A stretch of DNA of 64,000 nt, taken from positions 1 to 64,000 of the forward strand of contig DASPRM010000033.1 in NCBI GenBank assembly GCA_035624455.1, read 5' to 3'. Numbering within the stretch: the stretch's first letter is position 1; every line of letters starts with the position of its first letter. The position numbers and the translations under genes are program-made. The notes under the pieces were generated by a model. It worked only from the letters and a program-made list of their open reading frames with translations, ran no database searches and was not told the origin of the DNA. The DNA comes from Terriglobales bacterium (GTDB lineage Bacteria; Acidobacteriota; Terriglobia; Terriglobales; Acidobacteriaceae). Below, in pieces: positions 1 to 64,000 of the stretch.

Positions 1-1
1 A

Positions 2-418
2 GAGGATGAGATTCTCCCGTATGCGGAGAGGAACAATATCGGAGTGATCGTTTATTCGCCCATGTATTCCGGCCTGTTGAGTGGCGCCATGACGCGAGAG
101 CGGGTGTCGCGATTTGCGGCAGATGACTGGCGCCGCCGCGACCCGAATTTTCAGGAACCTCTCCTGACCCGCAATCTACGTTTGGCGTGCTTGTTGCGCG
201 ATATTGGCGGTCGTTACGGCCGCACCGCCGGTGAGGTAGCGATTGCCTGGACATTGCGAAACCGCGCCGTTACGGCTGCGATCGTAGGGGTGCGGAATCC
301 AAAGCAAGTGTCAGGAATTGTGGGAGCAGCAGATTTCCGCCTGACCAGGAAAGAGGTCGAGGAAATTGACGAGGCATTGCAACTGGAATTCGCGGAAGCC
401 AAGTCGGGCTGCGAGTGA
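2..418 (+). CDS. Aldo/keto reductase, C-terminal part (cut by window edge)
   Basis: The frame is open from the left edge, so this is the last 138 codons of a larger protein. It carries the YSPMYSGLLSG segment and the C-terminal block GEVAIAWTLRN followed by AAIVGVRNPKQV. In this family these form part of the barrel and the NADP-binding loop. The family reduces aldehydes or ketones with NADPH in the cytoplasm; the substrate cannot be told from this part. The catalytic Asp/Tyr/Lys lie upstream of the window. The GTG at base 44 is not the real start because the frame continues upstream with family-like sequence (ILPYAERNNIGV). No terminator is obvious after the stop. Confidence 0.85.
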   Translation, partial: EDEILPYAERNNIGVIVYSPMYSGLLSGAMTRERVSRFAADDWRRRDPNFQEPLLTRNLRLACLLRDIGGRYGRTAGEVAIAWTLRNRAVTAAIVGVRNPKQVSGIVGAADFRLTRKEVEEIDEALQLEFAEAKSGCE

Positions 419-710
419 GAACGAAAATTTTTCTGCAGCGAACTGTCGATGGGCAGCTGGTTGTGACAACGGGCCGTCGAAGCCTGTCGATTTTTCGACA
501 CATGATCGGCAGTGACTGTGCACTGTCTCTGATTAAGGCGTCATATCTGGTTGATTTTCAAGCATCAGTCCAGCGCTCTGATTCACCGCTCTCATTGGCC
601 GTCGGCTTGCAGGGATGAGTGGTGTGGGGTTGTTCCTTCATCAGACAAGCCCCAATTGGGATGGCCAAGGGCATCTAACGAAGTGGAGATCAATGAAAAT
701 AGGAGATGGC

Positions 711-1085
711 ATGAAAACAAAATTTGCTCAGATAACTGTGCTGCTGACACTGGTCTTTGCGCTGACTGCAGTTTCGATGGCGGCGGGTAAGAATAGCGCG
801 AGCGTGAACATTCCCAACACTGCGAAGGTTGGTGACACACAGCTCAAGCCGGGCGACTACAAAGTAGAGTGGGATGGCACGGGGCCGGACGTTCAGGTCA
901 GCTTCCTGCAAGGCAAGAACACGGTTGCCACGGCACCGGCAAAGCTGGTGCAGCAATCCAACCCGTATTACGGTGCAATTGAAACCACAGGAAACGATGA
1001 CTCTTCCCGCGTCATCAATGCGATCGATTTAAAGAATCGCTCACTGGTGTTTACCCAGGCAGCGGCACCCAGCGGCGGCCAATGA
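711..1085 (+). CDS. Small secreted protein of unknown function
   Basis: A 124-residue protein with an N-terminal signal peptide (MKTKFAQ, a hydrophobic stretch, cleavage near SMAAG) and a mature part of about 100 residues that is probably all beta. I chose the ATG at 711 because AGGAGA lies five bases upstream; the frame is open further up but without signal-peptide character. The pattern NIP-x(4)-KVGDTQLKPGDYKVEW resembles NIP-x(4)-TVGDKNLSAGPYVV in the secreted protein at 8152-8580, so the two look like paralogues. I do not recognise a named function. The product is probably periplasmic or surface-located. About 290 bases of untranslated sequence lie upstream with no clear feature. Confidence 0.75.
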   Translation: MKTKFAQITVLLTLVFALTAVSMAAGKNSASVNIPNTAKVGDTQLKPGDYKVEWDGTGPDVQVSFLQGKNTVATAPAKLVQQSNPYYGAIETTGNDDSSRVINAIDLKNRSLVFTQAAAPSGGQ

Positions 1086-1171
1086 GCATGTTTTTTGCGT
1101 GCGGGGAAGCGTCCGTGGCGCTTCCTCCCGCACCTGATTTTGCCGCGGCATTTTGTTGAAAGGAGATTTCC

Positions 1172-1327
1172 ATGGGCTACCTGGCTCTGCTTAGGATGGT
1201 GGGTGTGATAGGGGCTTTGACGGTTCTTTTGAATGTTCGATCGCTCAGCAATGACCGTACTCGCGATGCCATGCGCGAGTCAGCCAGGAACGTTACCGGG
1301 CTAGGCGATGAACAGTCACTACTCTGA
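1172..1327 (+). CDS. 51-residue hypothetical protein with one membrane segment
   Basis: A short frame starting MGYLALLRMVGVIGALTVLL. It is preceded by AAGGAGAT with about six bases of spacing, one of the best ribosome binding sites in the region. Residues 4-20 form one hydrophobic segment; the rest is polar and charged (NDRTRDAMRES). It lies 86 bases after the secreted protein gene and in the same direction, so it may be co-transcribed. No family is recognised. Support is the binding site plus the membrane-like N terminus; conservation in relatives would decide. Confidence 0.45.
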   Translation: MGYLALLRMVGVIGALTVLLNVRSLSNDRTRDAMRESARNVTGLGDEQSLL

Positions 1328-1475
1328 TCTCTCCAGGTTACAGTTGCCAACTCCCCTCCCAGAAATCTGAGAATTCCAAGCTGATCTCAGCCAGCGGCGA
1401 CCGCAGATTGCGGCGCAGAGGCAAACGTATGCTAGAGTGCGCACTCCGCCATGCCCGCCGGAGGGGGTGACGCCA

Positions 1476-2207
1476 ATGTCTTCACCATTGTTTGGGGAGT
1501 TCATGGGAACGCTCGTGCTGATCGTGTTGGGCGACGGAGTCGTGGCCAATGTGCTGTTGAAGCGTTCCAAGGCGGAGGGCTCGGGCTGGATGGTGATCAC
1601 CAGCGGTTGGGCGTTTGCGGTGATGGCCGGGATCTTCACGGCAGTGGCCTGCGGCAGCAGCGACGCATATCTGAATCCGGCAGTTGCTCTGGGTTTCGCC
1701 ATCAACTCGGGGAATTTCGGCAAGGTCGTGCCTTACGCGGGAGCGGAGATTCTCGGCGCTTTTGTTGGCGCCACCCTGGTGTGGCTGCATTTTTTTCCGC
1801 ATTGGCAAGAAACTGCCGATCCAGAATTGAAGCGCGCCTGCTTTTGTACAAGTCCAGCTATCAGGAATCCGGCAACTAATCTCGCCAGTGAAATCATAGG
1901 GACGTTTGTGCTGGTCCTGGTGGCAGGAGCGATCTTCTCGAAAGGCGTGGCAGAAACTGGACCTGTCGCTGGTTTGGGACCGTACCTGGTGGCGAGCCTA
2001 GTGTGGGGCATCGGTCTGTCGCTGGGTGGCACGACGGGATACGCGATCAATCCCGCGCGAGACCTGGGCCCGAGAATCGCGCATGCTGTCTGGCCCATTG
2101 CGAACAAAGGTGATTCCGATTGGGGCTATGCGCTCATTCCTGTTGCAGGACCGCTTATGGGAGGGGTGATCGCGGGAGTCATAATTCGCATGGTTCATTT
2201 CTTGTGA
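1476..2207 (+). CDS. glpF: MIP-family channel, glycerol facilitator type
   Basis: A 243-residue integral membrane channel of the aquaporin superfamily. Both half-helix signatures are present: LNPAVALG in the first half and INPARDLGPR in the second. The Asp after the second NPAR is typical of glycerol facilitators, as opposed to strict water channels, so glycerol or another small neutral solute is the likely cargo. Six hydrophobic segments are visible. The start ATG is supported by GGAGGGGG about ten bases upstream. It stands alone: no glpK or glpD is next to it, so a link to glycerol catabolism is not shown here. The downstream TolC-like gene converges on it. Confidence 0.88.
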   Translation: MSSPLFGEFMGTLVLIVLGDGVVANVLLKRSKAEGSGWMVITSGWAFAVMAGIFTAVACGSSDAYLNPAVALGFAINSGNFGKVVPYAGAEILGAFVGATLVWLHFFPHWQETADPELKRACFCTSPAIRNPATNLASEIIGTFVLVLVAGAIFSKGVAETGPVAGLGPYLVASLVWGIGLSLGGTTGYAINPARDLGPRIAHAVWPIANKGDSDWGYALIPVAGPLMGGVIAGVIIRMVHFL

Positions 2208-2254
2208 AGCGTGCGCTCGACTTTGACATTCCTGGATCACACCTCCCGGCTAGA

Positions 2255-4327
2255 TCACTGGCCCGGCGGCTTGGGCTGGTCCTGAGGCTGAGCCTGCGGT
2301 GGCGGCTGCAAGGGAGGGTAGGTCTGCGGCAAGGGTTGAGTCTGCGGAACCTGGGGCGGTGCGGGAGCGGGCATCGGCGCCGGCGCGATCGGCTTGATGG
2401 TCGCGTTCTCTGAGGGTACAACGTTGGGCACGTGCGGCAGATGCGTGACTTTACCGCTCTCCGATTCCCCCATATCGATGCCGAGGTGCTCCAGTGTAAG
2501 TCCAGTGACCACGTCGAGCTGAACTTTGGACTCTTCGTAAGCAGTCATGGCGTTGACCAGATTGGATTCCGCCGTAGCCAGATTGGTCATGGTCTGCAGC
2601 ACGTTATAGGTCGTGCTGGTGCCGAACTGCAGCTTCTTTTCTTCCGCCACCAGACTCTGGTACGCGTACTCGCGTCCGCTGATGGCAGCTTCCACCTGCG
2701 CCCGGTTTTGTTGCACAGCGAATTGGGCATTGCGAACGTCAATGCCAATCGCATTCTGCAGTTGCTGCAAACGAGCCTGAGCCTGGCGATATTCCAGTTC
2801 CGAGCGCACCTGGTCGGCTTGCGCGGCGCGGTTGCGAATGGGAATGTTGACATTGAATCCCACAAAGTAGGTGGGATGATCCGCGACCGAGCTGACTGCG
2901 TCCCAAAAGCCGCTGTTGGAGACAGATGCCGGCGGAGTTGTCGCAGAGATAAAGTTGGGATTCTGAAGTCCGCCCAGGCCTGTGCCCCCATAGTTGGCGA
3001 CGAAATCCACGGCGGGAAACATTGCGTTGCGCGCGGAATTCTTACTGATGGCGCGATTGGTCAAATCGACCCGTGACTGCGCCAGTTCCGGCCGCCGCTG
3101 GAGGGCTTCGTTGATCAGATCCTGAATGGGTACTACTTCTTCGCTGGGCGGGAGTTCCATGCGATCGGTAGGGATGACCGGGGCTGCCGCCAGTACCGGA
3201 TCCGCCGCGTTCCTGGTGATGGCGTTCTTCATCAGGAGTTGCTGCAACTGCAGATTAGTTTGCGAAGCAATCAGCGCCTGCCGGCTGCTCGCTACCTGTG
3301 CCTGCGCATTGACGATCTCAATCGCTGCCAACGTCCCCGCCTTCACCTGGCGGCGATTGTTGGTCTCCAGTTCACTTGCCAGCTTCAAAGCGCGCTCTTT
3401 GGCTTGCAGGTCCTCGTACGCACTTACCAGGTTCCAGTAGAGGTTCTCGATCTGGGTGACGGTGAAGATCACCTGCTGACGAAAAGCGATGTCGGAGATT
3501 TCGCGGTTGTTGCGGGCGATCACGATGAAACGCTTATTAGGGGCCATGCCGAAACCCTGCAGCAAGTGCTGGCGGAACTGAACCAGGAAGTTGGAATTCA
3601 ACTGCGGTACCAGGAAGGTACGGGTGCTGTTGGTAGTGACGCGTGAATTGTTGAAATTGACGGTTAACAGTGTCCCGCTGGCGAAGCCCTGGGTATAGGT
3701 GAAGTTACCGGACCCGGTATTCTGCTGAAAAGAAGGCACGCCAGTGAACACCGTGTTGGACTCTGGGGTATCTGTGTGTTGGATGCCCAGCGCAGCGCTG
3801 ACCAGGGGATCGAACGAGTCGATGGGCGGTCCCACGCCCAGGGTGGAGGACACGATTCCCGCGGTTCCGGTGCCTGCGCCGCCGGCAGCGGCGGCAGTTC
3901 CGCCAGCGCCACCGCCGGTTGCTCCGGCATTGCCGATCGAGCCGACACCTCCGCCAGGAGTGCCGGAAACAATCCCGGTGTTCACACCGCGAACGTTGGC
4001 GCCGGAGTGTGCGCGCAGAATATCAGTGTCGGCGATCGGCAGGTTGTAACGGGCGATGACCAAGTCGAGGTTATTCTCCAGAGCGAGGGCAATGGCATCG
4101 TTGAGAGAGAGCATCATCTTGCCGTCTTTGAGCACCTGATCGATGCGCGCCGTGTTGGCAAAATTGGGTTCCGGTACGTGCCGTGGCGAGTAGGGCTTGA
4201 GCACGTTGGGGAAAATTGGGACTGACTTCGAATAGTCCTGTTGCTGAGCCCAGGCGGGTAAGAAGCATTGAATGGCTAGAGCGATGATCAGCCAATGCCC
4301 AGTCATAGAGCGGCGGAAAACATCCAT
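2255..4327 (-). CDS. TolC-family outer-membrane efflux protein
   Basis: A 690-residue exported protein. The start ATG has GGAGGA seven bases upstream. Residues 1-27 are a signal peptide (cleavage near AWA/QQQ). The mature part has two copies of the long alpha-helical outer-membrane factor repeat, with typical segments SLNDAIALALENNLDL and GTSTTYNVLQTMTNLATAESNLVNA. Such trimers form the channel-tunnel for efflux pumps or type I secretion. Two unusual parts: a Gly/Ala-rich stretch around residues 118-165 and a roughly 45-residue Pro/Gln-rich tail. No inner-membrane pump or adaptor gene is adjacent, so the partner is unknown; the lone MacB-like permeases in this window are possible but unproven partners. 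Confidence 0.9.
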   Translation of the reverse strand: MDVFRRSMTGHWLIIALAIQCFLPAWAQQQDYSKSVPIFPNVLKPYSPRHVPEPNFANTARIDQVLKDGKMMLSLNDAIALALENNLDLVIARYNLPIADTDILRAHSGANVRGVNTGIVSGTPGGGVGSIGNAGATGGGAGGTAAAAGGAGTGTAGIVSSTLGVGPPIDSFDPLVSAALGIQHTDTPESNTVFTGVPSFQQNTGSGNFTYTQGFASGTLLTVNFNNSRVTTNSTRTFLVPQLNSNFLVQFRQHLLQGFGMAPNKRFIVIARNNREISDIAFRQQVIFTVTQIENLYWNLVSAYEDLQAKERALKLASELETNNRRQVKAGTLAAIEIVNAQAQVASSRQALIASQTNLQLQQLLMKNAITRNAADPVLAAAPVIPTDRMELPPSEEVVPIQDLINEALQRRPELAQSRVDLTNRAISKNSARNAMFPAVDFVANYGGTGLGGLQNPNFISATTPPASVSNSGFWDAVSSVADHPTYFVGFNVNIPIRNRAAQADQVRSELEYRQAQARLQQLQNAIGIDVRNAQFAVQQNRAQVEAAISGREYAYQSLVAEEKKLQFGTSTTYNVLQTMTNLATAESNLVNAMTAYEESKVQLDVVTGLTLEHLGIDMGESESGKVTHLPHVPNVVPSENATIKPIAPAPMPAPAPPQVPQTQPLPQTYPPLQPPPQAQPQDQPKPPGQ

Positions 4328-4588
4328 TGCGGTCCTCCGAAAGATTGCCAGTTGTGCCTGCTGTGATGCCGAATGCCAAAGAAGCTGGAGCATGCAGGGA
4401 ACACTTTTTGCGTCTTAGTTGTCAAAAGCTATATCGAGCTAGTTTCTGGCGACGAACTGGAAGATGACTCCAGCGGGTTCCAGAAAGCGGAATTTTACAA
4501 ACTTGCAATCAATATGAGTGTTCAGCACTCGTAAAATCGAGGAACTGTCCAACATTTTTCCCTCGCTTCGTGTTTTTGGAGGCCACAC

Positions 4589-6313
4589 TTGCCAGCCGGA
4601 AGGGCTTCGAATGGCATTGCACCGCCAGGGAGGGATAGCCTGCGGAGCCGCCCTTCTGGGCTGACTAAAACGGCGCTAATGCTGTTTCTTTTCGTCGCGA
4701 TGCTGCCGCGTGCTTCCGGGCAAGTGTATTTGGCGGGGGGCCCGGGCGGTCCGCCTGCGGCCAGCTACACGCTCAGCGGGACGGTGATTAACTCCGTCAC
4801 GGGAGACGGCGTTCCGTATGCATTGGTGCAGGTGATGGATCGAGCGCAGTTGACGGGACCGGAGGGGGAGTTTCGATTTGAGGGGCTTCCGGCAGCCGAG
4901 GTAACGCCATACGCCCGCAAACCGGGGTTTTTCAATGCACAAGAACGAGCCGACCGGAGCGGTGGGTCGTGGCGTCAAGACAAGACCGTAAAGTTAGGAC
5001 CCGACACGCAACCAGTCATTCTCAAGCTGCTCCCCGAGGGGGTCGTTTCCGGGGTTGTTACCGGAACCGACGGGGAGCCAGTGGAAGGCGTGACGCTGGT
5101 GCCACATTTTCAGCAAATCATGAATGGGCGGCGGCAGTGGGAGTTCGGGCAGGCGACCACCAGCAATGAAGATGGCGAGTTCCGTATAGCTAACCTTCTG
5201 CCGGGAACTTATTTTCTTTCAGCACGGCCACAGCCAAAGCGCGTTGTGCGGGGAAGACAGCCTCGCCAGTCGGATGAGGGTTACGCGCCGGTGTTTTATT
5301 CGGCCGCTCCGGATCTGGCATCGGCGACGCCTATTGTGATTCAGCCGGGCGCAAGGGCTGACGTCAGCCTGTCGCTTCAAATCGAACGGACCTTTCGCGT
5401 CTCAGGAAGAATTTCCGGTTACGATTTGGGGCAGGGAGTAAGCCTGCAGTTGAAAACTCCGTCGGGAGATGAGGTTCCAATGGACATCAACTTAGATCCC
5501 CCTAGCGGCGCGTTCGAAGCCAGCATGGTCCCGGCAGGCAGTTATATCCTTCGGGCGTTCGCCTCGCGTCCTTCCGGCCGGTGGTCTCACGACCCTGGGC
5601 AGTCGCTTCTGGCGGAGTTGCCGCTGCAGATCCGAGGAGACGTCAGTAATGTCCACCTGGTGCTTCAGCCTGCCCCGATGATTCCGGTTGTAGTGCGGCA
5701 GGAATTCACTAACTCCCAGGAGCGTCCGGAGGGGGTTTCGGCCAAGTTGAGACAAGCTCAGCTGGTGTCGGTCCGGCTCTTGTCTCTGGACCGCCGGAAT
5801 TCCGACGTGTTCGCGCGTTTTAATGGTCCTCCGGAAACCTCCCCGTTTGTCTTGGCGGATGCTGAGCCGGGGAAATACCGGGTGGAAATCACGCCCAATG
5901 GTCCCTGGTATGTGGCCTCGGCGCAGTTTGGAGGAACCGATCTCGCGCATGAAGATTTGGTGATTTATCCGGGGGCATCGCAGCCGCTGGAGGTCGTCGT
6001 GCGCGACGATGCCGCATCACTGGATGTGAGTCTGCAGTCTGACGAATCAGAAACCCAGGGGACGGTGCTGATCGTTCCCGACCGTCGTTTAGCTCCTCCG
6101 CAGCTCCGTAACGCCCGAATGGGTGATGTTGGCCGATTTGGCGGACTTGCGCCGGGTGATTACCGCGTCTTCGCGTTCGATGACATCAGCGGACTGGAGT
6201 ACATGAACGCGGACGTCATGCGCGAGTATTTTCCGAAATCTGCGCGGATCACGCTGCAGGCGAACGACCGCGCCAGTGTCCACCTGGAACTGATCCACCG
6301 AGGTGAGCCGTGA
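4589..6313 (+). CDS. Secreted protein with carboxypeptidase-regulatory-like repeats (1)
   Basis: A 574-residue exported protein. I keep the TTG start because TGGAGG sits six bases before it; the next in-frame start (ATG 4679) would cut into the hydrophobic core of the signal peptide (LMLFLFVAML). The mature region has repeated beta-sandwich units of the carboxypeptidase regulatory-like type: YTLSGTVINSVTGDGVPYALV, then EGVVSGVVTGTDGEPVEGV, each ending in an EFRF- or EFRI-LPxGxY strand. Such domains are usually binding or adhesion modules in acidobacterial surface proteins. There is no catalytic peptidase motif. Its stop overlaps the start of a second protein of the same architecture, so they are translationally coupled and probably act together. 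Confidence 0.8.
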   Translation: MPAGRASNGIAPPGRDSLRSRPSGLTKTALMLFLFVAMLPRASGQVYLAGGPGGPPAASYTLSGTVINSVTGDGVPYALVQVMDRAQLTGPEGEFRFEGLPAAEVTPYARKPGFFNAQERADRSGGSWRQDKTVKLGPDTQPVILKLLPEGVVSGVVTGTDGEPVEGVTLVPHFQQIMNGRRQWEFGQATTSNEDGEFRIANLLPGTYFLSARPQPKRVVRGRQPRQSDEGYAPVFYSAAPDLASATPIVIQPGARADVSLSLQIERTFRVSGRISGYDLGQGVSLQLKTPSGDEVPMDINLDPPSGAFEASMVPAGSYILRAFASRPSGRWSHDPGQSLLAELPLQIRGDVSNVHLVLQPAPMIPVVVRQEFTNSQERPEGVSAKLRQAQLVSVRLLSLDRRNSDVFARFNGPPETSPFVLADAEPGKYRVEITPNGPWYVASAQFGGTDLAHEDLVIYPGASQPLEVVVRDDAASLDVSLQSDESETQGTVLIVPDRRLAPPQLRNARMGDVGRFGGLAPGDYRVFAFDDISGLEYMNADVMREYFPKSARITLQANDRASVHLELIHRGEP

Positions 6314-7992
6314 AGCGGTTCGGTTGTGCCGTCTCTCTGGTCGTTTTTGCCGTCGGAATCTGCGCGGGCCAGCAGAAGCCGGTTCCGGCGCGCCAGTCAT
6401 TTCAGATCGGCGGCAGAGTCGTGAACGCGATAGGTGGCGATCCGCTGGGGCAGACAGAAGTAACAATCGCGCCGGCTTCGTCTCCCAATGTTTCCCAGAG
6501 CGTGCTCAGCGGGAGAGATGGAGGATTCCTGTTTGAGAATCTGGCGCCGGGCAAGTATTCGCTGATGGCGGAACGGCGAGGATTCCGGCGTCAATTTTAT
6601 GAAGAACATGAAGGCGCATTTTCGACGGCAATCGCGGTTGGGCCTGACCTTGAATCGACAGGCTTGATCTTTCGCCTGCGCCCCGATGGTTCAATTTCAG
6701 GTGTCGTGACGGATGAACATGGTGACCCGGTGCGCAACGCTCAGGTGATGCTGTTTCACTCCGGATCAGAGAATGGACATCAGAGCACGCACATCTCCAT
6801 GCAGAACAACACGGACGACCGAGGCTATTACCATTTCGGCCATCTCACGCCGGGAAAGTTCTTTATCGCGGTTTCGGGTCGTCCCTGGTATGCGCAATTT
6901 ATCCCACAGCGAGGGATCAGGCGTTGGCGGGACGCTACCGGGGCGATACAAACAAGTGGGGGTGAAGAGCCTGACCCGAACTCCAGTCTCAACGTTGCCT
7001 ATCCCATCACGTACTACAACAACACGACCGATTCCTCGGCGGCGACGCCAATCGTCCTCAGCCCCGGAGCACGGGTATCAGCAGATATAGCTCTCACGCC
7101 AGTGCCGGGCCTTTCTCTGCGAGTACACCAAAGCGCCTCTGATCCTTCGCAGCCTGTTTCGCCCGGCCTCAAACAGATTCTCTTTGATGGGTTCGAAGTT
7201 CAGGTGATGACGAACGGAACGAGAGGACTGGGAAATGGCGAGACTGAGATTTCCGGCATTCCTCCTGGGCACTTCGTGATGTCGCTGCAGTCTTTCAATC
7301 CGAATGCTCCGCCCACTGTGCGCCAGCGCGAGGTCGATATCTCAAGCAATGCTGAAGTGGATGCGGCGGAGAGTTCGCCATCGGTGAGCGTCAGCGGGAC
7401 GGTGTCTTTTGAAGGTGATTCACCGCCACAGTTAGTTGTTGGCCTGACAAATCCCAAGCTGACGCAGGGACGGTTTGGCAGCCCGATTTCGCCAAACGGA
7501 CAAGTGGAATTTCAACCCTTGCCGCCGGGGGTATATGAGATTTTCCTTCCCAACCCTCAGGGATGGTTCTTGAAGAGCTTGACTGCAACTGGCGCCAAGG
7601 TGCGGGGCAGGGCCATCGAGATTGGCAGCTCGGAGAATGTCCAACTGGCATTGGTGTTATCAAAGGGCGTGGGCCGCATCGATGGCGTCGTTATGCGTGA
7701 CGATAAGCCGCAGGGAGGCGTCATGGTGGTGCTGATTCCCCACGATCCGGAGAATCATGGCCCGCTTTTTCGCCGCGATCAGAGCGACAGCGACGGCACC
7801 TTTACCCTGGGCTCGGTTGTCCCGGGCAAGTACACCGTATTGGCGATTGAGAACGGTTGGGATCTGGAATGGACCAAGCTTGATGTGGTTCGTCCTTACC
7901 TGGACCAGGGAGAGAGCATCCGGGTGGAGGCGAACGGAAAATACAACGTCAAGGTCAAAGTGCAACCACTCCGCGGGGACCGAAGGCAGTAA
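6310..7992 (+). CDS. Secreted protein with carboxypeptidase-regulatory-like repeats (2)
   Basis: A 560-residue exported protein starting with GTG inside a GTGA overlap with the previous gene. A signal peptide covers about residues 1-20 (MKRFGCAVSLVVFAVGICAG). The first regulatory-like domain is near residues 30-95 (FQIGGRVVNAIGGDPLGQTEV then GGFLFENLAPGKYSL), the second near 125-190 (SISGVVTDEHGDPVRNAQV then GYYHFGHLTPGKFFI), and a last one near the C terminus (GTFTLGSVVPGKYTV). It is a paralogue of its neighbour in architecture. The function is probably structural or binding at the cell surface; no enzyme motif is seen. Confidence 0.8.
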   Translation: MKRFGCAVSLVVFAVGICAGQQKPVPARQSFQIGGRVVNAIGGDPLGQTEVTIAPASSPNVSQSVLSGRDGGFLFENLAPGKYSLMAERRGFRRQFYEEHEGAFSTAIAVGPDLESTGLIFRLRPDGSISGVVTDEHGDPVRNAQVMLFHSGSENGHQSTHISMQNNTDDRGYYHFGHLTPGKFFIAVSGRPWYAQFIPQRGIRRWRDATGAIQTSGGEEPDPNSSLNVAYPITYYNNTTDSSAATPIVLSPGARVSADIALTPVPGLSLRVHQSASDPSQPVSPGLKQILFDGFEVQVMTNGTRGLGNGETEISGIPPGHFVMSLQSFNPNAPPTVRQREVDISSNAEVDAAESSPSVSVSGTVSFEGDSPPQLVVGLTNPKLTQGRFGSPISPNGQVEFQPLPPGVYEIFLPNPQGWFLKSLTATGAKVRGRAIEIGSSENVQLALVLSKGVGRIDGVVMRDDKPQGGVMVVLIPHDPENHGPLFRRDQSDSDGTFTLGSVVPGKYTVLAIENGWDLEWTKLDVVRPYLDQGESIRVEANGKYNVKVKVQPLRGDRRQ

Positions 7993-8080
7993 CTCCAGTC
8001 CGGGGGAAGGATAGTTTCATGTCGCCCTACGCTGAACGTGAAAAGGCGTTCACATCGGCAGCCTTTGAAGGGAAAGATTT

Positions 8081-8122
8081 TGAAGAAAAAAGAAAAGACC
8101 CGAACGCTAGGTTCGGGTCTTT
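8081..8122 (-). terminator. Intrinsic terminator for the 8152-8580 gene
   Basis: A perfect 12-bp inverted repeat (AAAGACCCGAAC at 8094-8105 with its complement at 8111-8122, loop GCTAG). On the minus strand it is followed by a T-rich run, TCTTTTTTCTTC. It sits about 30 bases after the stop of the minus-strand secreted protein gene. The plus-strand side has no long T run, so it acts mainly on minus-strand transcripts. Confidence 0.85.
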
Positions 8123-8151
8123 GATGTCCGGTGCGTCTGGGTTGGGTCCGG

Positions 8152-8580
8152 TTACCGGATCGCAGACAGGGCCACCGTCATCACTGCATAGCTCGAGCCT
8201 TTGCCATTCTTCGCCAGCAGTCCCTTTTCCTCGCGGCTCATGGGGAGCTGGGTTCCGCCATTGTCCATCCAGACCTGGGACAGGAAATAGCGCTCGCCAA
8301 CCTTGTGGAACACCAGCTTCGATTGCCCAGTAGCGTCATCGTAGAGGGCATGGGTGGTGATTCCGGCGCGGTCATTTTCTTGAGTGTTGGCAACCCACAG
8401 GATACCCTGCGACGGCGCGCTTACCACGTAAGGACCAGCCGACAGGTTCTTGTCACCAACGGTGAAATCGAACGGGATATTGGCCTTGGCAGAGTGAGTG
8501 ATCTGCGCAAACCCGGTCGAAACACTCAACAGGGTCACCAGGCCACAGGCCAGCAGCGTCAGCAGAGTGTGCTTTTTCAT
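8152..8580 (-). CDS. Small secreted protein, paralogue of the 711-1085 product
   Basis: A 142-residue protein with a clear signal peptide (MKKHTLLTLLACGLVTLLSVSTGFAQ) and a ribosome binding site GAGGAGGAG just before the ATG. The mature part holds the pattern AKANIPFDFTVGDKNLSAGPYVV, matching the 711-1085 product in the order NIP, VGD, G-x-Y-x-V. The C-terminal half (FLSQVWMDNGG, LPMSREEKGLLAK) has no relative there. Function is unknown; it is probably periplasmic or surface-exposed. It is divergent from the FHA-type sigma-54 activator, which could control it, but no -24/-12 promoter was found upstream. Confidence 0.75.
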   Translation of the reverse strand: MKKHTLLTLLACGLVTLLSVSTGFAQITHSAKANIPFDFTVGDKNLSAGPYVVSAPSQGILWVANTQENDRAGITTHALYDDATGQSKLVFHKVGERYFLSQVWMDNGGTQLPMSREEKGLLAKNGKGSSYAVMTVALSAIR

Positions 8581-8959
8581 AACTCCTCCTCATCCTTTCG
8601 GTGGCCGTCGTAGCAGCGGAGGAAGCTCATTCCCGTCTTCCGTCGCTCTCGATCCGGCCCAGGGCCTTCTACCCTGAACGCCCTGAGATAGAGCAGGTGG
8701 GTAGCCAAACCCTGAACGCCTGCGCGCCGGCGTTTGGGGGAAAGGCGAAGATCAATCAACAGAATGTCTTAAGGAGTGGGAGACCAATTTTTGACGCGCG
8801 GATTGGCTCGGCATTCAAGCCTGAAAAGGCTCGCGAAACGGATAGTGCACTATCTGAGAAGATAGGGAGGGGCCGGTCTGATAGAACTGATTGCGCCCGC
8901 GTGGCTGGTTCCCGGTACCATATACAGGCGATCATGAGTGTGCTAAAGGTAGTGCCGCT
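8581..8959. other. 379-bp divergent intergenic region
   Basis: This region separates the minus-strand secreted protein gene and the plus-strand activator gene. It holds the ribosome binding sites of both, a hairpin-capable AACGCC...GGCGTT repeat near 8716-8736 and the 14-bp palindrome at 8841-8854. The reading frames across it show no protein-family character. No sigma-54 consensus (GG-N10-GC with TTGC) was found by eye. Confidence 0.5.
8841..8854. promoter_or_regulatory. 14-bp perfect palindrome, possible operator
   Basis: GATAGTGCACTATC is a perfect 14-bp palindrome without a spacer, about 105 bases upstream of the activator start. Its size and symmetry fit a dimeric DNA-binding protein. 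The owner is unknown; autoregulation by the neighbouring Fis-type activator is a guess. Confidence 0.35.
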
Positions 8960-10924
8960 ATGCCGTTGCAGGCCAAATTAATCGGGATTGCCGGACCGGT
9001 GTGGAACCAGACATTCACAGTCGATACTGAAGCCAGTCTGGGGCGCGACGCGGAAAACACCATTGCTATTGCCGATCCTCAGATATCCCGCCGGCATTGC
9101 AAGATACAGCGCGATAACCAGGATTTCGTTCTTCTCGATCTCAACAGCCATAACGGGACTCTGGTGAATGGGGCGCGGACTCAACGTTGCATTTTGCAGA
9201 ATGGCGATCAGATCTCAGTCGGGCCTTGTGTGTTTGTCGCTGCCATAGGGGAAGTGGACTCTACGCACAGCCTGCCGGAGGAGTTTGGTCCCAAGCTCCG
9301 CGTGCCCAGCGCGGAAGTTGAGATGGACGAGACGTCTGCATTGCAACCGAGCACGATAGCTGCGGTCCGTACATCGCGTGAATTAGGCGCTCTGGTCAAA
9401 ATCGCGAGCCGCATCAATGCCATCCGCGATCTTGAATCTCTCGAGTGGCAACTGCTGGGAATGATTTTCGACCTGGTACCGGCGGACCGGGGCGCGATCT
9501 TGCTGCTTTCCGGCATAGAAGGCGAGTACGAGTCTGTCGTAGCCTGGAACAAAATGCTGGGACCTGCTGAACCGGTCCATGTCAGCCGCACGATCGCGCA
9601 GCAGGTGATCCGAAATCATGCCCCGGTGCTCGCCAACAAGATTCTGAACGGCGAATATTCGAAGGTCACCAGCCTCGCGGAAAGGCAAGTGGTTTCAGTC
9701 ATGTGCGTTCCGCTCATGGTTGGGGAGCGGGTGATGGGGCTGATCTATCTGGACTCCTCCCATCCGGCCGCCGGCTTCGATGACGGTCACCTGGAGCTGC
9801 TGAGCGCGATAGCGGGCGTGGCCGCTTTAGCGATCGAGAGTCTGCGGCGAATCGAAACTCTGGAAACTGAAAATCAGCAATTGCGGGAATTGGCGGATCT
9901 CGAGCACAACATGATCGGGGACAGCCCGCGCATGCAGGAGGTGTATCGCGCGATCTCAAAGGTCGCCGGCACTGACTCATCGGTGCTGATTTCCGGCGAG
10001 AGTGGGACCGGAAAAGAGCTGGCGGCCCGCGCCATCCATCGCAACAGCCCGCGCGCGGATGAGCCCTTTGTGGCCATCAACTGCGCCGCATTGACTGAGA
10101 CATTGCTGGAGAGCGAATTATTTGGATATGAGAAGGGCGCTTTCACCGGGGCAGTCGCGCAAAAGAAAGGATTGATGGAGGCCGCTCACGACGGCACGGT
10201 GTTTCTGGATGAAATTTCCGAGATGGCCCTCGGTCTTCAGGCCAAGCTGTTGCGGGTGTTGCAGGAGCGCGAACTCACAAGAGTCGGAGGAACCAAGCCC
10301 ATCAAGGTTAATGTACGCCTGATCGCTGCCAGCAATTGCGATCTCGCCGTCGCTGTGGCTGCGGGGAAGTTTCGGCAAGATCTCTTCTATCGCATCAAGG
10401 TGATCACCATCAACATGCCGGCTTTGAGGCAGCGCCAGGAAGACCTGCCGCTGTTGGCGGATCACTTCCGCAAGTTGTATGCCGAGAGATGCAAGCGTCA
10501 GGTACAGGGAATTTCACGTGAGGCAATAGAAGCGCTGGCGCGGTATTCCTGGCCGGGGAATGTGCGGGAGTTGCAAAACGTGATCGAGCGCGCCGTCGTG
10601 CTCGGCTCCACACCGATGATCCTGGCGGAAGACCTTCCGGAGGAGTTGCTGGAGAATGCTCCGGCTACCAGCGGCACTCCTTGCGGCCTTGGTTATCACG
10701 AATCCGTCACCCGGCTGAAGAAGGATTTGATCCTTAAAGCGGTAGACAAGGCTGGAGGTAACTTCACAGAAGCTGCGCGGCTGCTAGGCCTGCATCCCAA
10801 CTATCTCCACCGCCTGATTCGCAATCTGGAACTGAGGCCGCTCCTGGAAAAGATGGAAGAGCGGGAAGCAGGAGCGATGCCGAGACCGGGAGACCAGCTG
10901 AGAACCGGCGGAGCACAGCAATGA
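8960..10924 (+). CDS. Sigma-54-dependent activator with FHA and GAF sensor domains
   Basis: A 654-residue cytoplasmic regulator. In order: an FHA domain at about residues 20-95 ([22 protein letters not shown]), which binds phosphothreonine; a GAF domain about 150-300; a AAA+ sigma-54 interaction domain from about 318 with Walker A GESGTGKE (346-353), an intact GAFTGA loop (393-398) and Walker B TVFLDE (413-418); and a Fis-type helix-turn-helix near the C terminus ([19 protein letters not shown]). I chose ATG 8960 because AAAGG lies upstream and the FHA domain starts soon after; the longer frame adds nothing domain-like. The design implies control by a Ser/Thr kinase plus a small ligand. Target genes are not identified. 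Confidence 0.9.
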
Positions 10925-10979
10925 AGCAAGCGGGGAACACTGCTCCGGTTGGCAGTTCTCGGGTAGAAAGCAAAACGCG

Positions 10980-11032
10980 AGGTGCTTCGACTCGGACTGG
11001 GGCCGGTGTGCCCCGTCCTAGCTCAGGATGAC
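10980..11032 (+). repeat. 53-bp dispersed repeat, copy A
   Basis: This matches the reverse complement of 55387-55439 at 47 of 53 positions by direct reading. It contains CTTCGACTCGG and ends CTCAGGATGAC. The central part is an imperfect inverted repeat. It lies between genes and codes for nothing. Confidence 0.8.
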
Positions 11033-11056
11033 AGGTGAAAATGGGCGTGCGCAATC

Positions 11057-11170
11057 TCACTGCGCGGGGCCAAGAAAGATCGCAAGAGCCGCTAAGACAA
11101 AAGCTGCCACAACAACGAGCACGAAGAGTGGCGCCAGCCAGGCGGAAATCAGTGTCTTAAGTTCCACCAT
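11057..11170 (-). CDS. 37-residue single-span membrane protein
   Basis: A tiny frame starting MVELKTLISAWLAPLF and continuing as one long hydrophobic helix to a GPAQ end. The ATG has GGAGG six bases upstream, an excellent ribosome binding site. A longer reading of the same frame from 11281 is not credible because it lacks such a site and adds polar, non-family sequence. One transmembrane span covers about residues 11-33. No family is recognised; it may be a small regulator of a membrane complex. It is divergent from the BON-domain gene. Confidence 0.55.
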   Translation of the reverse strand: MVELKTLISAWLAPLFVLVVVAAFVLAALAIFLGPAQ

Positions 11171-11276
11171 ATGCAGCCTCCGGCAGGCAGGATGACGAGG
11201 AGACCAGGTGACGATCTTAGCGCGCGTGAATGATTGTAGTGCTTCCAGGCAAATCTGCGCTTCCAAATTCCAAAAC

Positions 11277-11306
11277 TTCACCGCCGCTGAGGTGGAGCAG
11301 TATACT
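11277..11306 (+). promoter_or_regulatory. Possible sigma-70 promoter for the BON-domain gene
   Basis: TTCACC and TATACT separated by 18 bases, about 107 bases before the ATG at 11413. The -10 is good and the -35 is partial. No experimental support. Confidence 0.35.
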
Positions 11307-11412
11307 TTCTGCCCGCCTGGGGTGGGGAAGCTCGCGCCGCACAGCCCTGGGAGCGGTGCACGGTGTTTCCCAGCGACATTTCGCTATCTCAAGTAACGGA
11401 GGACGACGGAAG

Positions 11413-11946
11413 ATGCGATACAGACTGCTTATCGCCGCGGCGCTGCTGGTGATTATTCTTCCTGCTCTGGCACAACAACGCGACGTTTCGCCGAAGGCAG
11501 AGGCGCGCATTACGAAAGAGGTCCGACACGAGATCCTGATGCTGCCGTATTTCGGTGTCTTCGATAACATCGCTTACAAAGTTCAAGGTTACAACGTGAC
11601 GCTCTATGGGCAGGTGAGCCGCCCTACGCTCAAAAGCGACGCGGAAAAGGTAGTAAAGGGGATAGAAGGGGTGGAGAACGTTGATAACCAGATTGAGGTT
11701 CTGCCCACATCGCCGAACGATGACAGGTTACGCCGCCAGCTGTTTCGCGCTATCTACTTCTACCCGTCCTTGCAGAAATACGATATGGGGACCATCAAGC
11801 CCATCCGTATCATCGTCAAGAATGGCCACGTCAGCCTGGAAGGGGTGGTGGACAACCAGGCGGACAAAAACACTGCCGGAATCCGTGCTAACGGCGTTTC
11901 CGGGGTTTTCTCCGTCAAGAACAACCTGGTAGTGGCGCCCTCCTAA
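11413..11946 (+). CDS. Exported protein with two BON domains
   Basis: A 177-residue exported protein with a signal peptide (MRYRLLIAAALLVIILPALAQ). Two BON-like modules follow: residues about 30-95 (EVRHEILMLPYFGVFDNIAYKV, VTLYGQV, GVENVDNQIEVLP) and about 100-175 (LRRQLFRAIYF, GHVSLEGVVDNQADK, VFSVKNNLVV). BON domains are thought to bind phospholipid or membrane surfaces in the periplasm, as in OsmY. The start ATG follows a GGAGGACG sequence; the upstream extension of the frame has no such character. It lies just before the EF-P gene with a 25-base gap, possibly one transcript. Confidence 0.8.
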   Translation: MRYRLLIAAALLVIILPALAQQRDVSPKAEARITKEVRHEILMLPYFGVFDNIAYKVQGYNVTLYGQVSRPTLKSDAEKVVKGIEGVENVDNQIEVLPTSPNDDRLRRQLFRAIYFYPSLQKYDMGTIKPIRIIVKNGHVSLEGVVDNQADKNTAGIRANGVSGVFSVKNNLVVAPS

Positions 11947-11971
11947 AATTTATCCATCTGAGGAGGCCCGT

Positions 11972-12553
11972 ATGATCACGGCATCGCAACTTCGGCCGGG
12001 CATGGCAGTGCGCATCGAAGGACAGATCTACGAAGTGCTGGAAAGCGCGGCCAAGGCCGGCGGTGGCCAACTGGGCGGAGTAGTTAAGACGAAGTTGCGC
12101 AACCTGATCAGCGGGCGCTTTTGGGATTCTCACTTTCGTCCCGAGGAGCGTTTGGAAGAACTCGAAGTTGATCGCCAGAATATGGAGTTCCTGTACAGCG
12201 ACGACGAGAACTGCATCTTCATGCATCCCCAATCGTTCGAGCAGGTGGAGGTTCCGCGGCGTGCGCTGGGCGAGGCGCAGAGCTTTCTGCAGGCCGGCAC
12301 GACCGTCCCTGTGGAGTTCTTCGAGGGACGTCCGATTCGCGTGGTTTTACCCGAGGTGGTGGAAATCCGTATTGCGGATACTGCCGACCCTGTTCACACC
12401 GGCCAGGACAATACCTGGAAGGAGGCGAGGCTGGAGAATGGAGTGCAGATTCACGTTCCGCTGTTCATCGCGCGCGGTGAGCTGGTGCGAGTGGATGTGA
12501 AGAGCGGGCGATATCTGGAGCGGGTGCGTTTGGAGCGGAAGAAGGGTGCCTGA
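11972..12553 (+). CDS. efp: Elongation factor P with atypical tip loop
   Basis: A 193-residue protein of full EF-P length, with the three beta domains: KOW-like N domain (TASQLRPGMAVRIEGQIYEVLES), OB domain (ENCIFMHPQSFEQVEV) and C-terminal domain (TADPVHTGQDNTWKEARLENG). EF-P binds the ribosome and relieves stalling at polyproline. AGGAGG lies seven bases before the ATG. The oddity is the tip loop around residues 28-38: KAGGGQLGGVVKTKLRNL has no Lys or Arg where E. coli K34 (PGKGQ) or the Pseudomonas Arg sits, and the loop is about two residues longer. No modification enzyme is nearby. It could be a paralogue with a housekeeping EF-P elsewhere. Confidence 0.88.
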   Translation: MITASQLRPGMAVRIEGQIYEVLESAAKAGGGQLGGVVKTKLRNLISGRFWDSHFRPEERLEELEVDRQNMEFLYSDDENCIFMHPQSFEQVEVPRRALGEAQSFLQAGTTVPVEFFEGRPIRVVLPEVVEIRIADTADPVHTGQDNTWKEARLENGVQIHVPLFIARGELVRVDVKSGRYLERVRLERKKGA

Positions 12554-12559
12554 GCTGCA

Positions 12560-12594
12560 GTACGAAGTACGAAGTGTGAAGTTTGAAGTAGCAA
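12560..12594 (+). repeat. Degenerate heptamer repeat (five units)
   Basis: Five consecutive 7-base units of the form GTNNGAA (GTACGAA, GTACGAA, GTGTGAA, GTTTGAA, GTAGCAA) just after the EF-P stop. It codes for nothing evident. Confidence 0.6.
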
Positions 12595-12624
12595 GAGGTG
12601 ATCAACGTGTGGACCACCTGGTGA

Positions 12625-12993
12625 TCACACGATGGCGGAGCCAAAACCTTGCAGGGCGGCGCGAATCTGCTCGACTTTCATGCAATCGTCTGGATTTTCC
12701 CGCAGAAACTCCACGCCGTAGTTATAGCCACTGCGGTCGCGAATCTCGCAACGTACACGGACCGGTCCGGAATAAGGCGGCGTGAACTCTACCTCCACCA
12801 CATGGCCATCTTTGAGTTCGACACCGGCAAACATTGCCATCCCACCCTCATTCAGTTCTGTGCCGCGTCCCTCAACGATACGCACTTTCTCATCCGTCTG
12901 TACGATCACCCGCAAAGGCACATTGAGTTTGTAACGCGGCCAACGACGTGTGTTGGTAAAACCCGTATGCGCTCCTACCACTTCGGTTGCCAT
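12625..12993 (-). CDS. PilZ-domain protein
   Basis: A 122-residue single-domain protein of the PilZ fold, which in other bacteria binds cyclic di-GMP. The arginine motif is present (RRWPRYKL, residues 16-22, fitting RxxxR). The second motif, usually D/NxSxxG, reads ELNEGG at about 46-51, so the Asp/Asn and Ser are replaced and binding may be weakened. It ends with IRDRSGYNYGVEFL, typical of the family's last strands. A diguanylate cyclase with GGDEF is encoded at 24.7 kb in the same window. Location is cytoplasmic; target unknown. Confidence 0.8.
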   Translation of the reverse strand: MATEVVGAHTGFTNTRRWPRYKLNVPLRVIVQTDEKVRIVEGRGTELNEGGMAMFAGVELKDGHVVEVEFTPPYSGPVRVRCEIRDRSGYNYGVEFLRENPDDCMKVEQIRAALQGFGSAIV

Positions 12994-13073
12994 TGCTACG
13001 ACCTGTTCCTCATCGAAGGCTGAGGGTGGAGCGAGACCGGCGGAGACCGCCGGTCTCTGATTTCCAGCACCAG

Positions 13074-14996
13074 CTAATTTCCGCCGCCCGACTGCACCGG
13101 GCTGGAACCCTGGTACTTGTCGGCGACGTTCACAGAAACAACGCCGTCAAACGAGGTTGCCGCCAGCAAGTGGCCGTTGGACAGGGTTACAGTGCGAATC
13201 GGCAAGCCGATCTGCTGGACTTTCTGCCACTTGGTTCCATCGGCAGAGGCGTACACTGCATGAGCCGTGTTGGTTATCGCCAGCACACTGTTGGCATGAG
13301 AATCGAAAACCAATGAGGCAATCTTCCCATCAGGGGTTGATGGCACCAAGGCCCAGTCATGCCCAGCTTCTTGGCGGTACACACCTTGCGGGCTGTTGAG
13401 CCAGATGGCGCCCTTGGCATCCATGGTCATGCCGCTGACAAACGCCACCAACGGAATGCGCGCCTGCTGCCATTTCGTTCCGTTGTCCTCGGAGACGAAC
13501 AGCTTGGTGTGGGTGATGGCCGCGATCCTCTCGCCGCTGCGGTGAACCGCAATGAAATCCTCGTGCGGCACACCGGTCTGCAGCATCCAGGTGGCTCCAG
13601 AGTTCTGGCTGCGGAAGAGACCCAGTGAGGTCGCCGCGAACCAGTGGTTGCCCTCAAGCGAGACATCCGGGACATGCAGGTTGCCATGCACCAGCGGCAC
13701 CTTCATCCAGATGTGGCTCTTTTCGCTGAAGTGGAACAAGCCGCCGTTGGTCGCGGCGAACAGGTTGCCTTTGCTGTCCTGACGTACGACGAACACATCG
13801 TGGCCGCCCAGGCCGGCGCTCATCTGCGCCCAGTGCGCACCCTCATCCCGTGAAACGAAGATGCCACCGGAATCCTGGCCGTTCAGCAGGCCGGCGTAGA
13901 TGACGCTGGGATTGTGGTTATCCACCAGAATCGAATTCACCTGGCGATGGGTGAAGCCGTGATTCGCCGGGGTGAAGGTGGCGCCTCCATTGGTGCTGTA
14001 GAGCACGCCCAAGCGGTCCGTCGCCAGCAGAACGATTTTCGAATCCGTCGGGCTGACCAGCACGTCGTTGATCACCAGGTTGGCGGAAGAAGAGACCCGC
14101 TTCCAGGAGCGGCCGGCATCTACGGTCTTGTAGAGACCTTCGGTAGTGCCGGCATAGACGATCGAAGGATCACTGGGATCCTGTTTCAGCACGCGTGTGC
14201 GGCGCGCGGAGAAAGGAATGCCCTGAATCTTCTGAAACTGTTCACCCTCGGCCTCGCTGCGGTAGATACCGGAACAGGCGCTGGCGTAAACCAGGCTGGG
14301 CCGTTTCTTGTCGACGACGATCGAGAACACGTCGGAGTCGTCGATCATGCCGCGATTAATCTTGTGCCAGTTGGCTCCGCCATCGTTGGTCTTCCAAGCC
14401 AGGTGCCAGGTGCCGGCATAAATGACATCCGGGTTCTTGGGGTCGATGGCAACCGACTGGATGGTCTTGATGTCGGGATGGTTCTCGGGTGAAATTCGCT
14501 TCCAGGAATCGCCGCCATTATCGCTGCGGAAAACGTTTTCCAGGGTTCCCGCCACCAGCGTGTTGGGGTCCGATTCGGAGATGGTCAGCGACCGGATGGA
14601 CTTGCCCTGCATTCCGGGCAGCGAGGTCCAGGTCTTGCCGCCATCCTTGGTGCGGAACAATTCTCCGCTGTTGCGCTCGATGCTCCAGCCCGCCACGTAC
14701 ATGATGCGGGAATCGGCAGGGCTGATCACGATGCTGTCCAAAACGTAGTCGAAGCCGCTGCCCAGATGGGCGAAGTGAGACCAGTTGTGCCCACCGTCTT
14801 CGGATACGTAGAGGCGTCCGGAACTGGTGCTGAGAAAGATGCGGTTAGGGTTTTCGGGAACATACGCCAGCCGGCGGACGTCACCACCATCCGGACCCAG
14901 AATCCTGGGCTCGGGGTTTTGCCCGGCAGTTACCACGGCAACTGCAAGCAAAACAAACAACAAAAGTTGACTCAGTTTGCACAAACGAAAAGACAT
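13074..14996 (-). CDS. Secreted BNR/Asp-box beta-propeller protein
   Basis: A 640-residue exported protein with signal peptide (SQLLLFVLLAVAVVTAGQ) and GGAGG before the ATG. The body is made of Asp-box repeats of the SxDGGxxW type: VSEDGGHNWSHF, RTKDGGKTWTSL, RSDNGGDSWKRI, KTNDGGANWHKI, KTVDAGRSWKRV, YSTNGGATFTPA, VSRDEGAHWAQM, RSQNSGATWMLQ and VSEDNGTKWQQA. This is a sortilin, Ycf48 or sialidase-like propeller, likely two propellers. Sialidase catalytic arginines are not evident, so it is more likely a binding or assembly protein outside the cytoplasm. It stands alone. Confidence 0.85.
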   Translation of the reverse strand: MSFRLCKLSQLLLFVLLAVAVVTAGQNPEPRILGPDGGDVRRLAYVPENPNRIFLSTSSGRLYVSEDGGHNWSHFAHLGSGFDYVLDSIVISPADSRIMYVAGWSIERNSGELFRTKDGGKTWTSLPGMQGKSIRSLTISESDPNTLVAGTLENVFRSDNGGDSWKRISPENHPDIKTIQSVAIDPKNPDVIYAGTWHLAWKTNDGGANWHKINRGMIDDSDVFSIVVDKKRPSLVYASACSGIYRSEAEGEQFQKIQGIPFSARRTRVLKQDPSDPSIVYAGTTEGLYKTVDAGRSWKRVSSSANLVINDVLVSPTDSKIVLLATDRLGVLYSTNGGATFTPANHGFTHRQVNSILVDNHNPSVIYAGLLNGQDSGGIFVSRDEGAHWAQMSAGLGGHDVFVVRQDSKGNLFAATNGGLFHFSEKSHIWMKVPLVHGNLHVPDVSLEGNHWFAATSLGLFRSQNSGATWMLQTGVPHEDFIAVHRSGERIAAITHTKLFVSEDNGTKWQQARIPLVAFVSGMTMDAKGAIWLNSPQGVYRQEAGHDWALVPSTPDGKIASLVFDSHANSVLAITNTAHAVYASADGTKWQKVQQIGLPIRTVTLSNGHLLAATSFDGVVSVNVADKYQGSSPVQSGGGN

Positions 14997-15351
14997 GTAC
15001 CCTCCAGCGGAAAAGTGCTCGGGGGAGGTACCCTGCTAAAGTGCCAGTGGTTGAAGAATTGGGCCAGATTACCTAAGCGGCGGGGGTCATGTCCGTGGGG
15101 GCACGTCCGCAGGGATTTGGAGGAGAATTCCCACCGTTAATTGGCAGCATTGGGAAGAACAGGCTATTGCAACGCCTTTCCGCCGAGGCGTGGGCTTCGC
15201 TGGTTTGCGGGGAGGCCGTTCCCGAAATCGATCCAAGAGTATTGAAACGCGGAATAAGTGGTTGTTTAAGAATTATGTGCTCAGGCGTCTTCTAGAATAG
15301 AGGCAGCGACTCACAGAACAAATTTCGTTCAAAATCCGTAACTAGTTAGCA
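14997..15351. other. 355-bp intergenic region with a possible gene remnant
   Basis: The region lies between divergent genes. A 68-codon frame (15089-15295) contains NRLLQRLSAEAWASL, which resembles the start of the cyclic-nucleotide sensor domain of Crp/Fnr regulators (NRLLxxLxxE). It then runs into unrelated sequence and a stop. It may be a decayed regulator or chance. Nothing else, such as an RNA or repeat, is recognised. Confidence 0.25.
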
Positions 15352-16599
15352 ATGCGAATGCTGGTGGACATCTTCGGGCAGACCCTGCGCACGCTATGGG
15401 CGCACAAAATGCGCTCTTTTTTGACGATGTTCGGGATTGCCTGGGGAGTTGGATCGCTGCTGCTGCTGGTCGGCTTAGGAGAGGGTTTTCGCGCCGGACA
15501 ACGCAAGCAGCTCTCGACCATGGGCCAGAACATCATGTTCATTTTCCCCGGCAGGGTCCCGGCAGCGCCCGGCAGTCACACCGGGATGAGGCCTTACATG
15601 TTGACGTTCGATGACTACGTGGCCATCCGCAACGAGGCCAAATACATCCGGGATGTAGCTCCCGTCCTGATGCGGTCGGATATTCGGGTGGTAAGCGATT
15701 TCAACAACACCAACGGGCAGGTCACTGGAACCACACCGAACTTTGCCGATATTCGTTATCTGCCGATGGATACGGGACGGTGGTTGAACGAGCTCGACGA
15801 TCAGCAGAAGAACACGGTTGCGGTCATCGGGGATGAAATGAATCGCAATCTTTTTCCTGGCCGTCCGGCTGTGGGCAGTACCATTCTGCTGAATGGAATC
15901 CGTTTTCAGGTTGTGGGCGTGCTGAGTAGTGTCGGAAAAAATGAAAACAACACCACAAACTTCCGAGTGTTCGTTCCCTACCACACCATGCACCAGTATT
16001 TTCCGCTGAAGGGAGAGAACAAGGAGAACTCGGTTTCATTCATCAATTTTCGACCACGCACCCGGGATGAGCACGAGTTGGCGAAGATGGAGGTGCGCAA
16101 AATCATCGCTCGCCAGCATGGGTTCGACTGGCGTGACGAGCAGGCCTTCGAGGACTGGGACACCATCATGATGGAGCAGATGGTGGGCAAGATCTTCGAC
16201 GCCATGAACATGTTTCTCGGGGGTGTCGGCCTGGTGACGCTGGCGCTGGGCGCGATCGGAATCATCAACATCATGCTGGTCTCGGTCAGCGAGCGCACCA
16301 AAGAGATCGGATTGCGCAAGGCTTTGGGCGCTACCAATCGCGTGATCCTGACCCAGTTCTTTCTGGAAGGAGCTTTTCTGACGTTGCTGAGTGGCGGCAT
16401 CGGTATTGGTGCCGCGGCAGGAATTATGGGCGCGCTGGGATTGTTACCCGCGCCCGAAGGTTTCGACACCCCCAAACTGGTGGCTTCGTCGGCCATGCTT
16501 GCCGTGACGTCGCTTTCTCTGGCCGGCATTGTTGCCGGCCTCTATCCGGCGCGCAAGGCAGCGCTGCTGGAGCCGGTGGAAGCTCTCAGGAAGGATTGA
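15352..16599 (+). CDS. MacB-like ABC transporter permease, first pair, subunit 1
   Basis: A 415-residue inner-membrane protein of the MacB/FtsX permease family without an ATPase domain. An N-terminal membrane helix (SFLTMFGIAWGVGSLLLLVGLGEG) is followed by a large periplasmic domain (about residues 45-265) and three C-terminal helices (GVGLVTLALGAIGIINIMLVSVSERTKEIGLRKALGAT and onward), ending YPARKAALLEPVEALRKD. These proteins power periplasmic export or membrane-stress functions using a separate ATPase. Its stop is followed two bases later by a second permease, so the two probably form a heterodimer. It is roughly 60 percent identical by eye to the permease at 31258. No ATPase or MacA adaptor gene is adjacent. 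Confidence 0.88.
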   Translation: MRMLVDIFGQTLRTLWAHKMRSFLTMFGIAWGVGSLLLLVGLGEGFRAGQRKQLSTMGQNIMFIFPGRVPAAPGSHTGMRPYMLTFDDYVAIRNEAKYIRDVAPVLMRSDIRVVSDFNNTNGQVTGTTPNFADIRYLPMDTGRWLNELDDQQKNTVAVIGDEMNRNLFPGRPAVGSTILLNGIRFQVVGVLSSVGKNENNTTNFRVFVPYHTMHQYFPLKGENKENSVSFINFRPRTRDEHELAKMEVRKIIARQHGFDWRDEQAFEDWDTIMMEQMVGKIFDAMNMFLGGVGLVTLALGAIGIINIMLVSVSERTKEIGLRKALGATNRVILTQFFLEGAFLTLLSGGIGIGAAAGIMGALGLLPAPEGFDTPKLVASSAMLAVTSLSLAGIVAGLYPARKAALLEPVEALRKD

Positions 16600-16600
16600 C

Positions 16601-17842
16601 GTGATCAAAGATCTGCTCGGCCAAGCCTACGCTGCGATGCGCTTCAACGCTCGTCGCACCGCTCTTACCATGCTGGGCATGGCCTGGGGGATCGCCACGG
16701 TGGTTCTGCTGCTGGCCTACGGGGATGGCTTCGGGCGAGCCATCGACAGTATCTTCAGCAACTGGGGCGCAAAGATCGTCGGCTTCTTCCCCGGCCGAAC
16801 CTCGCTGCAGGCCGGAGGGTCCAAGGCAGGGGTGCAGGTGCGTCTGACGCTCGACGATGTCGATCGTATTCAGAACAACGTTCCGGTCGTAAAGCACATT
16901 TCTCCCATCATGTTCAAGACCTGCACGGTGCAGAACGACACCCGTTCATTCCAGTTCGAGGTGCAGGGAATCTATCCCTCATTGCATCGCATTCTGAACC
17001 TCCCGGTGGACGAGGGGCGGCAGATCAATGACGAAGACATTTCGAATCGCGCCCGGGTGGTGGTGATTGGTTCAGAGGCCAAGACTAAGCTGTTCTCCGG
17101 TCGATATGCCCTGGGCGAGAAAATTCGTATCGACGGCATCAGTTATCAGATCGTTGGCATTGCGGCGCCGAAAATGCAGGAGGGAAACGACGACGTCAAC
17201 CGCAAGCTTTATGTCCCCTTCACCACGTTCAGCGACCTGAAGGATATCCGTTATCTCGACGGAATCTGGCTGGACTATGAGGTGATGGACTATGAGAACG
17301 TGGAACGCGCGGTGCGCGAAACCCTCTCCTTTTATCACGGCTTCCGCGCCGATGACCGGCGCGCGGTGATGGCTTTCAACGCCATGAAGCAAGTGACGCA
17401 ATTCCACATCATCACGATGGGTTTGAAGATCCTGCTGGCATTTATTGGTACGATCACTCTGGGAATCGGTGGCATCGGCCTGATGAATATCATGCTGGTT
17501 TCGGTGACTCAGCGCACAACCGAAATTGGAGTCGAAAAAGCGCTGGGCGCACGCCGCGGCCACATTCTGTTTCAATTTCTGGCGGAGGCTTTGATCATCA
17601 CCTTCGCTGGAGGGGTGTTAGGGGTGATCCTTTCCTACGGCGTTTCGTTTGGCATCGGCAGGATCACGCTTTATAGCGCCCTGGCGAAGAACGCCGAGGC
17701 AGGCGATATCCGCCTCATCATTAACAGCAGCACGCTGGTGATCGCAACGATAATTCTTGCCCTGGTGGGATTGATCAGCGGAATGTTGCCGGCCATCAAA
17801 GCTTCCAATCTGGATCCGATCGAAGCCTTGCGCTACGAGTAG
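16601..17842 (+). CDS. MacB-like ABC transporter permease, first pair, subunit 2
   Basis: A 413-residue permease with the same plan as its upstream neighbour: N-terminal helix (ALTMLGMAWGIATVVLLLAYGDG), periplasmic domain, and three C-terminal helices ending PAIKASNLDPIEALRYE. I chose the GTG at 16601, directly after the neighbour's stop, because sequence from there aligns with the start of the second-pair subunit at 32533 (MIRDVFGQAVSALKHNRRRA). The longer open frame overlaps the upstream gene and is not family-like. Together the two genes look like a heterodimeric permease lacking its own ATPase. A dispersed palindromic repeat follows the stop. Confidence 0.87.
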   Translation: MIKDLLGQAYAAMRFNARRTALTMLGMAWGIATVVLLLAYGDGFGRAIDSIFSNWGAKIVGFFPGRTSLQAGGSKAGVQVRLTLDDVDRIQNNVPVVKHISPIMFKTCTVQNDTRSFQFEVQGIYPSLHRILNLPVDEGRQINDEDISNRARVVVIGSEAKTKLFSGRYALGEKIRIDGISYQIVGIAAPKMQEGNDDVNRKLYVPFTTFSDLKDIRYLDGIWLDYEVMDYENVERAVRETLSFYHGFRADDRRAVMAFNAMKQVTQFHIITMGLKILLAFIGTITLGIGGIGLMNIMLVSVTQRTTEIGVEKALGARRGHILFQFLAEALIITFAGGVLGVILSYGVSFGIGRITLYSALAKNAEAGDIRLIINSSTLVIATIILALVGLISGMLPAIKASNLDPIEALRYE

Positions 17843-17861
17843 GCGGGAAGCACGTGCACAC

Positions 17862-17936
17862 AGAATGTCCCTCAGCGGCTGAAGCCGGAATCCTCGCTGC
17901 CGCATAAATGCAGGGCTGAAGCCCTGCTCCACCCTT
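17862..17936 (+). repeat. Dispersed repeat with two TGAA-loop hairpins
   Basis: This holds CGGC-TGAA-GCCG (17876-17887) and GCAGGGC-TGAA-GCCCTGC (17910-17927), the second followed by TCCACCCTT. The paired hairpins with identical TGAA loops look like a mobile palindromic unit between genes. I recall similar elements in soil acidobacterial genomes, unchecked here. Confidence 0.6.
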
Positions 17937-17965
17937 CGGAAAGTCAGGCGGGGGATCGGACGGAG

Positions 17966-18838
17966 TTATTCCCCGGTGCTGGAACTCGCAGATCCTTTGT
18001 GATCCGCCTGCGAGGTCTCTTCCAAAGCGGCGCGAGATCGTGAATAGCGCTTGTGGGCGAGCGTTCCCTCGGCATTGCGTTTAGCCGCAATTATCTCAGC
18101 TACGATTGAGATGGCGATTTCTTCCGGAGTTACCGCCCCGATCTCCAGCCCAATGGGGGCCATCACGCGTTGGAACTGTTCTGGGGTGAACCCTTCCTTC
18201 TCGAGTTCCTTGTAGATGGAAAGCACTTTGCGCTTGGAGCCAATCATTCCGATGTAGTGAGCCGAGGTGCCGATGGCCCAGCGCAGAACCCGCATATCGT
18301 CGCGATGCCCGCGGGTGACGATTACGAGATAGGTCGATTCGTTGGGCGTAATCCGCGCCATGGCCTGTTCGAAATCTTCCGCAATGATTTCGCGCGCGTC
18401 GGGAAAACGCTCACGATTGGCGTAAGCCTCGCGATCGTCGACGACGCTGACATCGAATCCGGCGAGCCGTGCCATTTTGTAGACGCTGGCCGCCACATGG
18501 CCCGCGCCAAACACATAGACATGAGAGATCGGCATCACCGGCTCGACATACACTTCAAGTGTGCCCCCGCAGACCAGGCCGGTGTCGTAACGGGGATTCT
18601 GATTGAGATTGAAGGTAAGCGTGCGCGGCTTTTCTTGCTCCATGACCTCGCGCGCGGCTTGCCACACCTCAGCCTCCACGCAGCCGCCGCCGATGGTGCC
18701 CACGATGGAGCCGTCATCGCGCACCAGCATTTTTGCGGTGTTGAACGACGGGATCGATCCGCGCACATTGATAATGGTGGCCAGAGCGCCGCGGCGTCCC
18801 TGGCGGCGAAGCTCGACGAGCTGCTCGTAGAGGTCCAT
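17966..18838 (-). CDS. XdhC/CoxF-family molybdoenzyme maturation protein
   Basis: A 290-residue protein. The N-terminal XdhC_CoxI domain carries ATIINVRGSIP and GTIGGGCVEAEVW; the C-terminal Rossmann part has VYVFGAGHVAASVYKMARLAGFDVSVVDDR and YIGMIGSKRK. The family binds molybdenum cofactor, helps its sulfuration and inserts it into xanthine dehydrogenase-type enzymes. No molybdoenzyme gene is in the window. It is divergent from the F420 operon across about 110 bases and may share a promoter region with it. The start is uncertain: ATG 18838 or a TTG nine bases upstream; neither has a clear ribosome binding site. Confidence 0.85.
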   Translation of the reverse strand: MDLYEQLVELRRQGRRGALATIINVRGSIPSFNTAKMLVRDDGSIVGTIGGGCVEAEVWQAAREVMEQEKPRTLTFNLNQNPRYDTGLVCGGTLEVYVEPVMPISHVYVFGAGHVAASVYKMARLAGFDVSVVDDREAYANRERFPDAREIIAEDFEQAMARITPNESTYLVIVTRGHRDDMRVLRWAIGTSAHYIGMIGSKRKVLSIYKELEKEGFTPEQFQRVMAPIGLEIGAVTPEEIAISIVAEIIAAKRNAEGTLAHKRYSRSRAALEETSQADHKGSASSSTGE

Positions 18839-18947
18839 CGCAGTCAAGTATGTTGGATGATGATGGGCAAGTCAAAGAAGCGCCCGGATGACAATCACGA
18901 TTTTGATGTAATCTGGATGCCGACCTTTGTTGGGGTGAGATGGCGGC

Positions 18948-20234
18948 ATGAGCCATTGCTCGCAATCGGTCCGAATACGACGAGAGAATCCGGTCTCTGC
19001 CTGGGATAATGGTGGCCCATCCGTTCAGGACCTGCTGGCTGAGGTCGTGGCGGGTGCTCCACCCTCGAAAGCAGCCGCGTTGAGGCTGTTGGAGTGCAGG
19101 CCCGACGAGTTGCCTGCTCTTTTGACAACCGCCGTAGCCCTTCGCCGGAAGTTCAAGTCCGAGGTTGTCACCTACTCCCGCAAGGTCTTCCTTCCCCTGA
19201 CCAATTTGTGCCGCGATTACTGCGGATACTGCATTTTTCGGCGCGATCCCGGCCAGGCTGGCGCTCATACGATGACTCCGGAGGAAGTTCTCCAGGTAGC
19301 TCATGAAGGGGAAAAGCTCGGCTGCACGGAAGCGTTGTTCAGTCTCGGCGACAAGCCGGAATTGACGTTTCCTGAGATGCGCGAGACTCTGCGGCATCTC
19401 GGTTACAAGTCCACCCTGCATTACTTGGAAGCGATGTGCGAACTGGTGCTCCGCGAGACGCAGCTGATCCCACATGCGAACCCGGGGCTCATGAGCGCAG
19501 AATGGCTGGCGCGGCTACGAGCAGTTTCTCCAAGCCTGGGGCTCATGCTGGAGACTACCAGCGGGGCTTTGATGAAGTCCGGCGCCGCACATGATGGCGC
19601 TCCCGACAAAGTGCCATCGCGGCGGACGAAAGTTATTGAAGAGGCGGGAGAGCAGGGAATTCCTTTCACTACGGGAATTCTGATCGGTATTGGGGAAACC
19701 CTGGAAGACCGAGTCGATTCGCTGTTCCGCTTGCGGGAGATGCATGATCGCTACGGGCACATCCAGGAAGTTATCATTCAGAACTTTCGCGTGAAGCCTG
19801 GCATCCCCATGCAACGCCGGCCGGAGCCGAGCCTAACGGATATGCTGCGCACCGTCGCCACAGCGCGATTGATTTTGGGGGATATGAACGTGCAGGCGCC
19901 GCCGAATCTCTCCGCGCCGAATTACGAGAACCTTCTCGGCGCGGGCATTAACGATTGGGGCGGAATCTCGCCGCTGACGCCTGATTTCATTAATCCCGAG
20001 GCTCCCTGGCCGCACCTAAGAGAACTGGAGCGCCAGACGGCAGATGCTGGGTTCGTTCTTGAGCAGCGGCTACCGGTGTACCCGGAATTTGTCGCGGCTG
20101 CGCAACGGGGCGGCGGGCTGGGGGCGGAGCGGTTGCGCAGCGCGGCAGACCCCCACGGCTACGCTGCTCCGCGTTATGTGGAACCGTCCGTCCCCGAGGG
20201 GGATTCGCGACCCGCAGCTGGAGTACCGGCATGA
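18948..20234 (+). CDS. cofG: 7,8-didemethyl-8-hydroxy-5-deazariboflavin synthase, CofG subunit
   Basis: A 428-residue radical SAM enzyme. The cluster motif CRDYCGYC gives Cys88, Cys92 and Cys95 (CX3CX2C). Further family marks are VTYSRKVFLPLTNLCRDYC, LFSLGDKPE and IQNFRVKPG. With CofH it makes the F0 deazaflavin chromophore of coenzyme F420 from tyrosine and 5-amino-6-ribitylaminouracil. CofG and CofH are separate genes here, unlike the fused FbiC of actinobacteria. It is the first gene of a tight six-gene operon; its stop overlaps the next start by four bases (ATGA). The start ATG 18948 has only a weak binding site, but no better in-frame start exists. Confidence 0.93.
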   Translation: MSHCSQSVRIRRENPVSAWDNGGPSVQDLLAEVVAGAPPSKAAALRLLECRPDELPALLTTAVALRRKFKSEVVTYSRKVFLPLTNLCRDYCGYCIFRRDPGQAGAHTMTPEEVLQVAHEGEKLGCTEALFSLGDKPELTFPEMRETLRHLGYKSTLHYLEAMCELVLRETQLIPHANPGLMSAEWLARLRAVSPSLGLMLETTSGALMKSGAAHDGAPDKVPSRRTKVIEEAGEQGIPFTTGILIGIGETLEDRVDSLFRLREMHDRYGHIQEVIIQNFRVKPGIPMQRRPEPSLTDMLRTVATARLILGDMNVQAPPNLSAPNYENLLGAGINDWGGISPLTPDFINPEAPWPHLRELERQTADAGFVLEQRLPVYPEFVAAAQRGGGLGAERLRSAADPHGYAAPRYVEPSVPEGDSRPAAGVPA

Positions 20235-21187
20235 TTGTCGTCCTCAGCGGTGGAACCGGCGGCGCGAAGTTTGTGGCCGGGCTCAAGCAGGTCGTGCGCG
20301 CCGAAGATCTGACAGTCATAGTCAACACCGGCGATGACCTGCGCTGGTGGGGCCTGCATGTCTCGCCCGACGTTGATTCGATCACCTACGCGTTGGCGGG
20401 TGTTCTGAGTAAAGAGCGAGGCTGGGGATTCGAAGGAGATTCCTTCCGTTGCCTCGAACGGATGCGCGAGTTGGGCGTGCCTGGGTGGTTTCAGCTGGGA
20501 GATTGCGACCTGGCAACTCATCTTCGCCGAACACAGCTGCTTGCGGACGGCAAAACGCTTAGCCAAGCTACGGCTGAATTGGCGTCAACGATGGGCGTGC
20601 GATCAATTGTGCTGCCCATGACCGATGATCCGGTGGAGACGCGTGTGTTGACTGACAGTGGCGAACTCAGCTTTCAGGAATATTTCGTGCGTGAGCGCTA
20701 CCGGGTTCCAGTGCGTGGGGTTCGCTTTGCAGGGGCAGAGGGCGCGAAACCTGCTCCCGGGGTGATCGCGGCGATCCGCGAGGCCGATGCGGTTTTTATT
20801 GCGCCGAGTAATCCGATCACCAGCATCGGCCCTATCCTCGCAGTGCCAGGAATTCGCGCGGCCTTGCGAGAGACTCGTGCTCCGGTAGCTGCGATCAGCC
20901 CGATTGTCGGAGGAGCAGCGGTCAGCGGTCCGGCGGGCGAGATGATGAGACTTAAGGGTTTTTCCGTTTCGGTTGCAGGGATTGCGGAAATCTACAACGA
21001 CTTTCTTGCTGTGCTGATTGCTGACCAAATGGATCGCGTTTCAGTGCAGGCTGAGATTTCTGCCGTTCCGGTTCGGTTCACGCAAACCATCATGCGCTCG
21101 GACGAAGATAAAGCTGCGCTGGCGCGATTCGCGCTTGAAGTGATCGCTCCGCTTCGCGAGCGTGTTTCTATTCCACGAGCTGGTTAA
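20231..21187 (+). CDS. cofD: F420 biosynthesis phospho-acyl transferase CofD
   Basis: A 318-residue enzyme that transfers a phospholactyl, phosphoenolpyruvyl or phosphoglyceryl moiety from the guanylated donor to F0, giving F420-0 or its dehydro form. Family marks are the N-terminal SGGTGGAKFVAGL nucleotide loop, VNTGDDLRWWGLHVSPDVDS, GDCDLATHLRRT, LPMTDDPVETRV and APSNPITSIGPIL. Length fits CofD/FbiA. It overlaps cofG by four bases, and cofC follows after four bases. It is cytoplasmic. Confidence 0.95.
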   Translation: MIVVLSGGTGGAKFVAGLKQVVRAEDLTVIVNTGDDLRWWGLHVSPDVDSITYALAGVLSKERGWGFEGDSFRCLERMRELGVPGWFQLGDCDLATHLRRTQLLADGKTLSQATAELASTMGVRSIVLPMTDDPVETRVLTDSGELSFQEYFVRERYRVPVRGVRFAGAEGAKPAPGVIAAIREADAVFIAPSNPITSIGPILAVPGIRAALRETRAPVAAISPIVGGAAVSGPAGEMMRLKGFSVSVAGIAEIYNDFLAVLIADQMDRVSVQAEISAVPVRFTQTIMRSDEDKAALARFALEVIAPLRERVSIPRAG

Positions 21188-21191
21188 CCGC

Positions 21192-21863
21192 ATGATCCTG
21201 GTTCCGGTGAAGAATTTCGCAAATGCCAAGCAGCGGCTGTCCCCGGTGCTGGAGGCTAGGGAACGCACCGCGCTCGCGAAGGCGATGTTCGAGGATGTAC
21301 TGGCGACTTTAGCGCAATGCCAGAGCAGGCCTGAGGTGTCGGTGGTGACTGGTGATTCGCATGCGCGCAGAGTGGCCGAAGCCCACGGTTTCTCGATCAT
21401 CGAGGAACGCGAAAATCGCAGCGAGACCGACGCCATCGCCATGGCCAGCGCGGTTTGTGAATCCCAGGGAGTGAAATTCGTGATGGTGGTTCCTGCTGAC
21501 ATCCCCCTGATGACGGCAGCCGAAGTTGATACTGTGCTGGCGCGAGCACCGCAGGAGGGAAGCGTGCTGGTGCCGGCTGCCGACCGCCGTGGCACGAATG
21601 CGATCGTGAAGAGTCCCCTAAATCTTTTCCCTCTGCGGTTCGGCAACGACAGCTTTCAACCCCATCTTGCTTCGGCGCAAGCCAGCGGTAAACCAGTAGT
21701 GGTGCTGGAGCTCCCAGGCATCGCACTGGATATCGATCGTGCGGACGATCTGGCGCAGCTAATTACCGCTCCCATCAGGACTCGGACCCAGCGGCTGCTT
21801 GCAGCCTGGAATCTGTCGGAGCGCCTGCAGCAGGCATGGCAAGCTCGTCCGGCACATGCCTGA
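21192..21863 (+). CDS. cofC: Phospholactate/PEP guanylyltransferase CofC
   Basis: A 223-residue nucleotidyltransferase of the CofC/FbiD family, which activates 2-phospho-L-lactate, phosphoenolpyruvate or 3-phosphoglycerate with GTP for CofD. Marks are LVPVKNFANAKQRLSPVLEA, FVMVVPADIPLMTAAEVD and the GTNAIVKSP region. I chose ATG 21192, four bases after the cofD stop; an in-frame extension to 21162 would overlap cofD. Which three-carbon acid it uses cannot be read from sequence by eye. It overlaps cofE by eight bases. Confidence 0.92.
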   Translation: MILVPVKNFANAKQRLSPVLEARERTALAKAMFEDVLATLAQCQSRPEVSVVTGDSHARRVAEAHGFSIIEERENRSETDAIAMASAVCESQGVKFVMVVPADIPLMTAAEVDTVLARAPQEGSVLVPAADRRGTNAIVKSPLNLFPLRFGNDSFQPHLASAQASGKPVVVLELPGIALDIDRADDLAQLITAPIRTRTQRLLAAWNLSERLQQAWQARPAHA

Positions 21864-22608
21864 AATCCGCGCCATCCCACTCGAGGGCGTCGGTGAAGTG
21901 CGTCCCGGTGTGGATATATCTGAACTGGTGCTACAGGCAACGCGAAAGAAGCGTCAAAAGCTCCAGCCGGGCGACATTCTGATCATCACCCATAAAGTCG
22001 TCTCCAAGGCGGAAGGCCAGATCATCCCGCTGAGCAGCGTGAAGCCCAGTCCCGCGACACAGCGCTGGGCCAAGAAGTTCAAGCTGGATGCGCGCGTGGT
22101 GCAGTTGGGTTTAAATGAGAGTCGGCGAATCGTTCGACGCCGCAATGGCATTACGATCGCCGAAACCCGCCACGGCTTTGTCTGCGCGAATGCCGGTGTG
22201 GATGCTTCTAACGTCGATGGCGGACAAAGCGCGGTCCTGCTTCCGCGAGATCCCGATGGTTCGGCACGCCAGATTCATCGGCGAATAAAAAGCCGCGTCG
22301 GTTTTTCGGTCCCGGTCATCCTAACCGACAGCTTCGGGCGGCCATGGCGGGAGGGTCTGACCGAAGTTGCCATCGGTGTGGCGGGAATGAAGCCGCTTCG
22401 CGATTACCGCGGGCAGCGTGACGCGCACGGTTATCGCTTACGTGTTACGGTGGATGCCATCGCCGACGAACTCGCCTGTATGGCGGGTCTGGCTTGTGGA
22501 AAGCTGTCGCGTGCCCCAGCGTGTATCATTCGCGGATATCCTTACCAGCGGGGACGGGGAAGTGGGCGCGATCTGATCCGTCCTGCTAAGCGGGATCTGT
22601 TTCGCTGA
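21856..22608 (+). CDS. cofE: Coenzyme F420-0:L-glutamate ligase CofE
   Basis: A 250-residue enzyme that adds gamma-linked glutamates to F420-0 using GTP. Marks are GDILIITHKVVSKAEGQ, AETRHGFVCANAGVDASNVDGG, ILTDSFGRPWREGLTEVAIGVAG and the C-terminal ADELACMAGLACGK. It has only the ligase domain: the C-terminal flavin-binding reductase domain found in mycobacterial FbiB is absent. Start ATG 21856 overlaps the cofC stop; an earlier in-frame start lies deep inside cofC. The next gene, cofH, begins six bases after its stop. Confidence 0.94.
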   Translation: MPEIRAIPLEGVGEVRPGVDISELVLQATRKKRQKLQPGDILIITHKVVSKAEGQIIPLSSVKPSPATQRWAKKFKLDARVVQLGLNESRRIVRRRNGITIAETRHGFVCANAGVDASNVDGGQSAVLLPRDPDGSARQIHRRIKSRVGFSVPVILTDSFGRPWREGLTEVAIGVAGMKPLRDYRGQRDAHGYRLRVTVDAIADELACMAGLACGKLSRAPACIIRGYPYQRGRGSGRDLIRPAKRDLFR

Positions 22609-22614
22609 GGAGAT

Positions 22615-23841
22615 ATGGAAAGCCTGGATTTCGGCCGATTCGCCAGCTTCATTGATCACAGCTGGGATGAAATTGCATACCGCGTTTCTCCGTCCGTTCG
22701 GGAAGCATTGGAGCGGGTCCTTGCTACCGAAGATGGCGGCTGCCTCAGCAACGAAGAATGTCTACGCCTGGCAATGGCGGAAGGCGAGGATCTGCTCGGG
22801 TTAATCGCAGCCGCGGATCAGCTTCGGCGGCAAGTTGTGGGCGACATCGTTACCTACGTCGTGAATCGCAACATCAATTTCACCAATATCTGTTTCGTCG
22901 GGTGCAAGTTTTGCGCGTTCAGCCGTGGGCCGCTCGATCCCGATGCCAATTTCGATTCCCTCGACCGGGTTGCGGAAAAAGCGCGCGAGGCATGGCAGCT
23001 AGGGGCTACTGAAGTCTGCATACAGGGCGGCTTGCCCCGCGATCTTCCTCCTTCTTTCTACCGCGACATCCTGCGCGCGGTGAAGAGGGCGGTGCCGGAA
23101 ATGCACATCCATGCCTTTTCTCCCATGGAAGTTGCTTATGGGGTAGAACTCACGGGGATGTCGATCGCCGACTATCTCACCATGCTGAAGGAGAATGGAC
23201 TGGGCACGCTGCCCGGAACCGCAGCCGAGATTCTCGACGATGAGGTGCGGGCGGTGATCTCGCGCTATAAGCTCAATACCGCTCTCTGGGACGAGATTAT
23301 CCGTTCCGCGCACCGCTGCGGCATTCGCACCACCTCGACACTGATGTACGGGCACGTGGAGAAGCCACAGCACTGGGTGAATCAGTTGCTGCTCTTCCGG
23401 CGCATTCAGGCTGACACCGGGGGCTTCACGGAATTTGTTCCGCTAGGCTTTGTGCATCAGAACACGCGGCTTTATCACGAAGGCCATGCCCGTCCCGGGC
23501 CCACATTGGAAGAACACCTCAAGATCCATGCGCTGGCGCGGATTATGCTCGCGGGAGCAATTTCCAATATTCAGGTGTCGTGGGTGAAGCTGAGCCGTCC
23601 GGTGGCGCAGTTATGCATGAAGGCGGGGGCCAATGACTATGGCGGCACGCTGATGGAAGAAAACATTTCGCGGCTGGCGGGCGCGACCTCGGGCCAGTAC
23701 TTAAGTCCGGATCAATTGGACGAGCGCATCTGCGAGCTGGGCCGCATCCCGGCGCAGCGCAGCACGACCTACAGCTCCATCCGCCTGCGCGTGTTCCCGG
23801 AAATGCTCAGCGAGGCCGAACCGATGGAGGCCTGGCAGTGA
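22615..23841 (+). CDS. cofH: F0 synthase subunit CofH (radical SAM)
   Basis: A 408-residue radical SAM enzyme that joins a tyrosine-derived radical to 5-amino-6-ribitylaminouracil, the first half of deazaflavin formation. The cluster motif is CFVGCKFC (Cys93, Cys97, Cys100). Other marks are YVVNRNINFTNIC, EVCIQGGLP, SPMEVAYG, STLMYGHVE, EFVPLGFVHQNT and GGTLMEENISR. The start ATG follows GAGGAGAT. The gene overlaps npdG through a GTGA junction, keeping the six genes in one translational unit. Confidence 0.95.
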   Translation: MESLDFGRFASFIDHSWDEIAYRVSPSVREALERVLATEDGGCLSNEECLRLAMAEGEDLLGLIAAADQLRRQVVGDIVTYVVNRNINFTNICFVGCKFCAFSRGPLDPDANFDSLDRVAEKAREAWQLGATEVCIQGGLPRDLPPSFYRDILRAVKRAVPEMHIHAFSPMEVAYGVELTGMSIADYLTMLKENGLGTLPGTAAEILDDEVRAVISRYKLNTALWDEIIRSAHRCGIRTTSTLMYGHVEKPQHWVNQLLLFRRIQADTGGFTEFVPLGFVHQNTRLYHEGHARPGPTLEEHLKIHALARIMLAGAISNIQVSWVKLSRPVAQLCMKAGANDYGGTLMEENISRLAGATSGQYLSPDQLDERICELGRIPAQRSTTYSSIRLRVFPEMLSEAEPMEAWQ

Positions 23842-24500
23842 AGATCGCCGTGGTCGGCGGTACGGGCGCGGAGGGTTCGGGGCTGGCGCGGCGCTGGTTT
23901 CTGGCAGGTCTGGACGTCATTATCGGCTCGCGTGATGAGAAGCGAGGCCAAGCTGCAGCCGAAAAGATTGCTGCCACGGTGCCAGGGAAGGGCACGATCA
24001 GCGGCGCCGAGAACCAGGAAGCCGTGCAGCAGGCCGACGTCGTGGTTTTGACCGTGCCCTTTGAAAGCCAGGTGGGGATGCTCAAGCAGATCAAGGCGTC
24101 GCTGAAGCCGGGTACGGTCTTGATCGATAACACCGTGCCGCTGGCGGCGGCGGTCGGCGGCCGCCTCACACGAACTTTGCTGGTGTGGCAGGGATCGGCT
24201 GCGCAGCAAACCGCCGAGCTAGTGCCGGAGGGTGTAGCGGTGGCGGCAGCATTCCAGAATGTTTCACACGAGCTACTCGCTCACGAGGGGCCAATCGATT
24301 GTGATGTGATCGTGTGCAGCGACGATGACCGCGCGCGATCGGTGGCCTTTGAACTGGTTCACGCAATTCCGGGATTGCGAGCAGTTGACGGGGGAAAACT
24401 GGAGAATGCGCGTATCGTCGAGCAGATCACGGCGCTGCTGATCACCATCAATGTGCGGCGGAAAGGGCACGGAGCGGGGATACGCATCACTGGGATATAG
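23838..24500 (+). CDS. npdG: NADPH:F420 oxidoreductase
   Basis: A 220-residue Rossmann protein that transfers hydride between NADP(H) and F420. The N terminus KIAVVGGTGAEGSGLARRW is the dinucleotide-binding loop, followed by IIGSRDEKRG, whose SR typically recognises the NADP phosphate. Later marks are VVLTVPFESQ, DNTVPL and AFQNVSHELL. It starts with GTG overlapping the cofH stop. Its place at the end of the cofactor operon says how F420 is recharged: from NADPH, since no glucose-6-phosphate F420 dehydrogenase is nearby. A hairpin repeat follows the stop. Confidence 0.92.
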   Translation: MKIAVVGGTGAEGSGLARRWFLAGLDVIIGSRDEKRGQAAAEKIAATVPGKGTISGAENQEAVQQADVVVLTVPFESQVGMLKQIKASLKPGTVLIDNTVPLAAAVGGRLTRTLLVWQGSAAQQTAELVPEGVAVAAAFQNVSHELLAHEGPIDCDVIVCSDDDRARSVAFELVHAIPGLRAVDGGKLENARIVEQITALLITINVRRKGHGAGIRITGI

Positions 24501-24512
24501 AAACGGGAAATC

Positions 24513-24532
24513 CGCGGACAAAAGTGTTCGCG
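24513..24532 (+). repeat. GCGGACA-type hairpin repeat, copy 1
   Basis: An 8-bp stem (one G-T pair) with loop AAAG, after the npdG stop. It is closely similar to 25699-25716. It has no T run, so it is not a standard terminator. Confidence 0.6.
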
Positions 24533-24702
24533 CCAGAAATGCCGCGGCGGTTTGGTGTTCGCAGGCCTGCTTAACCGAGAAACTCCAGCCTGCTGCTGGT
24601 TCGCCTGCAGGGTCTAACTTTCCGCTGAAAGACCCCATAAAAAGGCTCCGTAAAGTGAGCCCCATTTTCTGCCGATCATTAAATGTGATGTGAGGAGTGA
24701 AG

Positions 24703-25629
24703 ATGACCGAGCCGGTTAGAAGCATCGCTACCCCCACGGACCCCCGCTTCTACAAGGAACTGCTCGACCACATGAGTGATGGGGTTTACTTCGTGGACCG
24801 GGACCGGCAAATCCTCTATTGGAACGAAGGGGCGTTCAGGCTGACGGGCTACAAATCCGAGGAAATAGTGGGGAAGTACTGTCAGAATGATACGTTGTGT
24901 GACGTGGATTCGCAGGGACGGGAGTTGTGCAAAGAAGGTTGCCCTCTGGCGGCCACGGTAATCGATGGGATACCACGCGAGGCGCAGATTTTTCTCCGCC
25001 ATAAGCGAGGGCGGCGGCTGCCGGTGCGCATACGGGTGCAACCGATTTACGGTCCCGAGGGGACCATCGTCGGGGCAGTGGAAGTCTTCAGCGACTGGAC
25101 GGCAGAGTACAGGGCGCAGCGAAAGGGTGAGGAATTGGAGCGGCTGGCGTTTCTCGACCAGCTAACGCAGCTGCCCAATCGACGTTATCTGGAGATGTCG
25201 CTGCAGACAGCATCTTGCGAATACGAGGTACACAAAGATCCGTTTGGATTGATCGTCGTCGACATCGACGAGTTGAAGAAGATCAACGACACATACGGTC
25301 ACCCCGCCGGCGACCGCGCTCTCCGTGAAGTTGCAAAGACCTTGGCAGGAGCATTACGACCAACGGATATCGTGGGCCGCTGGGGCGGCGACGAGTTTTT
25401 GGCGATCGTGTGGCATGCCGACAGTGCAATATTAAGCAGCATCTGCGAGAGATGTCGTGTGCTCATCACACGAACCTCTTTTGCGCTGAATGATGAAAAG
25501 CGCGGATCCGTCTCCGTCTCGATTGGCGGGACGCTGGCGAGTCCCGATGATACGCCCGAGACCCTTATAAAACGGGCTGATGAGCACATGTATACGTGTA
25601 AAGCCAGTGGCCAGACCGCGCTTCGGTAA
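24703..25629 (+). CDS. PAS-GGDEF diguanylate cyclase
   Basis: A 308-residue signalling enzyme predicted to make cyclic di-GMP from GTP. An N-terminal PAS domain (about residues 16-130) holds a cysteine-bearing insert (CQNDTLC and LCKEGCPL) common in a PAS subgroup. A GGDEF domain covers about 145-305 with an intact GGDEF motif and an RPTD inhibitory site exactly five residues before it, so product feedback is expected. No membrane segment is present. ATG 24703 is preferred over a GTG six bases upstream because GAGG sits about seven bases before it. The PilZ protein at 12.6 kb is a possible receptor of its product. Confidence 0.9.
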   Translation: MTEPVRSIATPTDPRFYKELLDHMSDGVYFVDRDRQILYWNEGAFRLTGYKSEEIVGKYCQNDTLCDVDSQGRELCKEGCPLAATVIDGIPREAQIFLRHKRGRRLPVRIRVQPIYGPEGTIVGAVEVFSDWTAEYRAQRKGEELERLAFLDQLTQLPNRRYLEMSLQTASCEYEVHKDPFGLIVVDIDELKKINDTYGHPAGDRALREVAKTLAGALRPTDIVGRWGGDEFLAIVWHADSAILSSICERCRVLITRTSFALNDEKRGSVSVSIGGTLASPDDTPETLIKRADEHMYTCKASGQTALR

Positions 25630-25698
25630 GCTGAAGGTATTTGGGAACAGCAGTCCTAACGATTCTGAGCTGCATAGGCTTAGAGGAAGCGAAAGACC

Positions 25699-25716
25699 GC
25701 GGATAAGAGTGTCCGC
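25699..25716 (+). repeat. GCGGACA-type hairpin repeat, copy 2
   Basis: A 7-bp stem GCGGATA/TGTCCGC with loop AGAG, related to copy 1 at 24513. It lies just upstream of the putative -10 of the PpiD-like gene. Confidence 0.6.
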
Positions 25717-25730
25717 ATGCCACCGTAGTT

Positions 25731-25736
25731 TATAAT
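25731..25736 (+). promoter_or_regulatory. Possible -10 box of the PpiD-like gene
   Basis: A perfect TATAAT, 39 bases before the ATG. No convincing -35 at 16-18 bases; the hairpin repeat occupies that position. Confidence 0.35.
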
Positions 25737-25774
25737 CCAGCTATTCGCCTCATAAATTCTGGAGTTTCAAGCAC

Positions 25775-27760
25775 ATGATCAGGTTTCTTCAGACGCCCGG
25801 CAAAGCCAAGAAGATCGTTCTGGGAGGCTTGCTGGTGATTATTTGTGGCGCCATGGTGATCACTCTCGTTCCGGGAGGAATTCTAGGCGACGCGTTCGGA
25901 TTCAGCGCGGTCCCCAAGGGCGTATTGGCCAAAGTCGGCGACCGCGAGATCGGCATGCAGGAAGTAGAACAGCAGGCCCGGCAAGTTGCCCGGCGCAATT
26001 TTCAGGGAAATGTCCCTGCCGGATTGATGCCATTTTTGCGGCAGAGGGCGGCCGAGAGCCTGATCCAGCAGAAGGCGCTGCTCAGCCTGGCCGACCGCAT
26101 GGGGCTGAGAGCTACTGATGCCGACCTGCAGGATGAGCTGCAGCATGGCAGCTTCGCTCCGTATTTCTTCCCCAATGGCAACTTTATCGGAGCTGATGCC
26201 TATGAGAGCTTCGTGAACCAGCGCATCAACATGAGCGTGCCCCAGTTCGAGCAGGCGATGAAGGACGATCTGACGCTGCACAAACTGATGGCCGCAGTGC
26301 AGGGTCCCATCGTGGTTTCGCCGCAAGAGGTGGAAGCCGAAGCCCGACAGCAGAACACCAAGGTCAAGATCCTTTATGCCGTAATTTCACCCGACGAACT
26401 GATGAAGCAGATCAAGGCGACGGAGACGGAGCTGAAGGCTTTCTACGAGCAGAACAAGGCTCGCTACGTGAACTCAATTCCTGAAAAGCGGCAAGTGCGT
26501 TACGTGGTCATCGATCCCAGTAAGCTGGAGAGCCAGGTGCAGGTGACGCCGCAGGATCTGCAACGCTACTATCACGACCACGAAGGCGAGTTCCGCGTCC
26601 CCGAGCAGATTCTTCTGCGCCAGATCGTGGTGCGAGTGCCACTAGCGGGTCCGGACGGCAAGGTTGATCCCAAGGCGGTGCAGGAAGCCAGAGCCAAGGC
26701 CGAGGACATTGCCAAGAAGCTGCAGGGAGGAGCCAATTTCGCCGATCTGGCCAAGAAGTACTCCGATGACGGTGAATCGGCCAAGGAGGGTGGCCTGGTC
26801 GGTTGGGTAGCCCGTGGCCGACTGCCGGAGATCGAGAATCAGGCGTTTTCGCTGGCCAAGGGACAGAGCAGCGGAGTGGTGCAGAGCAGCATCGGGTTTC
26901 ATATCCTGCATGTCGATGACAAGCAGCAGGCGCATCTGAAGACGCCCGAGGAAGTGAAGTCGCAAATCGAACCCATCATTCGGCGGGATAAAGCGCAGCG
27001 GCTCGCGGAAAATGTGGCGAATGCGATCGAATCGCAGGGGCACAGCGGCGACCTGGAAAAGGCAGCCAAGGCGAAGGGGCAGGAAGTGCTGACCAGCGCA
27101 TTCGTCACGCGCAACGACACACTGCCGGGAATCGGGACCGCCCCGGAGGTGATGTCGGCGATTTTTAGCTCGCCGGCGAAAGCTCCGCCGGAAGTTGCGC
27201 ATACTCCGCAAAGCAATGTGATCTACCAGGTTACCGAGATCAAGCCCCCTGCCACGCCTTCGTTCGAGGACATCAAGACGCGCGTGGAACAGGACTTCAA
27301 AAGCGAGCGAGCTAATGCAATGCTAGGGCAAAGGACCCAGGAAGTCGCGGATCGCGCCAAGGCTGATCACGACCTGAAGAAGGCCGCACAGCAACTTGGC
27401 GCCGAACTTAGGACCAGCGAATTGGTCACCGAGAGCAGCCAGGTTCCAGAGATTGGAGTCATGAGCGGGCCCGCGTCGGTGGTGTTCACGATGAAACCTG
27501 GAGAAATCAGCGGTCCGCTGAATACCGGACGAAATGGAGTAGTGCTCAGCGTGTTGGAGAAGCAGGAGGCTTCGGGGGAAGAATTGGCCAAGGCCTCGGC
27601 CCAGGTGCGCGAGTCCTTGCTGCAGCGAAAGCGGGAAGAGGCCATGGGGCTGTTTGTCTCTGACTTGCGGCAGCGAATGGAGAAGGAAGGCAAGATTAAG
27701 ATCAACAAGCAGGAGTGGGAGCGGATCACGCAGGGGGCGCGCTCGGAACCGGGCAGCTAG
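25775..27760 (+). CDS. PpiD/SurA-like membrane-anchored peptidyl-prolyl isomerase
   Basis: A 661-residue protein. One N-terminal membrane helix (about residues 14-34, VLGGLLVIICGAMVITLV) anchors a periplasmic part. Then come a SurA_N-like chaperone region (VGDREIGMQEVEQQARQ), a parvulin domain at about 280-390 (ILLRQIVVRV, ANFADLAKKYSDDGESAKEGG, GWVARGRLPEIENQAF, SSIGFHILHVDD) and a second, degenerate parvulin-like region near the C terminus (SGPASVVFTMKPGEISGPL). It is expected to help fold secreted and outer-membrane proteins at the inner membrane surface. Length and order match PpiD. It stands alone before malQ. Confidence 0.88.
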   Translation: MIRFLQTPGKAKKIVLGGLLVIICGAMVITLVPGGILGDAFGFSAVPKGVLAKVGDREIGMQEVEQQARQVARRNFQGNVPAGLMPFLRQRAAESLIQQKALLSLADRMGLRATDADLQDELQHGSFAPYFFPNGNFIGADAYESFVNQRINMSVPQFEQAMKDDLTLHKLMAAVQGPIVVSPQEVEAEARQQNTKVKILYAVISPDELMKQIKATETELKAFYEQNKARYVNSIPEKRQVRYVVIDPSKLESQVQVTPQDLQRYYHDHEGEFRVPEQILLRQIVVRVPLAGPDGKVDPKAVQEARAKAEDIAKKLQGGANFADLAKKYSDDGESAKEGGLVGWVARGRLPEIENQAFSLAKGQSSGVVQSSIGFHILHVDDKQQAHLKTPEEVKSQIEPIIRRDKAQRLAENVANAIESQGHSGDLEKAAKAKGQEVLTSAFVTRNDTLPGIGTAPEVMSAIFSSPAKAPPEVAHTPQSNVIYQVTEIKPPATPSFEDIKTRVEQDFKSERANAMLGQRTQEVADRAKADHDLKKAAQQLGAELRTSELVTESSQVPEIGVMSGPASVVFTMKPGEISGPLNTGRNGVVLSVLEKQEASGEELAKASAQVRESLLQRKREEAMGLFVSDLRQRMEKEGKIKINKQEWERITQGARSEPGS

Positions 27761-27852
27761 TGATCGGCGCGAGTCGGGAATTAATCTTCAGCCACGCGAT
27801 GCAACCTGATTAAAGTGGTTTTACTCCAAGCCCTTCGCGATCTGACACGAGC

Positions 27853-29403
27853 ATGCAACAGCGCGCCTCCGGAATTCTTTTGCATATCACGTCGCTGCCA
27901 TCGCGTGGCGGCATCGGTGACCTGGGTCCTGCCGCATATTCCTTTCTCGATTTTCTGACCGCCGCGGGACAGTCGATCTGGCAGGTGCTGCCTCTGGGTC
28001 CCACGGGTCTCGGGAACTCTCCCTACTCCACGGTTTCTGCATTTGCGGGAAATCCGCTACTAATCAGCCTGGATGACCTGGCGGAGCGCGGGTGGATCGA
28101 AAAACGGCGTCTGGAGTCGCTCCCGCCGGAGACGGGTCCAGTAGATTTCGATCAGGTGGTTGCTGCCAAAATACCGCTGTTGCGCGAAGCCGCTTTGAAT
28201 TTTGCGCGATTGGCTCCTGAGTCGATGCGTGCGGGTTATGGCGCATTTTGTACGAAGAATAGCTGGTGGCTTGACGACTACGCCCTGTTCGCTGTTTTGC
28301 GGCCGCATTACCACCTGGAAGCGTGGAACCAGTGGCCAAAAGGGCTTGCGCAACGGCGGCCCGATGCTGTGGCTGGGGCGCGCAAGCAATTTGCGCAGCA
28401 GATCGAGATGGAGCGCGTGATCCAGTTTGCTTTTTTCGAGCAATGGAAGGCGCTGCACAAGGAGTGTGCCCGCCGCGGCGTGCGCATCATGGGTGATGTG
28501 GCGATCTTCCTGAACTTCGACAGTGCCGACGTGTGGACGCATCCGGACATCTTCTACCTGAACGAAGAGCTTGAGCCCGAGGTGGTGTCTGGCGTTCCCC
28601 CGGATGCTTTCAGCGAAACCGGACAGCGTTGGGGTAATCCTCTCTATCGCTGGGATGTTCTGAAGCAGCGCGGATATGACTGGTGGGTGAATCGTCTGCG
28701 CTGGACGCTCGGAAACTGCGATCTGGCGCGGATCGATCACTTTCGCGGGTTCGAAGCCTGTTGGGAAATTCCTGCCGATGAGCCCACTGCAGTGAACGGA
28801 CGCTGGGTGAAAGGGCCGGGAGGAGACCTGTTCAACACGCTTCGCCGCGAACTCGGCGACGTGCCGCTGATTGCCGAGGATCTGGGACTTATTACGCCGG
28901 AAGTGGAAGCCCTCCGCGAACAACAGCAGCTTCCGGGGATGAAGGTATTGCAGTTCGGTTTTGGTGATACTGGTGCTCGCATTTATTTGCCACACCGTTT
29001 TGTGGAAGACACGGTGGTTTACACCGGCACCCATGACAATGACACCACAGTGGGCTGGTGGGATCACGCCAGTGAGGCCGAGCGGCATGCCGCGGGAACC
29101 TATTTTGGTCCGGAAATGGATGGCATCCACTGGGCAATGATTCGTGCTGCACTGACTTCTGTGGCGCGTATGGCGCTGGTCCCGCTGCAAGATGTGCTTG
29201 GGCTGGGAAGTGATTGCCGCATGAACATGCCCAGCGTTCCGGAGGGCAACTGGACCTGGCGCTATGCGCCTGATGCGCTGACGGCGGAGCTGGCCGCCAA
29301 GCTGGCAGCTATCACTGAGGTTTCTGATCGGTTGGCCGAGCGAGCTGAGAAGGAGCCCGAAAGTCCAGAAAAGCAGGAAAAGCGGGAAGAGCCTGTCGCC
29401 TGA
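27853..29403 (+). CDS. malQ: 4-alpha-glucanotransferase (amylomaltase)
   Basis: A 516-residue GH77 enzyme that disproportionates maltodextrins in the cytoplasm. It starts RASGILLHITSLPSRGGIGDLGP, a classic GH77 N terminus. The catalytic set is visible: the Asp in LARIDHFRGFEACWEIP (nucleophile), the Glu in LIAEDLGLITPEV (acid/base) and the Asp in YTGTHDNDTTVGWW. The C terminus has a charged Glu/Lys tail. No strong ribosome binding site is seen before the ATG. No glycogen phosphorylase or other glycogen genes are adjacent. Confidence 0.95.
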   Translation: MQQRASGILLHITSLPSRGGIGDLGPAAYSFLDFLTAAGQSIWQVLPLGPTGLGNSPYSTVSAFAGNPLLISLDDLAERGWIEKRRLESLPPETGPVDFDQVVAAKIPLLREAALNFARLAPESMRAGYGAFCTKNSWWLDDYALFAVLRPHYHLEAWNQWPKGLAQRRPDAVAGARKQFAQQIEMERVIQFAFFEQWKALHKECARRGVRIMGDVAIFLNFDSADVWTHPDIFYLNEELEPEVVSGVPPDAFSETGQRWGNPLYRWDVLKQRGYDWWVNRLRWTLGNCDLARIDHFRGFEACWEIPADEPTAVNGRWVKGPGGDLFNTLRRELGDVPLIAEDLGLITPEVEALREQQQLPGMKVLQFGFGDTGARIYLPHRFVEDTVVYTGTHDNDTTVGWWDHASEAERHAAGTYFGPEMDGIHWAMIRAALTSVARMALVPLQDVLGLGSDCRMNMPSVPEGNWTWRYAPDALTAELAAKLAAITEVSDRLAERAEKEPESPEKQEKREEPVA

Positions 29404-29406
29404 ATT

Positions 29407-29901
29407 TTATTCGGCAGCAGCGGGACGATTGGGAATATCACAGGTGGCTCCAGGCATTCCGCTGGTTTGGAAGTATTCGTTGATTCGAGTGCCAAGCAGC
29501 TGCAAATCTTCTTCGCTTAGCTTCTGCTGGAGCGCTTCGAAGAGTTGCCGCTCCTCTTTGCGGATGTGCTCGCTAAGCGCCACCACGAATCTCTGCAGGT
29601 CCGGCGAGTCCATCGTGCGTGCCTTTGCGCGCTCGAATGCGCGGCGAAGCGAAGCATGGTCACGCAGCAATTCCTCGACCAGATCTGACAGATCAGGGAA
29701 CAACTGTGCTTTTGGAAACAGGTATTTCTCTTCTACCTCAAAGTGGTAGCGGATCTCGTCCTGAAAATGGCGCTCGACTTCGGATTGCCAGTGCTCCAGG
29801 TCGTGGGATTCATTGTTGAGAGCGCGGTCGATGCGAACGCACAAAGCGAGCGCGTGTTGGTGCTGGTGCGAGAGTGGAACCAGATTTTTGTTGCGAAGCA
29901 T
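29407..29901 (-). CDS. Hemerythrin-like (HHE) domain protein
   Basis: A 164-residue helical protein with the metal-binding set of the HHE family: HQHQH at residues 12-16, H53 and E57 (YHFEVEEKY), H82 (DHASLR), and H112 with E116/E117 (SEHIRKEERQLF). Such proteins carry a di-iron centre that binds oxygen or nitric oxide, or respond to iron and oxidative stress. The stop lies four bases from the convergent malQ stop, so the two transcripts overlap at their ends. It has no signal peptide. Confidence 0.82.
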   Translation of the reverse strand: MLRNKNLVPLSHQHQHALALCVRIDRALNNESHDLEHWQSEVERHFQDEIRYHFEVEEKYLFPKAQLFPDLSDLVEELLRDHASLRRAFERAKARTMDSPDLQRFVVALSEHIRKEERQLFEALQQKLSEEDLQLLGTRINEYFQTSGMPGATCDIPNRPAAAE

Positions 29902-30043
29902 CGACTCATTATCGCTCCGCTTTACTAATCCTGCCCAACCTAAGACAATGATGAGTTTGCTTCAGCCTTCTCATTCTTACTTATCTCGCAAGGCCGGCTC
30001 TGACCTGATGTCGGAGTAGGGCAGGCACAACTAAGGAGATTTC

Positions 30044-30229
30044 ATGGTGGTTACCGGCGAATTGATCCGCCTGATGAATTATGTTGACGAGATTTCTGCT
30101 ACCCTGCGCCGCATCAATGCTCAGATTCCAACCATGACCGACGAAGAGAAGCGCCGCCTGGCCGAATACATCCGCAAAGCCCAGCCCGGCGTACAGGACA
30201 TTCTGCAACGTCTGGACTCGAGCAAGTAG
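30044..30229 (+). CDS. 61-residue conserved-looking small protein
   Basis: A small, mostly helical protein (ELIRLMNYVDEISATLRRINAQIPTMTDEEKRRLAEYIRKAQPGVQDILQRL). AAGGAG lies six bases before the ATG. Its stop is followed at once by the start of the hydroxyacyl-CoA dehydrogenase gene, so the two are co-transcribed. I recognise no named family. The strong binding site, clean helical periodicity and coupling make it a real gene; a regulator or assembly partner of the dehydrogenase is a guess. Confidence 0.7.
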   Translation: MVVTGELIRLMNYVDEISATLRRINAQIPTMTDEEKRRLAEYIRKAQPGVQDILQRLDSSK

Positions 30230-31153
30230 ATGGAGGTTCGCACCATCGCGGTGATTGGCGCGGGCATCATGGGCCGGGGCATCGCTCATGTGGCGGCGCT
30301 TGGCGGGTATCGCACCATATTGGAGGATATTCTGCCGGCGGCATTGCGCCGCGCCTCCGACGAGATCCGTTCCAACCTGGATCAGGGCGTCGAATTGGGC
30401 AAGCTATCGCCCGATGAAGCCGAGGGCGCTTACCGTCGGATCGAGTTCGCCAGCGGAGTTGAGGACGCCGCCCGCAACGCTGACCTCGTCATCGAGGCGG
30501 TGCCCGAGGAAATGGAATCCAAAATCGAGATTTTCACCCAACTCGACAAGTTCAGCCGCCCTCAGACCATTCTGGCCTCCAATACTTCTTCCCTCAGCGT
30601 CACGGAGATTGCCTCGGTTACGTATCGCGCTCCCCGGTGCGTGGGCATGCACTTCTTTAACCCGGTGCACAAGATGAAGCTGCTGGAAGTCGTGCGCGCA
30701 CTGGAGACCGACGACGACACTATCCAGACCGCGGCGGAAGTCGGCCGGCGCATGCGGAAAGAAGTGGTGGTGATCAAGGAGTCTCCGGGCTTTATCACCA
30801 GCCGGATTAACGCGCTGATCGGCAACGAAGCGTTTTACATGCTGCAGGAGGGCATTGCTTCAGCCGAAGACATCGACAAGGCCGTGAAGCTGGGATTGAA
30901 CCATCCCATGGGGCCCTTTGAGCTGGTAGATCTGGTAGGGCTGGATACGCGGCTGCACATCCTGGAATACCTACACAAAACGCTCGGCGAGAAATACCGC
31001 CCCGCCCCACTGCTGACGCAATACGTGAAAGCAGGGCGTCTGGGACGAAAGGCGGGAAGAGGCGTATATGAGTATCCGGCTGCCGGCAATTCGTCTCAGG
31101 CCGTCCCGTCCCAAGCCGCTGTGATTACCTCAGATTCCCCAAAATCACGATAA
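30230..31153 (+). CDS. 3-hydroxyacyl-CoA dehydrogenase
   Basis: A 307-residue single-function enzyme of beta-oxidation or butyrate metabolism: NAD(P)-dependent oxidation of 3-hydroxyacyl-CoA. Marks are the nucleotide loop IAVIGAGIMGRGIAHVAA, DLVIEAVPEEMESK, ASNTSSLSVTEIAS, GMHFFNPVHKMKLLEVV (with the catalytic His of HFFNP) and SPGFITSRINALIGNEA with the C-terminal dimer domain GPFELVDLVGLD. It starts directly after the stop of the 61-residue gene. A 30-residue tail after the domain (GNSSQAVPSQAAV) is low-complexity. It could be Hbd or a FadB2-like enzyme; no thiolase or hydratase is adjacent. Confidence 0.93.
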   Translation: MEVRTIAVIGAGIMGRGIAHVAALGGYRTILEDILPAALRRASDEIRSNLDQGVELGKLSPDEAEGAYRRIEFASGVEDAARNADLVIEAVPEEMESKIEIFTQLDKFSRPQTILASNTSSLSVTEIASVTYRAPRCVGMHFFNPVHKMKLLEVVRALETDDDTIQTAAEVGRRMRKEVVVIKESPGFITSRINALIGNEAFYMLQEGIASAEDIDKAVKLGLNHPMGPFELVDLVGLDTRLHILEYLHKTLGEKYRPAPLLTQYVKAGRLGRKAGRGVYEYPAAGNSSQAVPSQAAVITSDSPKSR

Positions 31154-31257
31154 CCAAAGCATACTGCCGCAGTCTAACCACCACGCGCGAGGGAGGGCTG
31201 GAGTACGCCTGAGAGAGCGCCTCCTCCCCGGGTGACAGCTGACCGCAGGGCGTCCGT

Positions 31258-32505
31258 ATGCACAGGATTTTCGACATCGTGCGGCAATCGCTCAGCACCC
31301 TGTGGGCGCACAAGCTTCGCTCTTTCCTGACCATGTTCGGCATTGCGTGGGGAGTGGGGTCGCTGCTGCTGCTGGTTGGACTGGGCGAGGGCTTCCGGTC
31401 CGGAAATCGCAAGCAGCTCGACAGTCTCGGGCCGGACATCATGTTTCTCTTTGGCGGACGCCTGCCCGCGGTGGAAGGCAGCCTCAACTCCATGCGGCCG
31501 TACAAGCTCACGTATGCCGACTACGTAGCTGTGAAAAACGAGGCCACCCTGGTACGCCACGTCTCCCCGGTTGTAAACCGCGAGGACATTCGTGCCGTCA
31601 GCGAGTACAACAGCACCAACGGCCAGGTCTTTGGAGTAGCCGCCTCCTACAACCTGATCCGCACCCTGCCCATCATGACCGGCCGCTGGATCAGTGAAGG
31701 CGACGAATTGAACAGCCGGCGCGTGGCAGTGTTGGGAAAAGAAATGATGACAAACCTCTACTCCGGCCGTGCCGCCGTGGGCACGCACATCCTGCTCAAT
31801 GGCGTTCCCTTTGACGTGATCGGGGTGCTGCCGAAAATTGGTAAGGAAAACTTCAACGGCACGAACATCCGGATTTTTGTTCCCATCAGCACCATGCGCG
31901 AACTCTTTCCGCTCAAAGAAGCCAACTCCGAGGAGAAAATTTCCTTTCTCAACTACCAGCCGCTGACCCGCGACGAACACGACGCAGCGAAACAGCAAGT
32001 GCACAGCATTATTGCGCGGCTTCATGGGTTCGATCCCAACGCCCAGGACGTTTTCGACGAATGGGACACGGTTGAAAGTGAGCGGCGAGTCGGACTGATC
32101 TTCGACGCCATGGATATATTCCTCGGCGCGGTTGGCCTGGTTACGCTGGCGCTGGGGGCCATCGGCATCATCAACATCATGCTGGTATCGGTGAGCGAGC
32201 GCACGCGTGAGATCGGGCTGCGCAAGGCGCTGGGCGCGACGAATCGCAACATCCTGGCGCAATTCTTCCTGGAAGGCGCTTTTCTAACCCTGCTCAGCGG
32301 GGCAATCGGTGTAGCCGTGATCAGCGGTTTCATGAGCCTGCTGAAGCGTGTGCCGATTCCCGAGGGATTCGATCCTCCTCGCATCGTGCCGCAATCGGCG
32401 GTGGTTGCGATTGTCTGTCTTTCGTTGGCGGGAATCATTTCCGGCCTGTATCCGGCACGCAAGGCGGCAATGCTCGAGCCGGTCGAGGCGCTGCGCCAGG
32501 AATGA
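31258..32505 (+). CDS. MacB-like ABC transporter permease, second pair, subunit 1
   Basis: A 415-residue paralogue of the 15352 product with identical length and plan: N-terminal helix (SFLTMFGIAWGVGSLLLLVGLGEG, the same in both), periplasmic domain, and three C-terminal helices ending YPARKAAMLEPVEALRQE. The periplasmic domain is the least conserved part, suggesting different partners or cargo. The partner gene starts 27 bases downstream. No ATPase or adaptor gene is adjacent here either. The pairing and order match the first locus, so the whole cassette was duplicated. Confidence 0.88.
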   Translation: MHRIFDIVRQSLSTLWAHKLRSFLTMFGIAWGVGSLLLLVGLGEGFRSGNRKQLDSLGPDIMFLFGGRLPAVEGSLNSMRPYKLTYADYVAVKNEATLVRHVSPVVNREDIRAVSEYNSTNGQVFGVAASYNLIRTLPIMTGRWISEGDELNSRRVAVLGKEMMTNLYSGRAAVGTHILLNGVPFDVIGVLPKIGKENFNGTNIRIFVPISTMRELFPLKEANSEEKISFLNYQPLTRDEHDAAKQQVHSIIARLHGFDPNAQDVFDEWDTVESERRVGLIFDAMDIFLGAVGLVTLALGAIGIINIMLVSVSERTREIGLRKALGATNRNILAQFFLEGAFLTLLSGAIGVAVISGFMSLLKRVPIPEGFDPPRIVPQSAVVAIVCLSLAGIISGLYPARKAAMLEPVEALRQE

Positions 32506-32532
32506 CGAATAACGAGTAACTCAGGAGCGAAT

Positions 32533-33774
32533 ATGATCCGCGACGTCTTCGGCCAGGCCGTCAGCGCTCTCAAACACAATCGCCGCCGCGCGGCGCTTAC
32601 CATGCTGGGCATGGCCTGGGGCATCGCCACCGTGGTGCTTTTGCTGGCGTACGGCACCGGGTTTGAGCGCGCCATCATGACCATGTTCAGCTCCTTTGGT
32701 TCGCGCATGATTGGCGTGTTTCCCGGCCGGACATCGCACCAGGCTGGTGGGGTCAAGGCAGGAACGCAGGTGCGCTTTACGCTTCAGGATCTGGAGTACA
32801 TCAACAACGAAGTTCCTCTGCTTAAGCGCACTTCTCCCATGGTGGATAAGCAAGTTGGCGCTCGCCACGACGACCGTGCCTTTACCTTCCGCGCAGTTGG
32901 CGTCTATCCAGGCTGGCAGGACATTCGCCGCATTGAGGTCGAGGAAGGCCGCCTCATGAACGACGAAGACGAGTCCACCAAGGCGCGGGTAGTCGTGATC
33001 GGCGATGAGGCCAAGCGCAAATTATTTTCCGGGCAAAACGCTGTGGGCGATGCCATCCATCTGGACGGAATCAGCTTCCGCGTGATTGGCGTGATGAAGC
33101 ACAAAGTTCAGGATGGCGACGACAACGACAATCGCATGCTCATCATCCCCTTCACCACCATGGGCGATTTGAAAGATATCCGTTACCTGCAAGGCCTGTT
33201 TATAGAGTACGAAGGCAACGAGCACTTGAAGATCGCCAAGGCGGTTCGAACTACGCTCGGCAATCACCACAGTTTTCAGCCCGACGACAAACAGGCAGTG
33301 TATGTCTGGAACCTGATGGAGGACATTGCCGAATTCCGCATCATCACCACCGGCATCAAGATTCTCCTGACCTTCATCGGCTTCCTCACGCTTGGCATTG
33401 GTGGAATAGGCCTGATGAACATCATGCTGGTGGCGGTCACGCAACGCACCCGTGAGATCGGTGTCGAAAAGGCACTGGGAGCGTGCAAACGCCATATCCT
33501 CGCGCAGTTTCTTTCCGAAGCGTTGGCTATCACCGCCATCGGGGGAGTGGCCGGAGTGGTGATCGCGTATCTCGTCTCCTGGACAGTCGGCTCACTCACC
33601 CTGTTCAGTGCTTTGGCGCAGAATGCCCAGGAAGGAGACATTCGCCTGCGCATCGATCCGGCAATTCTCGTTACGGCGACGGTGATTCTGGCCGTGGTTG
33701 GAATCGTCAGCGGCATGCTGCCCGCGATTAAGGCTGCGGGTCTGGACCCGGTGGAAGCGCTGCGCTACGAATAG
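32533..33774 (+). CDS. MacB-like ABC transporter permease, second pair, subunit 2
   Basis: A 413-residue paralogue of the 16601 product. It begins MIRDVFGQAVSALKHNRRRAALTMLGMAWGIATVVLLLAYGTG and ends PAIKAAGLDPVEALRYE. AGGAG precedes the ATG by about six bases. The periplasmic domain differs from the first-pair copy more than the membrane parts do. It is expected to dimerise with subunit 1 in the inner membrane and to need an ATPase encoded elsewhere. Confidence 0.88.
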   Translation: MIRDVFGQAVSALKHNRRRAALTMLGMAWGIATVVLLLAYGTGFERAIMTMFSSFGSRMIGVFPGRTSHQAGGVKAGTQVRFTLQDLEYINNEVPLLKRTSPMVDKQVGARHDDRAFTFRAVGVYPGWQDIRRIEVEEGRLMNDEDESTKARVVVIGDEAKRKLFSGQNAVGDAIHLDGISFRVIGVMKHKVQDGDDNDNRMLIIPFTTMGDLKDIRYLQGLFIEYEGNEHLKIAKAVRTTLGNHHSFQPDDKQAVYVWNLMEDIAEFRIITTGIKILLTFIGFLTLGIGGIGLMNIMLVAVTQRTREIGVEKALGACKRHILAQFLSEALAITAIGGVAGVVIAYLVSWTVGSLTLFSALAQNAQEGDIRLRIDPAILVTATVILAVVGIVSGMLPAIKAAGLDPVEALRYE

Positions 33775-33845
33775 CGGCGAGGCTCCTAAGACTCGCGAAC
33801 ACAATCCCATCCAACCCCCACTCCGGTTCCAAAACGCAGGAAAAA

Positions 33846-33876
33846 CCCCGCCAAGCTGCGCTTGAACGGGGCACCC
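33846..33876 (+). repeat. Nested hairpin ending GGGGCACCC
   Basis: CCCCG (33846-33850) pairs with CGGGG (33867-33871) around an inner AAGC-TGC-GCTT hairpin, followed by GCACC. It shares the GGGGCACC end with the elements at 43507, 49858 and 57267. Confidence 0.5.
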
Positions 33877-33915
33877 TCAGGAGTGTCGGGTTTGGCCCAA
33901 CGTGTTTTGGCCCGT

Positions 33916-33945
33916 TTGTTGCCCACCTGTGTGCCGCAATAGAAT
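33916..33945 (+). promoter_or_regulatory. Possible promoter for the 94-residue gene
   Basis: TTGTTG and TAGAAT with 18 bases between. The -10 ends six bases before the ATG at 33952, so the mRNA would be leaderless or nearly so. No ribosome binding site is visible, which agrees with that. Confidence 0.35.
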
Positions 33946-33951
33946 CGAGCA

Positions 33952-34236
33952 ATGGAGACGCAGTCAGGAAACTCTCGTCTGGAGCGAGTACGGGAAATGC
34001 TGGCCAAATTCGAGCATCCGCTGCTCGACTTCGATGCCCGCCCGAACGGCGATGCTGTGCAAGTCATCATTCAGATAAAGAATGTGACTGTGCCTGTTCA
34101 CACTTACTACTTCGATCTGCATCCGCGCGATCTCGATCACCCTCAGTTCGCCTGGACATTTGAGCGCCAGCTTTACGATTGCCTGCATGATTATCTGATC
34201 GAAATGTTTACGCGGGCTCCGCACACGAAGAGCTAG
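33952..34236 (+). CDS. 94-residue hypothetical protein before the MidA-like gene
   Basis: A small soluble protein (LERVREMLAKFEHPLLDFDARP, VQVIIQIKNVTVPVHTYYFDLHPRDLDHPQFAWTFERQLYDCLHDYLIEMF). No family is recognised. It lies just before the methyltransferase gene in the same direction and may be its partner. The ATG has no ribosome binding site, and a TAGAAT lies six bases upstream, suggesting a leaderless message. Clear alternation of hydrophobic and charged residues supports a folded protein. Confidence 0.6.
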   Translation: METQSGNSRLERVREMLAKFEHPLLDFDARPNGDAVQVIIQIKNVTVPVHTYYFDLHPRDLDHPQFAWTFERQLYDCLHDYLIEMFTRAPHTKS

Positions 34237-34245
34237 CGGTTAGAA

Positions 34246-35436
34246 TTGCGCGTGACCCTGCGCGAATACATCGAACAAGAAATTCGCGAACGCGGCCCCA
34301 TCCCGTTTTCACGCTACATGAAGCTTTGCCTGTATGGGCCAGATTCTGCGGCGGAGGGCCAGCCTCAGGGCTACTACGCGCAGGCACGCGAGCAGTTTGG
34401 GAAGTCCGGTGACTTCTACACTTCGAGCGACGTACATGCTGTCTTCGGACGTCTGCTGGCCCGCCAGTTCGATGAGATGTGGCGGATTCTCGGTTCGCCG
34501 CGCCCCCTCACTCTGATCGAACTGGGACCGGGACGAGGACTGTTCGCGCAGGACATCCTCGACTGGGCACAGCAGACATTTCCGGAATTTATCTCGGTTT
34601 TGCGTTATGTGCTGGTCGAGACGTCGTTGGCACTGCGCGTGCGATTAGAGGAGCGCCTGCGAGAGCACATCGTCGAGCGACGCGTCGCAGTCTATCGCTC
34701 CCTTAGCGAACTGGAACGCGAAGACCTCAGCAACTTCATCGTATTTGCCAACGAGTTCTTCGACGCATTGCCGGTGGAAGTCCTGGACAATCGCGGCGAA
34801 CTGCGCGTGGGGGTAGAAGACGGCAGGTTTGTCGAGCAGTTCACGCGTCCCTCAGCAGAAGTTTTGGATTTCGTGGAGCGCTATGCTGTCCATCCCGAGG
34901 AAAACGAGCGGGTGGAGGCCCCTCTGGCCGCCCAGGACTCCATTCAGGAAATCGTCCGGACGCTGAAGAGAAGCGGGAGGTCTCAGCCGCGCGGATTCCT
35001 GGTTTTCATCGATTACGGGTATACCCGCGAGGAAATGCTTGCGGGAAGGCATCGCGGTACGGTGACCAGTTTCCGCCGCCACTCCATCGTGAACACACCC
35101 TACGATGCTCCCGGCGAGCAGGACATCACTGCGCACGTGAATTTCACCGCGCTGGCAGATGTAGCACGCGGGAGTGGACTCGATGCACTGGCGCTGGTCA
35201 CGCAATCGCAATTTCTGATGGGCATAGGCGAGCAGACGCAGTTCGCTGACGTGTTTGAGTGTTGCCGATCACCGCAGGAGCAGACCAAAGTGGCTTTACA
35301 GCTCAAGCACCTGATTACGCCGGAGGGTATGGGAGAAAGCTTTCAGGTTCTGGTGCTGTCTACTGGAATAGAAAAGGAAAAGGCCGCTCGATTGAGCGGC
35401 CTGGCATTTGTTCGTCCTGGAGATCTGCAGATTTGA
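34246..35436 (+). CDS. MidA/NDUFAF7-family SAM-dependent methyltransferase
   Basis: A 396-residue protein of the class I methyltransferase family (COG1565) that includes mitochondrial NDUFAF7, which methylates an arginine in complex I. Marks are IPFSRYMKLCLYGP, GYYAQAREQFGKSGDFYTSSDVHAVFGRLLARQ, IELGPGRGLFAQDIL (SAM loop), FIVFANEFFDALPVEV and FLVFIDYGYTREEMLAG. The bacterial target is not established. The start is uncertain between TTG 34246 and GTG 34252; neither has a good binding site. The last codons overlap a hairpin that looks like a terminator for the convergent gene. Confidence 0.86.
   Translation: MRVTLREYIEQEIRERGPIPFSRYMKLCLYGPDSAAEGQPQGYYAQAREQFGKSGDFYTSSDVHAVFGRLLARQFDEMWRILGSPRPLTLIELGPGRGLFAQDILDWAQQTFPEFISVLRYVLVETSLALRVRLEERLREHIVERRVAVYRSLSELEREDLSNFIVFANEFFDALPVEVLDNRGELRVGVEDGRFVEQFTRPSAEVLDFVERYAVHPEENERVEAPLAAQDSIQEIVRTLKRSGRSQPRGFLVFIDYGYTREEMLAGRHRGTVTSFRRHSIVNTPYDAPGEQDITAHVNFTALADVARGSGLDALALVTQSQFLMGIGEQTQFADVFECCRSPQEQTKVALQLKHLITPEGMGESFQVLVLSTGIEKEKAARLSGLAFVRPGDLQI
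35371..35402 (-). terminator. Terminator-like hairpin inside the 3' end of the MidA-like gene
   Basis: A 9-bp perfect stem (AGGCCGCTC at 35381-35389, loop GATT, GAGCGGCCT at 35394-35402). On the minus strand it is followed by TTTTCCTTTTC. It lies about 170 bases beyond the stop of the minus-strand M1-like gene and within codons of the plus-strand methyltransferase gene. Confidence 0.5.
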
Positions 35437-35475
35437 GTCATCGCGGGCTGAGATCAGTCGCGAAGCAGCGCTTGT

Positions 35476-35497
35476 CATCCCGAGCTTGGTCGGGATG
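35476..35497 (+). repeat. CATCCCGA hairpin in the convergent intergenic gap
   Basis: An 8-bp stem, CATCCCGA/TCGGGATG, with loop GCTTGG. No T run on either strand. It probably belongs to the dispersed palindromes. Confidence 0.45.
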
Positions 35498-35575
35498 GCA
35501 GGTTGGATGGTCGAGATGACAGGTTGCAACAACCGCAGGCGAACGCGTGATTACCAAGGTGCTCTTCAGTTCCCC

Positions 35576-37735
35576 TCACCCGTTTTTCTCCTTCTCTCCG
35601 GAGAAGGGCTGTTGCAGGTATTTGCGGGCTTCTTCCAAGGCTCCCTGGGTATCGTCGTTGGTCTGAATTGCCTGCCGGTACTCGTTGGTAGCGCGCTCGC
35701 GCTGCCCCGTGATATCGAAAATGTTGCCCAGGCGGATGTGGCTCCAGACTTCGGTCCAGCGCGGCTCCCCATCCCCATTGAGAGCGTCGCGATAGGCGTT
35801 GGCTGCCGCCTGATAATTGTGCTGCAGGAAGAAAACCTCGGCCACGCGATAGTGCGCCAGGGAACTGTTCTTGTTTAACTCCAGCGCCTTCTGGAATTGA
35901 TCCAAAGCGCCGGCAAGATCGTTTTGCTGCACCAACCCCTGTCCGCGCAAAATCGCCGCCCGAATCTTCACGTCGGAAGCATTCTTCAGGACGCGGTTTT
36001 CAGGATCGACCACGATGCGCCGCGGCCGCCCGAAGGTTTCGATGGTGAAAGCAGAGTTCGTCCCGACGACGTCGATCTTGGATTCTTCGCTCTTCCCGTC
36101 GGTATCTACGCGGACGTCCACTGGCATGCGGAACAGGTCCAGATCCTGCGAGATTTCTCCCACGATGCGGAAGCCTTTGCACTTGGCAGGGTCGTTACAA
36201 GACTTTCCCAGCCGATACACGGTGTACTTGGTTTTGAACTCAGGCGCGCCCGTGGAATCCAGCCACTGCGAGAAAAACCAGGTCAGCTTCTGACCGGAAT
36301 TCTGTTCAGCCACAGCGCGGAAATCATCCAGGCTGGTGGGTTTGCTACGAAACTGAGCGGCGAAGGCGCGCATGGTCTTATCAAATGCCTGGTCGCCGAT
36401 GACCCAGTTCAGCATGTTCAAGATAATTGCGCCCTTGTCGGTCACCAAGGACTGGAATTCCGGGGAGAATGGATCCATGCGCCCGATATTTGAGAGCGGG
36501 ACGGTGTCGTAGGCGAGGGCGCCGACCTCCATGTCCTTAGTGACCTCTTCGTAGGCCGCCGGACCGGCGACATTTCCTACATAGCGTGCTTCGGCATAAC
36601 GGGCGAAGCCATCACTGATCCACCAGTCGCTCTTGCTTGCCGGGCTTATGCTCACTCCCCACCACTGATGGGCGATGGTGTTTGCCAACAGGCGGTAGTT
36701 GATTTTCCCGGCAATCGAGCGGCCGCCAAGCGCCGCGATTTCCGGCGCCCAGGCTGCGGCCAGAGTGTCGTCGGGCAGTTGCACCAGCGTGAGCTTGTTG
36801 CTCAGCGGTGGACCCCATAGAGTGGTGAAGAAGGTAAATTCTTTGACCGCAGTTTCGACGTAATTCCCGATGTATTGCTGTTTGTCAGGCTTGTAGTAAG
36901 CCTTCAGATCGATTCCCGCTTCGTTGCTGGTGCTCTGCTGAAAAACGCCGGCGATGATGGTCCCTGGAAAGCTGGGCTGGTCCCACACGAAGGTATAAGT
37001 CTTCAGATTTTTGTCAGTGGTTCTGGGCACAGAGGTAGTCGGTTTGGTGGGCTTCGGGGCGGGCCGCGTAGCTGCACGCGGCGGTGTTACAGCACCAGGG
37101 GTTCGTTTCAGCGGCGGAGGTTCGTTGCTGCTTTCGGCTCGCTGCGGAGGTTCGGCTGCCGAGGCCATGGCCACGCCTACACCCGTGCTTTCGCGGCCAG
37201 AGCCGATCACGATCCAGTTAGCGGGAACCGTGATATTCATAGTCGCCGTGAAGCGGTTGGTTCCGTACCCTACCATCGGGAACCAACGTCCCGCATACAG
37301 CAGGTAGGCTTCATCCTCGCCGATGGAAGCCAGCTTTAGTCCCTGTACTGGGCTGTCGTCAGCCGATTGCAGGGTGCCGTCATAGTCGATCGTCAAAGTC
37401 ATGCTAGCGCCTTTGGAAAGGCCATTCGGCAGTACTACGCGGACACTGGAATCCTGGGTTACGCGCTCGGCGGAGAGCGCGCGCCCACTGTCATCGACGA
37501 CCTTGGTTGGACGCAACCCGTTGTGCAGTTCGAATGACACCAGGCTGACGTCTTCCAGGGCTGTGAATTTGATTCGCGCTTTGCCGATCAGCCGGTGCCA
37601 GCGGGGAACAATTTCAGCTTCGATCTGGTAATCGTCCACATGAATGCGGGTCTTTTCGGCCGCCAGTGCGGGAAGGGCCAGGAGGAGACAGAATATCGCC
37701 GCAGCCTGCCGCAGCGGACGTCGTACAGATCGCAT
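35576..37735 (-). CDS. M1-aminopeptidase-like exported protein with ruined zinc site, plus TPR
   Basis: A 719-residue exported protein with signal peptide (about 1-26), an M1-type N-terminal domain, a Pro-rich linker (about 193-240), the peptidase-like domain and a C-terminal TPR-like part (LVQQNDLAGALDQFQKALELNKN). The M1 zinc signature HExxH-x18-E reads NTIAH at residues 352-356 with D375 exactly 19 residues after the His. The first His, the catalytic Glu and the third ligand are therefore all changed, and no GAMEN motif is seen. Only AHQWWG and DWWISDGFARYAEA show the ancestry. It is probably not a peptidase; a binding or scaffold role is inferred. ATG 37735 is chosen for its GGAG and signal peptide; the longer frame starts with TTG. 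Confidence 0.82.
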   Translation of the reverse strand: MRSVRRPLRQAAAIFCLLLALPALAAEKTRIHVDDYQIEAEIVPRWHRLIGKARIKFTALEDVSLVSFELHNGLRPTKVVDDSGRALSAERVTQDSSVRVVLPNGLSKGASMTLTIDYDGTLQSADDSPVQGLKLASIGEDEAYLLYAGRWFPMVGYGTNRFTATMNITVPANWIVIGSGRESTGVGVAMASAAEPPQRAESSNEPPPLKRTPGAVTPPRAATRPAPKPTKPTTSVPRTTDKNLKTYTFVWDQPSFPGTIIAGVFQQSTSNEAGIDLKAYYKPDKQQYIGNYVETAVKEFTFFTTLWGPPLSNKLTLVQLPDDTLAAAWAPEIAALGGRSIAGKINYRLLANTIAHQWWGVSISPASKSDWWISDGFARYAEARYVGNVAGPAAYEEVTKDMEVGALAYDTVPLSNIGRMDPFSPEFQSLVTDKGAIILNMLNWVIGDQAFDKTMRAFAAQFRSKPTSLDDFRAVAEQNSGQKLTWFFSQWLDSTGAPEFKTKYTVYRLGKSCNDPAKCKGFRIVGEISQDLDLFRMPVDVRVDTDGKSEESKIDVVGTNSAFTIETFGRPRRIVVDPENRVLKNASDVKIRAAILRGQGLVQQNDLAGALDQFQKALELNKNSSLAHYRVAEVFFLQHNYQAAANAYRDALNGDGEPRWTEVWSHIRLGNIFDITGQRERATNEYRQAIQTNDDTQGALEEARKYLQQPFSGEKEKNG

Positions 37736-37798
37736 CACCGATCTCCAGAGAGGCAATACTTGTTTGGATGTCAGATTGACATCAATGGATGCGTACCT

Positions 37799-39136
37799 TC
37801 AATAGCTTACACTCTTTTGCCTGGGCTCTGGTCTATCTCGACGTTCACTGCCGATGGTCCCCAGAACTGCGGCGGCTGCACGCTCGGCGGCGGTTCCCGC
37901 AGTGCCGGGTTCGCACGCCAGTATGCGCCTCACTTGCGCCAGCCCGGCCAACATCTTGTCTCGAATGGGGCCTTCGGCAATGATTTCGCGGAGCTTGGCG
38001 GCAACGTTTTCCGCAGTGAAGTCTGCCTGCACCAACTCGGGGACAATCTGTTGGGCGGCGATCAGGTTCGGCATGGCGTAATGTTTCACCCTGACCAAAG
38101 GCTTGCCCAGAATCCAGGTGAGCGCGGCCACCCGGTACACCATGACGAAAGGTGTTCCAATCAGGGCTGCCTCCAGGGTGGCAGTACCGCTTGCCACCAC
38201 TGCAGCGCGACTATGGACTAGCGTAGCGCGAGCATCGGGGGTCAGGACTACATTTAAGCCATAGCGTGAAACCTCTGCTTCCAGCCATTGGGACGACAGG
38301 CTGGAGGCTACTGGCAGCAGGAACTGATATGAGCCTGCGGCTGCGGCAGAATCCAGGACTTCCAGCAGATCGCGTTTTCCGATTTCCCGACTGATAGCTG
38401 CTTCGGCCGCAACGGCCGTCTCGAGGGTTGCGAGCGAGTCGCCCGGAAGAGGGCGAACTCGCGGCGACGCTGCTCCGAGGTGCGGCAGCGTGAGACGCTT
38501 AGCGGCACCCAACATCGCCCGCAGATTCAGCTCGACTTCCTTCTTGCGGCTGCCAGGCAGCAGAGCAATCCACGTCTTTGACGGGTCAAGTCCGTGAGCT
38601 TTTGCAAAGTCTGCCCGTGAGATCTCGGGAGTGGACATCTCCGCCAGAGGATGCCCGACATACTCCACTTCAACTTCCTGGCTGCGATAAAACGCCTCTT
38701 CGAACGGGAAGATGACCAACATCTTGCGTACGTGCTTTCGGACTTGCTTCACCCGGCCGGACCGCCATGCCCAGAGCTGCGGACTCACGTAGTAGATCAC
38801 CGGAATTCCGCGCTGGTGGAGCTGTTTCGCAAGTCGGAGGTTGAAGTCGGGAAAGTCGATGAGGATGGCCGCGTCCGGCTGCCGCGCATCCACAACTCGC
38901 AGCAGCTTTTGGAACTCGCCGTAGATTCTCGGCAGATGACGGACCACCTCGGCCAGTCCCACCACCGCGATCTCATGCGCGTCGACTACGGTGTCGCATC
39001 CGGCGGCGCGCATCTTGTCTCCGCCCACGCCGAAGAATTCCGCCCCAGGCATGCGGCGGCGGAGCGCCTCAATGAGTTGCGCGCCGTAGAACTCGCCGGA
39101 CGCTTCGCCGGAGGAGATCAGGAATTTGAGGGGCAC
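37799..39136 (-). CDS. lpxB: Lipid-A-disaccharide synthase with an internal insertion
   Basis: A 445-residue GT19 enzyme that joins UDP-2,3-diacylglucosamine and lipid X during lipid A synthesis at the inner membrane. Marks are FLISSGEASGEFYGAQL, GVGGDKMRAAG, ILIDFPDFNLRLAK, YYVSPQLWAWRSGRVKQVRK, YVGHPL, LLPGSRKKEVELNL and VASGTATLEAALIGTPFVMVYR. I chose GTG 39136 because it puts the conserved N terminus at residue 3; the longer frame adds 36 unrelated residues. About 45 extra residues (roughly 221-266) sit between the LPGSR helix and the FLLPVA strand, where most LpxB proteins have a short loop. Confidence 0.92.
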   Translation of the reverse strand: MPLKFLISSGEASGEFYGAQLIEALRRRMPGAEFFGVGGDKMRAAGCDTVVDAHEIAVVGLAEVVRHLPRIYGEFQKLLRVVDARQPDAAILIDFPDFNLRLAKQLHQRGIPVIYYVSPQLWAWRSGRVKQVRKHVRKMLVIFPFEEAFYRSQEVEVEYVGHPLAEMSTPEISRADFAKAHGLDPSKTWIALLPGSRKKEVELNLRAMLGAAKRLTLPHLGAASPRVRPLPGDSLATLETAVAAEAAISREIGKRDLLEVLDSAAAAGSYQFLLPVASSLSSQWLEAEVSRYGLNVVLTPDARATLVHSRAAVVASGTATLEAALIGTPFVMVYRVAALTWILGKPLVRVKHYAMPNLIAAQQIVPELVQADFTAENVAAKLREIIAEGPIRDKMLAGLAQVRRILACEPGTAGTAAERAAAAVLGTIGSERRDRPEPRQKSVSY

Positions 39137-39304
39137 GGAGACATTGTAGCCGCGAAAGACGAGGGTCTCTCGGAACTGGTTTTGACAACCAGGATGAGCT
39201 GGATGGCCCCGGCTTATCAACAGAGTTAAGATCGGCAGCGACATTTTTCGGGTATTGGGTAGTTAAGTCTGCAGGTTTCGCTAAGCAACTGAACGGGAAG
39301 GCTC

Positions 39305-40030
39305 ATGTCAGTCTCATTCGATTTTGCTGGCCAAACAGCCATCGTCACAGGTGGTTCCCGCGGCATTGGCAGGGCCATCGCAGCACAGTTCGCGCGATCT
39401 GGCGCTCAGGTCTGGATTTGGGATGTGGATCCGATCAAGCTCAGCGGTGCGCAATCACTGAAGGTCGATGTCACTAAGGCCGACCAGATCACAAAAGCCC
39501 TCGAGAATGTCGTCAGTCAGTCACCGCGTATCAACATCCTTGTCAACAATGCCGGGTATCTCGGCAGCTACCTCCCTTTCGAGCAATTTGACAGAGAGGA
39601 ATGGGAACGCATCCTTCGTGTAAACCTGATTGGTGTGTTCGAGGTCACCCGCCAAGTTCTCCCCATGATGCGTCGTGCTGGACGTGGAAGGATAGTCAAC
39701 ATGGGGTCACTCGCAGGCAAGGAAGGTTTACCAAACCTCGCAGCATACTCGGCTGCAAGCGCAGGCGTAATCGCGTTTACAAAAGCCCTCTCTCGCGAGG
39801 TCTGTGATGCCGACATTCGGGTAAACTGCGTTGCACCCGGTCCTATCGATACCGAGCTAATTCGAAGATTAGGAGCCGAGGTGGTGAATGGAATGATCGC
39901 AGCGAGCCCGCTGAAGCGTCTGGGAAACGTGGATGAGGTCGCAGGAATGGTGTTATGGCTTTGCTCCGCTGCGAGCACCTTCAACACTGGGGCTGTGTTC
40001 GACATGTCAGGCGGCCGAGCGCGATACTAA
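39305..40030 (+). CDS. SDR-family protein lacking the catalytic lysine
   Basis: A 241-residue short-chain dehydrogenase/reductase fold, close to 3-oxoacyl-ACP reductase (FabG) in overall sequence: TGGSRGIGRAIA nucleotide loop, LVNNAGYLG, Ser135 in VNMGSLAGKEG and Tyr148 in AYSAASAG. The family's YxxxK motif reads YSAAS, so the lysine at Tyr+4 is Ser152. Activity is therefore doubtful unless another residue substitutes. The gene appears lower in GC than its neighbours and lies alone between two minus-strand genes, so it may be acquired. GGGAAGG precedes the ATG. Confidence 0.82.
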   Translation: MSVSFDFAGQTAIVTGGSRGIGRAIAAQFARSGAQVWIWDVDPIKLSGAQSLKVDVTKADQITKALENVVSQSPRINILVNNAGYLGSYLPFEQFDREEWERILRVNLIGVFEVTRQVLPMMRRAGRGRIVNMGSLAGKEGLPNLAAYSAASAGVIAFTKALSREVCDADIRVNCVAPGPIDTELIRRLGAEVVNGMIAASPLKRLGNVDEVAGMVLWLCSAASTFNTGAVFDMSGGRARY

Positions 40031-40119
40031 TGGCCGAGCCATGAGTGCCGAAAAAATGTGCCGGCTGCGCGGCTGAGGGAAGCTTGTGTGTCCGGAGAAG
40101 CGACTTTCTTACCAACCTG

Positions 40120-42069
40120 TTAGTCGTCACCCGCGGCTGGGACCTGGGAGGAAGCCGAGATCGAAGAGGGGGCAGGGACTTCCTGATCTTTGTATTGCAA
40201 CTGGTACAGCTTGTAGTAAATCCCTCGTTGCGCCAGCAGTTGCTGGTGCGTCCCCATTTCGCGCACCCGGCCTTTATGCATAACTACGATCTTGTCCGCG
40301 CGTTGAATGGTGGACAGCCGGTGCGCGATCACCAGCGAGGTTCTGCCCTCGACGAGCTTGGTGAGTGCCTGGCGCACTCGCAATTCTGTTTCCGTGTCCA
40401 CGCTGGAGGTGGCTTCGTCGAGAATCAGGATTTTCGGGTCATGTGCCAAGGCGCGCGCGAATGAGATAAGTTGCTTCTGCCCGGTCGAGAGCGTGCTGCC
40501 GCGTTCATGAACAGCCTCTTTGAATTGGTTCGGCAGGCTGCGGATGAAATCGGCGATATTCACGTCTTCGGCAGCCTGCTCTACCGCCTCGTCGCTGATC
40601 CAATCGGATCCCAGCCGTATGTTGTGATCCACGGTTCCAGTGAACAGAAATGGATCCTGCATCACTACGCCGAAGCGGCGTCGCAGGTGGTTGAGATTCA
40701 TGGCGCGAATGTCCACGCCATCAAGCATGATGGCCCCTTTTCGAACATCGTAAAAGCGCATGAGCAGTGACATCAGCGTAGTCTTGCCCGCCCCAGTGTG
40801 ACCGACGATGGCCACGGTCTCGCCAGGATCGACGGTGAAGGAAACATCGCGCAACACCCAATCCGGCTCAGCGGGACCTCCGCCATCTCGACCAGGGCTA
40901 GCCTTTCCAGGGTGAGCGGTTTTCTCTTCACCATCGACGGGAACAGTCCGATAGGCAAACCAGACGTGGTCGAATTCGATGCGCCCCGGCCCTTCGGCTC
41001 TCACCGGTTGCTGTGGTGAAGTGATTTCCGCCGGGGTATCCAGCAGCTTGAAAATGCGCTCGCTGGCGGCCATCGCCGACTGCAGGATGTTGTACTTCTC
41101 GCTCAAATCCTGGATAGGGCGGAAAAAGCGCTGGGCATATTGCATGAACGCGACCAGCACGCCCAGGGTGGTTATGCTGGCCAACACGTGGTGGCCACCG
41201 AACCAGATTACGCAAGCGATCGCCGCTGCCGACAGAATTTCCACTACTGGGTAGTAGAGTGCGTAGGCCAGGATGGCGTCTTTGAAGGCGCGCATGTGCG
41301 TGGCATTGATTTCCTTGAAACGCTCGTAAGCGCGCTTCTCGCGGTTGAAGAGCTGCAGCACCACCATGCCGCTGACGTGTTCCTGCAGGTAGGCGTTGAT
41401 ACGGGCGATCGCCACCCGGATCCGCCGGTAGGAATCGCGAACCCGTTTGCGGAAGACCATGGTGGCGACGAAGATCAGTGGCAGGACCGCGAAGGTGATC
41501 AGCGCCAGCCGCCAATCCATGCGCAGCATGATGGCCACGATTCCAGCCAGGACGAAGACATCTTCAAAGATCGAGACCACGCCTGCGGTGAACATCTCGT
41601 TCAGCGCATCCACGTCGGTGGTCACGCGCGTAACCAGCCGGCCGACAGGATTCTTGTCGAAGAATCCCACGTGCATGTGCTGCAGGTGGCGGAAGATCTG
41701 ACTGCGCAGGTCGAACATCACCTTCTGCCCAGTCCATTGCATGAAGTAGGTCTGCAGGAATTCCAGAAAGAAACTGAAGCCGAGCAGGGCCACGTATAGC
41801 GAGGCGATTTGCGCGATACCGGTAAGCGGCTGCGGGCTCAACCAGCGATCGAGCAGGCCAAGGGATCGGGCCTGCGGCGAACGGACCAGGTATTTATCGA
41901 TGGCCACCTTCGTGAGGTAGGGGCCGAGGACATCAGCAACAGATTTCAAGACGATGGCGCCCAGGGCGATCACTACCTGCCACTTGTAGGGTGACAGGTA
42001 GCCCAGCAGGCGCTTCATCAGCCGGCTGTCATATGCCTTACCTAGTACCTCTTCCTCTTGGGCGGCCAT
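40120..42069 (-). CDS. MsbA-like ABC exporter (fused membrane and ATPase domains)
   Basis: A 649-residue half-transporter with six membrane helices in the first 330 residues and an ATPase domain after it. It has Walker A GHTGAGKTT, Q-loop VMQDPFLFTGTV, signature LSTGQKQLISFARAL, Walker B ILILDEATSSVD and H-loop IAHRLST. It probably works as a homodimer exporting lipid, lipid A or drugs; MsbA itself is possible since lpxB is close, but the two are separated by an unrelated gene. A Gly/Pro-rich insert of about 30 residues follows the first ATPase strand (after VWFAYRTVP). ATG 42069 is preferred; the longer frame to 42183 lacks support and overlaps the divergent promoter region. Confidence 0.9.
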   Translation of the reverse strand: MAAQEEEVLGKAYDSRLMKRLLGYLSPYKWQVVIALGAIVLKSVADVLGPYLTKVAIDKYLVRSPQARSLGLLDRWLSPQPLTGIAQIASLYVALLGFSFFLEFLQTYFMQWTGQKVMFDLRSQIFRHLQHMHVGFFDKNPVGRLVTRVTTDVDALNEMFTAGVVSIFEDVFVLAGIVAIMLRMDWRLALITFAVLPLIFVATMVFRKRVRDSYRRIRVAIARINAYLQEHVSGMVVLQLFNREKRAYERFKEINATHMRAFKDAILAYALYYPVVEILSAAAIACVIWFGGHHVLASITTLGVLVAFMQYAQRFFRPIQDLSEKYNILQSAMAASERIFKLLDTPAEITSPQQPVRAEGPGRIEFDHVWFAYRTVPVDGEEKTAHPGKASPGRDGGGPAEPDWVLRDVSFTVDPGETVAIVGHTGAGKTTLMSLLMRFYDVRKGAIMLDGVDIRAMNLNHLRRRFGVVMQDPFLFTGTVDHNIRLGSDWISDEAVEQAAEDVNIADFIRSLPNQFKEAVHERGSTLSTGQKQLISFARALAHDPKILILDEATSSVDTETELRVRQALTKLVEGRTSLVIAHRLSTIQRADKIVVMHKGRVREMGTHQQLLAQRGIYYKLYQLQYKDQEVPAPSSISASSQVPAAGDD

Positions 42070-42183
42070 GGTTTGCTTCAGATTATCAGACGATTTGTAC
42101 CGGCGGCGGGATTGAAAATCTCTATTTGTCGCGGCTTTTGACGCTGCCTGGGAATGGGCGCGGATGGTACATAATGAATCCAA

Positions 42184-43398
42184 ATGCCTCTGGGGATTTA
42201 CATCTCGGTTCCGTTCTGCCGCAGCAAGTGCAGCTACTGCAATTTTTCATCGGGGGTGTTTTCGAAAGCTCTATTCGGCCGCTATGTGGACCGGCTGTGC
42301 GCCGATATCGAGGGCGCGGTTGAAATTGCAGCCGGGATGGGTGGCGTGCTGGAGGCGGAAGTTGATTCGATTTATCTGGGTGGCGGAACACCCACGCTGC
42401 TCGGGGGCGAGCAACTGGAGCGAATCTTCCAGAGCCTGCGAAACAGTTTCCGGGTCTGGGCGGGGGCGGAGGTCACTGTGGAGTGCGCCCCGGGAACGCT
42501 CAAGTCCGCCACGCTGGAGACGCTGGTTGATTGCGGAGTAAACCGCGTCAGTCTCGGGGTGCAATCGTTTGTGGATGAAGAGGCGGCCAGCGTCGCCCGC
42601 CTGCACAACCGGCAGACGGTTCTGGGCGACATCAAGCAGCTGCGTGCGGCGGGGATCGACAACATCAATATTGATTTGATCGCCGGCCTTCCTCACCAGA
42701 CGGAATCGACTTGGGAGGAGTCGCTTCAGCAGGCGATCGACAGCGGCGTGCCTCACGTCAGCGTTTATATGCTGGAAGTGGACGAGGATTCGCGCCTGGG
42801 GCGGGAATTGATCGCAGGCGGCACCCGCTACCATGCCCACTTTGTTCCTGACGAAGACCTGACTGCCGATCTCTATCTGCACGCTGGCGAACGCCTCGAG
42901 GCTGCCGGAATCTCGCAATACGAGATATCCAACTTGGCGCGGCCCGGCTACGCCTCCCGGCATAATTTAAAGTACTGGACGCGCCAGCCGTATATTGGGT
43001 TCGGTGTGGATGCGCATTCCATGTTGCCGGCTCCCATCGGATCTGAACTGGAATCCGTCCGCTTTTCAACGCCGGACTCGCTGGAGCAGTATTCGTGGGG
43101 CGCGGCACTCTCCCGCACACCCGTGAGTTGGTCGTCCGCATTGGAAGAAGCATTCTTTCTGGGACTGCGTTTGACGGCGGGGATTGACCTGGCCGAACTA
43201 GCAGAGCGCTACGGCACCGGCGCCACTTCGGTGTTTCGCGAGGAGATTGCCGAGCTTTGCAGCGAGAATTTGCTGGAGCTGATCGATGGACGGCTACGGC
43301 TCACGCCCCGAGGCAGACTGCTGTCCAATGAGGTGTTCGCTAGGTTCCTGAGGACAGAGGCAGACTCGCCATCGGGGAGATCATTTACACTTTTGTGA
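42184..43398 (+). CDS. hemW: HemW-like radical SAM heme chaperone
   Basis: A 404-residue radical SAM protein of the HemN/HemW group. The cluster motif is CRSKCSYCNF (Cys12, Cys16, Cys19), followed by YLGGGTPTLL, GVNRVSLGVQSF, NIDLIAGLPHQT, YEISNLARPG and the C-terminal FFLGLRLTAGIDL region. HemW proteins bind heme and are thought to deliver it to respiratory enzymes; they are not coproporphyrinogen dehydrogenases. The usual HxPFC before the cluster reads SVPFC. The ATG lies about eight bases after a TACATAAT box without a ribosome binding site. Divergent from the ABC exporter. Confidence 0.9.
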   Translation: MPLGIYISVPFCRSKCSYCNFSSGVFSKALFGRYVDRLCADIEGAVEIAAGMGGVLEAEVDSIYLGGGTPTLLGGEQLERIFQSLRNSFRVWAGAEVTVECAPGTLKSATLETLVDCGVNRVSLGVQSFVDEEAASVARLHNRQTVLGDIKQLRAAGIDNINIDLIAGLPHQTESTWEESLQQAIDSGVPHVSVYMLEVDEDSRLGRELIAGGTRYHAHFVPDEDLTADLYLHAGERLEAAGISQYEISNLARPGYASRHNLKYWTRQPYIGFGVDAHSMLPAPIGSELESVRFSTPDSLEQYSWGAALSRTPVSWSSALEEAFFLGLRLTAGIDLAELAERYGTGATSVFREEIAELCSENLLELIDGRLRLTPRGRLLSNEVFARFLRTEADSPSGRSFTLL

Positions 43399-43506
43399 CG
43401 GGCTTGCCGCATGAAGCGAGGGCTTGCGCTATCGTGACCCATCGCGGGCTGCGGCTGCTCGTGATGGCAAGATCAGGGGGAGCATCCGGCCCTTTCCCGA
43501 TCGCAC

Positions 43507-43540
43507 CCGCCGCCAAAAGACGGCGGAAGGGTGGGGCACC
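43507..43540 (+). repeat. Dispersed hairpin ending GTGGGGCACC, copy 1
   Basis: A 6-bp stem, CCGCCG/CGGCGG, with loop CCAAAAGA, followed by AAGGGTGGGGCACC. It shares GCCAAAAGA-GGC and GTGGGGCACC with the element near 57303-57330. Confidence 0.55.
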
Positions 43541-43601
43541 TGCTCTATAGTTTTTCATTGATGAGTGGGCGAAGGCCGATTTCTATCGGGGAGCACGAAA
43601 T

Positions 43602-44708
43602 ATGTACGGCACTTCTACGTCTCAGGAAGTTGACGAGAAAAATACGGCGCAACGCCGCGTGACCACGGTTGATCTGCGCAGCGACACGGTCACGCAGCCG
43701 ACGCCGGAAATGCGCCGTGCCATGGCTGAAGCAGAGGTCGGCGACGATGTTTATGGCGAAGATCCCACGGTCAACCGCCTGGAGCAACGCGCGGCAGAGA
43801 TTTTTCAGCGCGAGGCAGCCATCTTTGTGCCCAGCGGGACGATGGGTAACGCAATCGCCATCAAGGTTCACACCCGGCATGGGCAGGAGATCATCTGCGA
43901 ATCGCGCGGCCACATCTTCAACTATGAAATGGCCACGCTGGCGAGCTTCAGCGGCTGCCTGGTCCGGCCGATTGTTGCCGAGGACGGAATTCTGCGCTGG
44001 GACGAAATCCGTAAAGCCATCGCTCCCCAAATCTACTACCGAGCGCAGACCGGCTTAATCTCGCTCGAAAACACGCACAACATGGGGGGAGGCACGGTGT
44101 ATCCGCCGGCTGTGGCCGAAGAGATTTGCGATCGCGCTCATGAGGCCGGTCTGCCTGTTCACCTGGATGGCGCGCGCATTTTCAACGCCGGCGCGTTCCT
44201 GAACCGCCCGGTGGCCGAGCTCACACGGAAATTTGATTCGGTGATGTTCTGCCTGTCGAAAGCCCTTGCTGCTCCGGTGGGCTCGATGCTGGTGGGCAGC
44301 CGCGCGTTCATCGATCAGGCACGCAGATACCGGAAGGCGCTGGGCGGAGGCATGCGGCAGGCGGGAATTCTGGCCGCAGCCGGGCTGATCGCGTTGGAGA
44401 AGATGCCGGCTCGACTGGGCGAGGACCATGCCAATGCTCGCCTGCTCGCCGAGAGGCTGGCCCGAATTCCCGGGGTCAAGATCGATCCGGCGAAGGTTCA
44501 GACGAACATTCTGGTGGTCGATATCAAAGGTACGGGGATGAACTCGTCAGAGTTCTGCCGCAAATTGGCCGAGCACAATGTTTTGGCAGGTGGCGTAAAT
44601 CCCGAAACCGTGCGCTTTGTGACGCATATGGATGTCGACCGGTCGGCCTGCGAGCGTGCAGCGGAAGTCGTGAGCCAGGTGTGCGGGAAGGGTGACACAC
44701 AAGCGTGA
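43602..44708 (+). CDS. ltaE: Low-specificity L-threonine aldolase
   Basis: A 368-residue PLP enzyme that splits threonine or allo-threonine to glycine and acetaldehyde. Marks are VDLRSDTVTQPTPEMRRAMAEAEVGDDVYGEDP, FVPSGTMGNAIAIKVHT, LENTHNMGGGTVYP, VHLDGARIFNAG and the PLP lysine in FCLSKALAAPVGSMLVG, where the common form is SKGLGAPVG. Length is normal. The first 18 residues are a non-family extension. GGGGAGC lies upstream of the ATG. No neighbouring glycine or serine genes. Confidence 0.92.
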   Translation: MYGTSTSQEVDEKNTAQRRVTTVDLRSDTVTQPTPEMRRAMAEAEVGDDVYGEDPTVNRLEQRAAEIFQREAAIFVPSGTMGNAIAIKVHTRHGQEIICESRGHIFNYEMATLASFSGCLVRPIVAEDGILRWDEIRKAIAPQIYYRAQTGLISLENTHNMGGGTVYPPAVAEEICDRAHEAGLPVHLDGARIFNAGAFLNRPVAELTRKFDSVMFCLSKALAAPVGSMLVGSRAFIDQARRYRKALGGGMRQAGILAAAGLIALEKMPARLGEDHANARLLAERLARIPGVKIDPAKVQTNILVVDIKGTGMNSSEFCRKLAEHNVLAGGVNPETVRFVTHMDVDRSACERAAEVVSQVCGKGDTQA

Positions 44709-44800
44709 GGAGGGATATTCGAAGGCTTGGGAGTTCGAATCGATATTTTTTCTGACGAATCGAAGAAGTGTAATTCTAACGAGCGAGGATAAGAAGCTAG

Positions 44801-45259
44801 ATGGCAATCAAGCTGGAATACTCCACGACGGCCAAGTGCCGTCCTGAGCATGTCTGGCAGAGGTTCGCGAAGCTTGAGGAATGGGCCTGGTGGAACCCGG
44901 TGGTAGGAAAGACTGCCTGGCTAAAGGGCGAACCCTGGAAGAACGACAGCCAGTTCCTGATGGAGATCGTGCGCCCGGTCAAGGTGACTTTCAAGCCGGT
45001 GATTATCGAATCCGCGCCTCCCGGCAGAATTGCCTGGGTGGGTAGCGTCCCCGGCTTCACTGGCAAGCATTTCTTTGACTTTAAGGCGCAGCCGGATGGC
45101 AACACCCTGCTGCACACCTGGGAAGAGGATTCGGGTCTGCTGACATTTTTGTGGGGAGAGGGCCGCAGGAAATCGCTGACCGATATGCACGCGGATTGGC
45201 TCAACTCGCTGAAAGCTGAGGCGGAGAAGATTGCTCGCGAAGAATATGCGCGGAGCTAA
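44801..45259 (+). CDS. SRPBCC (START-like) superfamily protein
   Basis: A 152-residue protein of the polyketide cyclase/START-like fold: IKLEYSTTAKCRPEHVWQRFAKLEEWAWWNP, VTFKPVIIESAPPGRIAWVG and a C-terminal helix (LTDMHADWLNSLKAEAEKI). The fold forms a hydrophobic pocket for a lipid or aromatic ligand; the ligand is unknown. No signal peptide. A possible terminator follows. Confidence 0.75.
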   Translation: MAIKLEYSTTAKCRPEHVWQRFAKLEEWAWWNPVVGKTAWLKGEPWKNDSQFLMEIVRPVKVTFKPVIIESAPPGRIAWVGSVPGFTGKHFFDFKAQPDGNTLLHTWEEDSGLLTFLWGEGRRKSLTDMHADWLNSLKAEAEKIAREEYARS

Positions 45260-45293
45260 CTTCCGATAGTCTTGAGGGTGCCCGGTTCAACCC

Positions 45294-45359
45294 CGCCCTG
45301 CTTCCGCCGATTCTAGTTTCGGGATATCGAGCCGGCAGGGCGAGGTTGGGGGGTTTTTT
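45294..45359 (+). terminator. Possible terminator before the selenoprotein gene
   Basis: CGCCCTGC (45294-45301) can pair with GCAGGGCG (45335-45342) across a 33-base loop that has some inner pairing, followed by TTTTTT at 45354-45359. The loop is large for a classic terminator. Confidence 0.35.
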
Positions 45360-45394
45360 AGGAAGTTGTGAAACAATGGCAGCCAGGCAGGTCC

Positions 45395-45625
45395 ATGCGA
45401 ATCGACATCAAGCGGTGTTTCTTCTGAGCCGAGATCAAGGCCCAGGCCGTGAGCCTGAAACAAGATCTCGACCGCGAGTTTCATACCCAGACGCGGCTGC
45501 GCCTCGGCAAGCCGGGCGCGCTGGATGTTTACGTCGATGGCCGGAAGATTTATTCCAAGGGCCCGGGCGGACGTCTTCCCAGTTCGCAGGAGATGTTTGG
45601 CCTGGTTCGATCACTGCAAAGCTGA
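45395..45625 (+). CDS. SelW/Rdx-type selenoprotein with in-frame UGA (Sec11)
   Basis: Reading ATG 45395 through the TGA at 45425-45427 gives 76 residues: MRIDIKRCFF, then Sec, then AEIKAQAVSLKQDL and so on to a normal TGA at 45623-45625. The CFFU places Cys8 and Sec11 in the CxxU redox motif of SelW/SelT/Rdx proteins, directly after the first beta strand as in that family. The later segment GALDVYVDGRKIYSK followed by GGRLPSSQEMFGLVRSL matches the family's VxVDGxxIxSKxxxGRxPxxxEI pattern. Downstream of the UGA is a hairpin placed like a bacterial SECIS. The family are small thioredoxin-like redox proteins. AGGCAGG precedes the ATG. Sec insertion genes are not in the window. A stop-interrupted decay product is the alternative. 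Confidence 0.8.
45425..45457 (+). promoter_or_regulatory. Sec UGA codon and candidate bSECIS hairpin
   Basis: After the UGA (45425-45427), a 5-bp stem CAGGC/GCCUG (45443-45447 and 45453-45457) closes the loop CGUGA, which contains the GU dinucleotide typical of bacterial SECIS apical loops. GU lies 22-23 bases after the UGA; in E. coli fdhF it is at about 20-21. SelB would bind it to deliver Sec-tRNA. It lies inside the coding region, as bacterial SECIS must. Confidence 0.65.
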
Positions 45626-45710
45626 CTTGCCCGTCGGCGAAACCGTTTCGCGAACTATTGACAGCGGCTTCAGAAATGTCAGACTGGCCTTCCACAGCGA
45701 GGTCCAACTT

Positions 45711-46163
45711 ATGGCAGAGCGCGAAAACGTTGCCCTGATGCGGCGATGGTTTGAAGAAGTCTGGAATCAGGGTTCGCTGGCGGCGGTGAAAGAACTGCTT
45801 GCTCCCGATGCGGTCGGCATGGGCCAGGGTGAGCCCGATGCCCTGATTCACGGGCCCGCCGACTTCATTCCCTTCATGCAGCGGATTCGCGGCGCCTTCC
45901 CCGACCTCAAGGTCAACGTCGAGGATATCTTCGGCTCCGGCGACAAGGTGGCGGTTCGCTGGTCTGCCGATATGACACACCGCGGCGATCACCTGGGCGT
46001 GCCTGCCAGCGGTGAGCGAGTCCATATTACGGGGATCACTATCGTGCGCATCGAGAACGGGCGCATAGTCCAGGGCTGGGACAACTGGGATCAGCTCTCG
46101 ATGATGCAGATCATCGGCGCGCTTAATTCGCCGGGAGTGGTGCTAGTCAAGGGCGCGGCCTAG
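45711..46163 (+). CDS. SnoaL-like polyketide-cyclase-fold protein
   Basis: A 150-residue protein of the SnoaL/NTF2-like fold: NVALMRRWFEEVWNQGSLAAVKELLAPDAV, IHGPADFIPFMQRIRGAFPDLKVNVEDIFGSGDKVAVRW, MTHRGDHLGVPASGERVHITGITIVRIENGRIVQGWDNWDQLSMMQ. Family members are aldol cyclases or proteins of unknown role with a ligand pocket. ATG 45711 follows GAGG by about eight bases; the frame is open further up but overlaps the selenoprotein gene and is not family-like. It lies 85 bases after the selenoprotein stop, possibly in the same transcript. Confidence 0.8.
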   Translation: MAERENVALMRRWFEEVWNQGSLAAVKELLAPDAVGMGQGEPDALIHGPADFIPFMQRIRGAFPDLKVNVEDIFGSGDKVAVRWSADMTHRGDHLGVPASGERVHITGITIVRIENGRIVQGWDNWDQLSMMQIIGALNSPGVVLVKGAA

Positions 46164-46225
46164 CGCGCTCTCCCCCCGTAACTGATCCGCATTACACCAG
46201 TGTGCGGCTCCGCATAACCGCCTCT

Positions 46226-46253
46226 TTGCTCTCCCCAAAGTTTATGTTATATA
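46226..46253 (+). promoter_or_regulatory. Possible promoter of the acyl-CoA dehydrogenase operon
   Basis: TTGCTC and TATATA with 16 bases between, in the only strongly AT-rich stretch of this gap, about 80 bases before the start codon. Confidence 0.35.
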
Positions 46254-46332
46254 TAAGTATTCCTCAGATGCGAGCAGTGCTCTCGGGCCAAGGGCCGGGG
46301 CTCTAGCTGGCAAGAGTCCTGGAGGCTTCGAC

Positions 46333-47475
46333 TTGGATTTTCAGTTTACCGATGAGCAGTTGCACTTAAGGAACACCGTACGCGATTTTGCCGAAAGCGA
46401 AATCCTCCCGCACGTCATGCAATGGGACGAGCAATCGTGCTTCCCCCTGCAAACCATTAAGGAACTGGGGCACCTCGGCCTGATGGGGACCATCTTCCCC
46501 GTCGAGTACGGTGGCGCCGGCGCGGGATACATCGAGTACGTGATCGCCATCGAAGAGCTTTCGCGGGTTGACGGTTCGGTAGGGATCATTCTGGCAGCGC
46601 ATACCTCGCTGTGCAGCAATCACATCTTTGTAGCGGGGACTGAGGAGCAACGCCGCAAGTACATCCCGAAGCTGGCATCCGGCGAATTCATCGGCGCCTG
46701 GGGACTCACCGAGCCGGGCAGCGGTTCCGACGCGGGTGGCGCGCGCTGCTCCGCGGTTCGCAAGGGCAACAAGTGGGTGCTCAACGGCACCAAGACCTTT
46801 TGTACCAATGGTCACTATGCCGATGTGGTGGTGGTGATCGCGGTGACGGATAAGACGGCCCACACCCATGGATTGTCGGCGTTCATTGTCGAGAGGGGCA
46901 CGAAGGGCTTCCGCGCGGGCAAGAAGGAAAACAAGCTGGGCTTGCGGGCCAGCGACACCGCGGAGCTGATCTTCGAAGACTGCGAAATTCCCCTGGATAA
47001 TCTTCTCGGCAAAGAAGGGGACGGCTTCATCGATGCCATGCGCGTGCTCGATGGGGGCCGCATCTCGATCGCCGCTCTCGGCCTGGGCATGGCCCAGGGA
47101 GCCTACGAGGCGGCGCTGAAGTATTCCAAGCAACGCAAGCAGTTTGGGAAAGCGATCAGCGAGTTTCAGGCTATCCAGTGGAAGCTGGCTGACATGGCGA
47201 CTGAAATCGAGGCTGCCCGCATGCTCACCATGCGTGCTGCCTGGATGAAGGACAACGGCATGAAGAGCACCCTGGAATCCTCCATGGCCAAGCTCTACAC
47301 CAGCGAAGTAGCGGTGCGCTGCGCCAACGAGGGCCTGCAGATCCACGGCGGCTACGGCTTCATCAAGGACTACCCGGCGGAAAAGTTCTACCGCGACGTC
47401 AAACTGTGCACCATCGGCGAAGGCACCAGCGAAATCCAGCGGCTGGTGATCGCCCGGCAGATCCTGAAGGATTAG
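46333..47475 (+). CDS. Acyl-CoA dehydrogenase
   Basis: A 380-residue FAD enzyme that oxidises acyl-CoA to enoyl-CoA, passing electrons to electron-transfer flavoprotein. Marks are [14 protein letters not shown] (FAD loop), [73 protein letters not shown]. The Glu in [10 protein letters not shown] is near the catalytic-base position of the short/branched-chain group (usually E in YEGTxEIQ). TTG start, supported by GGAGG eight bases upstream and the family N terminus [20 protein letters not shown]. The following meaB and epimerase genes suggest branched-chain or propionyl-CoA breakdown. Confidence 0.93.
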
Positions 47476-47477
47476 CG

Positions 47478-47499
47478 GGACAGGCGAGATCGCCTGTCC
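47478..47499 (+). repeat. GGACAGGCG hairpin repeat
   Basis: A 9-bp perfect stem, GGACAGGCG/CGCCTGTCC, with loop AGAT, in the 37-base gap between the acyl-CoA dehydrogenase and meaB genes. No T run, so a dispersed palindrome, not a terminator. Confidence 0.6.
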
Positions 47500-47512
47500 T
47501 ACACGGTCCTTC

Positions 47513-48541
47513 TTGCCAGAGCAATCCCCGCCGCCCGATACTTACAGTTTGAACTCGCAGCTTCAAAGCTCGCAGCTCCAGGCACTCGTTGAGCAGATCC
47601 GCGCGGGTAGTCCGCGGGCGCTGGCGCGCGCGATCACCTCCGTCGAAAACCGCAACTCCGACTCCGCCGCTCTGCTGAAGGCGCTTTTTCCGTACACGGG
47701 CAAGGCTCTGGTCGTCGGGCTGACGGGTGCTCCCGGGTCGGGCAAGAGCACGCTCGTTGATCAATTGGCTCGCGAATATCGCAAACAGGGAAAGACGGTC
47801 GGCATCATCGCTGTCGATCCCACCAGCCCCTATACTGGCGGCGCGATCCTCGGCGACCGGATTCGCATGCAGGCGCACCATGCCGATCCCGGCATTTACA
47901 TCCGCAGCATGGCCACACGTGGATCACTTGGCGGCCTGGCTCGCACAACCGCGGATGTAGCATCGGTTCTCGATGCCGCCGGGCGCGACATTCTGTTGAT
48001 CGAAACCGTTGGCGTCGGCCAGGACGAGGTGGATATCGTGCGCCTTGCCGATGTCACCATCGTGATCCTGGTGCCGGGTATGGGCGACGATGTGCAGACG
48101 ATCAAGGCCGGCATCATGGAGATCGCCGATGTTTTCGTAATCAACAAGAGCGATCGCGAAGGCGCCGAGCGCGTGGAGCGTGAGATCCGCGCCATGCAGG
48201 CACTGGCCGTGCGCCACGACGATTGGGTTCCACCCATCGTAAAGACGATTGCCAGCGAAGGCATCGGAATCGGCGAACTGGCGGAAGCGATCAATCGGTA
48301 TGTCGGATATCTCGCAGAGAGCGGCGCCGGAGATCGCAAGAAAGAGCAGAACTGGCGGGGACGCCTGGTAGAAATGCTGCGTGATTCGCTGCTCGAACGC
48401 GTGGTTCTCGACCATGTCGGCGAGGATGCCATCGCCGGCTATGCCTCCGATGTTGCCCAGCACAAGCGCGATCCCTACTCTTTGGTGGAGCAGATCGTGG
48501 CCGACTTCAGTTCCAATTCAACCAGCACAGTGGAGAAGTGA
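47513..48541 (+). CDS. meaB: MeaB-type G3E GTPase for methylmalonyl-CoA mutase
   Basis: A 342-residue GTPase that guards and repairs adenosylcobalamin loading of methylmalonyl-CoA mutase. Marks are GLTGAPGSGKSTLVDQLA (P-loop), IIAVDPTSPYTGGAILGDRIRMQ, YIRSMATRGSLGGLA, ILLIETVGVGQDEVDI and FVINKSDREGAERV. The TTG start is uncertain because no clear binding site precedes it, but no better start exists before the conserved N-terminal helix (LVEQIRAGSPRALARAI). Its stop overlaps the epimerase start (TGATG), so the two are coupled. The mutase itself is not in the window. Confidence 0.93.
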   Translation: MPEQSPPPDTYSLNSQLQSSQLQALVEQIRAGSPRALARAITSVENRNSDSAALLKALFPYTGKALVVGLTGAPGSGKSTLVDQLAREYRKQGKTVGIIAVDPTSPYTGGAILGDRIRMQAHHADPGIYIRSMATRGSLGGLARTTADVASVLDAAGRDILLIETVGVGQDEVDIVRLADVTIVILVPGMGDDVQTIKAGIMEIADVFVINKSDREGAERVEREIRAMQALAVRHDDWVPPIVKTIASEGIGIGELAEAINRYVGYLAESGAGDRKKEQNWRGRLVEMLRDSLLERVVLDHVGEDAIAGYASDVAQHKRDPYSLVEQIVADFSSNSTSTVEK

Positions 48542-48951
48542 TGTTCAGCATCGATCATCTTGGAATTGCAGTGAAATCGCTGGCGCAGGCCACGCAGTTC
48601 TACCGCGGTCTTGGCCTGGAAGTGCTTGACGAAGAAATCGTGCCGCAGGAGAAGGTGCGAGTGGCGATGGTGCCGGTGGGCGAGAGCCGAATCGAGCTGC
48701 TGGAGCCCACCTCGGAAGACTCGACAATTGCCAAGTTCCTTGCCAAGCGCGGCGAAGGTCTGCACCACGTGGCGCTGCATGTCGACAATCTGGAAGCGAC
48801 CGTAGAGAGGCTTAAGAAGAACGGCACGCGGCTGATTTCGGAAGATATCAAGATCGGGGCCGGCGGACACCTTTACGTTTTCGTGCATCCCTCGAGCGCG
48901 GGCGGGGTGCTGCTCGAGCTGGTGCAGGACGAGCCACTCGGGGTCGGCTGA
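48541..48951 (+). CDS. mce: Methylmalonyl-CoA epimerase
   Basis: A 136-residue metalloenzyme of the vicinal-oxygen-chelate fold that interconverts the methylmalonyl-CoA epimers. Marks are FSIDHLGIAVKSL with metal ligand His6, LEVLDEEIVPQEKVRVAMVPVGESRIELLEPTSEDSTIAKFLAKRGEGLHHVALHV (second His ligand in HHVALHV) and the C-terminal GGVLLELVQ with the Glu ligand. It overlaps meaB by one base upstream and tsaB by one base downstream. Confidence 0.94.
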   Translation: MFSIDHLGIAVKSLAQATQFYRGLGLEVLDEEIVPQEKVRVAMVPVGESRIELLEPTSEDSTIAKFLAKRGEGLHHVALHVDNLEATVERLKKNGTRLISEDIKIGAGGHLYVFVHPSSAGGVLLELVQDEPLGVG

Positions 48952-49694
48952 TGCTCGTTCTCGCGATCGATACCTCGGGGCGCGAGGGGAGCCTGGCGCT
49001 GGCTCACGCGGAATTGGCCCCCTCCCCAGAGCCCGGCGGACTGGCCATTCTGCAAAAATCCGATCTGCTTGAGCTGGTCGCGCTCACGGGGCGGATGTAT
49101 TCCGCCGAACTCATCCCACAACTTACGGCTGCACTGGGGCGGCGGCAACTCGAGAAGCATGCGTTGGATGCGCTGGTAGCAGCATCCGGACCGGGATCGT
49201 TTACCGGGTTGCGGGTAGGGCTCTCGACCGTGAAAGGGTTGGCGGAAATTCTGCACAAGCCGATTGCGGCCGTATCGGTGCTGGAAGCGATTGCGCGCAT
49301 GGCAGGGAGAGTGGGCCGGGTCGTTTCAGTGCTCGATGCCGGGCGCTCGCAGGTTTTTGTCGGCGAATATGAGTTCGGCGATGACTATTCGCCGCTCGAA
49401 AAGCGCGAGTCGCTTGTACCGCTGGAGCAATGGATCGGTAATGTTTCGGATTCCGGCGCGGAGGTGCGAAGGCACGGCTCTTTATTCGTTACGCCGGACG
49501 AAAATGTCGTGGCCGTGGCCGCCGCACGGGGCTGCGCTCTTCAGCTGGTCTGTGCGCCGAAAGCGGACCTCTATGCCCGCATCGGACTGGAGAAAATTCT
49601 GCGCGGAGAAACCGTCAGCCCGGAGCGGCTGGAAGCGAACTACATTCGCGCCTCGGATGCGGAGATATTCTCCCTGCCGAAATTATCGCGGTAG
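48951..49694 (+). CDS. tsaB: tRNA t6A synthesis protein TsaB
   Basis: A 247-residue protein of the ASKHA fold that with TsaD and TsaE transfers threonylcarbamoyl to A37 of ANN-decoding tRNAs; TsaB is the non-catalytic partner. Marks are VLAIDTSGREGSLAL, SAELIPQLTAAL, ASGPGSFTGLRVGLSTVKGLAEILHKPIAAVSVLEA, VVSVLDAGRSQVFVGEY and the C-terminal NYIRASDAE. Its ATG overlaps the epimerase stop by one base, though the two functions are unrelated. The related acetyltransferase rimI follows about 320 bases later. Confidence 0.92.
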   Translation: MLVLAIDTSGREGSLALAHAELAPSPEPGGLAILQKSDLLELVALTGRMYSAELIPQLTAALGRRQLEKHALDALVAASGPGSFTGLRVGLSTVKGLAEILHKPIAAVSVLEAIARMAGRVGRVVSVLDAGRSQVFVGEYEFGDDYSPLEKRESLVPLEQWIGNVSDSGAEVRRHGSLFVTPDENVVAVAAARGCALQLVCAPKADLYARIGLEKILRGETVSPERLEANYIRASDAEIFSLPKLSR

Positions 49695-49857
49695 ACGGGG
49701 TCTAGAACTGCAACAAACGCCTTCCCCGAATTGTTCCGCGATTCGTAACGGATTTACTTTTCTGCCTGAAGTGCAGCTGCTGGTGGGACAATCACGAGCA
49801 GTACGGGCGTGGTGTGGAAACTCCATGGCGCAAAGGTGGGCGGTACGGACAGGATTG

Positions 49858-49893
49858 CCACCCACCCTTCGCTGCGCTCAGGATGGGGCACCC
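49858..49893 (+). repeat. Dispersed element ending GGATGGGGCACCC
   Basis: CCACCCACCCTTCGCTGCGC followed by TCAGGATGGGGCACCC, in the gap between tsaB and rimI. It shares GGGGCACC with the elements at 33846, 43507 and 57267 and CTCAGGAT with the 53-bp repeat. Confidence 0.5.
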
Positions 49894-50012
49894 ACAGTGT
49901 CGCGGGTTGCGGGAAGGATATGCCACCCGTCCAATCACTCTTAGAAGCTCTCGCTCACGCCGAAAAGGGTGCAGTAGAATCCATCCCGATCTCCTATCAC
50001 TCCTCTAAGCCG

Positions 50013-50522
50013 ATGAGCAACCTGCCTCCGTCCGCCGACATCCTTATTCGTGCCGCCAGGGCAGAAGATGTTCCCGTGCTGCAACAGTTGGAACAGGAAT
50101 CGGAGACTGCAGCTCATTGGAGTGCGGCGGAGTATCAGAAGCTATTCCAGCCCGGAGCCGCTGTCCGGAGGGTCTGGATTATCAGTGCGGCTGGTGAGTT
50201 TGGTTCTGAACAGTCCCCTGAAAGCGTGGTTGGCTTCCTGGTTGCCCGTCCAGTTGGCCCAGAATGGGAAATTGAAAACATCGTGATTTCGCCGCGTGCA
50301 AGACGGCGCGGCCTCGGCAGCGCTCTGCTCCGCCATTTTCTCGCCGAAGCGGCGGGGCAGGGTGCGGCCGCAGTCCATCTGGAAGTGCGGGAGTCAAATG
50401 CCCCGGCCCGCCGGCTATATGTGAGCTGCGGGGCTGTGGAAAACGGACGCCGCAAAGCCTATTACCGGCGGCCGGAAGAGGATGCAATTACCTACGTTAT
50501 TCGACTGTTACAGTCAGGTTAA
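50013..50522 (+). CDS. rimI: RimI-like GNAT N-acetyltransferase
   Basis: A 169-residue GNAT protein with acetyl-CoA binding motif VISPRARRRGLGSALLRHFLAEA and the later HLEVRESNAPARRLYVSCGAVENGRRKAYYRRPEEDAITYVIRL, typical of RimI, which acetylates the N terminus of ribosomal protein S18. The place near tsaB fits the common tsaB-rimI pairing. The open frame reaches back to 49809, but that part covers a dispersed repeat and is not protein-like; ATG 50013 puts the family N terminus (ILIRAARAEDVPVLQQLEQE) close to the start. Confidence 0.85.
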   Translation: MSNLPPSADILIRAARAEDVPVLQQLEQESETAAHWSAAEYQKLFQPGAAVRRVWIISAAGEFGSEQSPESVVGFLVARPVGPEWEIENIVISPRARRRGLGSALLRHFLAEAAGQGAAAVHLEVRESNAPARRLYVSCGAVENGRRKAYYRRPEEDAITYVIRLLQSG

Positions 50523-50592
50523 AAAAATCCGTTGAAGCTCGCCCACGAGGGGTGGTAGCTTTGAATTCTCACCCAATTAGGAGGTCGGTTGG

Positions 50593-50823
50593 ATGGCAGC
50601 TCAGCTACGCGAGCAACTAGTTCAGTCTAGTGACGAATTTCGCCGTCTCGTCCAAGAGCACCAACAGTACGCACAGCGCCTGGATTCCCTGATTCAGAAA
50701 CGCTACCTCTCAGAAGATGAGAAGCTGGAAGAGGTACGTCTGAAGAAGTTGAAGTTGCGCCTGAAAGACGAGATGGAGCGCATCGAACAGAAGTTTCGTC
50801 GCGATCACGGGATGGTCGCGTAG
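50593..50823 (+). CDS. DUF465 (YdcH-like) small protein
   Basis: A 76-residue helical protein (FRRLVQEHQQYAQRLDSLIQKRYLSEDEKLEEVRLKKLKLRLKDEMERIEQKFR) matching the DUF465 pattern EHxxLxxxIxxLxxxxxxxxxELxxLKKxKLxLKDxI. AGGAGG lies nine bases before the ATG. A coiled-coil dimer is likely. The family has no settled function. A single gene with its own upstream gap. Confidence 0.82.
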   Translation: MAAQLREQLVQSSDEFRRLVQEHQQYAQRLDSLIQKRYLSEDEKLEEVRLKKLKLRLKDEMERIEQKFRRDHGMVA

Positions 50824-50992
50824 TAAGTTAGTCTTCTTCTCAATTGGCACGCCTTCAAGCGGCTGAGGGTAAAGCCTACCTCGTGAAAGCGTGCTTTTCG
50901 CAGAATATGGCTGAGGCAGTTTGTTTCGCCGAAGCTGTTGATCTTCCTTGCCCTTTCCTCGAAATACTCCCGGACTCGACTTGCTGCGGCGA

Positions 50993-50998
50993 TATAAT
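50993..50998 (+). promoter_or_regulatory. Possible -10 box of the psd operon
   Basis: A TATAAT 17 bases before the ATG of psd. No good -35 at the expected spacing. Confidence 0.3.
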
Positions 50999-51015
50999 TT
51001 CCAGGGCGCTCCCCT

Positions 51016-51699
51016 ATGGTTCGAGACGGCATTTATTACGCGGCGGCGGCACTGGTAGTGGCTGTCCTGCTCGTTTTCTTCACCACGCCGTGGCTCAGCC
51101 TGCTGCCTCTGCTGTCAGGGATATTTTGCCTGTGGTTTTTCCGAGATCCGGAGCGGATCATACCCGCCGTCGCGGGGGCGATTGTGTCCCCTGGGGATGG
51201 CAAGGTCACTGACATTGTCCCATTTCTGGCCGGAGGACGTAACCAGACCCGGATCAGCATCTTCCTGAATGTTTTCGATGTGCACGTCAACCGCTCGCCG
51301 ATTGCGGGCACGATCAAGTACATCGAGTATCGGCAGGGCAAATTTGGCAATGCCCTGGCGGGCGAATCGGCAGAGTTCAATGAGCAGAATGTCGTTACGG
51401 TCGAAGGCGAGAGTCAGACGGTCACGTTCAAGCAGATCGCCGGCTTGATCGCGCGGCGAATTGTGTTCACCAAGAAGCAAGGAGACGTGGTGGCACGAGG
51501 AGAGCGGGTTGGGCTGATCAAGTTTGGTTCGCGGGTGGACGTGATCTTCGACTCGCAAATCGCGCCCCAGGTGAAGCTGGGGGATCGCGTCCGTGGAGGC
51601 TCAACCATTCTTGCCCTGGCGCCGGTCAGCGAGGGCGGCATGGGAGCTACAGGTTCCGCGCCGGTCCCCGTTGCTACGCCCGTCAGTGGAGGTAAGTGA
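51016..51699 (+). CDS. psd: Phosphatidylserine decarboxylase proenzyme
   Basis: A 227-residue short-form decarboxylase that turns phosphatidylserine into phosphatidylethanolamine at the inner membrane. N-terminal hydrophobic helices ([18 protein letters not shown] and a second) are followed by [34 protein letters not shown] and the self-cleavage site IKFGSRVDV, where Gly-Ser cleavage makes the pyruvoyl group. It overlaps pssA by one base (TGATG). First gene of psd-pssA-(ASADH-like)-lptE-holA. Confidence 0.94.
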
Positions 51700-52583
51700 T
51701 GGAGTCGGAGCAGCCGGAGCGCCAGGCCGAGATGTTCCGCCGGGAGAGTGACTTTCGCCGCCCACGTCGCTTCCGCAAAGGCATCTACATCCTGCCATCG
51801 TTGGCAACTACGTTTAACATCGCTTTCGGCTACTATGCGCTCTGGCACACCTTTATCGGTTCTCCGGCTGAACCGTGGCACTATGACAATGCCGCCAAGG
51901 CCATCGGTTTCGCGGTGGTGCTGGATGGGCTCGATGGCCGCATCGCCCGCATGACGAATACCACAAGCGATTTCGGCCGTGAGCTGGATTCTTTGGCCGA
52001 CGTCATTACGTTTGGCGTGGCGCCCGCCATGCTTGCCTGGGTGTGGGGATTTCGGCAGCTAGGTCCAATAACGGGTCACGATATCGCTGCTCGTACCGCA
52101 CAGATCGGTGCGATTCTGACTTTTGCTTTCCTGATCGCAGGAGCTGCTCGGTTAGCGCGATTCAACATTCAGAGCAACCCCCAGCCGTCCAATCCTGGCC
52201 GCCCGGGCAAACGTTACTTTGTGGGCCTGCCGATACCGGCTGCTGCGGGGTGCATTGCGGCTGTAGTACATTTCGGGGAAGGAGACCCCATCGACACCTG
52301 GTGGATCGCCATGCTGTGGGCGATTTATGTTTTCAGTGCGGCTTTGCTGATGGTAAGCACCTGGCGTTTCTACAGCTTTAAAGATATTGACCTGCGAAGT
52401 CCTCACCCATTCCGCGTGGTGATTCTGGTTGGGCTTCTGGTCGCTGGAATCTGGTATTTCTCGCGTCCGCTGCTGCTGGTGTTATCGGTGGGCTACATGC
52501 TTTCCGGCGTGATCATTCGTATGATGTACCTGCTTCGTCATCACAAGACCCCAGAGTACAAGCAAGCGCCGGAGGCGCAATGA
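51699..52583 (+). CDS. pssA: CDP-diacylglycerol-serine O-phosphatidyltransferase
   Basis: A 294-residue membrane enzyme that makes phosphatidylserine, the substrate of Psd. The CDP-alcohol phosphotransferase motif is complete: the Asp/Gly/Ala-Arg set in LDGLDGRIARMTN and FGRELDSLADV. Several membrane helices follow. ATG 51699 is used; a GTG one codon earlier is also possible. It overlaps the next gene by four bases (ATGA), so the whole group is translationally coupled. Confidence 0.93.
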   Translation: MESEQPERQAEMFRRESDFRRPRRFRKGIYILPSLATTFNIAFGYYALWHTFIGSPAEPWHYDNAAKAIGFAVVLDGLDGRIARMTNTTSDFGRELDSLADVITFGVAPAMLAWVWGFRQLGPITGHDIAARTAQIGAILTFAFLIAGAARLARFNIQSNPQPSNPGRPGKRYFVGLPIPAAAGCIAAVVHFGEGDPIDTWWIAMLWAIYVFSAALLMVSTWRFYSFKDIDLRSPHPFRVVILVGLLVAGIWYFSRPLLLVLSVGYMLSGVIIRMMYLLRHHKTPEYKQAPEAQ

Positions 52584-53656
52584 ACGGGCGCGAATCTAAA
52601 CCCGCGACCGGGCGTTCTGCGGCTGCTACGCAGGGGCTCTATCGCGTAGCCATCGTTGGGGCCGGCACCTTGAAGGGCAAGGAACTGGCGGAGATCCTTC
52701 CCGAGACCAACATTCCTACGGTTGACGTCAAGCTGCTTGATGATGACGAGTCGCTCGGCCAACTGGAAGCCGTTGGCGACGAAATGACCTTCTTCCAGAC
52801 TGTCACCCGCGACAATTTTGATAGCGTGGACTTCGCCTTCTTTGCTTCGGAAGAGAAATTCACCCGGCGTCACTGGCAGATGGCCCGGCAGGCGGGAAGC
52901 GCGATCATCGATCTTTCATATGGTCTGGAAGGGGAAGCGGGATCCAGTGTTCGCGCTCCCTGGATCGATCGCGAACTGGGTGAAGTGCAGGCGCCAGAGC
53001 TGCAGCCGGCACCGGTGGTAGTGGCGCATCCTGCGGCCACAGTGCTGGGATTGCTGATGCTTCGTGCGCAAAAAGCAGTGCCCGTGCGCACGGCGGTAGT
53101 CACGGTTTTTGAGCCCGCTTCGGAACGTGGGCGTCCCGGACTGGATGAGCTACACGGCCAGACCGTGAGCATTCTCTCCTTCCAGCAGCTGCCTAAGGAT
53201 GTCTTTGACGTACAGGTAGCATTCAACGCGGTTTCGCGTTACGGGGAGAAGGCAGTGGCCTCTCTGGAATCGGCGGAGCGCCGTATGCTCGATCACTTCC
53301 GCCGCATCACCCGCGAGCGCGTGCTAGTGCCCTCGATCATGCTGCTGCAAGCCCCCATCTTCCATGCCTACGCCTTCTCGTTGTATCTGGAACTGGAGAA
53401 GCCGCTGGCCTTGGGGGACTTCACGCAAGCGTTGTCAGGAGAGCATGTCTCGGTGACACGCACGGCGGAGGATGCCCCCAGCAGCGTGACCGCCGCCGGG
53501 CAGGACGATATCCTGATTTCGCTGCGCCGTGATCCACTGCGCGATCATGGCGTTTGGATATGGGCCGCGGCCGACAATCTTCGGGTAACGGCGCTCAACG
53601 CAGTTGCCTGCGCCGAACAGCTAGCCAGCTCACGCCCTCGAGGGAAGGTGCAGTGA
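52580..53656 (+). CDS. Aspartate-semialdehyde-dehydrogenase-like protein without catalytic Cys
   Basis: A 358-residue protein of the semialdehyde dehydrogenase fold: N-terminal nucleotide region (YRVAIVGAGTLKGKELAEIL) and dimerisation domain (ASERGRPGLDELHGQTVSILSFQ). The active-site stretch, NPNCS/T in true enzymes, reads AHPAATVLG, so the catalytic Cys and its Asn are absent. That makes it a Usg-1-like pseudoenzyme. It is not a lysine-pathway gene by context: it lies between phosphatidylserine synthase and the LPS assembly lipoprotein, overlapping both. An envelope-related role is inferred only from this. The first 20 residues are a low-complexity extension. Confidence 0.82.
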   Translation: MNGRESKPATGRSAAATQGLYRVAIVGAGTLKGKELAEILPETNIPTVDVKLLDDDESLGQLEAVGDEMTFFQTVTRDNFDSVDFAFFASEEKFTRRHWQMARQAGSAIIDLSYGLEGEAGSSVRAPWIDRELGEVQAPELQPAPVVVAHPAATVLGLLMLRAQKAVPVRTAVVTVFEPASERGRPGLDELHGQTVSILSFQQLPKDVFDVQVAFNAVSRYGEKAVASLESAERRMLDHFRRITRERVLVPSIMLLQAPIFHAYAFSLYLELEKPLALGDFTQALSGEHVSVTRTAEDAPSSVTAAGQDDILISLRRDPLRDHGVWIWAAADNLRVTALNAVACAEQLASSRPRGKVQ

Positions 53657-54204
53657 AGATTGGGCGCCCCTTGGGCAAAGAATTCTGCCGGTTTGTCCTG
53701 AGCGCACTTGCAGGCACGTTCATCATTCTCGGGGGCTGCGGCTATCACACAACCACTCACAGCGATCGCCTTCCGACCGATGTGCACACGATCGCCATTC
53801 CTGCTTTCGTCAATCAGAGCCAGTCGTATCGGGTGGAGCAGATCCTGACAGCCGCGGTGGTCCGCGAATTCAACACCCGCACGCGCTATCGCGTGCTCAG
53901 CCAGACCAGCGACGCTGCGGACGCCACACTTCGGGGCACGGTTATCCAGACCCAGGCTGCGCCTTTGACTTATGACTCGCAGACCGGTCGTGCTTCCAGC
54001 GCTATTGTGACGGTTGCGCTGCGGGTTTCGCTGGTGGATCGCAAAGGCAGTGTGCTCTACGACAATCCCAACTACGTGTTTCGCGAGCAGTACCAGGTGT
54101 CGCGCGAGCTTTCCAGCTTCTTCGACGAAGAAACTCCGGCCATGGACCGGCTCGCTCGCGATTTTGCCCGCACCCTGATCAGCAATGTCCTGGAGGCCTT
54201 CTAG
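53653..54204 (+). CDS. lptE: LPS-assembly lipoprotein LptE
   Basis: A 183-residue outer-membrane lipoprotein. The signal peptide ends in the lipobox ILGGC with acylated Cys29, followed by GYHTTTHSDRLPTDVHTIAIPAFVNQSQSYRVEQILTAAVVREFNTRTRYRV, the LptE beta/alpha pattern. It plugs LptD and helps insert LPS. The GTG start overlaps the previous stop (GTGA). lptE followed by holA is a widespread gene order and supports the call. LptD is not in the window. Confidence 0.88.
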   Translation: MKIGRPLGKEFCRFVLSALAGTFIILGGCGYHTTTHSDRLPTDVHTIAIPAFVNQSQSYRVEQILTAAVVREFNTRTRYRVLSQTSDAADATLRGTVIQTQAAPLTYDSQTGRASSAIVTVALRVSLVDRKGSVLYDNPNYVFREQYQVSRELSSFFDEETPAMDRLARDFARTLISNVLEAF

Positions 54205-55338
54205 GTGAGAGCCTTCGCCCAAACTGATCACTTCGTCGCCGAGATCAAAGAACGCAAGCTCAAGCCCGGCTATCTGTTCGTCGGCGACGAGGCTTTTTTT
54301 CGCAAACGGTGCCGCGATGCGATTCTTCGTCACCTGATCCCTTCCGATCTGCGCGAGTTCAGCTTGTATGATCTCGATCTGGCAGAAACTGAGCTGGTGG
54401 AAATTCTGGATCGCGCGCGCACCCCTTCGCTGATGGCGCCGTTCCAGGTGTTCTTCATCCGCAGCATTAAACAGCTTTACACTCGCGGCTCACATGAGAG
54501 CGAGTTCGAGGCTATCAAGCAATACTTCGCCAATCCCAATCCCGATGCCATGCTGGTTTTTGTAGCCGACCACATCAGCATTCCGGCGGATGCCCGGCGC
54601 ATGGATATGGTCGATCGCGAGCGGTACGAACGAATTCGCGACACCCTGGGCGACTACTGCGCGATTGTCGAGCTGGCGCGCGTGCAGGAAGACGACGCCG
54701 TGCGCTGGGCCAAGGAAACCGCAGCTGCCGAGGGCGTGACCATTGAGCCCGATGCCGCGCATGAGCTCATCGATTCGCTGGGCGCCGACATGATGCTGGT
54801 TTCGAGCGAGCTGGAAAAATTGATTCTCTACACCGGGGAGAAAAAGCGAATCACTCTGGGGGACGTGGAGACAACGGTACTTGCAGCCAAACAGCGGACA
54901 CTGTACGAACTGACGGATGCAATTTCTTCCAAGGACCGGCTGCGCGCTCTGGAGATCCTGGATGCGATTCTCTCCACCGGCGATGGCGAGGAGGCCGCGA
55001 TTGGTCACCTCTATATGCTGGCCAAGACCTTCCGCCAGATGCTGGTGATTTTTGAAAAGCGAGTGCGCGATTCACGCGCGCTGTGGCAAGCGCTGTGGCA
55101 AGGGTTTCGGGTTCCGCCGTTTGCGGCGGAAGACATCATCCGGCAGGCGCGCCGCTACCGCTCGCGGCGCGAACTCACGCGCGCGTTGCGCCTGATCGCC
55201 CGCGCCGATCTGGCGCTGCGCTCGAGCCCTCCCAGCAAGCGCCTGGTGCTGGAGCGCCTGGTGCTGGACCTGGCGTCTGAGCCCCAGGCCGTAGAAGTAA
55301 GCGCGTCACCTTCCCAGCAGCAGGAGCTGGGGGTGTAA
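54205..55338 (+). CDS. holA: DNA polymerase III subunit delta
   Basis: A 377-residue clamp-loader subunit that opens the sliding clamp. Marks are LKPGYLFVGDEAFFRKRCRDAIL, PSLMAPFQVFFIRSIKQL, LIDSLGADMMLVSSELEKLILYTGEKKRITLGDVE and a C-terminal helical collar (LYMLAKTFRQMLVIF). GTG start directly after the lptE stop. The last 20 residues (AVEVSASPSQQQELGV) are a non-family tail. Last gene of the operon; the 53-bp dispersed repeat follows. Confidence 0.92.
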   Translation: MRAFAQTDHFVAEIKERKLKPGYLFVGDEAFFRKRCRDAILRHLIPSDLREFSLYDLDLAETELVEILDRARTPSLMAPFQVFFIRSIKQLYTRGSHESEFEAIKQYFANPNPDAMLVFVADHISIPADARRMDMVDRERYERIRDTLGDYCAIVELARVQEDDAVRWAKETAAAEGVTIEPDAAHELIDSLGADMMLVSSELEKLILYTGEKKRITLGDVETTVLAAKQRTLYELTDAISSKDRLRALEILDAILSTGDGEEAAIGHLYMLAKTFRQMLVIFEKRVRDSRALWQALWQGFRVPPFAAEDIIRQARRYRSRRELTRALRLIARADLALRSSPPSKRLVLERLVLDLASEPQAVEVSASPSQQQELGV

Positions 55339-55386
55339 CGCGCTTCTCCACAACAGTTCCCACTATAGTGACATCCATCCTAGGGT

Positions 55387-55439
55387 GTCATCCTGAGCGA
55401 GGACGGGGTACACCGATCCCCGTCCGAGTCGAAGGACCT
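55387..55439 (-). repeat. 53-bp dispersed repeat, copy B
   Basis: The reverse complement of 10980-11032 with six differences. It contains an 8-bp inverted repeat, GGACGGGG/CCCCGTCC, around a 9-base centre. It lies after holA. Confidence 0.8.
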
Positions 55440-55532
55440 TGCGGTTGTTATTGTCATCACAGGCGGATATTAGTCCGCGTGGTCTGCAGGCGAGCAATTG
55501 GGTAGCGCTTAATTAGCGGTGCCAGCTTCTTT

Positions 55533-55561
55533 TTGACTTGTACGGCTATCAGCCGTACAAT
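55533..55561 (+). promoter_or_regulatory. Promoter and operator of the toxin-antitoxin pair
   Basis: TTGACT (55533-55538) and TACAAT (55556-55561) with a 17-base spacer form a strong sigma-70 promoter. A perfect inverted repeat, TTGTACGGCT / ATC / AGCCGTACAA (55538-55560), fills the spacer and overlaps both boxes, so a bound antitoxin would block polymerase. Autoregulation by a ribbon-helix-helix antitoxin is the expected mode. Confidence 0.8.
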
Positions 55562-55570
55562 AGGAACTAC

Positions 55571-55882
55571 ATGGTAAACAGTCGTCGAAAGTTACGGAAG
55601 CAGCGAGTAGCGCCGGCTTCAATGGAGCGGTTGGAGGCCCGTGTGTCAGCGGAACAGAAGCTATTTTTCAAGCGGGCAGCATCACTCCGCGGCGTGAGCC
55701 TGACAGAGTTCATGATTAACTCGATGCGAGAAGCTGCCATGAAGACCATTGAAGAACATAAAGTGTTGACCCTCGGTATCAGCGAGCGGAAGATTTTTGT
55801 TGAAGCTTTGTTGAATCCCCCTGCCCCGAATGAAGCACTGCAGTTGGCCACCAAGCGTTACAAACAGATGGTTGCTTCCTAA
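55571..55882 (+). CDS. DUF1778-type antitoxin
   Basis: A 103-residue protein of the DUF1778 (TacA/AtaR) family: a ribbon-helix-helix start (SMERLEARVSAEQKLFFKRAASLRGVSLTEFMINSMREAAMKTI) that binds DNA, then a C-terminal part that wraps the toxin. It neutralises the acetyltransferase encoded directly after it and represses its own promoter through the palindrome just upstream. ATG 55571 would lie only nine bases after the -10, so the message is nearly leaderless; ATG 55622 is the alternative start. Confidence 0.88.
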   Translation: MVNSRRKLRKQRVAPASMERLEARVSAEQKLFFKRAASLRGVSLTEFMINSMREAAMKTIEEHKVLTLGISERKIFVEALLNPPAPNEALQLATKRYKQMVAS

Positions 55883-56395
55883 TTGGTCGAAACTCCCAGA
55901 TACATCGTAAAGCCGCTGGGGAAGGAAAACCGAGCGGCTTTTTATTGTGGGGATAAGGAACTCGACTCCTACTTTCATGAGCGCGCATCTCGCGATGTGA
56001 GAGAAAAGCTGTCGGCGGTCTTTATTCTGGTGACGGAAGCTGAACCAGACGTGGTCATCGGCTACTACAGTTTGTCGCCGCAGGAAATCGATGCTGGCGA
56101 GTTTCCAGAGGAGTTGAAGAAGCGGACAGGAAGATACAAGCGCATTGGTGCGACGTTGCTTGGACGACTGGCGGTCTCAAAGGAACATCACGGTAAGAAA
56201 CTAGGGGCATTTCTCCTGGTTGATGCGCTGCGTCGCAGCCTGGAAGCCAGCAAAATGGTCATGTCTTACGCGGTAGTAGTGGATGCTAAGGGCGAACATG
56301 TAATCGCTTTCTATAAGAAGTTCGGCTTCCTGCCATTGCGCGGCAATCGCCTGTTCCTGCCCATGAAAACAATCGAGCGGAATTTCCAGGCTTGA
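55883..56395 (+). CDS. GNAT-family toxin (TacT/AtaT-like)
   Basis: A 170-residue GNAT acetyltransferase: FYCGDKELDSYFHERASRDV, VIGYYSLSP, LLGRLAVSKEHHGKKLGAFLLVDALRRSLE (acetyl-CoA loop, variant of RxxGxG/A) and HVIAFYKKFGFLPL. Members paired with DUF1778 antitoxins acetylate the amino acid on charged tRNAs and stop translation. A TTG start immediately follows the antitoxin stop, typical of co-translated modules. The pair is less GC-rich than its surroundings, suggesting transfer. Confidence 0.88.
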   Translation: MVETPRYIVKPLGKENRAAFYCGDKELDSYFHERASRDVREKLSAVFILVTEAEPDVVIGYYSLSPQEIDAGEFPEELKKRTGRYKRIGATLLGRLAVSKEHHGKKLGAFLLVDALRRSLEASKMVMSYAVVVDAKGEHVIAFYKKFGFLPLRGNRLFLPMKTIERNFQA

Positions 56396-56440
56396 CGCAG
56401 CCATGGCGCCCTTGCGCGTCCTGAATGAGAAAATAATTTC

Positions 56441-57202
56441 GTGGACCCGTCCGCTTATCTCCACCGAATCGCTTACGACGGCCCACGCGACCCTACTCCC
56501 GATGTCCTTCGCCAAATCCATCGCGCGCACCTGTTCACCGTTCCCTTCGAGAGTCTCGATATCCACCTCAAGCGCCCGATCGTGCTTGATGAAGAGCGCA
56601 TCCTCGACAAAATCGTGGGCCAGCATCGTGGGGGCTTTTGTTACGAACTGAACGGCGGTTTTTCCGCGCTGCTCCGCAGCCTGGATTTCCATGTCACCCA
56701 GCTTTCCGCGGGCGTAGGGCGCGCGGACGGCAGCTTTGGTCCTGATTTCGACCATATGACGCTGCTGGTCGAGACGCCGGAGCCCTGGCTTTGCGACGTA
56801 GGCTTTGGCGACTGCTTCCTGGAACCTCTGCCGCTGGTGCCCGATGTCGAGTTTCATCAGCAGGGGTTTGGTTATCGATCATTTCAGATCGGAGAACACT
56901 GGCTGTTGCAGCGAAGGGAGGAGAACGCAGAGTGGAAAAGCCTGTACAAATTCACCCTTACCCCGCGGCAATTGTCTGAGTACATCCCGATGTGCCACTA
57001 CCAGCAGACTTCGCCTGAGTCGCACTTTACGCGTCAGCGGATCTGCTCGCGAGCGACCCCGGACGGCCGCGTTACTCTTTCGGACCTTCGATTCATTGTG
57101 ACTGCCAAGGGCAGGCGTACGGAAACTGAATTGGCGGGGGAAGCGGAGTACCGGCGAGCGCTGAAGGAGCACTTCGGGATTGAGTTGAGAGAACCAGACT
57201 GA
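56441..57202 (+). CDS. nat: Arylamine N-acetyltransferase
   Basis: A 253-residue enzyme that moves acetyl from acetyl-CoA to arylamines or hydrazines. The catalytic triad is visible: Cys67 in RGGFCYELNG, His105 in FDHMTLLV and Asp119 in LCDVGFGD. The N terminus YLHRIAYDGPRDPTPDVLRQIHRAHLFTVPFESLDI is typical. GTG start. Length is slightly shorter than average, with no lost region. It stands alone between the toxin-antitoxin pair and rpsT. Confidence 0.94.
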   Translation: MDPSAYLHRIAYDGPRDPTPDVLRQIHRAHLFTVPFESLDIHLKRPIVLDEERILDKIVGQHRGGFCYELNGGFSALLRSLDFHVTQLSAGVGRADGSFGPDFDHMTLLVETPEPWLCDVGFGDCFLEPLPLVPDVEFHQQGFGYRSFQIGEHWLLQRREENAEWKSLYKFTLTPRQLSEYIPMCHYQQTSPESHFTRQRICSRATPDGRVTLSDLRFIVTAKGRRTETELAGEAEYRRALKEHFGIELREPD

Positions 57203-57266
57203 GTCGCCTCTGGTCGCTTATGCGGAAACCGAAGGACCTTCCGAGAAGCAACTAAGACACAGTTGC

Positions 57267-57330
57267 GGAAGGTCGAGGCTGCGCCTCGACCTTCCCACCC
57301 TAGCCAAAAGATGGCCAGAGTGGGGCACCC
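57267..57330 (+). repeat. Dispersed element: 13-bp hairpin plus GTGGGGCACC unit
   Basis: A perfect 13-bp stem (57267-57279 with 57283-57295, loop TGC, arms containing GAAGGTCGAGGC) is followed by CCACCCTA, then GCCA-AAAGA-TGGC and GTGGGGCACCC. The second half matches the element at 43507-43540. No T run follows the long stem. Confidence 0.6.
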
Positions 57331-57381
57331 TCAAGATTCGTAGCTCGCCTTCCGTTCTTTTGAAGAGTTGGTTCGAGAAAA

Positions 57382-57651
57382 CTACTTGGCAGCCATGGCG
57401 GCGAGGCGAGTGCTCAGGCGCGACTTGTAACGCGAGGCGGTATTTTTGTGGATCACGCCCTTCTGGACTGACTTATCCAGAGCTGAGACGGTTTCCTGGA
57501 ACAGCTTCGACGCCTGCTCCCGGTTGCCTCCGGCCAGGGCCTCGCGGAAGTGCCGAATGGCCGTCCGCAGGCGCGACTTATTCGCCCGGTTCACGGTGGT
57601 CCGTTTTTCTGTCTGACGGGCCCGTTTCAGGGCCGAAAAGTGATTTGCCAT
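57382..57651 (-). CDS. rpsT: 30S ribosomal protein S20
   Basis: An 89-residue ribosomal protein that binds 16S rRNA early in 30S assembly. It starts [39 protein letters not shown] and continues with [38 protein letters not shown], the full family pattern. GAGGA lies upstream of the ATG. Monocistronic as usual for S20. Confidence 0.97.
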
Positions 57652-58069
57652 GATTGCTGCTTTATCCTCTACGAAGAATTGTCCTGGGACAAACCCCTAT
57701 CCTACAAGCTGATAGACGCGGCGGTCAAATGCGGATTTGCCTGGATCGTTTTGTTTCCTTTTGGTCCAGAAGCGCTCAACGAGGGCGGCAAAATTCCTTT
57801 CCCCCGCAGCATCCCCAGCCCACATTAGTCATCTAAACTTTTGGATAAGTAGGGGGATTCCTTAAACGGCATTGACTGCCTCTCGGGTCCGAAGTACTCT
57901 ACGCTCAATGGTCGCTGCTTCCAGTCGGTGGCGAGCGGACACCCTGTCATTTGTCCTAGCAGTGAATTCACCGTGGCCAAAGGCTTACTCCGTTGCAACG
58001 TTCTTAGAGGGTTTCCCGCAGTTGTGTGTGCGCAGCGGGAACTCAAAGGGGGGAAATTTCAGAACCTGA
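57652..58069. other. 418-bp intergenic region between rpsT and phoH
   Basis: Divergent promoters of rpsT and phoH should lie here, but no convincing box pair was identified. The short frames across it have no family character and no ribosome binding sites. No hairpin repeat or RNA motif is recognised. Confidence 0.4.
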
Positions 58070-59155
58070 ATGAAGAAGCACATCGATATCACACCTAACA
58101 TCGAAACCCTGTTTGGCACGCGAGACGAAAATCTTCACCTCCTCGAAGACGGTCTGAAAGTAACCATCGATCTGCAGGCAGAATCTGTCGCGATAGAAGG
58201 CGCGGCACGCGATGTGCTGCGCACCGAGCAGGTGTTTGCCGACTTCGAGCAACTGCAGCGGGCCGGCCACACCTTCACCAACGGCGATCTCGCGGGCATG
58301 CTGCGCGTGCTGTCGACAGATCCCTCGGTGACGCTGCGCTCGCTGGTCGAAGCGGGGAAGCAGCGTTCATTCGGCAAGCGCACGGTGCAACCCAAGAGCA
58401 TCAACCAGCGCCGCTATCTGGAGGCCATCGAGAAAAACGACATGGTTTTTGGCATCGGCCCGGCGGGTACAGGAAAAACGTATCTTGCCGTGGCCATGGC
58501 CATTTCTGCGCTGGCGTCCAAGCGCGTGAATCGGATTATCCTGGCTCGGCCGGCGGTCGAAGCCGGCGAACGTCTGGGCTTTCTTCCCGGCACATTGCAG
58601 GAGAAGGTAGATCCCTATCTCCGGCCGCTGTACGACGCTTTGTACGACATGCTGGAGCCGGAGAAAGTGGATCGCTATCTGGAAAAGAACATTATCGAGA
58701 TCGCGCCCATCGCTTTCATGCGCGGCCGCACGCTGAACGATTCTTTCATCATTCTCGATGAAGCGCAGAACACCACCGCGGAGCAGATGAAGATGTTCGT
58801 CACGCGCATGGGTTTCAACTCCAAGGCGGTGATCACCGGAGACGTTACGCAAATCGACTTGCCCAGCACAAAAAGCAGCGGCCTGGTGCAGGCGGCGGAT
58901 ATACTGAGAGGAGTCGAGGGACTCAGTTTCTGCTACTTCGATGAAGGGGACGTGGTCCGTCACCCGTTGGTGCAGCGCATCGTGCGCGCCTATGACGATT
59001 ACAAGAAGGTGCAGGAGGCGCAGATGTCGCTGTCGCTGGGGAACGGACAAAACGGCTTCTATGGAAAGCTCAGCGGGAATGGCAATGGCGGCAATTTCGT
59101 ACCGCCGGTCCTGCCCCTGGAAGACAGTTCCGACTCGGAAGCCGCGGAAAACTAA
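58070..59155 (+). CDS. PhoH-like ATPase (YbeZ type)
   Basis: A 361-residue protein with an N-terminal KH-like region, then a PhoH ATPase domain: [15 protein letters not shown] (Walker A), [42 protein letters not shown] (Walker B) and GDVTQIDLP. It is thought to act with YbeY in ribosomal RNA processing and ribosome quality control; RNA helicase activity has been suggested for YbeZ. The Asn/Gly-rich tail (about 325-361) is unlike the family core. It begins the conserved order phoH-ybeY-corC-era. The nearest G-rich site is about 20 bases from the ATG, so the start is slightly uncertain. Confidence 0.92.
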
Positions 59156-59171
59156 GAATAAGTTCGTTTTG

Positions 59172-59208
59172 CGGGAGGATGGCCGGCGATGTCCTCCCGT
59201 TTTCTTTT
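59172..59208 (+). terminator. Intrinsic terminator between phoH and ybeY
   Basis: An 8-bp stem, CGGGAGGA/TCCTCCCG, with a 12-base loop, followed by TTTTCTTTT. It lies 17 bases after the phoH stop, before the ATG of ybeY at 59227. It implies partial termination or a separate promoter for ybeY-corC-era. Confidence 0.75.
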
Positions 59209-59226
59209 AGCCATCATTTGATCATC

Positions 59227-59709
59227 ATGCACAAGAAGGTACCCGGCGCCAGTGAGCGGGCGCTTGCGCGTTTTACTGAGCGCGCGCGCAGAGCCGCCGG
59301 GATAGCGGGCAGACTCAACGTGCTGGTGAGCTCCAACCGCGAGATTCGGCATCTGAACCACCAATTCCGGGGGAAGGACAAGAGCACCGATGTCCTGTCG
59401 TTTCCAGCCGATCCTGCAATGAATTCCGCCTTGGCGGGAGAAATTGCTATCGCCGCTGAGACGGCGATCGCCAATGCCCGGCGGCTTCAGCACTCCACGC
59501 TTGACGAATTGAAAATTCTCATCCTCCACGGCGTGATCCATCTGGCCGGCTTCGATCACGAAGGCGACAAGGGCCAGATGGCGCGCAAAGAAGCAGAATT
59601 GCGCGATCGCTTTGGTCTGCCGAACTCTCTGATAGCGCGCACGCACTTGGGCGGCAACTCGCACGGCAAGGGGGCGCGCCGCAGCACCGCGCGCAGGAGT
59701 TCACGATGA
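59227..59709 (+). CDS. ybeY: Endoribonuclease YbeY
   Basis: A 160-residue zinc enzyme for 16S rRNA 3'-end maturation. The metal motif HGVIHLAGFDH gives the three His ligands of HGxxHLxGxDH. NREIRHLNHQFRGKDKSTDVLSFPAD is also typical. ATG 59227 is chosen; an earlier in-frame ATG at 59179 falls inside the terminator hairpin and adds a non-family leader. The C-terminal tail is Arg/Ser/Gly-rich. It overlaps the next gene by four bases. Confidence 0.93.
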   Translation: MHKKVPGASERALARFTERARRAAGIAGRLNVLVSSNREIRHLNHQFRGKDKSTDVLSFPADPAMNSALAGEIAIAAETAIANARRLQHSTLDELKILILHGVIHLAGFDHEGDKGQMARKEAELRDRFGLPNSLIARTHLGGNSHGKGARRSTARRSSR

Positions 59710-60980
59710 GCTGGGGATTCATCATCGTGTTCGCGTGCCTGCTCGGCGTGCTGACGCTCATCTCCTACGTGCAGCGCCTGTACACCGAGATGGGGCAATT
59801 TCTTTCCCGCGAGTTCCAGGAAAACATCGAAGCTTTCGAACAGCTGGTGGAACCACGGCTGGGCGTGAGCCGCGAACGGGCGGCGCTTTCAATGGCGGTT
59901 TTGGAACAGCTTTGCACCGCCGCCATCGCCGCCATGGTCTCCTACGCGTTTTTCTTCAGCGGACGGTGGCCAGCATATGAAGTGCTGCAGGCGGGCGCGA
60001 TAATCACGATCATTATTGTGCTGTTCAACCGCATCGTGCCCTACGTTCTGTTTCCCCGCACCCGGGGAACATGGATCCGGCATTTCACCCTGCTCCTCCG
60101 TGTACTGATCTACGTGGTAATGCCAATCACCATCGTGATCAGCTTTTGCCAGTCGGTAGCTTCGCTCGCCGCCGAGCGTGCGGAGCCCCAGCCGGAGACG
60201 CCGGCCGAGGCCGTGGACGCGTTGATTGAAGCCGGACAAGAAGAGGGAATCCTGGAGGAAAGCGACCGGGATCTGATTCAGTCGGTTGTCGAATTCGGCG
60301 ATAAGACGGTCCGCGAGGTGATGAAGCCTCGCCCCGAGATCGTGGCGGTCTCCGCTGACAGCACCATTGAACAGCTCACCGATCTTCTGCGCACCCGTCA
60401 CTACTCGCGTATTCCGGTGTACGAGGGCACCATTGATCACATCGTCGGCATCGTACACGCCCACGATCTCCTGCAGGTCGCGGATCAGGAAGCGCCCACG
60501 CGCAAAGTGCACAGCATCATGAAGCCGGAGGTGTATTTCGTTCCAGAGAGCAAGCGCGTCAGCGATCTGCTGCGTGAAATGCAACGCGACAACATCCGGA
60601 TGGAGATCGTGATCGACGAATATGGCGCCGTAGCCGGCCTGGTCACCATCGAAGACATGGTAGAAGAAATCGTGGGCGAGATTCGCGACGAGCACGAAAG
60701 CAAGACCGACGTGGTGCGGGAAGCAGAAGGGACCTACGTTGTGCCCGGCAACATGGATGTGGATCGTCTTGACGAACTGTTCGGCATACGTCCGGAGGGT
60801 CACGAGGCCACGACGATTGCCGGGCTGGTCAGCGAAATTGCGGGGCGCATCCCGCAGCGCGGGGAGGTGATTACCAGTGATGGCCTGCGCTTCGAGGTGC
60901 TGGACTCGACCGACCGCAAGGTGAACCGCGTGCGTATCACCCACACCCAACCTTCGCAGCCGGCGCAGTTGCGGGCATAA
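59706..60980 (+). CDS. CNNM/CorC-type membrane protein with CBS pair
   Basis: A 424-residue protein: N-terminal membrane domain with about four helices (to about residue 155), a CBS pair at about 205-325 (EVMKPRPEIVAVSADSTIEQLTDLLRTRHYSRIPVYEG and SIMKPEVYFVPESKRVSDLLREMQRDNIRMEIVIDEYGAVAGLVTIEDMVEEIVGEI) and the C-terminal CorC/HlyC transporter-associated domain (VPGNMDVDRLDELFG). The family is linked to Mg/Co efflux and often annotated as hemolysin; the hemolysin label is doubtful. Its place between ybeY and era is conserved in many bacteria. Confidence 0.9.
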   Translation: MSWGFIIVFACLLGVLTLISYVQRLYTEMGQFLSREFQENIEAFEQLVEPRLGVSRERAALSMAVLEQLCTAAIAAMVSYAFFFSGRWPAYEVLQAGAIITIIIVLFNRIVPYVLFPRTRGTWIRHFTLLLRVLIYVVMPITIVISFCQSVASLAAERAEPQPETPAEAVDALIEAGQEEGILEESDRDLIQSVVEFGDKTVREVMKPRPEIVAVSADSTIEQLTDLLRTRHYSRIPVYEGTIDHIVGIVHAHDLLQVADQEAPTRKVHSIMKPEVYFVPESKRVSDLLREMQRDNIRMEIVIDEYGAVAGLVTIEDMVEEIVGEIRDEHESKTDVVREAEGTYVVPGNMDVDRLDELFGIRPEGHEATTIAGLVSEIAGRIPQRGEVITSDGLRFEVLDSTDRKVNRVRITHTQPSQPAQLRA

Positions 60981-60984
60981 ATCG

Positions 60985-61914
60985 ATGCGCTCCGGCTTCG
61001 TCACCATCATCGGCCGTCCAAACGCGGGAAAATCCACATTGCTGAATGCGCTGGTGGGAGAGAAGCTGGCTATCGTCACCCATAAGCCCCAGACCACGCG
61101 CAACCGCGTGCAGGGCATTCTCAACCTGCCGCCGAAGAAAGGCCGCCCGGCCGCGCAGGTCATTCTGATCGATACGCCCGGGGTTCATCGTCCCGACACG
61201 CGGCTGAATGAAAAAATGATGCAGGAGGTTCGCGAGGCACTCGAGGGCTGCGACCTGGTGCTGCTCATTACCGACGCAACCCAGAAGTTCGGTGCCGGCG
61301 AGCGCTTTGTTGTCGATCTGGCGAAAAAATCCGATACCCCATGCATGCTGCTGCTCAACAAAATCGATCTCATCGACAAACAAAAACTCCTGCCGTTGAT
61401 CGACCATTGGCGTGGCCTCCACGACTTCCGCGAAATCATCCCCATATCGGCGCTCAAGAAAGATGGATTGGAGCTGCTGCTGGATAGAGTGGTCCAGGCA
61501 CTGCCGGAAGGGCCGGAGTATTTCCCCAAGAATCAGGTGACCGATCAGCCGGAGCGCTTTCTGGTAGCGGAAGTGATCCGCGAGCAGGTACTGCTGGACA
61601 CCGAACAGGAGATTCCTTACGCCACGACGGTGGTGATCGAGCGCTGGGAAGAAACGCCTCGGCTGCTGAGAATTTGGGCGTTGATCTACTGCGAGCGCGA
61701 AGGGCAGAAGGCGATCCTGATCGGCAAGGGGGGGCAGATGCTGAAGAAAATTGGGACTGCTGCCCGGCGGGAAATCGAAAAGATGCTTGGGCGGAAGGTG
61801 TTTCTGGAATTGTTCGTCAAGGTGCGACCGGGCTGGCGCGATTCGCGGGAGTTCGTCGAAGGGCTTGATTGGAGGCGGCAGTTGGAGGATTTGGTGCCGC
61901 ATGGGAAGAGCTGA
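60985..61914 (+). CDS. era: GTPase Era
   Basis: A 309-residue GTPase needed for 30S assembly. G1 GRPNAGKSTLLNAL, G2 region TTRNRVQG, G3 DTPGVHRP, G4 NKIDLID and G5 SALKKDG are all visible. A C-terminal KH domain (KAILIGKGGQMLKKIGTAARREIEKMLGRKVFLELFVKV) binds the 16S rRNA 3' end. It starts four bases after the CorC-like stop. Last gene of the phoH-ybeY-corC-era group. Confidence 0.97.
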   Translation: MRSGFVTIIGRPNAGKSTLLNALVGEKLAIVTHKPQTTRNRVQGILNLPPKKGRPAAQVILIDTPGVHRPDTRLNEKMMQEVREALEGCDLVLLITDATQKFGAGERFVVDLAKKSDTPCMLLLNKIDLIDKQKLLPLIDHWRGLHDFREIIPISALKKDGLELLLDRVVQALPEGPEYFPKNQVTDQPERFLVAEVIREQVLLDTEQEIPYATTVVIERWEETPRLLRIWALIYCEREGQKAILIGKGGQMLKKIGTAARREIEKMLGRKVFLELFVKVRPGWRDSREFVEGLDWRRQLEDLVPHGKS

Positions 61915-62019
61915 GTTGTTTTAGCCTTTAGCTTTCTCAGTCTTTGCAAATTCTTGGGCCGTGATTAGAAAGGTCACAGGCTTCTTAGTGTCTTGGAGCT
62001 TTCATTATTATCTCCTTCG

Positions 62020-62897
62020 ATGAAAACGCTCAGCCAGTTCCAATCTGCGTGCATCTTCATCCTAGCCCTGTTGTTCTTGGCTGCCTGCGAGCAAAAGAGG
62101 CAGGAAGCGCCGCCTGACCATCCTCGCTTGACGGCAAACGTGACAATGCAAGACGTCAGCTTCCACAGCGCCGCGCTCGATCGCGACATGCAGTACCGCG
62201 TGGTGCTTCCCAACCGTACTGGACCAAGAAACTGCCGGTTGTCTATTTGCTCCATGGAGGGGGAGGAGGTTTTCGTGATTGGACGAACTATTCCGATGCG
62301 GCACGTTTCGCCGAGCTTGGGCTGATTCTGGTCATGCCGGAAGGTGACTCCTCCTACTACACGAATTCGGCCGAACATCCGCAGGACCGCTATGAGGACT
62401 ACATCGTGCGGGATCTCATTGCGGACTTCGAGAGCAAGCTTCCAGCAGCTATACGACGCGAGAGCCGCGCGATTGCCGGAGTTTCCATGGGAGGTTTCGG
62501 CGCGATCAAGCTGGCCTTACATCATCCCGATCTGTTCTCGTTCGCGGGTGGGCTCAGTTCTGCACTCGATGTCCCCAGCCGTCCATTCTCAATCAAGCGG
62601 CCTCTTCAATGGAGCCAGCACAGATCAATTTTCGGAGCATGGGGAAGCCAGAGACGCCGTGACAATGATCCCTTTGTGCTCGCGCGCTCGGCGGATCCCG
62701 ATGGAACGCCTTATCTCTTCCTCTCTTGTGGTGAACAGGAAGGCCTGCTGGCGACGAATCGCCAATTCGCAGCTTTACTTGCGAAACGCCATTTTGCGTT
62801 CGAGTTCCATGCTGGCCCGGGGGGCCATGACTGGAACCAATGGAATCAGAGGTTACCCAGTCTTTTCCAGAGTCTGTTGGCGCACATGTCTCGGTAG
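62020..62897 (+). pseudogene. Esterase-family lipoprotein gene broken by a frameshift
   Basis: The first part (from ATG 62020) has a lipoprotein signal peptide (ILALLFLAAC) and the start of an esterase domain (YRVVLPN). The rest, in another frame from about 62225 on, continues with KKLPVVYLLHGGGGGFRDWTNY, the nucleophile elbow AGVSMGGFG (Ser) and a C-terminal His in GGHDWNQW, as in the EstA/S-formylglutathione-hydrolase-like family. Joining them needs one missing base between about 62205 and 62225. Either the gene is inactivated or the base was lost in sequencing; no slippery heptamer supports programmed shifting. With the shift repaired the protein would be about 290 residues and active-site complete. 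Confidence 0.75.
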
Positions 62898-62960
62898 CTG
62901 GGTTTACGCCTCGGTTCGTCAAAATGGGGTATTGATCGATAATGAGGAACAAAGGCGCGG

Positions 62961-64000
62961 CTACTCCTTCACCGCGATCTGCAGAGCTTTCATTTTGCGA
63001 TAGAGATGGCTGCGCTCGAGGCCCAGGACCTCGGCAGTGCGGCTGACGTTGCCGTGATTCTCGTCCAGCTTTTTCAGGATGTAGTCGCGTTCATAGGCGG
63101 AACGGGCCTGCTGGAGCGTCGAGAACTCACCCACCGTGCGCCGTCCGCCATCGCGGTGCACCAGCGGAGGCAGGTGCTTGCGCTCCAGGCGTGTGGCCGA
63201 GGGATTCATGATTACGATGCGCTCGATCACGTTGCGTAATTCGCGGACATTGCCGGGCCAGGAGTAACGCATCAGAGTTTCGATGGCGTCCTCGGTGATC
63301 TCTTTCGGGTGGCGGCTGTAGGCAGCGGAAAAATCTTTGAGGAAGTAGCGCGCCAGCTGGGGGATGTCTTCCTTGCGCTCGCGCAGAGGCGGCACGTAGA
63401 AGGGAATTACGTTGAGGCGGTAAAACAGATCTTCGCGGAAGTTGCCGCGCGAGATTTCTTCATCCAGGTCATGATTGGTGGCTGCGATCACGCGTGCGTC
63501 TACGGTGATCGGTTCCTCGCCACCCACCGGGGTGAAGCGCTGTTCGTCGAGTGTCCGCAGCACCTTGGATTGCGTCTTCAGACTCATATCGCCGACTTCA
63601 TCCAGAAACAGAGTGCCGCCGTCGGCCTTATGAAATTTCCCCGTCTTGTCGGCGGTGGCGCCGGCGAATGATCCCTTGCGATGTCCAAAGAGCTCGCTCT
63701 CGATCAGATCTTCGGGAATGGCCGCGCAGTTCACCTCCACGAACATGGCTTCGCGACGCAGGCTCTCGGAATGGATGGCGCGCGCCGCCAGTTCCTTGCC
63801 GGTGCCCGATTCGCCGTAGATCAATACCCGGCCGTTGGTGGGCGCCATCAAGGCGATCTGTTGGCGCAATGCCTTCATGGGAATGCTGTCGCCGACGATG
63901 ACACTCTTGGGCAATTGGCGCTTCAGATCGCGGTTCTCGCTGCGCAGGCGGCGGGAGTCGAGAGCGTTCTTCAGCACGATCAGAGTCTTTTCCAGCGACA
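62961..64000 (-). CDS. Sigma-54 interaction domain regulator, cut by window edge
   Basis: The C-terminal 346 residues of an NtrC-type activator; the N-terminal sensor lies beyond the right edge, and the frame is open to it ([13 protein letters not shown] is a linker typical after a receiver domain). Marks are Walker [10 protein letters not shown], Walker [13 protein letters not shown], an arginine-finger region and the Fis-type helix-turn-helix ([21 protein letters not shown]). The sigma-54 contact loop, normally GAFTGA, reads GSFAGA, so contact with sigma-54 may be altered. Such proteins are usually response regulators paired with a histidine kinase, which should be just outside the window. 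Confidence 0.9.

Follow-up and report, generated by a model that had tools for sequence, protein, structure and literature searches.

We identify a gene of the SelW/Rdx family on the forward strand of the window, by which we mean the whole 64,000-nucleotide stretch of DNA analysed here, at positions 45395-45625, where it encodes 76 residues when an internal UGA is read as selenocysteine (Sec). Our combined analyses make it very probable that this is a functional selenoprotein gene in which the UGA at codon 11 is decoded as Sec through SelB and a downstream hairpin. The argument is drawn from sequence and brings together the frame itself, the Sec machinery of the genome, conservation of the UGA, a conserved hairpin, synteny and a predicted fold. 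Support for a Sec-encoding gene at this locus is good, and ORF calling with table 11 leaves the gene unreported. It is a real but ordinary gene, belonging to a family already known, which standard gene finding would overlook, and it leaves the understanding of selenocysteine decoding and of SelW unchanged.

A SelW/Rdx frame that continues through UGA

The gene starts at an ATG (45395-45397), and its translation, MRIDIKRCFFUAEIKAQAVSLKQDLDREFHTQTRLRLGKPGALDVYVDGRKIYSKGPGGRLPSSQEMFGLVRSLQS, places a CFFU motif directly after the first strand. The first-pass annotation had proposed a 76-codon frame with a TGA at codon 11, read as CFFU, and a normal stop, and our coordinates and translation agree with it. 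Its expectation that ordinary ORF callers would miss the gene also holds, as the frame is absent from the window's table-11 list of ORFs of at least 60 amino acids. The gene is defined by the following features:

45395..45625, + strand: selW-like (Rdx family) gene, predicted to encode a selenoprotein (Pfam PF10262, NF041051, TIGR02174 and orthologues)
45425..45427, + strand: UGA codon predicted to encode Sec, in a CxxU motif (C8/U11); TGA is found there in 22 orthologues, this one included
45623..45625, + strand: terminating UGA stop codon of the gene; orthologues end at comparable positions

The assignment to SelW/Rdx, likewise made in the first pass, is borne out by both profile and fold. 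The Pfam Rdx profile PF10262 matches the protein across the UGA (E=1.2e-7), aligning residues 3-72 with profile positions 2-73 of 74, and the score of 32.3 bits against a curated cut-off of 22.6 places the protein in this family. An AlphaFold2 model (pLDDT 91.9, pTM 0.79) runs through a strand (residues 3-7), a loop with C8 and U11, a helix (residues 12-29), further strands and a C-terminal helix, which corresponds to a thioredoxin-like fold in which the CxxU motif separates strand 1 from helix 1. When this model was compared with the PDB, the top fold matches were the SelW-related structures 2obk, 2oka, 2p0g and 2fa8; bacterial SelW-related proteins ranked ahead of mouse SelW (2npb), which was followed by thioredoxins. 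In addition, a profile built from the orthologues recovers SelW structures by sequence (2fa8, E=3e-9).

Conservation of the UGA codon

BLAST over 150 relatives returned matches in 17 genomes, and 15 of the 17 rows contained exactly one TGA; at these loci the TGA lies at the equivalent codon in CxxU and the frame is intact on either side. When 120 genomes of the bacterial family were searched with a profile, 28 gave matches, nearly all of these with one TGA. The codon-11 UGA is kept by every full-length orthologue found in the family except two, and nearly all orthologues are free of any other stop. The conserved region begins at the ATG at 45395, where nearly all orthologues have methionine, and it includes the strand-1 RCFF motif that precedes the UGA. 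Across the phylum, matches occurred in 120 of 396 genomes, and among the 137 profile matches 121 had exactly one TGA, 15 had none (several of these being partial) and one had a TGA together with a TAG.

The first-pass annotation had named two outcomes that would bear on its reading, namely Cys or U at position 11 of the homologues and breaks of the frame at other places: U proved to be conserved at this position, and the homologues share the single codon-11 UGA in an otherwise intact frame. Conservation of an in-frame UGA in homologues, or its alignment with Cys, is the pattern by which bacterial selenoproteins are recognised, and the former is what we observe. Very few Cys homologues of SelW-like proteins have been reported in Sec-using organisms (PMC1794560), and the predominance of one-TGA genes in the phylum agrees with this report; in the acidobacterial phylum, SelW almost always takes the Sec form.

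UGA-containing SelW-type genes also co-occur with SelA. Ninety family genomes were searched for both, of which 60 were SelA-positive and 30 SelA-negative, and all 19 genomes with a UGA SelW-type gene, of either the main or the second SelW-like subfamily described below, were SelA-positive (P=1.4e-4 by a hypergeometric test that ignores kinship).

A scan of genome contigs with six sequences yielded five SelW relatives, four of them under acidobacterial titles (Acidobacteriaceae, Terriglobia, Acidobacteriales) and one on a contig of a Rokuibacteriota-labelled MAG (VGLJ01000037.1, L071). The latter, a close relative at 44% identity, shares the UGA and has the hairpin GAGGC/GCCUC, and its presence in this MAG may reflect horizontal transfer or a binning error.

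A conserved hairpin downstream of the UGA

The sequence that follows the UGA can fold into a candidate bacterial SECIS element:

45443..45457, + strand: predicted bacterial SECIS apical stem-loop CAGGC-CGUGA-GCCUG, with G at loop position 2 (rules of PMC13188914)
45430..45470, + strand: predicted extended SECIS with a lower stem CGAGAUC/GAUCUCG around the apical stem (MFE -17.1 kcal/mol)

Published rules for bacterial SECIS elements specify a loop of 3-9 nt, a stem of 4-16 bp, a G in the first two loop positions, a distance of 16-37 nt from the UGA and an MFE of -7.5 kcal/mol or lower (PMC13188914). The hairpin, whose stem pairs 45443-45447 with 45453-45457 around the loop CGUGA, satisfies these rules with 5 bp, a 5-nt loop, G at position 2 and 20 nt from UGA to loop, so that the loop G and U lie at +22 and +23. 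Its MFE is -12.2 kcal/mol in a 41-nt stretch and -6.2 for the bare 15-nt hairpin, and it scores better than 199 of 200 dinucleotide shuffles. However, when the same peptide was recoded at random with synonymous codons, 16% of trials gave the fixed stem (P=0.16), because codons of the QAVSL type tend to pair, and the hairpin in one sequence alone is therefore weak evidence. The first-pass annotation was right about the sequence of the hairpin, its place and the GU in its loop, but the weight that it laid on the hairpin in a single sequence was too great.

Given this recoding rate, support for a function of the hairpin comes from conservation and covariation among orthologues. A perfect 5-bp stem occupies the fixed place in 17 of the 22 UGA orthologues, while the remaining five lack the full stem there, and the per-sequence values combined over the orthologue set give P=0.001 with kinship ignored. 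Moreover, the closing pair covaries in the 22-sequence set (C-G in 12, G-C in six; Fisher P=7e-4), a switch in which a codon change from Gln/Arg to Glu in one arm is mostly accompanied, in the other arm, by a synonymous change of a leucine codon from CUG to CUC. In our first set of 13 sequences the covariation score was modest, being reached by 25 of 500 shuffles, and when the partner was shifted by 1 to 3 columns, the paired cells fell from 88% to 17-43%. The lower stem is present in the genome's own copy, though not in all orthologues. Rfam matched no SECIS-type family at the locus and gave chance matches only. Taken as a set, the SelW orthologues supply a SECIS that is conserved and contains a covarying pair.

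Selenocysteine machinery of the genome

The window belongs to a genome of 4.39 Mb in 166 contigs, in which we found all four of the components (selA, selB, tRNA-Sec and selD) that the first-pass annotation had proposed to look for, and with them the set by which a Sec-using bacterium is recognised. There is one tRNA-Sec (66.4 bits; called SeC by ARAGORN, anticodon TCA), a second Rfam match above the tRNA-Sec cut-off being a tRNA-Ser. SelA is present once (558 bits), and one SelB (351 bits, an intact ORF of 642 aa) and one SelD (360 bits) lie above cut-off. The absence of selB or tRNA-Sec, which would have spoken against Sec decoding in this organism, is thus not what the genome presents, and the proposal that it decodes UGA as Sec is supported by these four components and by the conserved codon-11 UGA. 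The selD gene (L018:1531, C95) itself contains a single in-frame TGA, giving KAAGUASK, and on this basis SelD is predicted to be a selenoprotein as well (AAGUASK); a stable hairpin lies just downstream of its UGA.

Gene neighbourhood

The SelW gene is flanked by the following genes:

43602..44708, + strand: threonine aldolase-like (Beta_elim_lyase), upstream; PF01212 E=2e-107; in 13 of 20 loci, this one included
44801..45259, + strand: SRPBC/polyketide-cyclase-like protein, upstream; PF10604 E=1.3e-9; in 7 loci
45711..46163, + strand: SnoaL-like protein, downstream; PF07366 E=6.8e-35; in-frame start chosen at 45711
46333..47475, + strand: acyl-CoA dehydrogenase, downstream; PF00441 E=2e-54; in 15 of 20 loci, this one included
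47513..48541, + strand: MeaB GTPase, downstream; PF03308 E=2e-96; in most compared loci

The order threonine aldolase, SelW, acyl-CoA dehydrogenase, MeaB is conserved across the bacterial family in most of 20 loci, two of which duplicate others (L069/L073 and L072/L076 have the same genes), so that the independent loci are slightly fewer. This shared order indicates that the orthologues were inherited in place, and the neighbourhood hints at a possible link with acyl-CoA/propionate metabolism.

Between the SRPBC and SelW genes, at 45290-45360 of the window, a G+C-rich inverted repeat is followed by a T run. This is likely a terminator, and the SelW gene may therefore have its own promoter.

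SelW genes without Sec and a second subfamily

Two full-length SelW proteins have neither Sec nor a Cys in its place. One is the orthologue of genome G023 (L036/L086), which stands in the conserved locus and retains neither the Cys nor the Sec (QTPLFPGD), and the other is a more distant homologue in G037 (L101), with a non-Cys residue at the Sec site (RCFWEF). Both genomes retain tRNA-Sec and SelA.

In two genomes with a UGA SelW, SelA and SelB (G059 and G073), neither Rfam nor ARAGORN found a tRNA-Sec, the best match being an ordinary tRNA-Ser, and a search beside selA or selB found none; the explanation could be a gap in the assembly or a tRNA-Sec of aberrant form. A stricter-filter search likewise recognised no tRNA-Sec in three genomes with SelA and SelB (G001, G007 and G050), which may reflect an assembly gap or an unusual tRNA-Sec. 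One of these, G007, also carries a UGA SelW-type gene.

The same bacterial family contains a second SelW-like Sec subfamily (L102-L108; for example L103, G007:C48:55649-55804) with one in-frame TGA and the pattern CPTU-xNN ... GQFEVxADG ... RGGNWFTRSFGAGYP. Genomes that carry it include G541, G007, G265 and G068.

Alternative readings of the in-frame UGA

An in-frame stop, as present here, is also what a pseudogene would contain if a former Cys-containing SelW gene had acquired a nonsense mutation at codon 11. This is very improbable, given that the UGA is kept in the family, apart from the two full-length orthologues mentioned above, and across the phylum, that start and stop are conserved without any other disablement, that the genome has complete Sec machinery and that we saw no close orthologue of the Cys form that could have been the starting point of such decay. 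We rejected this reading on the conservation of the UGA in an otherwise intact frame and on the presence of the machinery.

We found no points in favour of a changed code or a suppressor by which the UGA would be read as Trp or Cys. This gene and other genes of the window terminate in TGA, a tRNA-Sec with anticodon TCA is present, and the UGA falls on the known CxxU site; we consider this explanation extremely improbable and rejected it on the conservation of the UGA and the Sec machinery. The frame does remain open after the TGA up to 45622, which would suit termination at the UGA with a 3' part of about 65 residues made separately, or else the locus might be non-coding. Conservation that starts at the ATG at 45395 and takes in the RCFF motif before the UGA argues against this, and we regard it as hardly credible.

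Proposed decoding and comparison with known systems

We favour decoding of the codon-11 UGA as Sec. By the established route of bacterial Sec decoding, SelA and SelD would make Sec-tRNA-Sec, which SelB, binding the hairpin 20 nt downstream of the UGA, would deliver to a ribosome that reads codon 11 as selenocysteine. The product would be a small protein of thioredoxin fold whose redox-active CxxU lies between strand 1 and the helix that follows it, and is most likely a selenolate-based thiol/selenol-disulphide oxidoreductase. Insertion of Sec, redox activity and any partner of the protein are matters that we infer, the redox chemistry of the Cys-Sec pair from the family. A further idea, that the acidobacterial proteins form a distinct SelW subfamily, short, with CFFU-x-[DE] and an insertion of one residue after Sec, fixed beside a cluster of acyl-CoA dehydrogenase, MeaB and epimerase genes, playing a part in that pathway and capable of losing both redox residues while its gene stays in position (as in G023), is improbable.

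The bacterial SelW-like family (Zhang et al. 2006, PMC1794560) likewise consists of small CxxU thioredoxin-fold proteins in which the Sec form predominates; compared with it, the protein described here is short (76 aa). The Campylobacterota SelT/SelW/SelH protein (NF041051; E=5e-8) and CXXU_selWTH (TIGR02174; E=5.2e-7) match it from end to end, but the scores of 33.1 and 29.9 bits fall below the curated cut-offs of 88 and 34.2, respectively, and do not make it a member of either. The bacterial SelW-related structures 2fa8, 2p0g, 2oka, 2obk and 3dex adopt this fold too, with TM-scores of 0.80-0.84 over the query, at 21-28% identity. In 2fa8 the site of Sec is occupied by Cys, and the motif C-x-x-C-N lacks the one additional residue that the protein described here has right after Sec (CFFU-x-[DE]); L034 and L038 are likewise without this residue. 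Mouse SelW (2npb) and human MIEN1/Rdx12 (2ljk) share the Rdx fold and the position of the redox motif, and differ in being eukaryotic and about 22% identical. In eukaryotes the SECIS sits in the 3' untranslated region, whereas the hairpin predicted here lies within the coding frame.
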